Shown piece after piece: positions 1 through 39,624 of a stretch of DNA of 39,624 nt. The DNA comes from Clostridia bacterium. GTDB lineage: Bacteria; Bacillota; Clostridia; Christensenellales; Aristaeellaceae. Every line of letters begins with the position of its first letter. The first letter of the stretch is position 1. The translations under genes and the position numbers were made by a program. Location of the stretch: positions 1 to 39,624 of the forward strand of contig JAFUOR010000074.1 in NCBI GenBank assembly GCA_017481825.1, given 5' to 3'. Under the pieces are notes generated by a model, which saw only the letters and a program-made list of their open reading frames with translations, did not search any database and was not told where the DNA came from.

Positions 1-13
1 GTGGCACAATCCC

Positions 14-364
14 TCAGTCATAGATCAACTCGTTGAACAGTATTTCTTCGATCCGGTTGTGAATGCTGTTCATGCGGCGTACCCATTCCATCTGGTCGGC
101 AGCTTTCAGCTCCTCGGTGACACCTTCGGCAGCTTTCATCTGAGGGATCAGCAGATCCAGGCGTTCCTGACAGGCATCGTCAATGCTGTGCAGGTTTTTC
201 ATGAGCTTGCCGGACAGCAGGAGCTGATTGAACAGGAGGGAACGATGCTCCCGGAGATAGCGCAGGCGCATTCTGCCGTACTTGCCAAGCGGGCGCATGT
301 CCTCGGCAGGAATGCCGATGTTGGGCAGGTAGTAGTCTCCGCAGCGGCGATAGGTCAGTTTCAT
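14..364 (-). CDS. tnpV: TnpV-like transposon-encoded protein (copy A)
   Basis: A 116-residue accessory protein of Tn4451-type serine-recombinase elements; its molecular function is not established. The start is the internal ATG at 364, preceded on the minus strand by AGCGAGG; the open frame continues 21 codons further upstream but runs into the structured leader. Landmarks are GDYYLPNIG near the N-terminus, YLREHRSLLFNQLLLSGKL in the middle, and an acidic C-terminus with VTEELKAADQMEWV. The same landmarks recur in the second copy at 37068-37439 (GDYYFPNF, FLREHRPITFNQLVLSG, ITEELKSRDQMAWV), so the two are paralogues carried by related elements in opposite orientation. An ATG overlapping the stop region (ATGACTGA) could begin a following gene that runs off the left edge, as in copy B, where the next ORF overlaps by TGATG. 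Confidence 0.85.
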   Translation of the reverse strand: MKLTYRRCGDYYLPNIGIPAEDMRPLGKYGRMRLRYLREHRSLLFNQLLLSGKLMKNLHSIDDACQERLDLLIPQMKAAEGVTEELKAADQMEWVRRMNSIHNRIEEILFNELIYD

Positions 365-496
365 AGGGTATCCTCGCTTTCTGCTGCAATAGAAAAAGCA
401 GCTATGTACTTGAAGGTTTCCCTTCAAGCTATAACTGCTTGAATTTACTGTATTTCCCGCGACTCATGACGAGGAGGGGTAAACCTTCCTCTACAT
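365..496 (-). other. structured leader and outer end of TnpV element, copy A
   Basis: On the minus strand this begins ATGTAGAGGAAGGTTT (496-481), carries a GAGGA...TCCTC hairpin and TCATGA, then a second hairpin at 439-397: AGCAG/CTGCT outer stem and an inner CTTGAAGG-GAAA-CCTTCAAG with a GNRA-type loop. It leads directly into tnpV copy A. The same order of two hairpins precedes copy B with a different sequence, and the first hairpin recurs at 39570. Confidence 0.65.
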
Positions 497-537
497 AATA
501 ACTCCTGATGAAGCCGGGGATTTTTTTCTTCCAGGGC

Positions 538-566
538 TTGACAAAACTTCCGATATGCAGTATTAT
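538..566 (+). promoter_or_regulatory. sigma-A promoter of the TetR-CPBP operon
   Basis: TTGACA at 538-543, 17-base spacer, TATTAT at 561-566. An imperfect palindrome (TTATA-N10-TATAA type, about 564-583) overlaps the -10 and start region and could be the TetR operator; that part is inference. Confidence 0.75.
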
Positions 567-608
567 AATTGCGGTTATATAACTCCTATTATAAAAGGAG
601 GTTCACCC

Positions 609-1184
609 ATGCCGCCCAAGCCCCGCATCACCCGCGACATGATTCTGGAGGCTGCCTATGCCATCGCCCTGGAGGAGGGTGCGGAGAACATCAATGCCCG
701 CACGATCTCCCAGCGACTGGGCTGCTCCACCCAGCCGGTGCTCTACCACTTCGCCCACATTGAGGACATTCGGCGGGAGGTCTACCGCATGGCGGACGAA
801 TACCACTCCCGGTGCCTGATGAACCTGGATAATGCCCAGAACCCCATGCTCTCCATCGGCCTGAACTACATCCGCTTTGCCGCCAAGGAGAAGCACCTGT
901 TCCGCCTCCTGTTCCAGTCGGACGGCTTTGCAGGGCAGAGCATCGCCAGTCTGGTTGATGCGCCGGAGCTCATGCCGGTGCTGACGATCCTCCAGCAGGA
1001 GGCCGGGCTGACGCTGGCGCAGACCAAGCTGGTCTTCAAGGCGCTGTGCCTGCTGGTGCATGGATACGCCTCCATGCTGGCCAACAACACGATGGGATTC
1101 GACGAAACCGAGGCCGTCCCGATGCTGGAAATGGCATTCATGGGCATGATCGGCGCCGTCAAAATGGAGGAGGTACACGAATGA
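609..1184 (+). CDS. TetR/AcrR-family transcriptional regulator
   Basis: A 191-residue one-component repressor. The N-terminal helix-turn-helix covers about residues 8-52 (TRDMILEAAYAIALEEG, then ISQRLGC and PVLYHF, the tetR recognition-helix pattern). The C-terminal half is a helical ligand-binding and dimer domain with a GYASMLANNTMGF segment resembling the TetR_C WHG-type family. The ATG at 609 was chosen over an upstream GTG/ATG because AAAAGGAGG (594-602) sits just before it. The stop overlaps the start of the CPBP protease gene (ATGA at 1181-1184), so the two are translationally coupled and the regulator probably controls its own operon. Ligand unknown. Confidence 0.9.
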   Translation: MPPKPRITRDMILEAAYAIALEEGAENINARTISQRLGCSTQPVLYHFAHIEDIRREVYRMADEYHSRCLMNLDNAQNPMLSIGLNYIRFAAKEKHLFRLLFQSDGFAGQSIASLVDAPELMPVLTILQQEAGLTLAQTKLVFKALCLLVHGYASMLANNTMGFDETEAVPMLEMAFMGMIGAVKMEEVHE

Positions 1185-1951
1185 AGAAGCTTTACGAAAA
1201 GAACGAGGTTAACTTTGCCCTGGTATGGATCGCCATCTATGTGGTGGTGATGAACATCGCCCTGCAATTCTGCGGCGGCTTTGATGATCTGGCGTCCAAA
1301 ACGGTGGGGCAGCTGCTGGTGCCTGTCCTGTGCATCGTGGCGCTGGCGGCGGCTGCGACGGTGTGGATCGTCCGGAACGGCCTGGCGGAGAAGTTCGGCC
1401 TGTGCAGCTTCAAGGGCAATGGGAAGGCCTTTTCGTGGTTCATCCCGCTGATCGTGCTGTCCTGCATCAACCTCGTCAACGGCGTGGGATTGACTGCGCC
1501 GCTGGCGGTGACGCTGCTGATGATGGTCAACAAAGCCATCGCGGGCTATGTGGAGGAGGTCATCTTCCGCGGCTTCCTGTTCCGCGGCATGGCGAAGAAC
1601 AATCTACGCAGCGCGATCATCGTTTCCGCCGTGACCTTCGGCGCGGGACACATCGTGAACCTTGCCAACACGGAGGATATCCTGGGCGTGCTTTTGCAGG
1701 TGTGCTACGCCATCGCCATCGGCTTCCTGTACACGATCATCGTCTACAAGGGCGGCAGCCTGTGGCCGTGCGTGACCAGCCACATGTTTATCAACGGCAG
1801 CAGCGTCTTTGCGTTGGAGAAAGGCGCGTTCACAGCCCTGGTGGCAGCGGTGTTCGGCCATGCCGCCCCGGAGCTGGTGCAGGCGTGCAGCGCAGTACTG
1901 CTGATGGTGATTGCAGGCGGCTATGCATGGTGGCTGTGGAAAAAAGCGTAA
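1181..1951 (+). CDS. CPBP-family intramembrane glutamic endopeptidase
   Basis: A 256-residue polytopic membrane protein of the CAAX-protease/bacteriocin-processing (CPBP, ABI) family. The three family motifs are present: E125-E126-xxx-R130 (YVEEVIFRG), FGAGH157 with N160, and H201-xxx-N205 (HMFIN). Hydrophobic segments lie around residues 12-30, 43-65, 85-115, 145-190 and 215-250. Family members cleave within membranes; roles include bacteriocin self-immunity and peptide maturation, and the substrate here is unknown. Translation is coupled to the preceding TetR gene by a four-base overlap, and a strong terminator follows, so this is a closed two-gene operon. Confidence 0.9.
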   Translation: MKKLYEKNEVNFALVWIAIYVVVMNIALQFCGGFDDLASKTVGQLLVPVLCIVALAAAATVWIVRNGLAEKFGLCSFKGNGKAFSWFIPLIVLSCINLVNGVGLTAPLAVTLLMMVNKAIAGYVEEVIFRGFLFRGMAKNNLRSAIIVSAVTFGAGHIVNLANTEDILGVLLQVCYAIAIGFLYTIIVYKGGSLWPCVTSHMFINGSSVFALEKGAFTALVAAVFGHAAPELVQACSAVLLMVIAGGYAWWLWKKA

Positions 1952-1955
1952 GCAT

Positions 1956-1984
1956 AAGGAGAAGGCGGTTGCCTTCTCCTTTTT
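1956..1984 (+). terminator. intrinsic terminator after CPBP gene
   Basis: An 11-bp stem AAGGAGAAGGC / GCCTTCTCCTT with a four-base loop, followed by a T run. Its 3' arm overlaps the -35 of the next promoter. Confidence 0.9.
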
Positions 1985-1997
1985 CATATGTTATACT
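1969..1997 (+). promoter_or_regulatory. probable promoter of the oxidase-isomerase pair
   Basis: TTGCCT (1969-1974), 17-base spacer, TATACT (1992-1997), 40 bases before the ATG at 2038. The -35 lies inside the 3' arm of the preceding terminator. Confidence 0.55.
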
Positions 1998-2037
1998 GGC
2001 ATCAGCATCATCGACAATCAAACAGGAGGTATCCCCT

Positions 2038-2940
2038 ATGGCCTATGAGCGCAAATCCCTATCCTCCGATCACATCACCCGGGCTTATCTGGACTCCCTG
2101 CTGGTGGAGCTGCGGCATCTGGACGCGGTGATGCCCTCCACCGATATGACCGTGTATGGCAAAACCTTCTCCACCCCCGTGGCAACGGCGGCGCTGAGCC
2201 ATCTTTCCGGCACGTGGCCGGACGGCATGGCAGCCATGGCGCAGGGAGCGGCAGAGGCTGGCGCCCTGGTATTCAGCGGCATGGGCCCCAAGGACGAGCT
2301 GGAGCGCATGGTCGCCACCGGCGCATCAGTGATCAAGATCATCAAGCCCTATGCGGACCGTCAGTCCATCTACGAGAAGATCCGCCATGCCGAGGAGCAG
2401 GGCTGCCTCGCCGTTGGCATCGATACCGACCATGCCTTCGACCGGCGCCATGGCTACGACGTGATCGAGGGCATAGAGATGTATCCCCTGTCCTCCGCAG
2501 AACTGGCGGAGATGGTCAGGGCCACGAAGCTGCCCTTTGTCATCAAGGGCGTTCTAAGCCGCAAGGAAGCCTGCAAATGCCTGGACTGCGGCGTGCAGGG
2601 CATGGTGGTATCCCACCACAATGGCCGCCTGGACTGCGCAGTGCCGCCGCTGATGGTGCTGCCGGAGATCGCTGCGGAGACGGAGGGTAAGGTGCCTCTA
2701 TTTGTGGACTGCAGCCTGCAAAGCGGCCTGGATGTGTTCAAGGCGCTGGCGCTGGGCGCGACGGCCTGCTCCGTGGGGCGTCCGCTGATGGCACGTCTCC
2801 GGGAGGAGGGTGCGGAGGGCGTGCGCAAAGGCATCCTCGATATCACCAACGATCTCCAATACACCATGGCCATGACCGCCTCGCCGGACGTCCGTCACAT
2901 CGACCGCGACGTGGTGCGCCTGGCGAATTTCAGCTGGTAA
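2038..2940 (+). CDS. FMN-dependent alpha-hydroxyacid dehydrogenase-like protein
   Basis: A 300-residue TIM-barrel flavoprotein of the lactate/glycolate oxidase family. Visible features are FVIKGV with K170 (FMN-contacting lysine), MVVSHHNGRLD with the active-site base H194 and substrate-binding R197, and SVGRPLM (247-251) of the phosphate-binding loop. The usual SNHGGRQLD motif is one residue shorter here and N is replaced, and the N-terminus is shorter than in typical 350-380-residue members, so the substrate may not be lactate. It starts at an ATG after AGGAGG. A sugar isomerase/epimerase gene follows 45 bases downstream under the same promoter, suggesting a shared catabolic role. Family assignment is secure; substrate is not. 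Confidence 0.82.
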   Translation: MAYERKSLSSDHITRAYLDSLLVELRHLDAVMPSTDMTVYGKTFSTPVATAALSHLSGTWPDGMAAMAQGAAEAGALVFSGMGPKDELERMVATGASVIKIIKPYADRQSIYEKIRHAEEQGCLAVGIDTDHAFDRRHGYDVIEGIEMYPLSSAELAEMVRATKLPFVIKGVLSRKEACKCLDCGVQGMVVSHHNGRLDCAVPPLMVLPEIAAETEGKVPLFVDCSLQSGLDVFKALALGATACSVGRPLMARLREEGAEGVRKGILDITNDLQYTMAMTASPDVRHIDRDVVRLANFSW

Positions 2941-2985
2941 GAGGGCAGGCGGAAAGCCCCCGAACGAAGCAAAGGAGGAATACTC

Positions 2986-3825
2986 ATGCGGCTTGGCGGT
3001 TCTGTCATGAAGCCCTACAACAGTCCCAAGGAATGGCTGGCCCACGTGAAGGAGCTGGGCTACAGCGCGGTGATCTTCCCCGTGGATAGCAGTGCGCCCA
3101 AACAGGTCTGGCGCGATTATGCCCAGTGCTGCCGGGACAATGATCTCCTCATCGGCGAGGTCGGCGCATGGCGCAATGTCATGGCCCGTGACCCTGCGGA
3201 GCGGGAGAAGAACATCGAATACAACATCCGCCAGCTGGAGCTGGCCGAGGAGGTCGGCGCAAACTGCTGCGTGAACATTTCCGGCTCGGCAGGCGAACTG
3301 TGGGATGGTTACCACCCGTCCCTGGACAGCCGTGAGGTCTATGAAGCGGTCATCACCACCACACGGCGCATCATCGACGCCGTGCAGCCCGCGAAGAGCT
3401 GCTACTCCCTTGAGCCCATGCCGTGGATGTGCCCCGAATCCCCGGAGCAGTACCTGACGCTTATGCAGGACATGGAGCGCAGCGCCTTCAGGGTGCATCT
3501 GGATTACTGCAACATGATCAACAGCCTTGACCGCTACCGCCATGCATCGGATTTCATCCGCCATTGCTTTGATCTGCTTGGCCCGCACATCGTGAGCATC
3601 CACGCCAAGGATGTGCTTCTCAGGGACGGCTTCCTGCCCATCTGCATCGGCGAAGTGCCGCCGGGGGATGGCAGCATTGACCTGATGCAGGTCATGAAGC
3701 TGGCGCACGCGTTAAGGGATGACATGCCCGTGTTCGTGGAGCATCTGCCGGATCACGAGGCGTATGTGAAGGCCGTGGCGGTCATGCGCGCTGCGGCGGA
3801 AAAGGCCGGCGTTCCGGTCAAATAA
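2986..3825 (+). CDS. sugar phosphate isomerase/epimerase (xylose isomerase-like TIM barrel)
   Basis: A 279-residue member of the AP_endonuc_2 / xylose-isomerase-like barrel family. Candidate metal and substrate residues occur in strand order: E in SLEPMPW, H and D in VHLDYCN, H and D in IHAKDV, and E in FVEHL. The start follows AAAGGAGG; a second in-frame ATG lies seven codons in. It is co-oriented with the FMN enzyme upstream and closed by the terminator at 3832, so an oxidoreductase plus isomerase cassette for a sugar or sugar acid is likely. The exact substrate cannot be read from the sequence. Confidence 0.85.
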   Translation: MRLGGSVMKPYNSPKEWLAHVKELGYSAVIFPVDSSAPKQVWRDYAQCCRDNDLLIGEVGAWRNVMARDPAEREKNIEYNIRQLELAEEVGANCCVNISGSAGELWDGYHPSLDSREVYEAVITTTRRIIDAVQPAKSCYSLEPMPWMCPESPEQYLTLMQDMERSAFRVHLDYCNMINSLDRYRHASDFIRHCFDLLGPHIVSIHAKDVLLRDGFLPICIGEVPPGDGSIDLMQVMKLAHALRDDMPVFVEHLPDHEAYVKAVAVMRAAAEKAGVPVK

Positions 3826-3831
3826 AAAATC

Positions 3832-3861
3832 GCCCGCTGACGTTTCAACGCGCCAGCGGGC
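3832..3861. terminator. bidirectional intrinsic terminator
   Basis: Stem GCCCGCTG (3832-3839) / CAGCGGGC (3854-3861), followed by TTTT on the plus strand and by TTTTTTA on the minus strand. It separates convergent genes ending at 3825 and 3872. Confidence 0.88.
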
Positions 3862-3871
3862 TTTTGTTTGC

Positions 3872-4102
3872 TTACTTCATGCAGCTGCGGCTGCGTTCAG
3901 GCCCCTGCATCCCGGAAACATACCGGGCATTGAAGGCCATGTTGCACTCCCGCAGCTCCATCTCGCCGTCGATGTACGCCTGATACATTTCGGCAATGCC
4001 CGGCATGCAGCCATCGCAGTTCGCCTCGATGTTGCCAAGCGCCTCGGCAACGATCCGCTCCCGCTCCTCGCGGGTGGTATCCTTGATCAGGTAGCTCGCC
4101 AT
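3872..4102 (-). CDS. small CxxC-motif protein linked to flavoprotein
   Basis: A 76-residue soluble protein I cannot name. It has a helical, charged N-terminal half (TREERERIVAEALGNIE), a NCDGCMPG segment that gives a CxxC pair, and a further Cys close to each end of the C-terminal half. It begins 12 bases after the flavoprotein stop and ends at the shared terminator, so it is the second gene of that operon. The CxxC and two additional cysteines could bind metal or be redox-active, but no family motif proves this. It has no signal peptide, while its partner is exported, so a direct complex is unlikely unless it acts before export. Confidence 0.75.
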   Translation of the reverse strand: MASYLIKDTTREERERIVAEALGNIEANCDGCMPGIAEMYQAYIDGEMELRECNMAFNARYVSGMQGPERSRSCMK

Positions 4103-4114
4103 GGGATACCCCGC

Positions 4115-5908
4115 TTACTTCTCGTAATGCGCGGATTCGCCAGCGATGCGGCCGAACACCACCGTGTCGGTCAGCGCGTTGCCGCCCAGACGGTTGGATC
4201 CGTGGATGCCGCCGGTGACCTCGCCCGCCGCATACAGGCCGGGGATGATCTCGCCGGATTCGGTCAGCACCTGGCACAGCTCATTGATGCGCACGCCGCC
4301 CATGGTGTGATGTACGGTGGGCACGCGGGCAGCTGCGTAGAAGGGGCCATTGTCGATGGGGGTGGAGAAGAGAGTACGGCCAAAGGCATCCGCCTCGCCG
4401 CTCTTCGCGCCGCCCTGGGCGTACTGGTTGAAATCTTCCACCGCCGCAATCAGGTTCTCGGCAGGAACATTCATGAGTACGGCCAGTTCCTCAAGGGTAT
4501 CAGCCTTCACAGCGCGTCCGGCAGCGACCAGCTGGTTGGCGGTCTCGCCGAAGTTGTTGAGTTCATCGCCCGTGGGATAGGTATCAGAGTCCATGACGAT
4601 CCACATGTAGGAATCCGTCTGGGCAAAGAGGGCGTTGGTCATGTCGTCGCGGCGGCCGCCCTCGTTGGTGAAGCGGTTGCCTTCCTTGTTGATGAAGATG
4701 CGGGTCTCCACATCATGCTCGATGTTGCCGGAGAGCGCGCCGGTCTCGGGATCGCCCAGGGGCAGGAGCTGGATGTTGCCCATCTGCACGAAGTCCGCGC
4801 CCAGCTTCTGGAGCATCTTGATGCCATCGCCCGTCGCGCCGGGGTGGTTGGTAGACTTGATGTCCGCGCCCAGATCCGCCCACTGGGTGTTGAAGGCCGT
4901 GCGCAGCTCCACATTGGCCGCGAAGCCGCCGGTGGCGACGATCACGCCCTTGGAGGCCATGACAGTCACGGTGTTGCCCGTTTCGCCGGTAGCGACCACG
5001 CCCACCGCCTTACCGGATTCATCCACCAGAATCTCCGTGGCGCAGGTGTTGAGCATGACCTCCACGCCCTCGTGGGTGTCAATGTAGTTCATGTAGGTGG
5101 TGAAGAAGCCGGTGCCGGCCACTTCCACAGGCTTATGCGCGCGGGGCCACAGGCCGCCGGTCACGGTGAACAGGCCCGCGGTGTCATCCTGGAACTCCAT
5201 GCCCAGGTCCATCAGCCACTGCACGCCGTCCCAGGCGTTAGACACGAGGGTGTGCACCAGCACGGGATCGCCCTGATAGTCGCCGCCGGAGAAGGTCTGC
5301 TGATAGTGCCATTCCACGGAATCATTGTACTGGATGGCCTGCTCGGAGCGGTCATTAACCGCATTGAGCGCGCCGCCGGCCAGGATGGTGTTGCCGCCAA
5401 CCTTGCCCATCTTCTCCAGCACGATGACGGAGCTGCCCAGCTGGTTCGCCTGCACAGCGGAAGCCAGGCCCGCGCCGCCGCCGCCGATGACCACGACGTC
5501 AGTGGTCAGGGTCACATCTTCGCCCTTCTCGACGACCTTTTCCTTCTTGGTGGACCAGCTCACTGCGTCAAGACCTGCGGACACGACAGCGGTCAACACA
5601 GCTTCCTTGATGCCCTCGCTGGTGAAGGTTGCACCGCCCACCACGTCCACGTTGGCCGTCTGCAATTCGACCATCAGGGCGGGCAGGGTGTTCACCGCCG
5701 CGTCGCACACACCGGGGGTATCGGTGCAGTTGGTGACGGTAATGTCTGTAACCACGCCGTTTTCATCGACGGTCACGCTGACCTCCACGGAGCCATCGCC
5801 CGCGAAGCCCTTGCCGGTGCCGGTGTAGGTGCCAGCCTCGGCGGCAGCAAGGGTGGTCATGCCAAGCAGCATGGTGACTGCCAGCAGGATGGAAAGGAAT
5901 CTCTTCAT
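4115..5908 (-). CDS. exported FMN-binding / FAD-dependent fumarate reductase-like flavoprotein
   Basis: A 597-residue protein with a Sec signal peptide (about 1-24, ending LAAAEA, no lipobox cysteine). It continues with an FMN-binding domain (26-112) carrying the covalent flavinylation motif GGATFTS (T94 the likely acceptor for ApbE), then an FAD-binding reductase domain from DVVVIGGGGAGLAS (138-150). The fumarate-reductase/succinate-dehydrogenase landmarks are present: NEGGRRDD (arginine region), HHTMGG (histidine) and GSNRLGGNALTD (C-terminal arginine). Relatives reduce fumarate, urocanate, cinnamates and similar alkenes outside the membrane. The first substrate-histidine region reads QLLPLGD here, so fumarate is not assured. 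AAGGAGG precedes the ATG. No ApbE or electron-donor gene lies in the window. Confidence 0.9.
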   Translation of the reverse strand: MKRFLSILLAVTMLLGMTTLAAAEAGTYTGTGKGFAGDGSVEVSVTVDENGVVTDITVTNCTDTPGVCDAAVNTLPALMVELQTANVDVVGGATFTSEGIKEAVLTAVVSAGLDAVSWSTKKEKVVEKGEDVTLTTDVVVIGGGGAGLASAVQANQLGSSVIVLEKMGKVGGNTILAGGALNAVNDRSEQAIQYNDSVEWHYQQTFSGGDYQGDPVLVHTLVSNAWDGVQWLMDLGMEFQDDTAGLFTVTGGLWPRAHKPVEVAGTGFFTTYMNYIDTHEGVEVMLNTCATEILVDESGKAVGVVATGETGNTVTVMASKGVIVATGGFAANVELRTAFNTQWADLGADIKSTNHPGATGDGIKMLQKLGADFVQMGNIQLLPLGDPETGALSGNIEHDVETRIFINKEGNRFTNEGGRRDDMTNALFAQTDSYMWIVMDSDTYPTGDELNNFGETANQLVAAGRAVKADTLEELAVLMNVPAENLIAAVEDFNQYAQGGAKSGEADAFGRTLFSTPIDNGPFYAAARVPTVHHTMGGVRINELCQVLTESGEIIPGLYAAGEVTGGIHGSNRLGGNALTDTVVFGRIAGESAHYEK

Positions 5909-5957
5909 AAGGGTTCCTCCTTTTCATTTTGCAGGGAAGACCTGCCTTTGTAGGTTT

Positions 5958-5987
5958 ATTATACCAGTGATGGCTGTGTGAACGCAA
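5958..5987 (-). promoter_or_regulatory. promoter of flavoprotein operon
   Basis: On the minus strand TTGCGT (5987-5982), 18-base spacer, TATAAT (5963-5958), 50 bases before the start codon. Confidence 0.7.
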
Positions 5988-6051
5988 GGGGAACGCCGCG
6001 CTTTTACCCTGAAACCGGCAGGAATTTGCCGCGCAGGGAACGAATATCTAT

Positions 6052-7341
6052 ATGAATTTTGTCGAACTGGAGCGAGAAAAGATGGATTATGCCTGTTACC
6101 TGCGGAAGATCAAGGCCTCGCTGGCGCCCTCGACCGGCTGCACGGAACCTGCAGCCATCGCGCTGAATGCCGCGACGGCCCGGGAGCACGTCCGGGGCGA
6201 AATCGTGCGTGTCACAGCGCGGCTGGACGCCTATCTGTTCAAGAACACTATGGGCGTGGGCATCCCCGGCGCGGATGAGCGCGGCGTCAACCTGTGCGTG
6301 GCGCTGGGTATCACGGCAGGCGATGCGAAGGCGGGCATGAACGCCCTGCACACCGTCAAGCCGGAGCAGTTGGCGCAGGCCAAGGCGCTGCGGGCGCTGG
6401 TCACGGTAGAGATCGCCGAGGAAGCCAAAGGCCTGTATATCGAGACGGTCATTGAGACAGCGGAGGACAGCGTGCGCGTCATCACCAGTGACGAGCATGA
6501 TAACATCGCACGGGTGGAGCATGCACCCTTCGCTCCCTTTACCGTGGAGGACGGCGAGGAGGCTGCCGCAGCGCACGAGGGCTCCCTGGGCGAGTTCATC
6601 GAATTTGCCCGCGCGGTGCCGCTGGAGGAGCTGATCTTCCTGCGGGATGCGCTGAACATGAACCGCGTCGTGTATTACCGCGCAATGGAGGAAGGTCTGG
6701 CACATCATGTGCTGCCCAATATGCTCCTGCAGGACGGCTCCCTGTACGCCCAGGCCAAGAAAATGGCCGGCACCGCTTCCTATGCCCGCATGCACGGCAT
6801 CCCGCTGCCGGTGATGACCGCCACAGGCAGCGGCAATCAGGGCCTGACACTCTTTTTGACGGTGGATGCGGCGGCGCGGTGCTTTACCGTGTCCGAGGAG
6901 CGTCTGCTGCGGGCGCTGGCGCTGGCGTGTCTGGCAAACATCTACATCAAGAGCTTCATTGGCCCGTTGTCCAGCGTGTGCGCCTGCGGCGTGGCGTCGG
7001 GCCTGAGCGCCTCCATCGGCGTGGTATTCCTGATGGGCGGCGGCGAAAAGGAGATGCTCCAGGCCTCGCGTAATATCCTTGGCTCCGTCAGCGGCATGAT
7101 CTGCGACGGCGCGAAGGAGGGCTGTGCGTCCAAAGTGGCGCTGAGCGCAGGCCTTGCGGTAGAGGCAGCCTGCCTCGCCATGGAGGGCGGCGGCATCCAC
7201 GCCCAGGACGGCATCCTGGACGAGAGCTTCGACCGGCTTATCGCCCATCTGGGCGAGCTGGTCTGCGTGGGCATGGGCGGCACGAATTCGACGATCGTGC
7301 ACATCATGAAGGACGAGAAGATGCGTCGCCCCAACTGCTGA
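6052..7341 (+). CDS. cyuA: L-cysteine desulfidase / serine dehydratase-alpha family protein (CyuA/YhaM type)
   Basis: A 429-residue member of the UPF0597 family, whose characterised members are [4Fe-4S] L-cysteine desulfidases releasing pyruvate, ammonia and sulfide. The cluster-ligand cysteines seen in that family have counterparts: STGC30TEPA at the N-terminus, SVCACG in the central region, and MICDGAKEGCASK further on. The glycine-rich segments TATGSGNQG and FIGPLSS also match. The upstream start site is weak (GCAGGGAA), and an alternative ATG lies at 6082. It stands alone between the divergent flavoprotein operon and the aromatic operon. Cysteine detoxification or use is the likely role; substrate is inferred from family. 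Confidence 0.85.
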   Translation: MNFVELEREKMDYACYLRKIKASLAPSTGCTEPAAIALNAATAREHVRGEIVRVTARLDAYLFKNTMGVGIPGADERGVNLCVALGITAGDAKAGMNALHTVKPEQLAQAKALRALVTVEIAEEAKGLYIETVIETAEDSVRVITSDEHDNIARVEHAPFAPFTVEDGEEAAAAHEGSLGEFIEFARAVPLEELIFLRDALNMNRVVYYRAMEEGLAHHVLPNMLLQDGSLYAQAKKMAGTASYARMHGIPLPVMTATGSGNQGLTLFLTVDAAARCFTVSEERLLRALALACLANIYIKSFIGPLSSVCACGVASGLSASIGVVFLMGGGEKEMLQASRNILGSVSGMICDGAKEGCASKVALSAGLAVEAACLAMEGGGIHAQDGILDESFDRLIAHLGELVCVGMGGTNSTIVHIMKDEKMRRPNC

Positions 7342-7365
7342 ACAACGAAAGAACAATCCAAAGGC

Positions 7366-7395
7366 TTGACAGGCACGAGACACAGACGCTATAAT
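7366..7395 (+). promoter_or_regulatory. promoter of the aroF-aroB operon
   Basis: TTGACA (7366-7371), 18-base spacer, TATAAT (7390-7395); directly upstream of the leader peptide. Confidence 0.88.
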
Positions 7396-7419
7396 CAATG
7401 CCACAAGGAGGATGGACTC

Positions 7420-7491
7420 ATGCTGTACGCTTCTTACTTCGCGTTTACGTTCCCGGCCGCTTTTGCTGCCGGGCAGATTGACGTTGCGTGA
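7420..7491 (+). CDS. Tyr/Phe-rich leader peptide of aroF (attenuator)
   Basis: A 23-codon ORF with a perfect AAGGAGG (7405-7411) eight bases before its ATG. The peptide starts MLYASYFAFTFPAAF and ends at TGA 7489-7491. It holds two Tyr and four Phe in the first 15 residues, resembling the FAFFFTFP segment of the enterobacterial pheA leader. It lies between a consensus promoter and an intrinsic terminator, ahead of DAHP synthase, the committed step of aromatic amino acid synthesis. A hairpin CCCGGC(7452-7457)/GCCGGG(7468-7473) lies inside the reading frame, just after the third Phe codon. All of this fits ribosome-mediated transcription attenuation by charged tRNA-Phe/Tyr. Confidence 0.85.
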   Translation: MLYASYFAFTFPAAFAAGQIDVA

Positions 7492-7534
7492 AGTTAGCTG
7501 ATGGCATGCCCGTCCCTCGGAATGGGTCAATGAT

Positions 7535-7571
7535 GCGCGGAAGCTCCCTTTGCGGAACTTCCGCGCTTTTT
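7535..7571 (+). terminator. attenuator terminator upstream of aroF
   Basis: Nine-bp stem GCGCGGAAG (7535-7543) / CTTCCGCGC (7558-7566) followed by five T, 42 bases before the aroF ATG and after the leader peptide. A possible competing pairing is GCTTTTGC (7459-7466) with GCGGAAGC (7537-7544), eight pairs including two G-U; CGGGCA (7470-7475) can also pair with TGCCCG (7507-7512). The true antiterminator is not settled by inspection. Confidence 0.88.
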
Positions 7572-7613
7572 GTATCCTGAAGATTCATCCAGGTATGAAG
7601 GAGGAATATACCT

Positions 7614-8630
7614 ATGATTATCGTCATGAAACAGGGCGCAACCCGGCAGGAAATCGATTACGTAGCGGATATGATCACCGCCAAGGGCGGCATCACCGTC
7701 AACCCCATGTACGGCAGCGATCTGACCATTCTGGGCCTGATCGGCGATACCAGCCGCATCGACCCAGCGCAGCTGGAATCCTTCCGCTGTGTGGAGCGCA
7801 TCATGAAGGTCGCTGAGCCCTTCAAAAAGGCCAACCGCATGTTCCACCCCGGCGCGTCCGAGGTGAAGGTAGGCGATACGGTGGTCGGCGGCACGAAGCT
7901 GAGCGTCATGGCCGGCCCCTGCTCGGTGGAGAGCAACGAGCAGATCACCGAGGTGGCCAGGGCTGTCAAGGAGGCCGGTGCGACCATCCTGCGCGGCGGC
8001 GCCTTCAAGCCCCGCACCAGTCCCTATTCCTTCCAGGGCCTTGAATATCAGGGGCTGGATATGCTCTGCCATGCCCGCGAGTTGACGGGTCTGCCCATCG
8101 TGACCGAGCTGATGAGCCCCTATGACATCGACAAATTCGAGGACAAGGTGGACTGCATTCAGGTCGGCGCACGCAACATGCAGAACTTTGACCTGCTCAA
8201 GCGTCTGGGCAAGACCAGGAAGCCCATCCTGCTCAAGCGCGGCATGTCCGCCACCATCGAGGAGTGGCTCATGTCCGCCGAGTACATCATGGCTGGCGGC
8301 AATGAGAACATCATCCTGTGCGAGCGCGGCATTCGCACCTTCGAGACCTATACCCGTAACACCACTGATCTCTCCGCCATCTGCGCGGTAAAGAAGCTCA
8401 GCCATCTGCCGGTGATTGTCGATCCCAGCCACGCCACGGGCAAGTACTGGATGGTGCAGCCCCTTGCCCGCGCCGCCATCGCCGTAGGCGCAGACGGCCT
8501 GATGATCGAGGTGCACAACGATCCCGCCCACGCCCTGTGCGACGGCGCGCAGTCCATCAAGCCCGACGCCTTTGCCGAGGTCATGGCAGACATCAGGAAT
8601 ATCGCCCGCGCCGTTGGACGCGAAATTTAA
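7614..8630 (+). CDS. aroF: 3-deoxy-7-phosphoheptulonate (DAHP) synthase, type I-beta
   Basis: A 338-residue enzyme condensing phosphoenolpyruvate and erythrose 4-phosphate, the first step of the shikimate pathway. Residues 1-70 form the ferredoxin/ACT-like regulatory domain typical of AroF(I-beta) of Gram-positives and Thermotoga. The barrel begins near 90 with GPCSVES (C103 metal ligand), RGGAFKPRTSPY (127-138), LLKRG and IVDPSHATGK (metal histidine). AAGGAGG lies nine bases before the ATG. Expression appears to be controlled by the Tyr/Phe leader upstream, and activity possibly by aromatic amino acids through the N-terminal domain. aroB follows about 100 bases downstream. Confidence 0.96.
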   Translation: MIIVMKQGATRQEIDYVADMITAKGGITVNPMYGSDLTILGLIGDTSRIDPAQLESFRCVERIMKVAEPFKKANRMFHPGASEVKVGDTVVGGTKLSVMAGPCSVESNEQITEVARAVKEAGATILRGGAFKPRTSPYSFQGLEYQGLDMLCHARELTGLPIVTELMSPYDIDKFEDKVDCIQVGARNMQNFDLLKRLGKTRKPILLKRGMSATIEEWLMSAEYIMAGGNENIILCERGIRTFETYTRNTTDLSAICAVKKLSHLPVIVDPSHATGKYWMVQPLARAAIAVGADGLMIEVHNDPAHALCDGAQSIKPDAFAEVMADIRNIARAVGREI

Positions 8631-8648
8631 TTAGCAATTATGATTTAG

Positions 8649-8712
8649 GAATTAGGAATTTAGCGTGTGGGACAGCGTCTGTGCCAGTAGCTGCATTCAT
8701 CATTCCTAATTC
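8649..8712. repeat. short inverted repeat between aroF and aroB
   Basis: Perfect 11-base arms GAATTAGGAAT (8649-8659) and ATTCCTAATTC (8702-8712), preceded by a related partial unit ATTTAGGAAT. AT-rich arms unlike the GC-rich surroundings suggest a small MITE-like or REP-like insertion. It could also fold in the mRNA just upstream of the aroB ribosome site. Confidence 0.5.
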
Positions 8713-8731
8713 GTCTATCAGGAGGTGCTCC

Positions 8732-9805
8732 ATGCCCATGATCACCGTCCCTCTGGGACAAAGAACCTACCCCATCCACATCGGCAGCGGATTGCTGGAC
8801 TGTCTGGGCACCCATGTGCTGGAGATGCACGGCGAGATCGCCGTTGCCATCGTGACGGACGACCATGTGGCCCCGCTCTATCTTGACCGGGCGGTGAAGT
8901 CCCTTGAAAATGCAGGGCTGCGCGTGTGCTCCATCGTGCTGCCCCATGGCGAGCAGACCAAGTGCCTGGGGCGCCTGATGGAGCTGTACGACTTCCTGTG
9001 CGAGAGTCGCATCACCCGCAAGGACGCGGTGATCGCCCTGGGCGGCGGCGTCATCGGCGATCTGACCGGACTGGCGGCAGCGACGTATCTGCGCGGCGTG
9101 CACTTCATTCAGGTGCCGACGACTCTGCTGGCCCAGGTGGACTCTTCCGTGGGCGGCAAGGTGGCGGTGGATCTGCCCCAGGGCAAGAACCTGGTGGGCG
9201 CGTTCTATCAGCCGGACTTCGTCCTCTGTGACCCAGACACGCTGACAACTCTCTCCGACGCCTACTGGCGCGATGGCCTGGGCGAGGTGATCAAGTATGG
9301 CTGCATCGGCGATGCAGAGCTCTTTGCGCTCCTGGAAAGCTGCGCCCCCGGCGGACGCAGCACGCTGATGGCGCACATCGACGAGATCCTGCGCCACTGC
9401 ATTCAGGCCAAGGCTGACGTGGTGGCCCAGGACGAGCGCGACACGGGTCTGCGCATGACGCTGAACTTCGGCCATACCATCGCCCATGCGGTGGAGACCT
9501 GCCAGCATTACGAGGGTCTCCGCCACGGCGAAGCGGTCGCTTTGGGCATGCATGTCATGACCCGCCTGACGGAGGGCAAGGGCATGACGGCTCCCGGCAC
9601 GGCAGAACGCCTCGACGCCCTGCTCGCAGCGCTCCAAATGCCCATGACCCTCCCCGCAATTCCCGAAGACGAGCTGCTCAGTGCCATGGGCATGGACAAG
9701 AAGTCCGCCGGCAAGGCCCTGCGAGTCATCGGCATTGAGAAGATCGGTCAGTGCTATATTCACACGACGGATACATCCTTTTTCACCGGAATGACGCAGA
9801 TATAA
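8732..9805 (+). CDS. aroB: 3-dehydroquinate synthase
   Basis: A 357-residue NAD- and metal-dependent enzyme converting DAHP to 3-dehydroquinate, the second shikimate step. Typical segments are GEQTK (NAD site), LGGGVIGDLTG, PTTLLAQVDSSVGGK, LPQGKNLVGAF, and FGHTIAHAVE with LRHGEAVALGM, carrying the metal-binding histidines. The start at 8732 follows AGGAGG; an ATG two codons later is an alternative. No transcription stop is visible between aroF and aroB, so both are probably controlled by the same attenuator. The remaining shikimate genes are not in the window. Confidence 0.96.
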   Translation: MPMITVPLGQRTYPIHIGSGLLDCLGTHVLEMHGEIAVAIVTDDHVAPLYLDRAVKSLENAGLRVCSIVLPHGEQTKCLGRLMELYDFLCESRITRKDAVIALGGGVIGDLTGLAAATYLRGVHFIQVPTTLLAQVDSSVGGKVAVDLPQGKNLVGAFYQPDFVLCDPDTLTTLSDAYWRDGLGEVIKYGCIGDAELFALLESCAPGGRSTLMAHIDEILRHCIQAKADVVAQDERDTGLRMTLNFGHTIAHAVETCQHYEGLRHGEAVALGMHVMTRLTEGKGMTAPGTAERLDALLAALQMPMTLPAIPEDELLSAMGMDKKSAGKALRVIGIEKIGQCYIHTTDTSFFTGMTQI

Positions 9806-9847
9806 TTGTGCACCCCTTACAAAAAGCAACAAATTTACAAAGACCTC

Positions 9848-9876
9848 TTTTCAAAAACCATCGATTCGATTACAAT
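9848..9876 (+). promoter_or_regulatory. possible promoter of AraC-family gene
   Basis: TTTTCA (9848-9853), 17-base spacer, TACAAT (9871-9876). The palindrome ATCGATTCGAT lies in the spacer. Confidence 0.5.
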
Positions 9877-9894
9877 AGAATAGGTGTCGTTTTT

Positions 9895-9936
9895 CGCGGC
9901 ACGCCGGACGCTTATGTCGGGCGCGGCCGCGTTTTT
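9895..9936 (+). terminator. intrinsic terminator between aroB and AraC-family gene
   Basis: Nested GC-rich hairpin: CGCGGC (9895-9900) with GCCGCG (9926-9931) and GCCGGAC/GTCGGGC inside, followed by TTTTT. It lies after the putative promoter at 9848, so it either ends aroB transcripts or attenuates the next gene. Confidence 0.75.
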
Positions 9937-9967
9937 GATTCAGATGTCCTGGGATAAAGGAGAAACG

Positions 9968-11050
9968 ATGATGGCAACGGAACGCGAGAACACCCTGAGC
10001 CGCGCCATGGCTGCGCTGCTGGCAGAGGATCCCGGAGCGGCGGTGCCGGAGGAAACGGGTGTGCATGCCTGGCGGCTGATCCGCTGGGAGGCGGATGTTC
10101 CCCTGACGGACGATCAGCGCGAGGCCCTGCTGGAGGGCGTGGAGCAGACCATGTCGGCCGCTGGCGCTTCGGCAGCCTGCTTCGCTGCTGATGGCGATGT
10201 GATGACCATCATGCTGGCGCTGACGCGCTTCCCCGCCAAGGTACACCGGGATACGGTGCTGTGGCTGTGCGCACATGCGCTGATGGAGCATGCCAATGTC
10301 AACCTTGAGCAGGATGGCACGATGTTCATCGGCGAAGAGTTCCTGCGCCCGGAGGAATGGGCCACGCATCTGGCCCCCATGCGGGAGATTTCCGACTGGT
10401 GGAGCCGGGTTTCCCCCATTGACGGCAATGCCGCCCGCGCCCACCGGCTTGCCCTGCAGACCAGCATCAAGCGCCGCCAGTATGCGGTGCTGGGCGGCTA
10501 TGTCTCCCGCACGCTACGCACGCAGACCGAGCTGAGCCCCGTGTGCTTTGGCTTTATCCCGCTGGTGGTGGAGGCGGTATGGAGCCAGCATGCCGAGCTG
10601 TCGCTGCGCCAGATGACGGAAAAACTGAACCTGCTGGATATGACCCGCCACCCCCGCGAGGCACTTTTGGCATGGCTCACCAGCCTGCAGGGCGTTCTGC
10701 GCGCCTGCCCGCCGCCGCTGAACAGCGCGCCCATCGACCGGGTGATCGAATCCATCCGCCTGGACTGCGCCCTGCCCTATTCCCAGGCAAACCTGTCCCG
10801 CTCGCTGGGGCTGACCCCGGCCTATTTCTGTCGCCTTTTCCATGAAAAGACCGGCCAGCACTTTTCCACCTTTCTCACCCGCACACGCATGGAGAAGGCT
10901 CAGTATCTGCTCTCCGATCCTCAGGGCATGACGCTCTCGGACGTCAGCGCGGCCTGCGGCTATCCCAACAAGAGCTACTTCTGCCAGGTCTTCAAAAAGT
11001 ACACCGGCATGACCCCCGGCGAATTTGAAGCTGCTGCCAAAGACGTATAA
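9968..11050 (+). CDS. AraC-family transcriptional regulator
   Basis: A 360-residue protein. The C-terminal 100 residues hold the double helix-turn-helix: first HTH with QANLSRSLGLTPAYFCRLFHEKTG, second with SDVSAACGYPNKSYFCQVFKKYTGMTPGEF, the characteristic AraC signature. The N-terminal 250 residues show no recognisable cupin or receiver motif and are probably an uncharacterised sensor or dimer domain. It starts at ATG 9968 after AAAGGAG; an ATG follows immediately at 9971. It is followed by its own terminator, so it is a single-gene unit. Target genes are not evident; the neighbouring secreted SpoIID gene is one candidate. Confidence 0.88.
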   Translation: MMATERENTLSRAMAALLAEDPGAAVPEETGVHAWRLIRWEADVPLTDDQREALLEGVEQTMSAAGASAACFAADGDVMTIMLALTRFPAKVHRDTVLWLCAHALMEHANVNLEQDGTMFIGEEFLRPEEWATHLAPMREISDWWSRVSPIDGNAARAHRLALQTSIKRRQYAVLGGYVSRTLRTQTELSPVCFGFIPLVVEAVWSQHAELSLRQMTEKLNLLDMTRHPREALLAWLTSLQGVLRACPPPLNSAPIDRVIESIRLDCALPYSQANLSRSLGLTPAYFCRLFHEKTGQHFSTFLTRTRMEKAQYLLSDPQGMTLSDVSAACGYPNKSYFCQVFKKYTGMTPGEFEAAAKDV

Positions 11051-11060
11051 TTACTGGCAT

Positions 11061-11091
11061 ACGGATGATAATATGCTTGTCATCCGTTTTT
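11061..11091 (+). terminator. intrinsic terminator after AraC-family gene
   Basis: Stem ACGGATGA (11061-11068) / TCATCCGT (11080-11087) followed by TTTT. Confidence 0.85.
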
Positions 11092-11140
11092 ATCATGAGG
11101 AAAACCGATCCTGACGGATGACAGGGAGGTCAACGATTTG

Positions 11141-12928
11141 ATGAAACGATTTGTACAGGTGCTCTGCCTGCTGTTGTGCCTTGTTCTGCTGCCGCTGCAA
11201 GCCGGGGCGGAAGCGGCTGAATCCCCCGCGCCCAATGTACGCGTGCTGCTTCGCCGCCTGGGACTGACGGACCGTGCCGATCTGGTGCTGGACGGCGTGT
11301 ATACCGCCACGCTGGACGGACATGTGTCGATGGCCTTCCCCCAGGGGAGCAAGGTCACCGTGCTTTTGCGTGAGGGAGAAATGTACCTGTTCTACCAGGG
11401 CATGAGCCTGCGGGTGGGCGAGGGCATCACCTTTGTGCGCAACGAATCCGACGATAATGCCCACACCGGCATCCGCTTTGACGAAAATGGCACCCTTTAT
11501 CCCGGGCATCTGGCGCTGTCCATTGAAGAGGGCATCCTACGTCCCATCCTGACCCTGTCAGTGGAGGATTATCTGCTTGGCGTGGTGCCCTATGAAATGA
11601 GCGAATACTTCCCCCTGGAGGCCCTCAAGGCGCAGGCCGTATGCGCCCGCATCTATGCGCTGAGCAAGATCAACGCCTCCCGCGACTACGACGTGGTGGA
11701 TACCACCAACGATCAGGTATTCAAAGGCGTCAACTACAATTACACCAATGCCATCCAGGCCGTCCGGGACACCGCCGGCGTGGTCGGCACCTACAATGGC
11801 GAGCTGGCCATCTGCTATTACAGCGCCTCCAACGGCGGCCAGACCGAGCTGGTGGAGAACGTCTGGAGTGGCCGGGGCGATTGGGGCTACTATGCCATGG
11901 TGGACGATCCCTACGACCTGGAGAACCCCGAAAGCATCGTCCGCACGGCGAAGATTCCCAAGACCGGCGACGTCAGCGAGGCGCTCAAAAACCTCCTGCT
12001 GCCCGATATGGAGGAGCAGCTTGCCGCCCAGGGCTACGATACCGCCCCCGAGAGCTTCCGCATCGACAGCGTGACCGCCGCTGTCCTTGGCGAGCCTGCC
12101 TTCGACGAACCCAGCCGCATGATGACCCAACTGACGCTGACCTTCACCTGGTCGGGCCGGAAGCTGGTCATCCCCACTGCGCCCGTCCCCACCGGTACTC
12201 CGGAAGCTGACTGGTATATGTTCACCACCCCCGAACCCACAGCCACCCCGACCCCTACCGCGACGCCTGCGCCCACGCCCGCGCCTACGGCCACGCTGTC
12301 GGATTTCATTCCGGCCCAGGAGTCCGCCACCATCACGCTGGAGATCTTCCCGGAACTCATCCGCACCCTGGGACTGACCATCAACAGCACCGACAACGAG
12401 ATGGTCACGCTGCGGGAAACGGATACCCATTTCATCCTTGAGGCCCGCCGCTACGGCCACGGCGTCGGCATGAGCCAGCGCGGCGCTCAGTGGATGGCAG
12501 GCCAGTATGGCAAGCAGTTCCACGAGATCATGGAATTCTACTATCCCGGCATGACGCTCATGCGCGTGCAGTCCGGCGATCCGGTGCTGCCCACGGCGCC
12601 CATGGTACTGGCCGCCACCCCTGCGCCGCCCGCCACGCCTACACCCCGGCCCACCCTCATGCCCGTCACCACCGGCGAGCTGCCCGAGGGCGCCTATCTG
12701 GCCAAGGTCATGGGCATCGATGACGACAGCAGCCTCAACCTGCGCCTTGAACCCACACAGGCCAGTGAAATCCTCCGCCGCCTGTACAAGCATCAGGAGC
12801 TGATCGTGCTGGAGGTCTGCGAGGATCCCGCCTGGGTCAAGGTCAAGACCGATGTGATCGAGGGCTATGTCATGATTTCCTTCCTGGAGAAGGTGGAGAC
12901 GGAAGCCACGCCTGCGCCAACTGAATAA
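11141..12928 (+). CDS. secreted SpoIID/LytB-domain protein with C-terminal SH3 domain
   Basis: A 595-residue exported protein with a signal peptide (1-22, ending QAGA). The SpoIID/LytB peptidoglycan lytic transglycosylase-like domain begins near 135 with VEDYLLGVVPYEMSEYFPLEALKAQAV, where the glutamates are the expected catalytic position, and closes with YGHGVGMSQRGAQWMA (about 438-453) and YYPGMTL. Between these halves lies a roughly 25-residue Thr/Pro linker (362-386, PTATPTPTATP-like). A second Pro-rich stretch precedes a bacterial SH3 domain (about 512-585, LNLRLEPTQASEILRRL). The likely role is wall remodelling, perhaps in sporulation. A TTG at 11138 with better spacing from GGGAGG is an alternative start. 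Confidence 0.88.
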   Translation: MKRFVQVLCLLLCLVLLPLQAGAEAAESPAPNVRVLLRRLGLTDRADLVLDGVYTATLDGHVSMAFPQGSKVTVLLREGEMYLFYQGMSLRVGEGITFVRNESDDNAHTGIRFDENGTLYPGHLALSIEEGILRPILTLSVEDYLLGVVPYEMSEYFPLEALKAQAVCARIYALSKINASRDYDVVDTTNDQVFKGVNYNYTNAIQAVRDTAGVVGTYNGELAICYYSASNGGQTELVENVWSGRGDWGYYAMVDDPYDLENPESIVRTAKIPKTGDVSEALKNLLLPDMEEQLAAQGYDTAPESFRIDSVTAAVLGEPAFDEPSRMMTQLTLTFTWSGRKLVIPTAPVPTGTPEADWYMFTTPEPTATPTPTATPAPTPAPTATLSDFIPAQESATITLEIFPELIRTLGLTINSTDNEMVTLRETDTHFILEARRYGHGVGMSQRGAQWMAGQYGKQFHEIMEFYYPGMTLMRVQSGDPVLPTAPMVLAATPAPPATPTPRPTLMPVTTGELPEGAYLAKVMGIDDDSSLNLRLEPTQASEILRRLYKHQELIVLEVCEDPAWVKVKTDVIEGYVMISFLEKVETEATPAPTE

Positions 12929-13012
12929 TGAAGGTAAATTGAGATTTCTGCAAGCCGCAGATGGCCGAAAAGTCATCATCAGCTCTGCCGCTGAATAAAT
13001 CAGCGATTACCT

Positions 13013-13041
13013 GGGCCGCGCCAGTTCGGGCGGCCCTTTTT
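13013..13041 (+). terminator. intrinsic terminator just upstream of kinase gene
   Basis: GGGCCGC...GCGGCCC hairpin followed by TTTTT, 14 bases before the ATG at 13056. Two smaller hairpins precede it (CTGC-AAGCC-GCAG and CGCTG-N7-CAGCG), so it may belong to a leader rather than simply ending the SpoIID transcript. No named riboswitch or T-box motif was recognised. Confidence 0.8.
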
Positions 13042-13055
13042 GCAAAGGAGAACCC

Positions 13056-14024
13056 ATGCTGATCAGAAAAATCTGCGATACCCTGTCCCTTGGCACGCTG
13101 CTTGAAGCACCCACGGTGCTGCACGGCGGCTACACGCACCGCATGCTGGCCCTGACCACCAGCACGGGCCGCTATGCCGTCAAGCTGCTCAACCCGGACA
13201 TCATGCAGCGCGAGACCGCCCTGCCTAACTACCGCCGCGCAGAAGCCCTCGAGGCCCTGCTGGAGGCAGAGGGGCTGCCCATCCTGTCCGCCAGAACCAT
13301 CAACGGGCGCAAGCTCCACTGTGTGGAGGGGCAGTATGTGTACGTCTTTGACTACTTCGACGGCCATGCGCTGCGGGAGGACGAAATCACCCCTGCCCAC
13401 TGTGCGCGGATGGGCGATGTGCTGGCAAGGATTCACCAGCTTGATCGCCGCAATTGTCCCGAACCCTTCACCCAGCCCGATCCCATCGATTGGCAGCGCC
13501 TTGCCGAAGATCTCCTGACGGATGCTCAGGCCCGCACCGAAGCACTCCTTCTACAGGACAGCCTGGCGCTTTTGCAGCGTGTCACCGCCGCGGCGGACGC
13601 CGCCCAGGCCCATCTGCCCCGTGTGCAGACGATCTGCCACAACGACATGGACGCCAAGAACGTCCTGTGGCAGGAAGATCAGTTCCGCATCATTGATCTG
13701 GAGTGCCTCGGCTGGGCTGACCCCTTGCAGGAGATGATCGACCTGGCTGTCTCCTGGGGCGGCTGGCCGCTGAATGAGGCGCGCTTCACCGCCTTCGTCC
13801 GCGCATATTACATCGCCGGCGGAGACCGCCCCGCTGACGCAGCCCTCCTGCTGGACAGCCGCCGCAACCACATCGACTGGCTGGCCTACAACGCCGTGCG
13901 CGCACTGGGCAAGGATGCGCAGGAACGCGCCATGGGCAGGTCACAGATTGTCGAAACCATCGGAAAAATCGCAGAGGATCAGCGGAACCGTGAACGCATT
14001 CTGCGATGGATGACAAACCTGTAA
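13056..14024 (+). CDS. APH-fold phosphotransferase (aminoglycoside/choline kinase-like)
   Basis: A 322-residue protein-kinase-like small-molecule kinase. The catalytic loop reads ICHNDMDAKNVLW (the HxDxxxxN pattern) and the metal-binding motif is IIDLE, about 15 residues on. The N-lobe has YAVKLLNP with the ATP-contacting lysine, and VYVFDYFDG forms the hinge region. Relatives phosphorylate aminoglycosides, choline, homoserine, fructosamine or methylthioribose; the sequence does not decide the substrate, and resistance should not be assumed. AAAGGAG precedes the ATG. It is followed closely by the frameshifted conserved gene at 14037, probably in one operon. Confidence 0.85.
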   Translation: MLIRKICDTLSLGTLLEAPTVLHGGYTHRMLALTTSTGRYAVKLLNPDIMQRETALPNYRRAEALEALLEAEGLPILSARTINGRKLHCVEGQYVYVFDYFDGHALREDEITPAHCARMGDVLARIHQLDRRNCPEPFTQPDPIDWQRLAEDLLTDAQARTEALLLQDSLALLQRVTAAADAAQAHLPRVQTICHNDMDAKNVLWQEDQFRIIDLECLGWADPLQEMIDLAVSWGGWPLNEARFTAFVRAYYIAGGDRPADAALLLDSRRNHIDWLAYNAVRALGKDAQERAMGRSQIVETIGKIAEDQRNRERILRWMTNL

Positions 14025-14036
14025 GGAGAACCGCCT

Positions 14037-14590
14037 ATGTACATTGAGGACGATCTGTACATCGTAAACTACTGCCATCCGGACTGCCGTCCGCTGGAAA
14101 ACATCATGCGCCTGCCTGAGGCTGAAGCTTTCCAGCTGGCCCGTCAGCTGGCGCAGGCGCATCCTGACACAACCGCCTTCTACCGCTTTGCGGACTTCCA
14201 CAATACTACCCCCGCCGCAAACAAACGGACGCGCTGCTCCACGATACCTTCGTGTCCCTCGGCGGCAAGCCCACGCAGCAGCATCCGCTGTCCTTTGTTT
14301 TGCAGGGCAGCACGTTTTTGGATGCCTGGTTTGATCACGGCACTGTGACTCGCATTCCGCTGCGCTGCGTGCCGAAGGAGCACATCAGCTTCACCGAGGG
14401 CGACAGCATGGCCACGCTGGAGAGAAACGGTGCCTTCACCCTGCGGACAAAGGATGATCTGGCAGCCATGATGGCAGCACATCCCGGCGGTGCGACAGGC
14501 TATTTGGAGGATGCGGTCCAAAGGTACAACTACATCGAGGTGCAGCTGTGGGATGACAGCCCCTGCCTCTTTGCCGAGCAGGTCAGATGA
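14037..14590 (+). pseudogene. conserved hypothetical protein, broken by a one-base frameshift
   Basis: The first frame runs from MYIEDDLYIVNYCHPDC to FYRFADFHN and then degrades. The second frame takes up as YYPRRKQTDALLHDTFVSLGGKP and continues to QLWDDSPCLFAEQVR, ending at 14590. Joined at about 14201-14207 by adding one base (CACAATACTACC should read as His-Asn-Tyr-Tyr-Pro), they give a continuous protein of about 184 residues with no other disruption. The flawless remainder suggests a sequencing or assembly error, or a very recent mutation. I recognise no named domain. It has a good ribosome site (AAGGAG) 12 bases after the kinase stop, so it belongs to that operon. Confidence 0.75.
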
Positions 14591-14682
14591 TCGGCCAGCA
14601 CCAGCTGCCGGAAATATTTTGCCCTCCACTGCAACCATCTCCTCCTGCCCCGCACTATATGGGTGAAAGGGAGGCTCAAGCA

Positions 14683-16263
14683 ATGCCTGAAACGACGATC
14701 ACCCAATATGCCGAGCCGCTGTTCTACTTCTTCCTGCGCAAGACTGGCGACACCTTTACCGCAGAGGATCTGGCGGCAGATGTTCTTTTGTCCTATCTCG
14801 CCGCCCTGCGGGAGGAACGCGCCATCGTCCAGCCCCATGCATGGGTATGGCGCGTGGCCCGCAACCGCTACGCTGCCTGGGCCCGGGGCAGGCATCTTGC
14901 CTGCCAGCGGGAAGCCCCCGGTGAGGAGGCCGACAGTCTAACCGATGATCGCGACATGGTCAGTGAGGTCATCCACCGGAACGACATAGCGGCCCTGCGA
15001 CGGGAGCTGGCGTTCATCCACCGGGACTACCGGGAGCTCATGACGGCCTATTACATTGAGGATCGCTCCGTCCGTGACATTGCCCGCAGCCTTCACTTGC
15101 CCGAGGGAACCGTCAAAGCGCGGCTCCACCGGTGCAGAAAGATGCTGAAAGAGGGAATGCAAATGGCAAGAGATTTTGGCCCCAGGAGTTACAACCCGGA
15201 AACCATGAGCTTTGTGACCAGCGGCAACATGCCCAGCGATCTGCCCTACAGCGCCATCTCCCGGCGCATGAGCGTCAACATCCTGCTGGAGGCCAGCGAA
15301 AACCCCTCCACCATCGCGGATCTGTCGATGGCCCTGGGCGTTGCCGCGCCCTACATGGAGGACGAGGTGGAACTGCTGCTAAACGCAACATTGCTGCGCC
15401 GACAGGGTGAGAAATACGTGACTGACTTCTTCATCATGGACGGCGAGACCGCCAGCCTTCTGCGTCGTCTGCTGCGCCAGCATGCGCCGGAACGCACGCC
15501 GGTGGTAAAGGAAATCGCCCTGTCGCTGGTGGAGCTGGTACGGCAGCTTTACCCCGACCATGCCCGCATGTCGGACAACGACATTCTGTGGTGGCTGCTG
15601 CCCCATGTGCACGAGACAGCGATTTTCGCCGATGAACGCTATATCAGCGACTTTCCCGAGCGCGCCTGCGGCAAGGGCGAAACCTGGGGTATCGAGGGCT
15701 TTGAGCAGGTGCAGAATCCCGACTGGGAAAGGTGCTTCATGGGCCGCTGCATCAACAGCCAGGACGGGAATGCGGCAGGCCTGTACCAGTACGATCACGC
15801 CTGCGAGGCCATGTGGTCACGCGCAGGCTACCTGAGCGGACGGCACGCAGCACTTCTGGGCTCCATGATCCGCAGGAACCGGCCCGTATCCTCCCTGACG
15901 GATACGGAGCAAGGGGCCTGGAATATGCTCGAAGGGAAGCACGCCCATGCAGAGAATGACCGTCTGGTGGTGGACATGATCGTGCTGACGGCAGAGGGCG
16001 CGAATCGCCTGCATCAGGCCATCCGTCAGCACCCGCGCTATGCCGCTCTGGAGGCGGTGATCCGGGCCGATTACGACCGTCTGCTGGCAATCCTTGCAGC
16101 ACGATCACCTTCCTCCTCCCGGGAGCAGCTGAATCATGCCTCCTCCAACGAGATCCTCAACAGCCGGATGATGGTCATCAGCGACTGTCTCGCCGATGGC
16201 ACGCTGACGCTTCCTGAGCACCCGGAAACCTCCACCGTGGGCATGTGGCTGGAAGTCAATTGA
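14683..16263 (+). CDS. sigma-70 family factor with long C-terminal extension
   Basis: A 526-residue protein. Residues 8-70 are region 2 (YAEPLFYFFLRKTGD, AEDLAADVLLSYLAAL, HAWVWRVARNRYAAWAR) and 107-155 region 4 (RELMTAYYIEDRSVRDIARSLHLPEGTVKARLHRCRKML), as in ECF sigma factors. About 370 further residues follow. A stretch at about 197-255 looks like a winged helix (RRMSVNILLEASENPSTIADLSMALGVAAPYMEDEV), and the rest has no recognised motif. The start at 14683 was chosen for AAAGGGAGG eight bases upstream; the frame is open from 14587. The extension may act as a built-in sensor or anti-sigma replacement; no separate anti-sigma gene is adjacent. Confidence 0.85.
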   Translation: MPETTITQYAEPLFYFFLRKTGDTFTAEDLAADVLLSYLAALREERAIVQPHAWVWRVARNRYAAWARGRHLACQREAPGEEADSLTDDRDMVSEVIHRNDIAALRRELAFIHRDYRELMTAYYIEDRSVRDIARSLHLPEGTVKARLHRCRKMLKEGMQMARDFGPRSYNPETMSFVTSGNMPSDLPYSAISRRMSVNILLEASENPSTIADLSMALGVAAPYMEDEVELLLNATLLRRQGEKYVTDFFIMDGETASLLRRLLRQHAPERTPVVKEIALSLVELVRQLYPDHARMSDNDILWWLLPHVHETAIFADERYISDFPERACGKGETWGIEGFEQVQNPDWERCFMGRCINSQDGNAAGLYQYDHACEAMWSRAGYLSGRHAALLGSMIRRNRPVSSLTDTEQGAWNMLEGKHAHAENDRLVVDMIVLTAEGANRLHQAIRQHPRYAALEAVIRADYDRLLAILAARSPSSSREQLNHASSNEILNSRMMVISDCLADGTLTLPEHPETSTVGMWLEVN

Positions 16264-16270
16264 ATAGACA

Positions 16271-16297
16271 GGCTGGAAGGAGCGCGTCCTTCCAGCC
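16271..16297. terminator. hairpin between convergent genes
   Basis: Perfect 11-bp stem GGCTGGAAGGA (16271-16281) / TCCTTCCAGCC (16287-16297) with a five-base loop. It lacks an immediate T run on either strand, so termination is likely but not certain. Confidence 0.55.
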
Positions 16298-16301
16298 TCG
16301 C

Positions 16302-17009
16302 TTATGTCTTTTTCCTCTCCAGCCGCCCCGCTGCCAGCGTCACCCGCTCCTGAATGCGGCACAGGAACTCGCGGTTGGTGGGTTTCCCCTTTTCCGGATC
16401 CACTGAATGCCCGAAGAAGCGCTCCAGCGCGCTCAGGCGGCCGCGGCTCCAGGTGGATTCCACACACAGGCGGAGGCTACGCTCCACGGCTCCCGCCGTC
16501 AGTCCATGACGGCGAGCCACAAGGGGGTACAGCCGGTGCTGCAAATCCGTCAGCAGCGGCGGATGCAACGCTGTCAGGGCAGCCATGTCCGGCAGAAACT
16601 GCATGGCGCGAAGCCGTGGCGATATCGCCAGTGCGTGCAGCAGCCCCCGCGCAAGGCAGGCTGCCTCCTCATAGCGCAGCAGCGCAAGAGCTGGGAGCCG
16701 CCCTTCCCGCGCCCAGTGTTCCAGCCGCTCCGGCAATTGCGGCAGCGGCGGCAGTTTGCCATCGGGCGCGTCAAAGCCATCCCCCAGCAGATAGGGCGGG
16801 GTCAGCAGCGGATATTCCTCCAGTACCCGGCAGAGCACCTCACTCTCCGCCCCGCCGCACAACACCATCACCCCGGCGCCCTCCTTTTCCGACAGCCGCC
16901 GGGCCTGCTCCGCGCTCCTGCACACGGTACAATGCCAGTCAACCCCCAGTTCCTCCAGCGCCAGCACCCATTCCATATCGCCTGACGCGCTCAGCACCAC
17001 ACAACGCAT
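16302..17009 (-). CDS. Spo0A C-terminal-domain protein with degenerate receiver
   Basis: A 235-residue protein. Residues about 125-225 match the Spo0A DNA-binding domain, including LYPLVARRHGLTAGAVERSLR, ESTWSRG and GKPTNREFL, which correspond to the recognition-helix and C-terminal signatures of Spo0A. The N-terminal 120 residues occupy the receiver position but show neither the acidic pair, the phosphoacceptor aspartate, nor the conserved lysine pattern of a working receiver. It is therefore a paralogue rather than the master Spo0A, and presumably binds 0A-box-like DNA without phosphorelay control. The ATG at 17009 is read from an SD (GGGAGGG) buried in the hairpin at 17012-17056. Confidence 0.85.
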   Translation of the reverse strand: MRCVVLSASGDMEWVLALEELGVDWHCTVCRSAEQARRLSEKEGAGVMVLCGGAESEVLCRVLEEYPLLTPPYLLGDGFDAPDGKLPPLPQLPERLEHWAREGRLPALALLRYEEAACLARGLLHALAISPRLRAMQFLPDMAALTALHPPLLTDLQHRLYPLVARRHGLTAGAVERSLRLCVESTWSRGRLSALERFFGHSVDPEKGKPTNREFLCRIQERVTLAAGRLERKKT

Positions 17010-17011
17010 GC

Positions 17012-17056
17012 AAAACCCTCCCCTGCATGGTCAATTCCATGTTCGGGGAGGGTTTT
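17012..17056 (-). promoter_or_regulatory. hairpin that ends the hydrolase transcript and sequesters the Spo0A-like SD
   Basis: A 12-bp outer stem AAAACCCTCCCC (17012-17023) / GGGGAGGGTTTT (17045-17056) and an inner CATGG/CCATG stem. On the minus strand the 3' arm is GGGGAGGGTTTT followed by GC and ATG, so the only Shine-Dalgarno lies inside the stem, six bases from the start codon. It may be a weak terminator and/or a translational switch. Confidence 0.75.
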
Positions 17057-17076
17057 CCTGCTTCTTTTTGTGCGAT

Positions 17077-17823
17077 TTATGACTGTTCGTCCATCATTTG
17101 TGTGAATCTCTCCAGCAGCAGTGCCCGATCCTTTGCCGCATAGTGATAATGCCCCGACTCCGGCAGCACCGTAACGGTGACACATGCGGCCTTTTGCAGC
17201 GCCTTGCAGGAGCGCATGGAAACCAGATCGTCCCTTGCGGACATGTAGGCCTGCGTTGGCACCGTCAGGCGGGGCAACATGCGGCGGATGGCAGCACTCT
17301 GTGCAAACAGCTCCAGATAGCGCGGAATCCACGGGATATAACGCCACACGCGCCAGTCCGAATCCGTGCCATAGGCCTCCTGCGCCGCGCGGATGGCCGG
17401 GCTGGCAGGCTTCGTCGCGCCCAGACCTACGAGGATGTTAGTCAGGGCCGTGCGCGGCTTGGGGAATATCCGCAGCGGCACCGCCAGCAGGAACAGCGCG
17501 TCCGCCAACCCTGGCTCGTCGATCAGCGCCTGGAGCGTCAGCAGCGTCCCCAGGGAGTGCGCCACCACCAGCACCCGCCGGTGACTCCCCCGCAGCTCGA
17601 TCAGCGCCTCCCGCACCTGCTGCCGCCACTGCGCCATGGATGCGCGCCCAAAGTCAGCCACCGTGCCGCCATGCCCCGCCAGGAGCAGATTATGCACCGA
17701 ATACGTCTCCGGGATGCGGGCCACAAAGCCGTCAAAATAACGCGGCGTACCCAAAATGCCGTGAACGAAGAGCACCGCGGTGGACGCGGCGGGGACAAGG
17801 CGCTTGACTGCATCGTGCTTCAT
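17077..17823 (-). CDS. alpha/beta hydrolase (carboxylesterase/monoacylglycerol lipase-like)
   Basis: A 248-residue cytosolic hydrolase. LFVHGILGTP provides the oxyanion-hole HG motif, VVAHSLGTL carries the nucleophile serine (GxSxG variant AHSLG), SARDDLVS the acid, and LPESGHYHY the catalytic histidine. It resembles Est30/monoacylglycerol lipase-type enzymes with a short cap (PRTALTNILVGLG to IPWIPRYLELF). Substrates in the family are short-chain and acyl esters; the actual one is unknown. It begins at an ATG after a TATACT promoter and is followed by the hairpin before the Spo0A-like gene, so both may be on one partly terminated transcript. Confidence 0.88.
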   Translation of the reverse strand: MKHDAVKRLVPAASTAVLFVHGILGTPRYFDGFVARIPETYSVHNLLLAGHGGTVADFGRASMAQWRQQVREALIELRGSHRRVLVVAHSLGTLLTLQALIDEPGLADALFLLAVPLRIFPKPRTALTNILVGLGATKPASPAIRAAQEAYGTDSDWRVWRYIPWIPRYLELFAQSAAIRRMLPRLTVPTQAYMSARDDLVSMRSCKALQKAACVTVTVLPESGHYHYAAKDRALLLERFTQMMDEQS

Positions 17824-17876
17824 TGCGTCCTCCTTCGCCTCTACAGGGCGCCAATCGCTGATTCATTCGCATATTT

Positions 17877-17904
17877 AGTATATCACACCAGCCCTGAAAA
17901 GCAA
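17877..17904 (-). promoter_or_regulatory. promoter of hydrolase gene
   Basis: On the minus strand TTGCTT (17904-17899), 16-base spacer, TATACT (17882-17877). Confidence 0.6.
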
Positions 17905-17910
17905 GGTCGC

Positions 17911-17949
17911 AAAAAGAGGAAGGCGAATCTGCAGCTGCAAATTCGCCTT
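17911..17949 (-). terminator. terminator of the carbohydrate operon
   Basis: Stem AAGGCGAAT / ATTCGCCTT (17920-17928 with 17941-17949), followed on the minus strand by CTCTTTTT, 40 bases beyond the stop of the HAD gene. Confidence 0.8.
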
Positions 17950-17988
17950 CAGGATGATATGGGTTGAATAAAACCGCCACGTATCCCG

Positions 17989-18624
17989 TCACGCGATGCC
18001 GTTCAGCTCGCCAAAGGAGTTCAGGTGCCACCTGGCCCGCTCGTCGCTGTAGGCATCGCCCATGGCCGCGCAGTCAAAGCCGCCAGCCACCGCAGCCTCC
18101 ACACCGGCATGAGCATCCTCAACCACGAGGCAATCCGCCGGATCAAGCCCCAGCATGGCTGCTGCCTTGAGGAAAACCTCCGGATGGGGCTTGGAGTGGG
18201 TGATGCAGTTGCCGTCCGCCACAGCTTCAAAGAAATTTCCCAGCCCAATACGTTCCAGGATGAAAGGGGTGTTCTTGCTGGAGGAGCCGATCGCCACCCG
18301 CACGCCCTTTGCGCGCAGGGCATTCAGCGTATCCCGCACCTCATCGGACAGGTCGGCGGTGGACATCTGGTGGAGCAGCTCCCGGTAAAGGTTGTTCTTT
18401 TCCTCGGCAAAGGCTGCCTTTTCTTCGGCAGTGTATGCCTGCTCAGCCTTTTCCAGAATGATCTCCAGGCTCTCCATGCGGCTCACGCCACGCAGGCGGT
18501 TGTTGATCGTGCGGTCAAAGGGAATGCCCAGCCGGTCAGCCAGCGTCTTCCACGCCTGATAGTGGTACTCGTCGGTGGAGCAGATCACGCCGTCGAGGTC
18601 AAAGATGATCGCTTTGTAGCTCAT
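17989..18624 (-). CDS. pgmB: beta-phosphoglucomutase-like HAD enzyme
   Basis: A 211-residue HAD-superfamily protein. FDLDGVICSTDEYHYQAWK contains the DxD nucleophile pair and the EYHYxAW cap entry typical of beta-phosphoglucomutase. NNRLRGVSRMESLEIIL is the beta-PGM substrate-loop signature, GSSSKN is motif II, SKPHPEVFL holds the motif III lysine, and VVEDAHAGVEAA is motif IV. Family members convert beta-glucose 1-phosphate to glucose 6-phosphate and normally work with inverting or retaining phosphorylases. It is the last gene of the operon, 15 bases after the alpha-L-rhamnosidase stop. No separate phosphorylase is present in the operon, which makes the GH3 enzyme interesting. Confidence 0.9.
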   Translation of the reverse strand: MSYKAIIFDLDGVICSTDEYHYQAWKTLADRLGIPFDRTINNRLRGVSRMESLEIILEKAEQAYTAEEKAAFAEEKNNLYRELLHQMSTADLSDEVRDTLNALRAKGVRVAIGSSSKNTPFILERIGLGNFFEAVADGNCITHSKPHPEVFLKAAAMLGLDPADCLVVEDAHAGVEAAVAGGFDCAAMGDAYSDERARWHLNSFGELNGIA

Positions 18625-18639
18625 GATGTATTCTCCTTG

Positions 18640-21057
18640 TCAGATGTGAACACCGCGCAGCAGCGGATCGAGGGCAAATGCGTCATTCGGGTTCAGGAAG
18701 GGCATCGCAAAAGCCACGCCGATGGGCGATTCCACCCGGAATTCGCTGGCAGTATCGGCCGCCATACCGAGGATGCCGGGCGCCTTCTCCTGCAGGAGCG
18801 CCACGGCCGCCTCGCTCTCCAGCAGCTCCATCATCATGGACTGGGCAGTGAAGGGGTGCAGGTAATCCACCGCAGGCTGATAGGCCCAGGCGTGGGTGCC
18901 GCTTTCGACGGTGAGGATCGACTGCTCCGGGTGATCGGGCAGCACGACCTCGGCGGACGCGCCCTCGGGAACAGCCACCGTCAGCTCAACCTTGCCATCG
19001 TCGGCGATGTTCCATTTGACAGCCCAATGTCCCACCGGGGAGTCAAAGCAGATATCGCTGCGGCGGATGCGGCCATTCAGCTTCGGGGCGATGCGGGCCT
19101 TCGTCCAACCGGGCGCGGCATTTTGAAGGCCGCAGATGTGGGCAAAGACCGCCTCGCACACAGAACCATAGGCGTAATGGTTCAAACTGTTCATGCCGGT
19201 TCCGGAGATGGCGCCGTCGGCTTCAAGGCTGTTCCAGCGCTCCCAGATGGTGGTCGCGCCGAGGTTAACAGCATAGAGCCAGCCGGGGAATTCCTCGCTG
19301 AGAAGCATCCGGTAGGCCACGTCCACCATGCCGTTTTCCAGCAGGACGGGCAGCATCAGGGGCGCACCGGTGAAGCCGCAGGTGATGCGGTAGAAATCCT
19401 TCTTCAGCCGGGTGCGGAAGCAGGCAATGAGCTTCTGCTTATCACGGCAGATGCCATGCTTCAGCGCCAGCACATAGGCAGTTTGGGTGTCCAGACCGAG
19501 GCGTCCGCCGGGGGTAACATATTCGTCAACGAGGGCGGCATGGGCTTCGTCCGCCAAGGCGGCATAGCGGGCCGCGTCGGCTTCTTCACCAAGGACAGCG
19601 GCTGCCTGTGCCGTCAGGCGGATGCTCTGCATGAAGTACACGCCCTGAATGAATGCGTCCTCCGTGCCGCCCTTGAGGGACTGGGAGGTCATGCCGTCCT
19701 GAGCCAGCCAATCGCCGAAGGTGAAGGTTGGGAAGACGAGGTGCGTGCCGCCATTTTTCGCATCCTCCGCGATGAGGTATTCAGCGTAATCCCGCATCAT
19801 GGGGTAGTTTTCGCGCAGCAGCTCCACATCGCCGTAATTCATGTACACATTCCACGGGATGATGGTGCCCGCGTCCGCCCAGACCGCGCCGCCGTGCACC
19901 GCCGCACCCTTCATGGACGGGCTGTATGCCGGGACGTCGCCGCCGTAATAGCGGAGCTGATCGGCGCGCAGGTCCTGCATATACTTGCGGTAGAAGGCTT
20001 TGCAATCTGCCAGATAGCAGGCGGTGTTGACGAACACCTGGGTATCCGCCGTCCAGCCCAGGCGCTCATCGCGCTGGGGACAGTCGGTGGGCACGTCCAG
20101 GAAATTGCTGCGCAGCCCCCAGAGGGTGTTGCGCATGAGCTGGTTGAGCTTTGCGTGGCTGGTTTCGCAGTGCAGGGTAGGGCGTAGGGCGCTGGAAAGC
20201 GCCAAGGCGGTGAAGTCCGCCGGGGCAACGGTTTCCAGGCCTTCCACCTTTGCATAGCGGAAGCCGAAGAAGGTGAAGCTCGGCTCGACCTCCTTCACCA
20301 CGCCGTCGGAGGTATAGACGAACTCCGACCTGGCGCTGCGCAGGTTGTCCCGGTAGAAGCAGCCCTCCTGCAACACCTCGCCGGTCTGGATGCGCATGGT
20401 CGTACCCTTGGGCATACGGTTCACGAAGCGGATGATACCCGCCGCATTCTGCCCGAAATCCAGCACCTGTTCGCCCTTGGGGGTAACGATGAGCGTTGGG
20501 TGCAGGGTCTCCACCACGCGGATGGCAGGAGAAACGGGAGATTGCAGGTTGTATTGCACATCAGCTTTCACGCAGGGCACGGGCTGACCCGGCTCGCGGG
20601 TATCGTCGCGCACCTCGCCGTCATAGATGCCGCAGGACACGATGGGCGACTGCGCCGCCAGCCACTTCTCGTCTGTTTCGATGGCGGTGGTACTGCCGTC
20701 GGTATGCTCGATGATCAGGCGCGCCGCCAGCAGGTATTTGTCGCCCCAGGTGTCAGTCCTGCCGCCGTCAAGGCCGATGCGGCCCTTGTACCAGCCGTTG
20801 CCCAGCCACACGGACAGGCGGTTGTCCGCCGTCAGCATGCCGGTCACATCGTAGGTCTGGACGCGCAGATAAGCGTCATAGTCGTTGAAGCCGGGAGTGA
20901 GATAGTCCTCCCCCACCCGCTGACCGTTGATCATCGCCCGGTACAGGCCAAGGCCAGTAATCTCCAGCGTGGCCCGAACCACAGCACCCGCCGGGAAGTC
21001 CCGCCACAGCACCGGGCATTCCAGCGCTGCGGAGGGGGTGATGAAAGGCATATTCAT
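18640..21057 (-). CDS. alpha-L-rhamnosidase, GH78
   Basis: An 805-residue cytosolic enzyme (no signal peptide) releasing terminal alpha-L-rhamnose. The N-terminal beta domains include YRAMINGQRVGEDYLTPGF and WLGNGWYKG, typical of GH78. The (alpha/alpha)6 barrel carries the hallmark DVPTDCPQRDERLGWTADTQ, with the acidic general-acid region, then WADAGTIIPW, FGDWLA, TGFTGAPLMLPVL and GATTIWERWNS. The C-terminal beta domain begins near VGHWAVKWNI. Length is within the family range. It follows the GH3 gene by 12 bases and precedes the HAD gene, which shows that rhamnosylated oligosaccharides or glycosides are handled inside the cell after ABC import. No rhamnose catabolic genes are in the window. 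Confidence 0.94.
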   Translation of the reverse strand: MNMPFITPSAALECPVLWRDFPAGAVVRATLEITGLGLYRAMINGQRVGEDYLTPGFNDYDAYLRVQTYDVTGMLTADNRLSVWLGNGWYKGRIGLDGGRTDTWGDKYLLAARLIIEHTDGSTTAIETDEKWLAAQSPIVSCGIYDGEVRDDTREPGQPVPCVKADVQYNLQSPVSPAIRVVETLHPTLIVTPKGEQVLDFGQNAAGIIRFVNRMPKGTTMRIQTGEVLQEGCFYRDNLRSARSEFVYTSDGVVKEVEPSFTFFGFRYAKVEGLETVAPADFTALALSSALRPTLHCETSHAKLNQLMRNTLWGLRSNFLDVPTDCPQRDERLGWTADTQVFVNTACYLADCKAFYRKYMQDLRADQLRYYGGDVPAYSPSMKGAAVHGGAVWADAGTIIPWNVYMNYGDVELLRENYPMMRDYAEYLIAEDAKNGGTHLVFPTFTFGDWLAQDGMTSQSLKGGTEDAFIQGVYFMQSIRLTAQAAAVLGEEADAARYAALADEAHAALVDEYVTPGGRLGLDTQTAYVLALKHGICRDKQKLIACFRTRLKKDFYRITCGFTGAPLMLPVLLENGMVDVAYRMLLSEEFPGWLYAVNLGATTIWERWNSLEADGAISGTGMNSLNHYAYGSVCEAVFAHICGLQNAAPGWTKARIAPKLNGRIRRSDICFDSPVGHWAVKWNIADDGKVELTVAVPEGASAEVVLPDHPEQSILTVESGTHAWAYQPAVDYLHPFTAQSMMMELLESEAAVALLQEKAPGILGMAADTASEFRVESPIGVAFAMPFLNPNDAFALDPLLRGVHI

Positions 21058-21069
21058 AAATAAGCCTCC

Positions 21070-22752
21070 TTAATACTTCAGGTGTTCCTTGCCGCAGAAG
21101 GGATCAATGGGGCTGACCCCGCGGAAGGTGTCGCGGCCCATGAGCTTCTCCACCAGCGCATCAAGGGTCTCTGCGTTGTTGGAATAGCAGTTGATGTAGG
21201 TTTTCATCATGGGTACATCCACCAGATGATAGGGGTTCGCCAGGGATGCAAACACGGTGGGCACCTCATGCACGAACCACGGCACATTGTTGCCCGCGCC
21301 CCACATGGTGTACCAGTTGATGCGGTTGGTGGTCTTGTTGGAGGCGTTCTCCACATTGCCCAGGTACAGCACCGCGTCGTACTTCTCGTGGAAGCTCTCC
21401 ACCTTGAATTCCAGGTGAGTGAAGTCCTCCGGCTCGTAGAGGGTAACGCTGAAGCCTTCCTTCTCCAGCAGGACAGTCATGTGGTCGGCGATGCACTTTT
21501 CAGACGCGCAGCCGCCCAGCACCTCCAGCAGAAGCCGGGGCGTTTTCTTCGGGTCAAGGGGCAGGGCGTTTTGGGTATCCTTGACCAGGGTGATGGCTTT
21601 GTCAGCACACTCGCGGGCCCAGGCGTGATGCTCCGCGCAGCCGATGCAGGCAGCAGCCTCCACCGGCGGGATGATCGCATCCTTCGTCTTGTTCCACAGT
21701 CCGAGGGAGGCCTTCAGCGCCAGGATGCGGGTAATGGCTTCGTCCACGCGCTCCATGGTCAGCACGCCGCGCCGGATGCCATCCAGCATGTAGCCGTAGT
21801 CCTCTTCGAGGTCCTTGTTGAACAGGAACATATCCGCGCCGGCCATGATGGTCAGCGGTACGGCGTCGGAGCGCTTCATGGCGGAGGTATAGCCCACCAT
21901 GGGGGTCGCATCGGTGACGATGAGGCCGTTGAAGCCCAGTTCGCCGCGCAGCAGGCCCGTCATCAACTCCGGGGACAGCGTCGCCGGGACGGTGCCCTCT
22001 TCCGCATCGGGATTGAGGCGTTTGCGCCATGCAGGCTGGTCGATGTGGCCCACCATGATGGTCTGGGCGCCCTCGGCGATCAGCTCGCGGTAAACATGGC
22101 CGTAGGTCGCGTCCCATTCCTCGCAGGACAGGCTGTTGATGCTGGTCAGCAGATGCTGATCCACCTCGTCCACACCGTCGCCGGGGAAGTGCTTGACGGA
22201 CACCGCCACATTGTTTTCCTTTGCGGCACGCATGTAAGCCTTGCACATGGCGATGACCTGCTCCGGCTCATTGCCGTAGGAGCGGACGTTCACGATGGGG
22301 TTGCGCCAGTTGAGATCGAGGTCGCAGATGGGTGCGAAGGCCCAGTTGCAGCCCGCAGCGGCGGCCTCCTTCGTGGCGACCATGCCCATGCGGTAGGCCT
22401 GCTCCGGGTCACGGGTGGCGCCGATGCCCATCTGCTGGGCGAAGAAGGTGCCGTCCTCCAGGAAGCCGGTGGAGCCAAATTCCAGGTTCGCCGCGCTGAG
22501 CACCGGCACCTTGCTGCCCTTCTGCATGAAGTCCAGCGCAGAGCGGACTTCTGTGGAGGGGCTGGTCTTGAACAGCAGTCCGCCCACATGGAAGCGCAGC
22601 AGCTGGTACTGCAAGTAGCCCGGATCGGAGGAATAGCTGATGGGGCAGAACAGCTGGCCCACCTTTTCCTCCAGCGTCATGGAGGCGAGGGTGTTTTCTA
22701 CCCATGCGATCTGTTCATCGCTGAGGTAAAAGGGCTTGGCTTTCAGATTCAT
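21070..22752 (-). CDS. GH3 glycosidase, NagZ-type (beta-N-acetylhexosaminidase/beta-glucosidase or phosphorylase)
   Basis: A 561-residue cytosolic protein. The GH3 barrel is seen in MTLEEKVGQLF, KHFPGDG (187-193) and GLIVTDATPM with nucleophile D281. The loop VDEVDQH (194-200) keeps the Asp-x-His pair (D198, H200) that serves as acid/base in NagZ-type GH3 members, whereas ordinary beta-glucosidases use a distant glutamate. The usual GHG is GDG here. A second alpha/beta domain follows (about 390-550). Its ATG overlaps the upstream permease stop (ATGA), so translation is coupled. Histidine acid/base GH3 enzymes include some reported phosphorylases. Substrate specificity is not decided. Confidence 0.9.
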   Translation of the reverse strand: MNLKAKPFYLSDEQIAWVENTLASMTLEEKVGQLFCPISYSSDPGYLQYQLLRFHVGGLLFKTSPSTEVRSALDFMQKGSKVPVLSAANLEFGSTGFLEDGTFFAQQMGIGATRDPEQAYRMGMVATKEAAAAGCNWAFAPICDLDLNWRNPIVNVRSYGNEPEQVIAMCKAYMRAAKENNVAVSVKHFPGDGVDEVDQHLLTSINSLSCEEWDATYGHVYRELIAEGAQTIMVGHIDQPAWRKRLNPDAEEGTVPATLSPELMTGLLRGELGFNGLIVTDATPMVGYTSAMKRSDAVPLTIMAGADMFLFNKDLEEDYGYMLDGIRRGVLTMERVDEAITRILALKASLGLWNKTKDAIIPPVEAAACIGCAEHHAWARECADKAITLVKDTQNALPLDPKKTPRLLLEVLGGCASEKCIADHMTVLLEKEGFSVTLYEPEDFTHLEFKVESFHEKYDAVLYLGNVENASNKTTNRINWYTMWGAGNNVPWFVHEVPTVFASLANPYHLVDVPMMKTYINCYSNNAETLDALVEKLMGRDTFRGVSPIDPFCGKEHLKY

Positions 22753-23756
22753 GCGCGGGACACCCCCTTCTTCAGCAGTTTGCCGATGGATTTGAGCATG
22801 TTGCGGCCTTGGGCGTTGACGACGTTGATCACCAGGATGAACGTGCCCATGCAGATGTTGGAGATGGCCGTGCCCAGCGTATTGGCAAACACGGCATTGA
22901 GGGCATAGCTCAGCAGGCACAGCGTCACAGAGCCCATGATGGTGCCGATGGTATCGCCGCAGAAGCGGGCCAGCATCAATCCGATGAACACCGGCAGGAT
23001 GTTGGAAAACAGCTGTCCCACGGTCATCATGGAGGAATAGGCCGCGTCATGCTTGGCCTTGGCGATCCAGATCACCGTCGCCAGGCCGAAGATCAGGCCG
23101 GAAAACACATAGGAAATGATGACGTTCTTATTTTCCTTGATGCCGATGTTGACGGCGGACTGCTGATTGTTCGCCAGCAGCGTTGCCTGACGACCAGAGG
23201 TGGTCAGGTAGGAATAGATGGCGTAGAGCGCGATCACGCCCACCAGCGGCCAGATGGCCATGGGATAGGTGGCGAATTTGCGCAGCGTCATGTTGGAGAT
23301 GATGTTGATGCCCGTGCCGCCGAACACCAGGCAGGTGATGGCCTCATACAGCAGCGCAAAGCCGATGGTGGTGATGATGATCGGCACGCGGGCGTACACA
23401 TAGAACAGCGCCACCAGCAGGGACAGCCCCACGCAGCACACAATGCACAGCACCACCATCATGGGCAGGTTGTTGCCCATGTTCTTGGCCACATTGCCCG
23501 CGATGATGGCGGACAGCAGCATGATCGCGCCGCCGGAGAAGTCAAAGCGGCCATTCTTGAACTGCAGTCCGATGCCCATCGCGCAGGAGATGGAGATGGC
23601 GATATCCACGATCAGCGTGCGCCACATTTTGTCCGTACCGAAGTACATCTTGCCGTTAGCATAGCACAGCCACATCATCGCCAGATACATGATGACGGGC
23701 AGCATCAGCGTACCGCCGACGCGCTTGAGGGCGGAAACGATATTCTTCTTGTTCAT
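22749..23756 (-). CDS. sugar ABC transporter permease (RbsC family), second subunit
   Basis: A 335-residue polytopic membrane protein with about eight to ten hydrophobic helices and the BPD_transp_2 layout of ribose/galactose-type permeases. It has GIGLQFKNGRFDFSGGAIMLL in the periplasmic-facing helix pair, GIKENKNV in the ATPase-contact loop, and VGQLFSNILPVFIGLMLARF in the later membrane region. It lies 14 bases after the first permease and overlaps the GH3 start by four bases. With the first permease it forms a heterodimeric channel driven by the ATPase at 24740-26245. Confidence 0.92.
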   Translation of the reverse strand: MNKKNIVSALKRVGGTLMLPVIMYLAMMWLCYANGKMYFGTDKMWRTLIVDIAISISCAMGIGLQFKNGRFDFSGGAIMLLSAIIAGNVAKNMGNNLPMMVVLCIVCCVGLSLLVALFYVYARVPIIITTIGFALLYEAITCLVFGGTGINIISNMTLRKFATYPMAIWPLVGVIALYAIYSYLTTSGRQATLLANNQQSAVNIGIKENKNVIISYVFSGLIFGLATVIWIAKAKHDAAYSSMMTVGQLFSNILPVFIGLMLARFCGDTIGTIMGSVTLCLLSYALNAVFANTLGTAISNICMGTFILVINVVNAQGRNMLKSIGKLLKKGVSRA

Positions 23757-23770
23757 TTCTGCATCCTCCT

Positions 23771-24727
23771 TTACCTCGGCAGTACGCCGGTCTTCTTGCG
23801 GCAGGTCAGCACAACAACGATCAGGAACAGAACTGCCTTGATGACGAACACCTGATTCGCTGCCACGCCCAGCATGGGCAGACCCACGCTCAGCAGCGCG
23901 TAGGTGAAGGAACCCACGATGGCGCAGCTCACCTTGGAGCGCATGCCGCCGGACAGGGGCATGCCGCCCAGGATCAGCGCGACCATGACGTTCATTTCAA
24001 AGCCCGTGCCGGTGGAATCGGAGGCCGAGGCGGTGTAGCCCATCTGGAACAGCGCCGCCAGTACCACGCACACACCCATGATGATGTAGGCGTACACCTT
24101 GTACTGCACCAGGTTGATGCCGCTCTGGCGGGCCGCAGTGGGGTTCGCGCCGATGGCCTTGGCATTCTTGCCCAGCTTGGTGAAGTTGAACAGGTAGCCC
24201 ACCACCAGCACCTCAATGACCAGCACAAGGATCATAAACCAGGTCTGGCGGAAGATGCTGACGTCGATGGTATTCATCAGCGCCACGTTGCGGCTGCCCA
24301 GGCTGTTGTACATCACCGAGGACACACCGCTGATGACCATCTGGAACACCAGAGATGAAATGACGGGATGGATGTTCAGCACCTCGCCCGCCGCGCCGTT
24401 GATGGCGCTGATGATCACGGAAATCACCAGTGACAGCAGGACACCCCACAGGAGCGATCCCGTGGCGTTGCCGATGATGACCGTCAAAGTCGCATACAGG
24501 CCCACCTGCCGGCCGATGGAGATATCCATGGAGCCAAGAGAATAGACGAAGGTTGCGCCCACGCTCATCAGCGCAAGGACGATGACATTCTGCATCAGCG
24601 TCTTGATCTTCGCCGCCGACCAGATGCTCTCGCCGAAAATGGGCGTGAGGATGGTGAAAAACACGATGCACAGCACCAAACCGCTGTAGGCAGCGACCTG
24701 TGCGGAATGCTTTTTGAGCCAAGTCAT
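23771..24727 (-). CDS. sugar ABC transporter permease (RbsC family), first subunit
   Basis: A 318-residue polytopic membrane protein of the same BPD_transp_2 family as its neighbour. SLGSMDISIGRQVGLYATL matches the family's 'DLSVG' region, KLGKNAKAIGANPTAARQSGI is the cytoplasmic coupling loop (GxNxxAARxSGI), and MVALILGGMPLSGGMRSK is the conserved late segment. It sits 12 bases after the ATPase gene. The two permeases are only distantly alike, so the transporter is a heterodimer rather than the homodimer of the classical ribose system. Confidence 0.93.
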   Translation of the reverse strand: MTWLKKHSAQVAAYSGLVLCIVFFTILTPIFGESIWSAAKIKTLMQNVIVLALMSVGATFVYSLGSMDISIGRQVGLYATLTVIIGNATGSLLWGVLLSLVISVIISAINGAAGEVLNIHPVISSLVFQMVISGVSSVMYNSLGSRNVALMNTIDVSIFRQTWFMILVLVIEVLVVGYLFNFTKLGKNAKAIGANPTAARQSGINLVQYKVYAYIIMGVCVVLAALFQMGYTASASDSTGTGFEMNVMVALILGGMPLSGGMRSKVSCAIVGSFTYALLSVGLPMLGVAANQVFVIKAVLFLIVVVLTCRKKTGVLPR

Positions 24728-24739
24728 ATTGCTGCCTCC

Positions 24740-26245
24740 TTAAATCATGTACTCAATGATATCGGTCTGCCTGAGGTCTGCACTACGGGTGAACTCATGG
24801 GACACCTCAAAATCCTTCATGATAATGATGCGATCCGCCATGCCGATGAGCTCGGAAAGCTCCTCGGAGATCATCAATATAGCCTTGCCTTCCTGCTTCA
24901 TCTGCTCAATGAGGGCGTACATGGCCTGCTTCACGCCGATGTCCACGCCGCGGGTGGGGCAGTCCATGATGACCACCTCGCTGCCCTTGGCCATCCACTT
25001 GGCGAAGGACACCTTCTGCTTATTGCCGCCGGAAAGAGTATTGACATACTGCCTGCCGCTGCCGCACTTGATGCGGAAAGCGTCGATCTGCTCGTCAGAC
25101 ATCTTCTTTTCGCTCACGGGGTTGATGAAGCCCTTCTTCTGCAGCGCGGTCAGGGAGGGCAGGACGATGTTTTCCTGAATGGCGGCATCCAAAATGAGGG
25201 ACTCGGTGTCGCGGTTCTTGGAGATGTAGCCGATGCCGTGCTGGATGGCCTGCAGGCAGTCCTTGATCTGCACGCCATGGCGGATGACTTCACCCGCTTC
25301 CGGCTTTTCCAGACCATAGGCGGCGCGGCCGATCTCATGCATGCCGCAGCCGGACAGGCCACCGAAGCCCACGATCTCGCCCTTGTGCAGCGTGAGGCTG
25401 AAGTCGCGGATGGGGCCGAAGGAGATGTTCTTCAGCTCCAGCGCCACCTCATCCTGATGGGAGGGATCATAGTCCTCGCGGTAATACTTCTCGCCGATCT
25501 CGCGGCCCACCATCATGAAGCGGATCTTCTGTACCGCGTCGGGGGCATCCATTTCGGCACGGTTCAGGTGGCCGATGATGTCGCCATCCCGCAGCACGGT
25601 CAGGTCGGTGCACTGCTCCAGAATTTCGTCCATGTCGTGGGAAATGAACACCACGGCCTTGTCCTCCGCCGCCATCTTGTGGATGAGCTTGTACAGAATC
25701 TCGCGGCCCTCCATGGACAGGGCGGTGGTGGTTTCGTCCACCACGAGGATCTGCGTATCATCCCGCACGCAGCGGACGATCTCGATCAGCTTGCGATCCT
25801 CGAAGGTCAGCGCATCAATGCGATCGCGGGCCTTGATGTGCCCCACGCCGAACTTCTCCAGCAGCGCATCGGCGGCCTTGTACATCTTGAACATGTTGAT
25901 CACGCCGCAGACGGAGAAATCCTTCTCACTGCCCGCGAAGAGATTCTGCGCCACGGTCACGCCGGGGATGGTGTTGGCCTCCTGCAAAATCATGGAGATG
26001 CCCGCATTCTGGCTCTCCACCATGGTGGCAGGTTTCCAGGACTTGCCCAGGTACAGCATTTCGCCGGAGGTGGCGGGCTGCATGCCGGAGGCAATGGACA
26101 TGATGGTGCTTTTGCCCGAGCCGTTCTCCCCCACGAGGCCGCGAATCTCGCCCCGGCGCAGCTGGAAATCCACGTCCTTGAGCGCGATGGTGGGGCCGAA
26201 GGCCTTGTGCATGTGCCGGGCCTCAAAGATGACTTCGTTTGCCAT
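24740..26245 (-). CDS. sugar ABC transporter ATP-binding protein (RbsA/MglA type)
   Basis: A 501-residue protein with two fused nucleotide-binding domains. Domain 1 has Walker A GENGSGKST (39-47), a Q-loop region MILQEANT, a degenerate signature LTFEDRKLIEI, and Walker B ILVVDETT. Domain 2 has the degenerate P-loop GGLSGCGMHEIGR and intact signature LSGGNKQKVSFAKW, followed by VVIMDCPTRGVDIG. This asymmetry is standard for carbohydrate-uptake-2 (RbsA) ATPases. It lies between the binding protein and the permeases in the operon and energises uptake. Confidence 0.95.
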   Translation of the reverse strand: MANEVIFEARHMHKAFGPTIALKDVDFQLRRGEIRGLVGENGSGKSTIMSIASGMQPATSGEMLYLGKSWKPATMVESQNAGISMILQEANTIPGVTVAQNLFAGSEKDFSVCGVINMFKMYKAADALLEKFGVGHIKARDRIDALTFEDRKLIEIVRCVRDDTQILVVDETTTALSMEGREILYKLIHKMAAEDKAVVFISHDMDEILEQCTDLTVLRDGDIIGHLNRAEMDAPDAVQKIRFMMVGREIGEKYYREDYDPSHQDEVALELKNISFGPIRDFSLTLHKGEIVGFGGLSGCGMHEIGRAAYGLEKPEAGEVIRHGVQIKDCLQAIQHGIGYISKNRDTESLILDAAIQENIVLPSLTALQKKGFINPVSEKKMSDEQIDAFRIKCGSGRQYVNTLSGGNKQKVSFAKWMAKGSEVVIMDCPTRGVDIGVKQAMYALIEQMKQEGKAILMISEELSELIGMADRIIIMKDFEVSHEFTRSADLRQTDIIEYMI

Positions 26246-26319
26246 GGTATTGCTCCTTTACAGAAATCGGGCACCTGCACCCGTATTGGAAGCGCAGACG
26301 CCCTCATTGAAAAGCGGAA

Positions 26320-27474
26320 TTACTTCAGCAGCGCATCCACGGTGACCTGCTCGGAGGCGAAGAGCTCCTTCAGGCCAGCATAGGTCGCCTCGGCATTGAA
26401 GCGGACGCACAGATTCAGCACGTCATCCACGGAGACCTGAGCCTTGGTCACGTCGCCGGTGCCGATCATGCCGACGGTCATGGCAGCGTTGATATCAGCC
26501 ACGGAGTCGATCACATAGGGCTTGGAGTCGATGCGCTCCACGGCGAAGTCAGCGAACTGGTTGCCGGAGATGGCGTTGTCCAGCAGCACCATGGCGTAGG
26601 CGGGGTCCTCAGAGGGGGAGATGCAGATCCAGCCGATGTTGCGGTCTTCGCCGATGTCAGCCACGATGTCAGCGTTGTTGTTGAAGCCGCCGGTGATCAT
26701 CACGGTGCGCATGTCGCAGAAGCCATTCAGCTTGGCGGTGACCATGGTGGGGTACACAAAGTCGATGCCGGCGCAGAAGGCGACGATGGCGTCCAGATCA
26801 TCATGGCCGTCCTCCAGGAAGTAGCTGTCGGCCAGGGGCTGGAACTCCAGGGTCAGGGGATCGGAGACAACGTTGATCTTGTTTTCGGCAGTAGCGTTAT
26901 AGGCCTCCACGTCCGCCATGAAGGCGTTCACAGCGGCGGTCTGGTTGGGATAGGCATAGCCGGGGAAGTTCACGACGGACACCTTGGTCCAGCCCTTTTC
27001 CTTCACGACCTCGAAGTACTGGTGGCCCATGTCAGCGCCATCCTGGAAGCCGTCGCAGATGGTGCCCAGGAACTTGGGGTTGGAGAGCACCGCCTCGTTC
27101 GCGCCGCCGGCGGTGAAGACGGAGGTCATATCGGTGTTGTAGCCCGCCACATACAGCTCGGGATACTGCTCCATGACGGCAGCGATGCCGCCGTCCTGGC
27201 TGGCGACCAGACCCACCACATCGGTGGTCATGCCGTTGGACACAGCGGTCAGGTTGCCGGCAGCGTCGTTGAACATATCGCCATAGACGATGGTGAACTT
27301 GTAGCCCAGCTTCTCGCAGATGGCGGACAGGTAATCGCGGGTGGTCTCATACTGGATGCCGCTGGACAGGTTGGACAGCCACATGATCGTGCCGCGGCTC
27401 TCCTCCGCCATCGCGCCGCCGACCATGGACAGGCACAGCGCCAGGGCCAGAATCAGAGAAAGAATCTTCTTCAT
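26320..27474 (-). CDS. sugar ABC transporter substrate-binding protein
   Basis: A 384-residue exported protein, the first gene of the seven-gene carbohydrate operon. The signal peptide (1-23) ends GGAMA-EE and is of the signal-peptidase-I type; the only cysteine (C14) is not in a lipobox, so the mature protein would not be lipid-anchored in the usual Gram-positive way. The mature part has the periplasmic-binding-protein type 1 layout (TIMWLSNLSSG, VVGLVASQDGG, VVNFPGYAYPNQ, ADINAAMTVG). AAGGAGG precedes the start. The ligand is probably a rhamnose-containing glycoside, judged only from the GH78 and GH3 genes downstream. Confidence 0.88.
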   Translation of the reverse strand: MKKILSLILALALCLSMVGGAMAEESRGTIMWLSNLSSGIQYETTRDYLSAICEKLGYKFTIVYGDMFNDAAGNLTAVSNGMTTDVVGLVASQDGGIAAVMEQYPELYVAGYNTDMTSVFTAGGANEAVLSNPKFLGTICDGFQDGADMGHQYFEVVKEKGWTKVSVVNFPGYAYPNQTAAVNAFMADVEAYNATAENKINVVSDPLTLEFQPLADSYFLEDGHDDLDAIVAFCAGIDFVYPTMVTAKLNGFCDMRTVMITGGFNNNADIVADIGEDRNIGWICISPSEDPAYAMVLLDNAISGNQFADFAVERIDSKPYVIDSVADINAAMTVGMIGTGDVTKAQVSVDDVLNLCVRFNAEATYAGLKELFASEQVTVDALLK

Positions 27475-27531
27475 GATGTGTGTTCCTCCTTGTTGATTGA
27501 CACCGTGAAAAGGGGTCTGTTAGTGATTATC

Positions 27532-27560
27532 ATTATAGCAGACTTTTTGTCCAATGAAAA
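27532..27560 (-). promoter_or_regulatory. promoter of the carbohydrate operon
   Basis: On the minus strand TTTTCA (27560-27555), 17-base spacer, TATAAT (27537-27532). Direct repeats of ACTTTTTGT (plus-strand 27542-27550 and 27587-27595) and ATTTTTGTCC (27649-27658) lie in and upstream of it. These are candidate binding boxes for the AraC-GH39 regulator. Confidence 0.7.
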
Positions 27561-27668
27561 CCGACATCATTATCCAGCTGACCCCAACTTTTTGTGATAA
27601 ATGTCGCCAGATACGACAAGAATCGCTGCGCAACGCAAAATACCATGAATTTTTGTCCTTCAAACCAT

Positions 27669-27707
27669 CAAAAAAGCGCCTTGCTCAGGACAAAAAAACA
27701 AGGCGCT
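27669..27707 (-). terminator. terminator of AraC-GH39 gene
   Basis: Stem AGCGCCTTG / CAAGGCGCT (27675-27683 with 27699-27707), followed on the minus strand by TTTTTT. Confidence 0.9.
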
Positions 27708-27712
27708 ATGGT

Positions 27713-30223
27713 TTATTCCGGCATTTCAAGTAATATCAGGCGCACCTCCAGCGGCTCCAGCTCGGTGCGGATATGCATTTCTCCTGCCTGCACGACACGG
27801 ACGCTGCGGCGGAGCATCGGCTGGGAGAGATGCTTCAGCAGTTCGGTTTCCTGCTGCGTCAGCACTTCCGGCGCGCCCATCTCCACCCACTGATCAAAGG
27901 CAGAACCGTGCTGGCGATTAAGGATGTACTCCTGTGCCTGCCAGGGGCCATCCGCAATGCCGGAAAGGCGGATGTCAAAGGCACGCTTCCTGTATGGCCC
28001 AAAGGCAGTGTAGCGGTCAGTTTCCGTCACGTCAAACATTTCACCGGAGGCATACAGATCGGAATAGTGGCGGTAATGGTAGAGCATCAGCTGATACGCG
28101 CTGCCCTGCCGGGTCAGGAACCAGCCGTCCCCCTGTCCGACCAGCGTACCGCCCAGCCTGGCCAGCAGCCAGTAGGCATAATAAGCCGCCTTGCGCACGC
28201 CATTGTAGGTAAACAGTCCCATGCCGCCGTGGAACAGGGCCTCCGGCACCTGATGCTCCTCAAACAGGTCGGTCAGCATCCAGTAGCCCATGCCGTCCAG
28301 GCGATCGATGTTTTCCAGGATGTTCTTCACCAGATAGCAGGAGCGGAAACAGGTATCGCCCAGCAAAGAACGATGGGCCGGAGAAAAATTCCACTCGGTG
28401 AGGAACACGCGGCTGTCCGCGCCATAGACTTCATCCGCATAGCCTCGGATAAGGGTGATGCACTTGTCCAGCAGCTGCTCATCCCTGGTCAGCTGGAGAC
28501 GGCTCATGGGAAAGTCAAGGTTCTTTTCCTTGCCCCACTGGCTGGGCGCAAGGTTTGTGCCGTAATAATGAAAGAGCACATCGTCCGGCATACAGTCGCG
28601 CCGGATACACCACTCGGTGAAGCCTCTGAGCCATGTGCCGTTGTCGATGGGGTCGTAATAGGTCGACGGCGCGGCGATGCGCAGGTGCGGATCCACAGCA
28701 CGCAGCGTCTGCCAGGTGGCATAGTAAAAGCGGTAGAACTCCTCATCCGACGCAAAGCCGAACAATGTAAGGGGCGTATCCGGCTCGTTCCACACGGTGA
28801 ACAGCCAGCTTTCCACCTCCTGTCGGCCATAGCGCCTGATCAGGTGCGACACAAAGGCGTTCACCAGATCGCACCATGCCGAGATGTCGACAGGCTCGGC
28901 GTTGATCATGGTGGATTGCATAATCCGCCGTCGGGGCTCCTTTGCCAGTGCCTCAGGCATGAAGGACAATTGGATAAGGGGCTTCAGTCCGATGCTTTTA
29001 AGGAAATCCAGCACCTTGTCCACATACACAAAGCTGTATTGCAGCCTCCCCTCCCGGTCTGGCAGGCACACGCGCATGTCATCCGACAGGATGCCATGGA
29101 ACTTCACATACCGGAAGCCTACATCCCTTTGCAGCTGGCGGAGCATGTCCTGCACATCGGCCAGCAGCAGCTCCTTGGCACTGCTCACACCGGTGAAGGT
29201 CTTCCATGTGTGCCGAAGCGCCGTACCTGCTGTGCGCGCATCCGCAGTGCCGCTGGTGGTGATCTCCGGCAGGGCGGCAGGAACAGCGGACGCCTCCTGC
29301 ATCTCATGCAGAAAGGAGGCAAAGTAGTTCAGGAACTGATGCGTTTCCAGGATGGTGTATTCGTTAAAATCCACCTTGCGGCTGGCAGCAAGCCGTGGCG
29401 TACCCCTGTGCTCCCGGCGGTACTGACTGGGCAGCACACCATACTTTTTGCGGAACTGCTGTACAAAGGCCTGCGCATTGGCAAAGCCATTCTGGCTGGC
29501 CACCTGCTCGATGGTCATTTCCCCCGCCAGCAGATCGCCCATCGCCCGGGAAAGCCGCTGCTGGTTCAGATACGCGGTGAAGTTCATGCCCATCATCCGC
29601 ACAAAGAACTTCGACAGGAACGGCGCGGACAGAAACTCCTGATCCGCCAGCTGCTGCAGGGAAATGTCCTCATGGCAATGCTCGTTGATATAGTTCACGA
29701 TGCGGGTAATGCGCTCATACTGGTGATGATTGTGCTTCTGCTCATTCTGCGCACGCTCTACACGGAAGCAGGTCATCAGTTCCGCCATCAGCGAATAGCT
29801 CAGCGACTTGGCACGCAGCATCTTGCTTTCATCGCCATCGGCATAGATCTTCACAAACTGCGCCACGATCCGCTTGAGCTTGGGCAGTCCCGGATTATCA
29901 GGATGCGTTGTGGAATTGCACTCGAAATACAGATCGCTGCGGCGCACCACGCGCTCGTCAAACAGCGACAGCTTGATCTGCACCGCCGCCATGATGCAGC
30001 TGTCCGCATTCAGCTCATGAGGATCGTTGGCATTGATGAGGATGACATCCCCCGTCGAGAGCATGTGGATATGCCCGGCCACCGTAATCGTCACCGAGCC
30101 GGACACCACAAAGAGGAGCTCCAGGCTGTTGTGCCAGTGAAGCCCCGAATATCCCAGGTGGTGAACAAAAAACTTTACCGGGATGCTCTCGCCAAAGTCG
30201 ATGATCTCATGTCTGTATTCCAT
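27713..30223 (-). CDS. AraC-family regulator fused to a GH39 glycoside hydrolase domain
   Basis: An 836-residue protein. It has an N-terminal cupin sensor (about 5-90, with HWHNSLELLFVVSG and DPHEL), an AraC double HTH (170-270; ISLQQLADQEFLSAPFLSKFF and IEQVASQNGFANAQAFVQQFRKKYG), and a C-terminal 540-residue GH39 beta-xylosidase-like domain. Both catalytic carboxylates appear kept: E480 in VWNEPD (acid/base) and E610 in LTEWNFSP (nucleophile). A cytosolic enzyme domain on a regulator suggests substrate sensing or processing. The start was set at ATG 30223 because GCAGGAG lies just before it; a TTG five codons upstream is less likely. It is followed by a terminator and by the carbohydrate operon it probably controls. 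Confidence 0.92.
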   Translation of the reverse strand: MEYRHEIIDFGESIPVKFFVHHLGYSGLHWHNSLELLFVVSGSVTITVAGHIHMLSTGDVILINANDPHELNADSCIMAAVQIKLSLFDERVVRRSDLYFECNSTTHPDNPGLPKLKRIVAQFVKIYADGDESKMLRAKSLSYSLMAELMTCFRVERAQNEQKHNHHQYERITRIVNYINEHCHEDISLQQLADQEFLSAPFLSKFFVRMMGMNFTAYLNQQRLSRAMGDLLAGEMTIEQVASQNGFANAQAFVQQFRKKYGVLPSQYRREHRGTPRLAASRKVDFNEYTILETHQFLNYFASFLHEMQEASAVPAALPEITTSGTADARTAGTALRHTWKTFTGVSSAKELLLADVQDMLRQLQRDVGFRYVKFHGILSDDMRVCLPDREGRLQYSFVYVDKVLDFLKSIGLKPLIQLSFMPEALAKEPRRRIMQSTMINAEPVDISAWCDLVNAFVSHLIRRYGRQEVESWLFTVWNEPDTPLTLFGFASDEEFYRFYYATWQTLRAVDPHLRIAAPSTYYDPIDNGTWLRGFTEWCIRRDCMPDDVLFHYYGTNLAPSQWGKEKNLDFPMSRLQLTRDEQLLDKCITLIRGYADEVYGADSRVFLTEWNFSPAHRSLLGDTCFRSCYLVKNILENIDRLDGMGYWMLTDLFEEHQVPEALFHGGMGLFTYNGVRKAAYYAYWLLARLGGTLVGQGDGWFLTRQGSAYQLMLYHYRHYSDLYASGEMFDVTETDRYTAFGPYRKRAFDIRLSGIADGPWQAQEYILNRQHGSAFDQWVEMGAPEVLTQQETELLKHLSQPMLRRSVRVVQAGEMHIRTELEPLEVRLILLEMPE

Positions 30224-30274
30224 CGCATGCTCCTGCAATAAGCCGAATCAGAAAAAGGCCAGGCTGATGTTTTC

Positions 30275-30303
30275 ATTATACCACAGCTCCGCCGCAAAAA
30301 ACA
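30275..30303 (-). promoter_or_regulatory. possible promoter of AraC-GH39 gene
   Basis: On the minus strand a good TATAAT (30280-30275) with a weak TGTTTT (30303-30298) 17 bases upstream, 50 bases before the start codon. Confidence 0.5.
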
Positions 30304-30321
30304 GAGGCTTTGCAGCCCCTG
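30295..30321 (-). terminator. terminator of second APH-fold kinase gene
   Basis: Minus-strand stem ACAGGGGCT / AGCCTCTGT (one G-U pair) with a four-base loop, followed by TTTTTT. Confidence 0.85.
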
Positions 30322-30338
30322 TTCAGATTTGTCTGTTC

Positions 30339-31325
30339 TTACTGCTTCTCCAGCTGCCCAGCTCCGCCAACTGCGACCGGCTTGGCCAGCTCCTCCCATG
30401 CTTCCCACAGCAGATGAGTGAACCACTCAACCCAATCCGGATGATACTGGCGGTAGTGACACTCCGTAAGCATGGTCACATACAAAAACACGTCATACCA
30501 GAGAATGCGCCGCTTCTCCGCTGGGGTAAAGGTATTTTTGCCATAGGCCGACAAGAACGCCGGATGCTGGCTCTGGGTGCGAAAGCGATCGTCCATGAAG
30601 GGATCTCCCCACAGTGCCCGCGCCCAGTCAATCACACCGGAGAGATGCCCCTTGTGGACAAAGATATTACCATCCCACATATCCAGATGCACCAGAGAGG
30701 GCACCTTCACCTCGTCAAAGCAGACACGGTCCCGCTCCAGCCGCGCCAGCAATGCATCAGGTGTAAAGACAAAGGCAATATCGGCTCCGGCCGCATCGCG
30801 AAGGACATTGCCAAGCATGTATTCCTCCAGCGCATACAGCGTGTCGAACTGGCGCTTGTCTCCGGCAAGACCGAAACGGGGGCGGTGGAAATCCGTCGTC
30901 ATCCTCTGCAGCAGGCCAACTTCATGCATCACGATATCCACGGTCTCCTCAGACAGCGCCGCCTTGCAGCTGCTCAGACTGCGGCCCGGCATAACCTCCA
31001 TGAAGAAGTACGTGCCGCTGCACCGGATACGGGTAAAATCGCTGAACTGCACCGTCGGGATATAGGGAACGCCATGCCCGCGCAGCAGCTCCATGGCGCT
31101 TACCTCCGCCTGCATCAGGTTGATCTCATTGGAGAGCAGTCCATCCTCACTGGCTGCAGCAATTTTGAGGATGCTTGCAGAATCGTCCATGAAGTCGAAA
31201 CGATAGGCAGCATTGAACATGCCCTCCGTCAGTTCAGTGATCATGCGAACCTGCTTCTCCGGGAATGCAGCGGCAGCAAGTTCATGCAGGGTTTCGGTCG
31301 ATTGATGGTTCTTGGTGATGCTCAT
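30339..31325 (-). CDS. APH-fold phosphotransferase family protein
   Basis: A 328-residue small-molecule kinase. LVHLDMWDGNIFV is the HxDxxxxN catalytic loop, and GVIDWARALWGDP the metal-binding aspartate followed by the WGDP segment common in this family. LKIAAASEDG holds the ATP-site lysine, and FFMEVMPGRSL the hinge. It is only remotely like the kinase at 13056, with different motif variants (HLDMWDGN versus HNDMDAKN). A single-gene unit with its own promoter and terminator. Aminoglycoside resistance is possible by family but not shown; many such proteins act on metabolites. Confidence 0.85.
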   Translation of the reverse strand: MSITKNHQSTETLHELAAAAFPEKQVRMITELTEGMFNAAYRFDFMDDSASILKIAAASEDGLLSNEINLMQAEVSAMELLRGHGVPYIPTVQFSDFTRIRCSGTYFFMEVMPGRSLSSCKAALSEETVDIVMHEVGLLQRMTTDFHRPRFGLAGDKRQFDTLYALEEYMLGNVLRDAAGADIAFVFTPDALLARLERDRVCFDEVKVPSLVHLDMWDGNIFVHKGHLSGVIDWARALWGDPFMDDRFRTQSQHPAFLSAYGKNTFTPAEKRRILWYDVFLYVTMLTECHYRQYHPDWVEWFTHLLWEAWEELAKPVAVGGAGQLEKQ

Positions 31326-31354
31326 CAGGCATGCCCCCTCGCATTGTTGGCAAC

Positions 31355-31383
31355 AGTATAAAAACAGGACGCTTGCAGTGCAA
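31355..31383 (-). promoter_or_regulatory. promoter of second kinase gene
   Basis: On the minus strand TTGCAC (31383-31378), 17-base spacer, TATACT (31360-31355). The -35 lies within the terminator of the upstream AraC gene. Confidence 0.65.
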
Positions 31384-31398
31384 TCGCAAACGTCCTGT
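31359..31398 (-). terminator. terminator of AraC-family gene
   Basis: Minus-strand stem ACAGGACGTTTGC / GCAAGCGTCCTGT (one G-U pair), nine-base loop, then TTTTTAT. Confidence 0.85.
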
Positions 31399-31424
31399 CT
31401 TTCTATAACAATCGTATCTTCTAT

Positions 31425-32300
31425 TCAACTCTGCATTCCGCGAAACTCGCGCGGGGGCATGCCGTAATGCTTGCGGAAGGTCTCGGCGAAATAGCTCGTG
31501 CTCTGAAAGCCACAATTCAACGCAGCATCGGTGATAGTCGCGCCCGCCTGCATCATGGCGCAGGCGCGGCTGAGGCGGTATTTCGTCAAGTAGATGTTTG
31601 GAGTGGTATAGAGCTTCTCGCGAAACAGCGCACAGCATCGGCTACGGCACACAGCACCGGCAGCGGCAATGTCCTCCAGCAGGATGTGTTCAGTGTAATG
31701 CTGCTGGATGTAGCTGAGCATCCTGCGCAAAATGGCCCATGCGGGGTCAGCCTGTGCGCCGTCGCCGCTGTTCTGCCTGATGGCTATACTCAGCAGCTGA
31801 CAGGCGGCGGAAAGGAACGCAAACGCGTCCTCCGGCGCGCCCGCCTGGCACAGGGTATCGACCAACTGCACGGCTTCGCGGCCATCCTTGGTCTGGGCGC
31901 TGAAAAGCCAATAATCCTGACTGCTGTCCGAAGCAAGCTGATCGATGGCGGCAGATATGGGCGTCATGCTGCCGAAAATCAGCGGGTGGAACACCGCAAA
32001 GCGATAGAAGCATTCCTCCCTTGCCGCGGAATACCCATAATGCAGACGGCGGCTGTTCACAAGGATCGCATCGCCCTCCTCCAGTCGTACCCTTTTGGCA
32101 TTGGCATAGTAGTCAATACCGCCCTGATCGGCAATGAGCACCTCAAAATCATGGTGCCAGTGACAGTCCGCGGCGTAGTCCGCGTAGATGGACAGCGGAT
32201 CGCCGCCCGTGCGGACAGGATAATCCGGCGCATTGTAGGCAAGGATTTCCGAACTGTCCTGGCGCAGGGGAAGATATGCCACCTCTACCACCTCAAACAT
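31425..32300 (-). CDS. AraC-family transcriptional regulator (cupin sensor)
   Basis: A 291-residue regulator. The cupin half contains DCHWHHDFEVLIADQG and LEEGDAILVNSRRLHYG. The C-terminal double HTH has LEDIAAAGAVCRSRCCALFREKLYTTPNIYL and ITDAALNCGFQSTSYFAETFRKHYGMPPREFR. It is divergent from the MATE exporter gene with about 90 bases between, so it may control that operon. The ATG at 32300 has no Shine-Dalgarno and would give a leader of under ten bases from the mapped promoter. A GTG at codon 7 (32282), preceded by GAGGTGG, is a credible alternative start. Confidence 0.87.
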   Translation of the reverse strand: MFEVVEVAYLPLRQDSSEILAYNAPDYPVRTGGDPLSIYADYAADCHWHHDFEVLIADQGGIDYYANAKRVRLEEGDAILVNSRRLHYGYSAAREECFYRFAVFHPLIFGSMTPISAAIDQLASDSSQDYWLFSAQTKDGREAVQLVDTLCQAGAPEDAFAFLSAACQLLSIAIRQNSGDGAQADPAWAILRRMLSYIQQHYTEHILLEDIAAAGAVCRSRCCALFREKLYTTPNIYLTKYRLSRACAMMQAGATITDAALNCGFQSTSYFAETFRKHYGMPPREFRGMQS

Positions 32301-32314
32301 ACGATTGTTATACT

Positions 32315-32343
32315 ATCTTAGCAGATTCCGACTGCATCGTCAA
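32315..32343 (-). promoter_or_regulatory. promoter of AraC-family gene, divergent intergenic region
   Basis: On the minus strand TTGACG (32343-32338), 17-base spacer, TAAGAT (32320-32315). On the opposite strand TAGAAT (32355-32360) could be the MATE -10, but no good -35 accompanies it. Confidence 0.5.
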
Positions 32344-32392
32344 GGCGCGCATGGTAGAATGTTATCAGTATCATTATGCAGGGATGAGATCA

Positions 32393-33760
32393 ATGAAACA
32401 AGAATCTTTAGGCCGGAAACTGTTTTCTCTGGTGCTGCCCATGGCGCTGCAAAACCTGTTCAGCGCACTGGTGAGCGCCTCGGACGCACTGATGCTTGGC
32501 TTTCTGGATCAGCCTTCGCTGTCTGCTGTGTCACTGGCGGGACAGGTGTCCTTCGTGATGAGCCTGTTCCACATGGCATTTATCATCGGCGCAACGGTGC
32601 TGGCGGCCCAGTACTGGGGCAAGGGTGACCCAGACTCTGTGGAGCAGGTGGAAGGCATTGCCCTGCGGGTGTCGATGCTGATTTCGACCGTGTTCTTCCT
32701 GCTGGCACTGCTTGTGCCGCAAGGGCTGATGCGCCTTTTCACCCAGGAGACCGAGCTGATCGAGCTGGGCGCGCCCTACCTGCGCATCGTCAGCTGGTCG
32801 TACCTGTGCGTCGGCTGGACGCAGATCGTGCTGTGCATCATGAAGAACACCGGGCGCACCCTGCGCAGCACGGCGTACGGCTCAACCGCGCTGGTGCTGA
32901 ACATCGTGCTCAATGCGATCTTCATCTTCGGCCTGCTGGGCTTCCCTGCCATGGGCATTGCGGGCGCGGCGCTGGCGACGACGATCTCCCGCATAGTGGA
33001 GCTGGCGCTGACGCTGCTTGAAAACCGTCGCAAGGACACCGTCCGGGTGCGCCTGCAACCGATCATCAGACCGGACCGCACCCTCCAGCGGCAATTCTGG
33101 AAGCACACCACCCCTGTCCTCGCCAACGAGCTGGTGTGGGGCGTGGGCTTCACGATGACCTCGGTCATCATGGGACATCTGGGTTCGGACGCAGTGGCCG
33201 CAAACGCTATCGCGCAGGTGGTCAAGAGCGTGGCATCCTGCGTGTGCATGGGCATCGGCGCAGGCAGCGGCATCATTGTGGGCAATGCGCTGGGCGCGGG
33301 CGAACTGGCACAGGCCAAGCGCGATGGCGGCAGGCTGTGCAAAATCGCCGTGATCGCCGGGGCCATTTCCGGCGGCGTGCTGTTATGCGCAAGCCCGCTC
33401 ATCATGGGCTTTGCGGGCAATCTTACCGATGCGGCAGGGGGCTATCTGCAATTCATGCTGGTGGTATGCAGCTACTACATGATCGGCAAGTCGGTCAATT
33501 CCACGGTAATCGCCGGCATCTTCTGTGCAGGCGGCGATACACGTTTCGGTCTGAAATGCGACACGGTCACCATGTGGTGCATCATCGTGCCCATCGGGCT
33601 GCTGGCGGCCTTCGTATTGAAGTGGCCGATTCCCGTGGTGTACTTCCTGCTCAATCTGGATGAATTTGTGAAGCTCCCGGCAGTGTGGCGGCATTATCAC
33701 CGCTACGGCTGGGTGAAGAATCTGACAAACGAAACACAGGAGGAAGCAAGCAATGGATAA
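32393..33760 (+). CDS. MATE-family efflux transporter
   Basis: A 455-residue membrane protein with about 12 helices in two homologous halves, typical of multidrug and toxic compound extrusion (DinF/NorM type) exporters. SLVLPMALQNLFSALVSASDALMLGFL opens the first half, MGIAGAALATTISRIVE closes it, and WGVGFTMTSVIMGHLGSDAVAANAI opens the second; MGIGAGSGIIVGNALGAG is a typical late helix. The start at 32393 follows AGGGATGAG; an in-frame ATG three codons upstream is possible. The gene overlaps the following acetyltransferase by eight bases, so both are translated together. Exported compound unknown. Confidence 0.93.
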   Translation: MKQESLGRKLFSLVLPMALQNLFSALVSASDALMLGFLDQPSLSAVSLAGQVSFVMSLFHMAFIIGATVLAAQYWGKGDPDSVEQVEGIALRVSMLISTVFFLLALLVPQGLMRLFTQETELIELGAPYLRIVSWSYLCVGWTQIVLCIMKNTGRTLRSTAYGSTALVLNIVLNAIFIFGLLGFPAMGIAGAALATTISRIVELALTLLENRRKDTVRVRLQPIIRPDRTLQRQFWKHTTPVLANELVWGVGFTMTSVIMGHLGSDAVAANAIAQVVKSVASCVCMGIGAGSGIIVGNALGAGELAQAKRDGGRLCKIAVIAGAISGGVLLCASPLIMGFAGNLTDAAGGYLQFMLVVCSYYMIGKSVNSTVIAGIFCAGGDTRFGLKCDTVTMWCIIVPIGLLAAFVLKWPIPVVYFLLNLDEFVKLPAVWRHYHRYGWVKNLTNETQEEASNG

Positions 33761-34388
33761 TATCGAGCGCCGCGACGCGGGACTGGTCTACATTTCTGAC
33801 AATGCGGTTTTTGAGGAACAGAAGATCTGCCGTAGGCTGGTTCAGCGCCTTAACCGGCTGGACACGGATGATTTCGGCGGCATCGCCGAGGCAGTCAAGG
33901 CACTGCTGGGCAGCTCCGACGGCGCGTTCATCAATCCGCCCTTCTACTGCGACTATGGCAGCCACATCCACGTGGGCAAGAATTTCTTCGCCAACTACAA
34001 CTGCACCATCATCGATGTGGCTCCCGTAACCTTCGGCGACAATTGCCAGCTTGCCCCCAATGTGGCGATTTACACTGCCGGGCATCCGGTGCATCCTGCC
34101 ACCCGCAATACCGGCTATGAGTACGGTGCCGAAGTCACCATCGGCGACAACGTGTGGGTCGGCGGCAACACGGTGATCCTCCCCGGCGTGCACATCGGCA
34201 ACAACACGGTGATCGGTGCTGGCAGCGTGGTCACCCACGACATTCCCGACTGGGTGGTTGCGGCTGGCAACCCCTGCAAGGTCGTTCGCCAGATCACAGA
34301 GGATGACCGCCGCACCTACTTCAAACGCCGCGAGATCGACGACGAAGCATGGCAGGACATCTGCCGCGTGAATGGATGGGAGGAATAA
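33753..34388 (+). CDS. sugar O-acetyltransferase (maltose/galactoside acetyltransferase family), copy 1
   Basis: A 211-residue left-handed beta-helix enzyme using acetyl-CoA. The N-terminal Mac domain is followed by hexapeptide repeats (INPPFYCDYGSHIHVGKNFFANYNC, VTIGDNVWVGGNTVILPGV, VIGAGSVVTHDIP). The catalytic histidine lies in YTAGHPVHP, and VVAAGNPCKVVR ends the helix. AGGAGG precedes an ATG lying within the last codons of the MATE gene. A paralogue follows three bases after its stop. The pair plus an exporter suggests acetylation of sugars before efflux, as proposed for LacA-type detoxification; this is inference. Confidence 0.92.
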   Translation: MDNIERRDAGLVYISDNAVFEEQKICRRLVQRLNRLDTDDFGGIAEAVKALLGSSDGAFINPPFYCDYGSHIHVGKNFFANYNCTIIDVAPVTFGDNCQLAPNVAIYTAGHPVHPATRNTGYEYGAEVTIGDNVWVGGNTVILPGVHIGNNTVIGAGSVVTHDIPDWVVAAGNPCKVVRQITEDDRRTYFKRREIDDEAWQDICRVNGWEE

Positions 34389-34391
34389 ACG

Positions 34392-35021
34392 ATGACGATC
34401 AAGGAACGCATGGCTGCCTGTCAGCTCTTTACCGACGAGGACGCCAACTACCCCGAGGAGGCCGCTGAGCTGGCAGCAGGCCGTCAAAAAGGCAAGCGCC
34501 TGTGCTGGGAGATCAACCGCCTGCATCCAGAAGACGTTGAGACCCGCATGAAGCTGCTCAAGGAGCTGCTTGGTGAAATGGGCGAAGGCTGCTGGCTGGA
34601 GCCGCCGGTGTATATGTCCTATGGCAGCAATGTGACGTTCGGTAAGGGCGTATACGCCAACTTCGGCCTGACCATTGTGGATGACTGGAAGGTCACCGTA
34701 GGCAACGGTGTGCTGTTTGCGCCGAACGTTTCCATTGCTGTGACCTGCCACCCGCTGCATCCGGCGCTGCGTCCCCATGGTGAAATGTACGCCCGTCCCG
34801 TGGTAATCGGCGATAATGTATGGATCGGCACCGGCGCGATCATTTGCCCCGGCGTGACCATCGGCGAGGGCAGCACCATTGGCGCAGGCAGCGTCGTGAC
34901 CCGCGATGTGCCGCCCTATGTGTTCGCTGCGGGCAACCCCTGCCGGGTCATCCGCGAGCTGAACGACCGGGACAAGGAATACTATTTCCGTGACATGCGG
35001 GCAGATCAGGTGGAATGGTAA
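34392..35021 (+). CDS. sugar O-acetyltransferase, copy 2
   Basis: A 209-residue paralogue of the preceding gene with the same architecture: Mac domain (MTIKERMAACQLFTDEDANY), hexapeptide repeats (VYMSYGSNVTFGKGVYANFG, VVIGDNVWIGTGAIICPGV, TIGAGSVVTRDVP), catalytic histidine in TCHPLHP, and FAAGNPCRVIREL at the end of the helix. The sequences are too diverged to be a recent tandem copy, so they probably differ in acceptor sugar. AGGAATAAACG precedes the start, only three bases after the stop of copy 1. No terminator follows before the pseudogene remnant at 35080. Confidence 0.92.
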   Translation: MTIKERMAACQLFTDEDANYPEEAAELAAGRQKGKRLCWEINRLHPEDVETRMKLLKELLGEMGEGCWLEPPVYMSYGSNVTFGKGVYANFGLTIVDDWKVTVGNGVLFAPNVSIAVTCHPLHPALRPHGEMYARPVVIGDNVWIGTGAIICPGVTIGEGSTIGAGSVVTRDVPPYVFAAGNPCRVIRELNDRDKEYYFRDMRADQVEW

Positions 35022-35079
35022 CAGCTCGGTTGATATATGCTTGTTTGTTCACCCAGGTATGGCAGCAGCGCAGCCTGAT

Positions 35080-35217
35080 TTCCAAGGCTTCTCACAGTCG
35101 GCGCGGTTGACCCCGCGACCGTGCTGCCCGAGTTTCTGGCAGCTCTGGACGCTGCCGGCATGCAGACCTATCTGGACGCCGCCAACGCTCAGCTGAACGC
35201 CTATCTGGGCAAGTAAT
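35080..35217 (+). pseudogene. 3' remnant of an extracellular solute-binding protein gene
   Basis: An open frame with no start codon encodes about 45 residues ending in VDPATVLPEFLAALDAAGM and then TYLDAANAQLNAYLGK before TAA. This matches the C-terminal helix pair of large ABC-type solute-binding proteins (the 'GAVDPxxxLPEFxAALKAAG' tail). The rest of the gene is missing; upstream sequence (35022-35079) has a stop and no similarity. It is a deletion scar, followed by an intact terminator. Confidence 0.65.
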
Positions 35218-35233
35218 TCTTAACCAACCAAAA

Positions 35234-35266
35234 ACGGTGGCAGCATATACTGCCACTGTTTTTTTG
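35234..35266 (+). terminator. terminator after the solute-binding remnant
   Basis: Stem GTGGCAG (35238-35244) / CTGCCAC (35251-35257) with flanking pairs and seven T. Confidence 0.88.
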
Positions 35267-35268
35267 CT

Positions 35269-35330
35269 TACAGGGCTATCCGCAGCCAGTCCACCTGCAG
35301 ACCCTATCCTGCACAGAAACACTTCCAGAC
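35269..35330 (-). other. possible degenerate gene tail, left of MFS gene
   Basis: On the minus strand one frame reads GLQVDWLRIAL then stop. The fragment right of the MFS gene (36846-36754) ends with a similar [11 protein letters not shown]. The rest of 35267-35419 shows nothing I can identify. Weak evidence. Confidence 0.25.
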
Positions 35331-35419
35331 GCATTGGTTTCACGATGCTACCCATGCTTTCTCATACAACTTTAATGCAGGTTTTACCCATCCGTAATAC
35401 ATCCAGCAGCAGAAAATGC

Positions 35420-35425
35420 TATAAT
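35420..35425 (+). promoter_or_regulatory. extended -10 promoter of MFS gene
   Basis: TG-C-TATAAT (TATAAT at 35420-35425) without a recognisable -35, 61 bases before the MFS start. Confidence 0.5.
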
Positions 35426-35485
35426 CATCTCGAACTTCATCAGCATACAACAGAAAAAACGCTGCAACGAAAGGGAAAAACCTCC

Positions 35486-36706
35486 ATGCACAAAAAGTTG
35501 TGGAATAAGGATTTCATCCTGCTTTTGCAGGGCAATGCTGTCAGCACCATTGGTGACTTGATGTACAGCGTCGCAATCGTCTACTGGGTTTACCAGCAGA
35601 CCGGCTCCAGCGCCCTGATGGGTATCATGTCCTCCATTTCGATGTTTGTGACCATGTTTCTCTCTCCGATATGCGGCAGCATCGTGGATAAGTGCAACCG
35701 CAAATGGCTGATCGTTGGCATCGATATCATGCAGGGCGTACTCATGCTGGGCGTGGGTATATTGGCTTGGCAGAATGCACTGAACGTACCAATCGTACTG
35801 TTTGCTGCTTTGTTGGCGGCGTTTGGCAGCGTCTTTTATTCTCCGGCTGTCAGCACGCTGATGCTTGATATCATCCCTCGCAGCGACATGGTGCGGGGAC
35901 AATCCATCCATTCGGGCATCTCATCGCTGATCAATCTGGTGGGTACAGCATTCAGCGGCGCCATGGTCGCATTCCTGGGCGTACCCCTGATCGTAGTGAT
36001 CAATGGTCTGAGCAATCTGTACTCTGCCCTCACTGAGGTATTCGTGCATGTACCCAGAACCCTTCAGCAGGGCACGCAGGTCACAGTTGGAAGCATCCTG
36101 CAAGATACAAAAAGCGCCGTCAAAACCATCTTCTCAGACGGATGTCTTCGCCTTTTTGTTCCCTGTGCATTGCTTCTGAACCTGCTATGCGCAGGGCCGA
36201 TGATGCTGATGCTCCCCTTTTGCGTGGAAAAGGGATTCAGCATAGATATGTACGGCTACCTGACCGCGGTCACAACTGCTGCCTCCTTGCTGTGTGTGCT
36301 GGTGCTGGGCATCGTAAAGCTTTCACCCAAGGTACGCTTCTGGATCATGGCGGTCGGGTTTTCCTTGTCAGTGGTGTTCTACGCCATCACCTATTTCTCC
36401 ACGCAGTTCATTCCCATGTGTGTAACGATCTTCCTTGCCGGTCTGGCAAACAGTGCAGGCAACACCATATTCAGTGCGTCCCTCATGCTGGCACTGCCGG
36501 AAAAAAACAGAAGCGCAATCCTGGGATTCGTCCAGTCTGCTTCTGTGGGGGGCGCAGCGCTCTCGTCGGTGATATATGGCTTCCTGGGCGATATGGTTCC
36601 GCTGTATCTGGTCTTTGCCGCTGGCAATATTCTTTCTTTTCTGCCCATGATGTTCCTTTGCTTTCACAAGCAAACGAAGGCGTTTGTTATGGAACATCAC
36701 GAGTAA
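35486..36706 (+). CDS. MFS transporter (DHA3/MefA-like exporter)
   Basis: A 406-residue 12-helix major facilitator. LLLQGNAVSTIGDLMYSVAIVYWVYQQTGSSALMG opens the first bundle as in macrolide-efflux (MFS_3) relatives; SPICGSIVDKCNRKWLI is the loop 2-3 motif (G-x-x-x-D-x-x-x-R-K/R). VGTAFSGAMVAFLGVP and SAILGFVQSASVGGAALSSVIYGFLGD mark later helices. The start at 35486 has a weak AAAGGGA ribosome site. Third positions are more AT-rich than in neighbouring operons, and the gene sits between gene fragments and a transposon end, so it was probably acquired horizontally. Substrate unknown. Confidence 0.87.
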   Translation: MHKKLWNKDFILLLQGNAVSTIGDLMYSVAIVYWVYQQTGSSALMGIMSSISMFVTMFLSPICGSIVDKCNRKWLIVGIDIMQGVLMLGVGILAWQNALNVPIVLFAALLAAFGSVFYSPAVSTLMLDIIPRSDMVRGQSIHSGISSLINLVGTAFSGAMVAFLGVPLIVVINGLSNLYSALTEVFVHVPRTLQQGTQVTVGSILQDTKSAVKTIFSDGCLRLFVPCALLLNLLCAGPMMLMLPFCVEKGFSIDMYGYLTAVTTAASLLCVLVLGIVKLSPKVRFWIMAVGFSLSVVFYAITYFSTQFIPMCVTIFLAGLANSAGNTIFSASLMLALPEKNRSAILGFVQSASVGGAALSSVIYGFLGDMVPLYLVFAAGNILSFLPMMFLCFHKQTKAFVMEHHE

Positions 36707-36722
36707 ACTTGATATATGGAAA

Positions 36723-36755
36723 GCGCGCGTCCCTCGAACCAGACGCGCACTTTTT
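36723..36755 (+). terminator. terminator of MFS gene
   Basis: Stem GCGCGTC (36725-36731) / GACGCGC (36742-36748) followed by ACTTTTT. Confidence 0.85.
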
Positions 36756-36846
36756 ATTCTGTCCCCGCCTCCTGCAGCATCCAATCCACATACAGGCCAT
36801 ACCCCTGGGTAGGGTCACTGACAAACACATGGGTGTGGCGGTGATG
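36754..36846 (-). pseudogene. C-terminal fragment of an unidentified gene
   Basis: The minus-strand frame reads [20 protein letters not shown] and a few more residues to TAA, with no start. It looks like a genuine protein tail cut off by the insertions to its right. I do not recognise the family. Confidence 0.35.
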
Positions 36847-36890
36847 CCTTCACATATCCTTGTAACTCGACTGCTGTGTCAGTCCCGCGT

Positions 36891-36930
36891 TCTCCCTCAG
36901 TCAGCCGCAAGCGGCTGCCAGCTCCCTCCC
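36891..36930. repeat. REP-like palindromic repeat fragment
   Basis: Contains AGCCGC-AA-GCGGCT (36903-36916) inside a CTCAGTCAGCCGCAAGCGGC context followed by TGCCAGCTCCCTC. Similar palindromes are dispersed in many gut Firmicutes; only one copy is visible here. Confidence 0.45.
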
Positions 36931-36939
36931 GTGTGTATG

Positions 36940-37067
36940 ATGTAAAGGAAGGTTTTATCCTTCCAATACATCATGACTGTGGCTCATTTGTGGTGAATGG
37001 TAGCGGTTATGACGAAAGGAAAAACCTTCGTTATAACCGCTATTTTCATTGCGAAAGGAGCTACAAC
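36940..37067 (+). other. structured leader and outer end of TnpV element, copy B
   Basis: Hairpin 1: ATGTA-AA-GGAAGG-TTTTAT-CCTTCC-AA-TACAT (36940-36971), symmetric. Hairpin 2: AGCGGTTAT...ATAACCGCT with an inner ACGAA/TTCGT stem (37002-37041). A ribosome site (AAAGGAG) and the tnpV ATG follow. It matches copies A and C in layout. Confidence 0.7.
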
Positions 37068-37439
37068 ATGAAAAACGAACACGAATCCGACCTGACCATC
37101 CCCTACGTGAAAGTAGGTGACTACTACTTTCCCAATTTCGCCCTTCCTCCGGATGCGGGTGACATCGGCTTCTGGGGCAGGCGGCGCAGGGAGTTCCTGC
37201 GGGAACATCGTCCCATCACCTTCAACCAGCTGGTGCTATCCGGCGAACTGTTCAAGTACCTCGCCCCGTTCAATGAGGAAGCCACAGAGCGACTGGAAAG
37301 CCTCATCCAGGGCATGAAGGTCGCTCAGGGTATCACGGAAGAACTCAAAAGTCGTGATCAGATGGCATGGGTCGGCGCGATGAACAACATCCGCGCCTGT
37401 GCTGAAGAGATCGTCTATGCAGAGCTGGTGTATGCGTGA
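37068..37439 (+). CDS. tnpV: TnpV-like transposon-encoded protein (copy B)
   Basis: A 123-residue paralogue of copy A (14-364). It shares GDYYFPNF, a REFLREHRPITFNQLVLSG centre and GITEELKSRDQMAWV, with an acidic C-terminus. It is chosen to start at ATG 37068 after GAAAGGAG, although the frame is open from 36876 through the leader. The function of TnpV is unknown; it is a marker of Tn4451-family elements. The stop overlaps the next ATG (TGATG), so the following small ORF is translationally coupled. Confidence 0.87.
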   Translation: MKNEHESDLTIPYVKVGDYYFPNFALPPDAGDIGFWGRRRREFLREHRPITFNQLVLSGELFKYLAPFNEEATERLESLIQGMKVAQGITEELKSRDQMAWVGAMNNIRACAEEIVYAELVYA

Positions 37440-37714
37440 TGAAGGAGCAGGTAAAGACACTCAACACCTATTTCTGGAATGTGGGCAACGACATCGCCGA
37501 CATTCGCCTGCTGGCAGAAGGTGCACTGGCGTTGTTTGAGGGTGATGCCGAGCCCCTGCACCGGCTTGGCACGAAGAACAACGAGGAAGTTGCCGCTTCT
37601 GCCTTCGACACCATCGGCACTGCACTGTACGATCTGCGCGAGAGGATCGCAGCCATGCAGCAGAGCCATTTATCCGAAACCATCAGGCAAAGTGAAGACT
37701 GTACCGACGAATAA
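37439..37714 (+). CDS. small conserved mobile-element protein
   Basis: A 91-residue, acidic, probably helical protein (VKTLNTYFWNVGNDIADIRLLAEGALALFEG, then TIGTALYDLRERIAAMQQ). I do not recognise a named family. It overlaps the tnpV stop and is followed by a strong terminator, making a two-gene unit with tnpV. A GTG one codon upstream is an alternative start. Confidence 0.7.
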   Translation: MKEQVKTLNTYFWNVGNDIADIRLLAEGALALFEGDAEPLHRLGTKNNEEVAASAFDTIGTALYDLRERIAAMQQSHLSETIRQSEDCTDE

Positions 37715-37723
37715 CTACAACGA

Positions 37724-37754
37724 CGCCCGGCAGAATCATTCTGTCGGGCCTTTT
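37724..37754 (+). terminator. terminator after tnpV operon
   Basis: Near-perfect GCCCGGCAGAA...TTCTGTCGGGC hairpin with one mismatch or wobble, followed by CTTTT. Confidence 0.85.
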
Positions 37755-37814
37755 CTGTATTTAAGGCATCGTTGTACAGAATCTGTCGGATTCTGTCTTC
37801 TTATGCCGATAAAG

Positions 37815-37843
37815 TGGACATACCGCCATGGACAAGTTATAAT
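37815..37843 (+). promoter_or_regulatory. promoter of element's HTH gene
   Basis: TGGACA (37815-37820), 17-base spacer, TATAAT (37838-37843). The region 37844-37969 is an AT-rich untranslated leader of about 120 bases in which I see no other gene. Confidence 0.8.
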
Positions 37844-37969
37844 ACACACGGATCAATCAGGTCTTTTCAAAAATTTTAGAAAAAGTTTTGATTCTCTGGA
37901 AAAAAACGCCCATTCTCATGCCCATATATTATGAGGGGGGTAAGAAAAATACTGATTGGAGGTGACAAT

Positions 37970-38899
37970 GTGTCCCTTGAACAAAAGATACCCGATAACA
38001 TTATCGTGATACCGCATACACATCCGCTGCGCTGGGTTATGATGTTCTATGCCCTGCCCAAGGAAATGTTCGAGAAACTACCCGAATATCGGCAGCTGCC
38101 CCGCAATATGCGGCCCATACAGGTTTCAGAGAAATACATGCGCATGATCAACTGCGATGAGTTCCTGATCATGGTATGGAGCCTGTATGCTTGGACGGTG
38201 TGGCACTGCCTACGTGTCCCCGGCAAGAACGGCGAATACCGACCCATCCCCGGTGCATGGCAGCACTACTCCGAGGATTTCCCCATCTGGCGGATCACCT
38301 ATGAGATCGGGATGCACTTCCGGGAAATCTTTGAGCATTGCAGCAATTGGAAGATGCAGCGCCTGTTCGACCTGAAGAAGGACGAGGAAATGCCCTGGCT
38401 GACGCTGCCTCAATTCTGCGCCATCGTCAAATCCATGACCCAGTTCGTCATTGATGGCATGAACCTCCAGCCGTTTATTGACGAGGTGTGGTACCACCGT
38501 GCAGAGGAGGACTATGCGGGCGAAAATTACGCCTACCGGGACTTCATGCGGTCATGGACGCACAGCCGGACAGCTACCTCTGTGTCGATCGACGAGATCA
38601 TCGAATCCGGCGCACAGGTGGATGGACAGGTCATCTTCGATCTGCCCGATCCTCGCGCCGCATTTGAGGAGCATGTTGTCTCTACCGTCAAAATCGACCA
38701 GTTCAAGGAAGGGCTGACCGAGAAGGATCGGATCATCCTACAGATGCGCCATGATGACCACACCCTGCAGGAAATTGCCGATGCAGTTGGCTACAAGACC
38801 GCCAGCGCCGTCAAGAAGCGGCTCGACAAGATTGCTGCGGAGTATACGGATTTCGTCTCTGCCGAGTACAGTGATTTTCTTGCCACCCACATCAAGTAA
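37970..38899 (+). CDS. mobile-element protein with C-terminal sigma region 4-like HTH
   Basis: A 309-residue protein starting, in my reading, at GTG 37970, because GGAGGTG lies five bases before it. An in-frame ATG 39 bases upstream has no ribosome site. Residues 250-288 (LTEKDRIILQMRHDDHTLQEIADAVGYKTASAVKKRLDKI) form a LuxR/sigma-4 type helix-turn-helix. Residues 1-240 are unlike known sigma domains, with many aromatic residues (VWSLYAWTVWHC, GAWQHYSEDFPIW). It is probably a DNA-binding regulator of the element. It has its own promoter and terminator. Confidence 0.75.
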   Translation: MSLEQKIPDNIIVIPHTHPLRWVMMFYALPKEMFEKLPEYRQLPRNMRPIQVSEKYMRMINCDEFLIMVWSLYAWTVWHCLRVPGKNGEYRPIPGAWQHYSEDFPIWRITYEIGMHFREIFEHCSNWKMQRLFDLKKDEEMPWLTLPQFCAIVKSMTQFVIDGMNLQPFIDEVWYHRAEEDYAGENYAYRDFMRSWTHSRTATSVSIDEIIESGAQVDGQVIFDLPDPRAAFEEHVVSTVKIDQFKEGLTEKDRIILQMRHDDHTLQEIADAVGYKTASAVKKRLDKIAAEYTDFVSAEYSDFLATHIK

Positions 38900-38917
38900 C
38901 AACATCATACGCATATC

Positions 38918-38946
38918 AGCAGTCACGCTCGCCGTGGCTGCTTTTT
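38918..38946 (+). terminator. terminator after element's HTH gene
   Basis: Stem AGCAGTCAC / GTGGCTGCT (one wobble), seven-base loop, then TTTT. Confidence 0.85.
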
Positions 38947-38972
38947 GTATGCGGGAAAGGAGAAGCATAAGC

Positions 38973-39179
38973 ATGAGCTATCTGATTTTCGACGATCTGC
39001 CGGACATCCTGGATGCCGCACAGATCGCCTCCGCCCTGCGGATCTCGCGGGCAGGAGCCTACAATCTGCTCAGCAGCGAGGATTTCCCAACGCTGCACAT
39101 CGGCAGACGCAAGCTGGTCATGAAGAACGACCTGATCCAATGGCTGAAAAGCCACACCAACACGACACCAAAGCATTGA
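38973..39179 (+). CDS. excisionase-like helix-turn-helix protein
   Basis: A 68-residue protein of the excisionase/HTH_17 (MerR-like winged helix) type: LDAAQIASALRISRAGAYNLLSSEDFPTLHIG followed by RRKLVMKNDLIQWLK, the standard layout in which the wing and final helix bind DNA. AAAGGAG precedes the ATG by nine bases. Its position before tnpW and the recombinase gene fits a recombination directionality factor, but a plain regulator is equally possible. Confidence 0.83.
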   Translation: MSYLIFDDLPDILDAAQIASALRISRAGAYNLLSSEDFPTLHIGRRKLVMKNDLIQWLKSHTNTTPKH

Positions 39180-39260
39180 AAAAATGAAAGGAAACAAAAC
39201 GATGATAGACGCCATGAGTGACACGATATCATTCCCACATTTCCGGAAAGAGAGCATTGA

Positions 39261-39482
39261 ATGGAGAAGAAAACCTTTAGTTTCAGCCGAAAGCTCGGCA
39301 ATACCCTTTACCAGGCGAATATCCACTGTTCGTCCCAGAGCACCGAGTCCTTTGAAGAAAAACTGATGCGACTGGTCCGGCATGATATGCTGGACATTTA
39401 CGGGAATTGTGGTATAATCAAAGTACCACAAATGAGCCGCCAGTCTGAAAGGAGCACCATCTATGGTTGCCAAGCAGGCTGA
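39261..39482 (+). CDS. tnpW: TnpW-family transposon-encoded protein
   Basis: A 73-residue protein beginning MEKKTFSFSRKLGNTLYQ and continuing through ESFEEKLMRLVRHD, the pattern of the short TnpW proteins found directly upstream of TnpX-type recombinases. Function unknown. The last 25 residues overlap the promoter, the palindrome and the first 20 bases of the recombinase gene, so they may be non-conserved. The ribosome site is weak (AAAGAGAG). The interval 39180-39260 between it and the HTH gene holds no gene that I can support. Confidence 0.75.
   Translation: MEKKTFSFSRKLGNTLYQANIHCSSQSTESFEEKLMRLVRHDMLDIYGNCGIIKVPQMSRQSERSTIYGCQAG
39391..39418 (+). promoter_or_regulatory. promoter of serine recombinase gene
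   Basis: TGGACA (39391-39396), 16-base spacer, TATAAT (39413-39418), within tnpW. Confidence 0.7.
39407..39431. promoter_or_regulatory. palindromic operator over the recombinase -10
   Basis: Perfect eight-base arms TTGTGGTA (39407-39414) and TACCACAA (39424-39431) with a nine-base spacer, covering the -10 box and start site. A dimeric repressor site is the simplest reading. Confidence 0.65.
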
Positions 39483-39624
39483 CCAGCGGATCACCGCACT
39501 GTATGAAAGGCTCTCCCGCGACGATGAGATCGCGGGGGACAGTAATTCGATTGTAAATCATGATTTAAGATGTAAAGGGTGGTTTCACCGCCTAATACAT
39601 ATAGCTGCGGCTCGTTTGTGGTAA
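39463..39624 (+). pseudogene. tnpX: 5' fragment of TnpX-type large serine recombinase, interrupted
   Basis: ATG at 39463 after AAAGGAG. The product begins MVAKQADQRITALYERLSRD and reaches AGDSNSIVN, the start of a resolvase catalytic domain with the expected Y-x-R-x-S-x-D pattern (YERLSRD, S18 nucleophile). In this family SNSIVN is normally followed by Gln and a lysine-rich helix. Here similarity stops at about 39556, and the frame continues through a foreign sequence to TAA exactly at the window end (53 codons). The gene has been broken by an insertion whose end resembles the TnpV leader. Confidence 0.75.
39570..39624 (+). other. TnpV-type element end, copy C (truncated by window)
   Basis: ATGTAAAGGGTGGTTTCACCGCC...TACAT (39570-39600), then CTGCGGCTCGTTTGTGGT. 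It aligns almost base for base with copy B (36940-36998), including CTG-GGCTC-TTTGTGGT. Whether a tnpV gene follows lies outside the window. Confidence 0.65.

Follow-up and report, generated by a model that had tools for sequence, protein, structure and literature searches.

A predicted phenylalanine-responsive leader-peptide attenuator upstream of the DAHP synthase gene aroF in a Clostridia genome, and aromatic leaders upstream of related genes

The region upstream of aroF in the window (i.e., the whole 39,624-nucleotide stretch of DNA analyzed, from a Clostridia bacterium) is very probably a ribosome-mediated transcription attenuator that controls aroF-aroB through the supply of phenylalanine. 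The sequence-only reading had listed a promoter, a 23-codon open reading frame (ORF) with a perfect Shine-Dalgarno (SD) site and two Tyr and four Phe codons, an internal GC hairpin, and a terminator. All of these parts are read directly in the sequence, and the Pfam domains agree with its assignment of the downstream genes to aroF (DAHP synthase) and aroB. The leader region upstream of aroF is thereby confirmed as real and consists of the following features.

7366..7395, + strand: promoter (TTGACA at 7366-7371, 18-nt spacer, TATAAT at 7390-7395; 12/12 consensus bases)
7405..7411, + strand: SD site of the leader peptide (AAGGAGG, 8 nt upstream of the ATG at 7420)
7420..7491, + strand: leader peptide ORF (23 codons, MLYASYFAFTFPAAFAAGQIDVA)
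7438 (Phe7) and 7444 (Phe9), + strand: candidate control codons of the leader ORF, kept in 20/20 rows of alignment A2
7435..7450, + strand: strand 1 (Tyr6-Thr10 codons), the predicted partner of strand 2 if the ribosome is absent
7452..7473, + strand: GC hairpin within the leader ORF (CCCGGC...GCCGGG), the apical part of the 1:2 stem
7484..7499, + strand: strand 2, overlapping the leader stop codon (TGA, 7489-7491)
7542..7554, + strand: strand 3, the inner 5' arm and loop of the terminator (AGCTCCCTTTGCG; CTTTGCG at 7548-7554)
7535..7571, + strand: intrinsic terminator (hairpin 7535-7566; T tract of five T, 7567-7571)
7614..8630, + strand: aroF, DAHP synthase with a ferredoxin-like domain (PF00793, PF18152; own SD site at 7598)
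8732..9805, + strand: aroB, 3-dehydroquinate synthase (PF01761, PF24621)

The promoter is the sole sigma-70-like site that a promoter scan found within 7300-7700. The aromatic codons of the leader ORF are Tyr3, Tyr6, Phe7, Phe9, Phe11, and Phe15, and two segments of strand 2 are predicted to pair with strand 3 (CGTGAAG, 7487-7493; AGCT, 7496-7499). A gap of 42 nt separates the end of the leader region (7571) from aroF, and aroB is presumed to lie on the same transcript. Folding of 7396-7640 yielded -94.9 kcal/mol, compared with a mean of -75.4 kcal/mol for dinucleotide shuffles (z = -4.1; 0/200 as good). A simple hairpin scan, limited to loops of 3 to 8, chose a shorter hairpin (7551-7565) inside the terminator.

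According to the proposed mechanism, transcription would start a few bases downstream of 7395, and a ribosome would load on the leader ORF. When charged tRNA-Phe is short, the ribosome would stall at Tyr6-Phe9 over strand 1, leaving strand 2 free to pair with strand 3 as soon as strand 3 emerges; the terminator would then form too late, and the polymerase would read into aroF. When Phe is ample, the ribosome would reach the stop codon inside strand 2 and cover that strand, so that the terminator would form. The terminator would form as well if the leader were not translated, with stem 1:2 holding strand 2. We infer these cellular events (i.e., translation of the leader ORF, stalling, termination, and read-through).

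The alternative structures were examined in a model of the stalled ribosome in which the RNA was masked to 12 nt past the codon and the transcript ended at 7558. Once the leader codons were masked, mutually exclusive stems emerged, a favorable outcome for one of the checks proposed with the sequence-only reading. The ribosome-free leader folded into a long 1:2 stem with a separate terminator. With the ribosome at Tyr6 or Phe7, 12.9 base pairs were expected between strands 2 and 3, compared with 0 in the ribosome-free transcript. Pairing of 2:3 came later with the ribosome at Phe9 (1.4 pairs at 7556 and 11.6 at 7558) and was weak with the ribosome at Phe11 (4.3 expected pairs). Neither 1:2 nor 2:3 appeared in the third modeled state, with the ribosome at the stop codon, where zero 2:3 pairing follows directly from the mask, which covers strand 2. 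In the model, the 2:3 antiterminator thus excludes 1:2 and competes with 3:4. Folding of the full-length RNA favored the 3:4 terminator in every state, 2:3 winning only before strand 4 exists, and antitermination would therefore have to be kinetic.

We compared leaders by their switch contrast (i.e., the stalled state versus the better of the other two states). It amounted to 11.4 base pairs in 18 Phe-type leaders, compared with 1.0 in shuffled leaders (p <= 0.1 in 17/18), and to 8.4 compared with 2.6 base pairs in 16 Tyr-type leaders, which belong to a second DAHP synthase gene described below (p <= 0.1 in 7/16); since each leader had 30 shuffles, p cannot be less than 0.03. One leader (L015) lacked a switch contrast (1.1 compared with 0.6). 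The shuffle comparison reused, without a cutoff, the measure behind a strict cutoff for switch-like behavior, which 6/18 Phe-type and 8/16 Tyr-type leaders passed.

Of 150 genomes searched at the protein level, 108 (own genome included) had a DAHP synthase match. The orthologues in the genus are preceded by the same leader, whose core is TACTTYRCGTTTACG ... CGTACCGTRAAG. The covariance model R1, built for this leader, matched 20 of 250 family genomes, the own genome included, at one place each. Within the genus it matched 16 of 18 genomes, with one copy each, and missed G008 and G016; in G008 (locus L019), aroF is present without a leader. By their coordinates, the 17 strongest R1 matches are orthologous aroF sites. 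Three weak matches were located in other genera (G225:C38:13771, G238:C467:28893, and G279:C210:1976). A promoter-like pair of hexamers of the form TTGACN-15 to 20 nt-TATMAT stands upstream of 19/20 leaders in alignment A2, the exception being L003; two A2 members (L037 and L044) are outside the switch tests and the AGWACAAT count given below.

Conservation of the short ORF and its aromatic codons in relatives, a check proposed with the sequence-only reading, was borne out for the ORF and its Phe codons. Phe7 and Phe9 are invariant in all 20 rows of alignment A2 (window included). Tyr6 is kept in 12/20 rows and replaced by Phe, Ile, Thr, Ser, Arg, or Ala in the other 8, and Phe11 is variable. 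The 16 Phe-type leaders of the genus contain 63 Phe and 26 Tyr in 348 residues, with more Phe than Tyr in 14 leaders, more Tyr than Phe in 1, and no Trp.

The window's own genome has two DAHP synthase matches. The second gene (G000:C144:4171; loci L002 and L130), which by eye sits behind a sigma-factor-like gene, carries its own Tyr-rich leader, MFSRTNGKYYYALYMDGRA (KYYYALY), and terminator. We examined 20 paralogue regions (L002 and 19 other fetched regions, one fetched stretch being L130 of the own genome). An alignable Tyr leader was present in 16 of them (14/17 in the genus, plus L120 and L121), and L131 has a different Tyr-rich leader. The expected leader was absent before the DAHP synthase gene in L112, L115, and L129 of the same genus; the upstream 260 nt of L112 and L115 look like the last part of the sigma-factor-like gene. 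With GCAGGGCG at the stop codon, CGCCCTGC, and GCAGGG(C/T)G plus a T run, the Tyr leader follows, to judge from its sequence elements, the textbook attenuator design. The 16 Tyr-type leaders contain 13 Phe and 69 Tyr in 308 residues, with more Tyr than Phe in 16/16 and no Trp. Their 2:3 helix has standard pairs in 126/128 cells with scarcely any variation, and these leaders therefore give no covariation evidence.

The lack of Trp codons in both leader types fits the lack of a match to the TrpE-type chorismate-binding domain in 11/11 genus relatives searched (metagenome-assembled genomes [MAGs] of 68-95% completeness). The own genome (G000) does have such a match, in a trpE gene behind a T-box match at G000:C51:34853-36600; this difference may reflect a gain in the own genome, a loss in its relatives, or MAG contamination (5.4%).

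The same attenuator might sense Tyr as much as Phe and thus act as a general aromatic sensor. Tyr stands at codons 3 and 6 of the leader, Tyr6 persists in a majority of the A2 rows (12/20), and the 2:3 signal is strongest with the ribosome at Tyr6 or Phe7. However, Tyr6 is replaced in 8/20 rows where Phe7 and Phe9 never are, and the sister isozyme carries a Tyr leader of its own, which makes such a sensor rather unlikely in our estimation. The aromatic-leader attenuator of the sequence-only reading therefore stands, supported by the exclusive stems and the conserved ORF, in a refined form: the leader on aroF would respond mainly to Phe, and a separate leader for Tyr lies on the second DAHP synthase gene.

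Some sequences around these genes were noted in passing. Just upstream of the -35 hexamer, the window carries AGAACAAT (7350-7357). The pattern AGWACAAT (either orientation, one R position allowed), which was picked after the sequences were seen, occurs just upstream of the promoter in 11/18 Phe-type and 10/16 Tyr-type leaders, compared with shuffle expectations of 0.2 and 0.1, respectively. It is a candidate operator common to the two isozymes, which may thus also be under the control of a DNA-binding regulator. Several relatives (L005-L008 and L022) have TGTATAC(A) between -35 and -10. The aroF-aroB gap contains an inverted repeat (GGAATTAGGAAT / ATTCCTAATTCG; 8648-8713; chance expectation, 0.07 matches) that may be a small mobile repeat. 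Similar AATTCCGAATTC runs precede the leader in L012 and L013.

Strands 2 and 3 covary across lineages. Within the genus, the terminator loop, CTTTRCGG, is less variable than the arms, and this loop matches CCGTRAAG at the leader stop. Paired changes are found in other lineages: CCGTTGAAG/CTTTAACGG (L009), CAAAGGGA/TCCCTTTG (L044), CTAATGAGT/ACTCATTAG (L039), GTTGAG/CTCAAC (L046), CTGCTGAGTT/AGCTCAGCAG (L050), and CTGAGTG/CGCTCAG (L081). The stop codon lies within strand 2 in the window; in leaders of the L009 type, strand 2 starts 5 nt after the stop. In a contiguous-helix test of 55 leaders, own partners scored 15.85, compared with 12.71 for shuffled and 12.69 for swapped partners (p < 0.05 in 17/55); the window's own 2:3 helix (7 bp) is not significant alone (p = 0.36). 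A permutation test of 58 divergent representatives gave 15.08 for own and 12.52 (sd, 0.33) for permuted partners, with 0/20,000 permutations as good. These representatives, which leave out L002 and L223, were defined by a gap-penalized alignment score below 0.5 of the longer peptide and not by plain identity. Both tests kept some leaders as the script had chosen them (e.g., L003 with an over-long ORF and L018 with the wrong hairpin), and because script-chosen ORFs stayed in, L001 and L003 are both among the 58.

A looser RNAduplex test of 2:3 gave -16.5 kcal/mol, compared with -15.0 kcal/mol for swapped partners (p < 0.05 in 2/20 rows), and did not separate real from shuffled partners in the other 18 of its 20 rows. 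Stem 1:2 shows almost no covariation, and RNAalifold on alignment A4 returned 11 pairs, one of them with a two-sided change. Because strand 3 consists largely of the terminator's loop and inner arm, we infer a geometry in which the antiterminator would capture that loop and not the whole 5' arm.

To survey aromatic leaders before aroF elsewhere, we scored the 350 nt upstream of each gene for an SD-preceded ORF of 8 to 50 codons with at least 5 Phe, Tyr, or Trp in 15 residues. Such ORFs occurred in 25/31 regions from whole-genome loci (window and L002 included), 30/72 distinct public contigs, 30/39 further family/order regions, and 13/19 further paralogue regions, compared with 1/244 control long ORFs. 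With a cutoff of at least 6, the counts in the same order were 13, 25, 29, and 3, compared with 0/244 controls; with at least 4, they were 27, 30, 30, and 15, compared with 8/244 controls and with shuffle expectations of 2.5/31 and 9.0/72 for the first two sets. The controls came from a mechanical search for ORFs in the window and the 72 public-contig loci and may include ORFs that are not genes. Eight duplicate contigs and L223 (a repeat of L018) were dropped. The further family/order regions were 40 that we chose from the DAHP synthase match list; beyond these, coverage of that list comprised 30 places included with the loci and the paralogue regions. The leader frequencies are not unbiased, because the quality of the protein match guided the choice of loci and 39 regions were author-chosen. 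A hairpin with a T tract (-7 kcal/mol or better) followed 82/84 leaders, compared with 46/244 control regions of 110 nt. The claim that a Phe/Tyr leader would be unusual on a Firmicute aroF is thus not borne out: aromatic leaders precede many of the aroF genes examined, compared with the single control ORF, and the aroF leader is therefore not unusual for Clostridia.

Contigs with such leaders include those of Clostridium cibarium, C. chromiireducens, C. weizhouense, C. ganghwense, and Anaerotruncus massiliensis. Leader-bearing MAGs are labeled Gracilibacteraceae, Peptococcaceae, Acholeplasmataceae, Synergistaceae, Fusobacteriaceae, and Ruminococcus, labels that can be wrong for MAGs. A Trp codon is present in 17/30 public-contig leaders. 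Clostridium-type leaders (L039, L041, L042, L045, L057, L064, and L068) are about 42-48 codons long and have in common a core resembling FWGFYFSAGYLF and a terminator with CTCAT; on these sequence features, they look like one old leader family.

The ORF might instead encode a functional small protein, with the terminator as the unconditional end of a short transcript. The peptide is indeed kept within the genus. However, leaders of other lineages vary in length and sequence and have mainly their aromatic runs in common, and the pairing between leader end and terminator covaries. Moreover, sigma-70-like sites, the sole type scanned for, are absent between the leader and aroF, and aroF would therefore depend on read-through. 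We rejected the small protein, considered very unlikely, since mainly the aromatic runs are shared, and retain the attenuator.

A further alternative is that a T-box, a TRAP-type element, or a small-molecule riboswitch controls aroF. The T-box model (RF00230) matched the genome at 12 places (E <= 7e-10), one of them over the curated Rfam cutoff, including sites before trpE and trpS. The T-box matches precede trpE (PF00425) and ORFs resembling trpS, metG, proS, serS, valS, leuS, hisS, thrS, ileS, and an aminotransferase; apart from trpE, the ORFs were named by eye from their translations, and L143 was left unnamed. Downstream of trpS on the same strand lie aroA-like and aroC-like ORFs and pheA (PF00800). 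However, the 4227 Rfam families gave no match in the window at gathering scores and none at E <= 1 in the aroF loci L001 and L002, and RF00230 had no match at aroF, its 12 matches elsewhere serving as a positive control. A T-box or other Rfam riboswitch at aroF was rejected for want of an Rfam match, TRAP-type control was set aside in a search that covered Rfam families, and we regard control of these kinds as extremely improbable. With T-box matches at trpE and the other genes and a leader peptide at aroF, the two kinds of element therefore occur together in the genome.

Beyond the window, there is a reasonable chance, somewhat better than even, that much of Clostridia ordinarily controls DAHP synthase by leader-peptide attenuation, with a loop-capturing antiterminator and with codon content tuned to the isozyme and the pathways present (i.e., separate Phe and Tyr leaders for the two isozymes of a genus mostly without TrpE, and mixed Phe/Tyr/Trp leaders elsewhere). 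In E. coli, DAHP synthase is divided among Tyr-, Phe-, and Trp-controlled isozymes, and such leaders, if the proposal is true, would be the RNA counterpart of this split. For many uncultured gut Clostridia, the present finding predicts the means by which they ration entry to aromatic amino acid synthesis. It also suggests that sequence reveals the amino acid to which each isozyme responds, and it shows T-boxes and leader peptides side by side in one lineage.

Enterobacterial pheA and pheST have Phe leaders, and the leader described here shares with them a Phe-rich peptide and an overlapping antiterminator and terminator. It differs in its gene and phylum, in the lack of an Rfam family match at E <= 1, and in strand 3, which consists here of the terminator inner arm and loop. 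Like the T-box leaders (RF00230) of this genome, it would answer to uncharged tRNA before a terminator, but T-boxes do so without a leader peptide and have no match at aroF. In Firmicutes, Rli60 of the Listeria ilv-leu operon is a bench-tested ribosome-mediated attenuator with a 13-residue leader, differing in that it concerns branched-chain amino acids (available text of PMC5864092). His-leader attenuators, likewise Firmicutes leader attenuators but of histidine operons, were predicted in three Firmicutes lineages without other control of the pathway (PMC9413887, in the portion available). Leader attenuators of Actinobacteria are covered by PMC1262725, as far as its accessible text goes.

Attenuation has also been proposed for DAHP synthase in Proteobacteria, the difference from our case being the phylum: an older hypothesis concerns E. 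coli aroF (as cited in the available parts of PMC8632094 and PMC2659441), and in Shewanella, a predicted RNA motif lies upstream of aroF (PMC2659441, same parts), this second paper naming Tyr-tRNA as the signal. The mechanism itself is classical, and for Acholeplasma an aroF leader has previously been proposed. Neither aroF leaders in Clostridia, with the breadth seen here, nor a pairing of Phe and Tyr isozymes turned up in the literature searched, in which few subscription papers were covered. The Acholeplasma case is the uORFC-13-1 motif upstream of aroF, for which its authors proposed attenuation; it comprises 24 sequences from one genus and environmental DNA, and the E. coli aroF 5' untranslated region is said to differ from it (available text of PMC8632094). 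Like the present leader, it has a short upstream ORF with at least one Phe codon and a possible promoter and ribosome-binding site, directly upstream of a terminator stem and aroF (same text of PMC8632094). Compared with that published description, the leaders reported here differ in occurring in many Clostridia, in having about 17-48 codons, in the 1-2-3-4 scheme, and in forming separate Phe and Tyr leaders on two isozymes.
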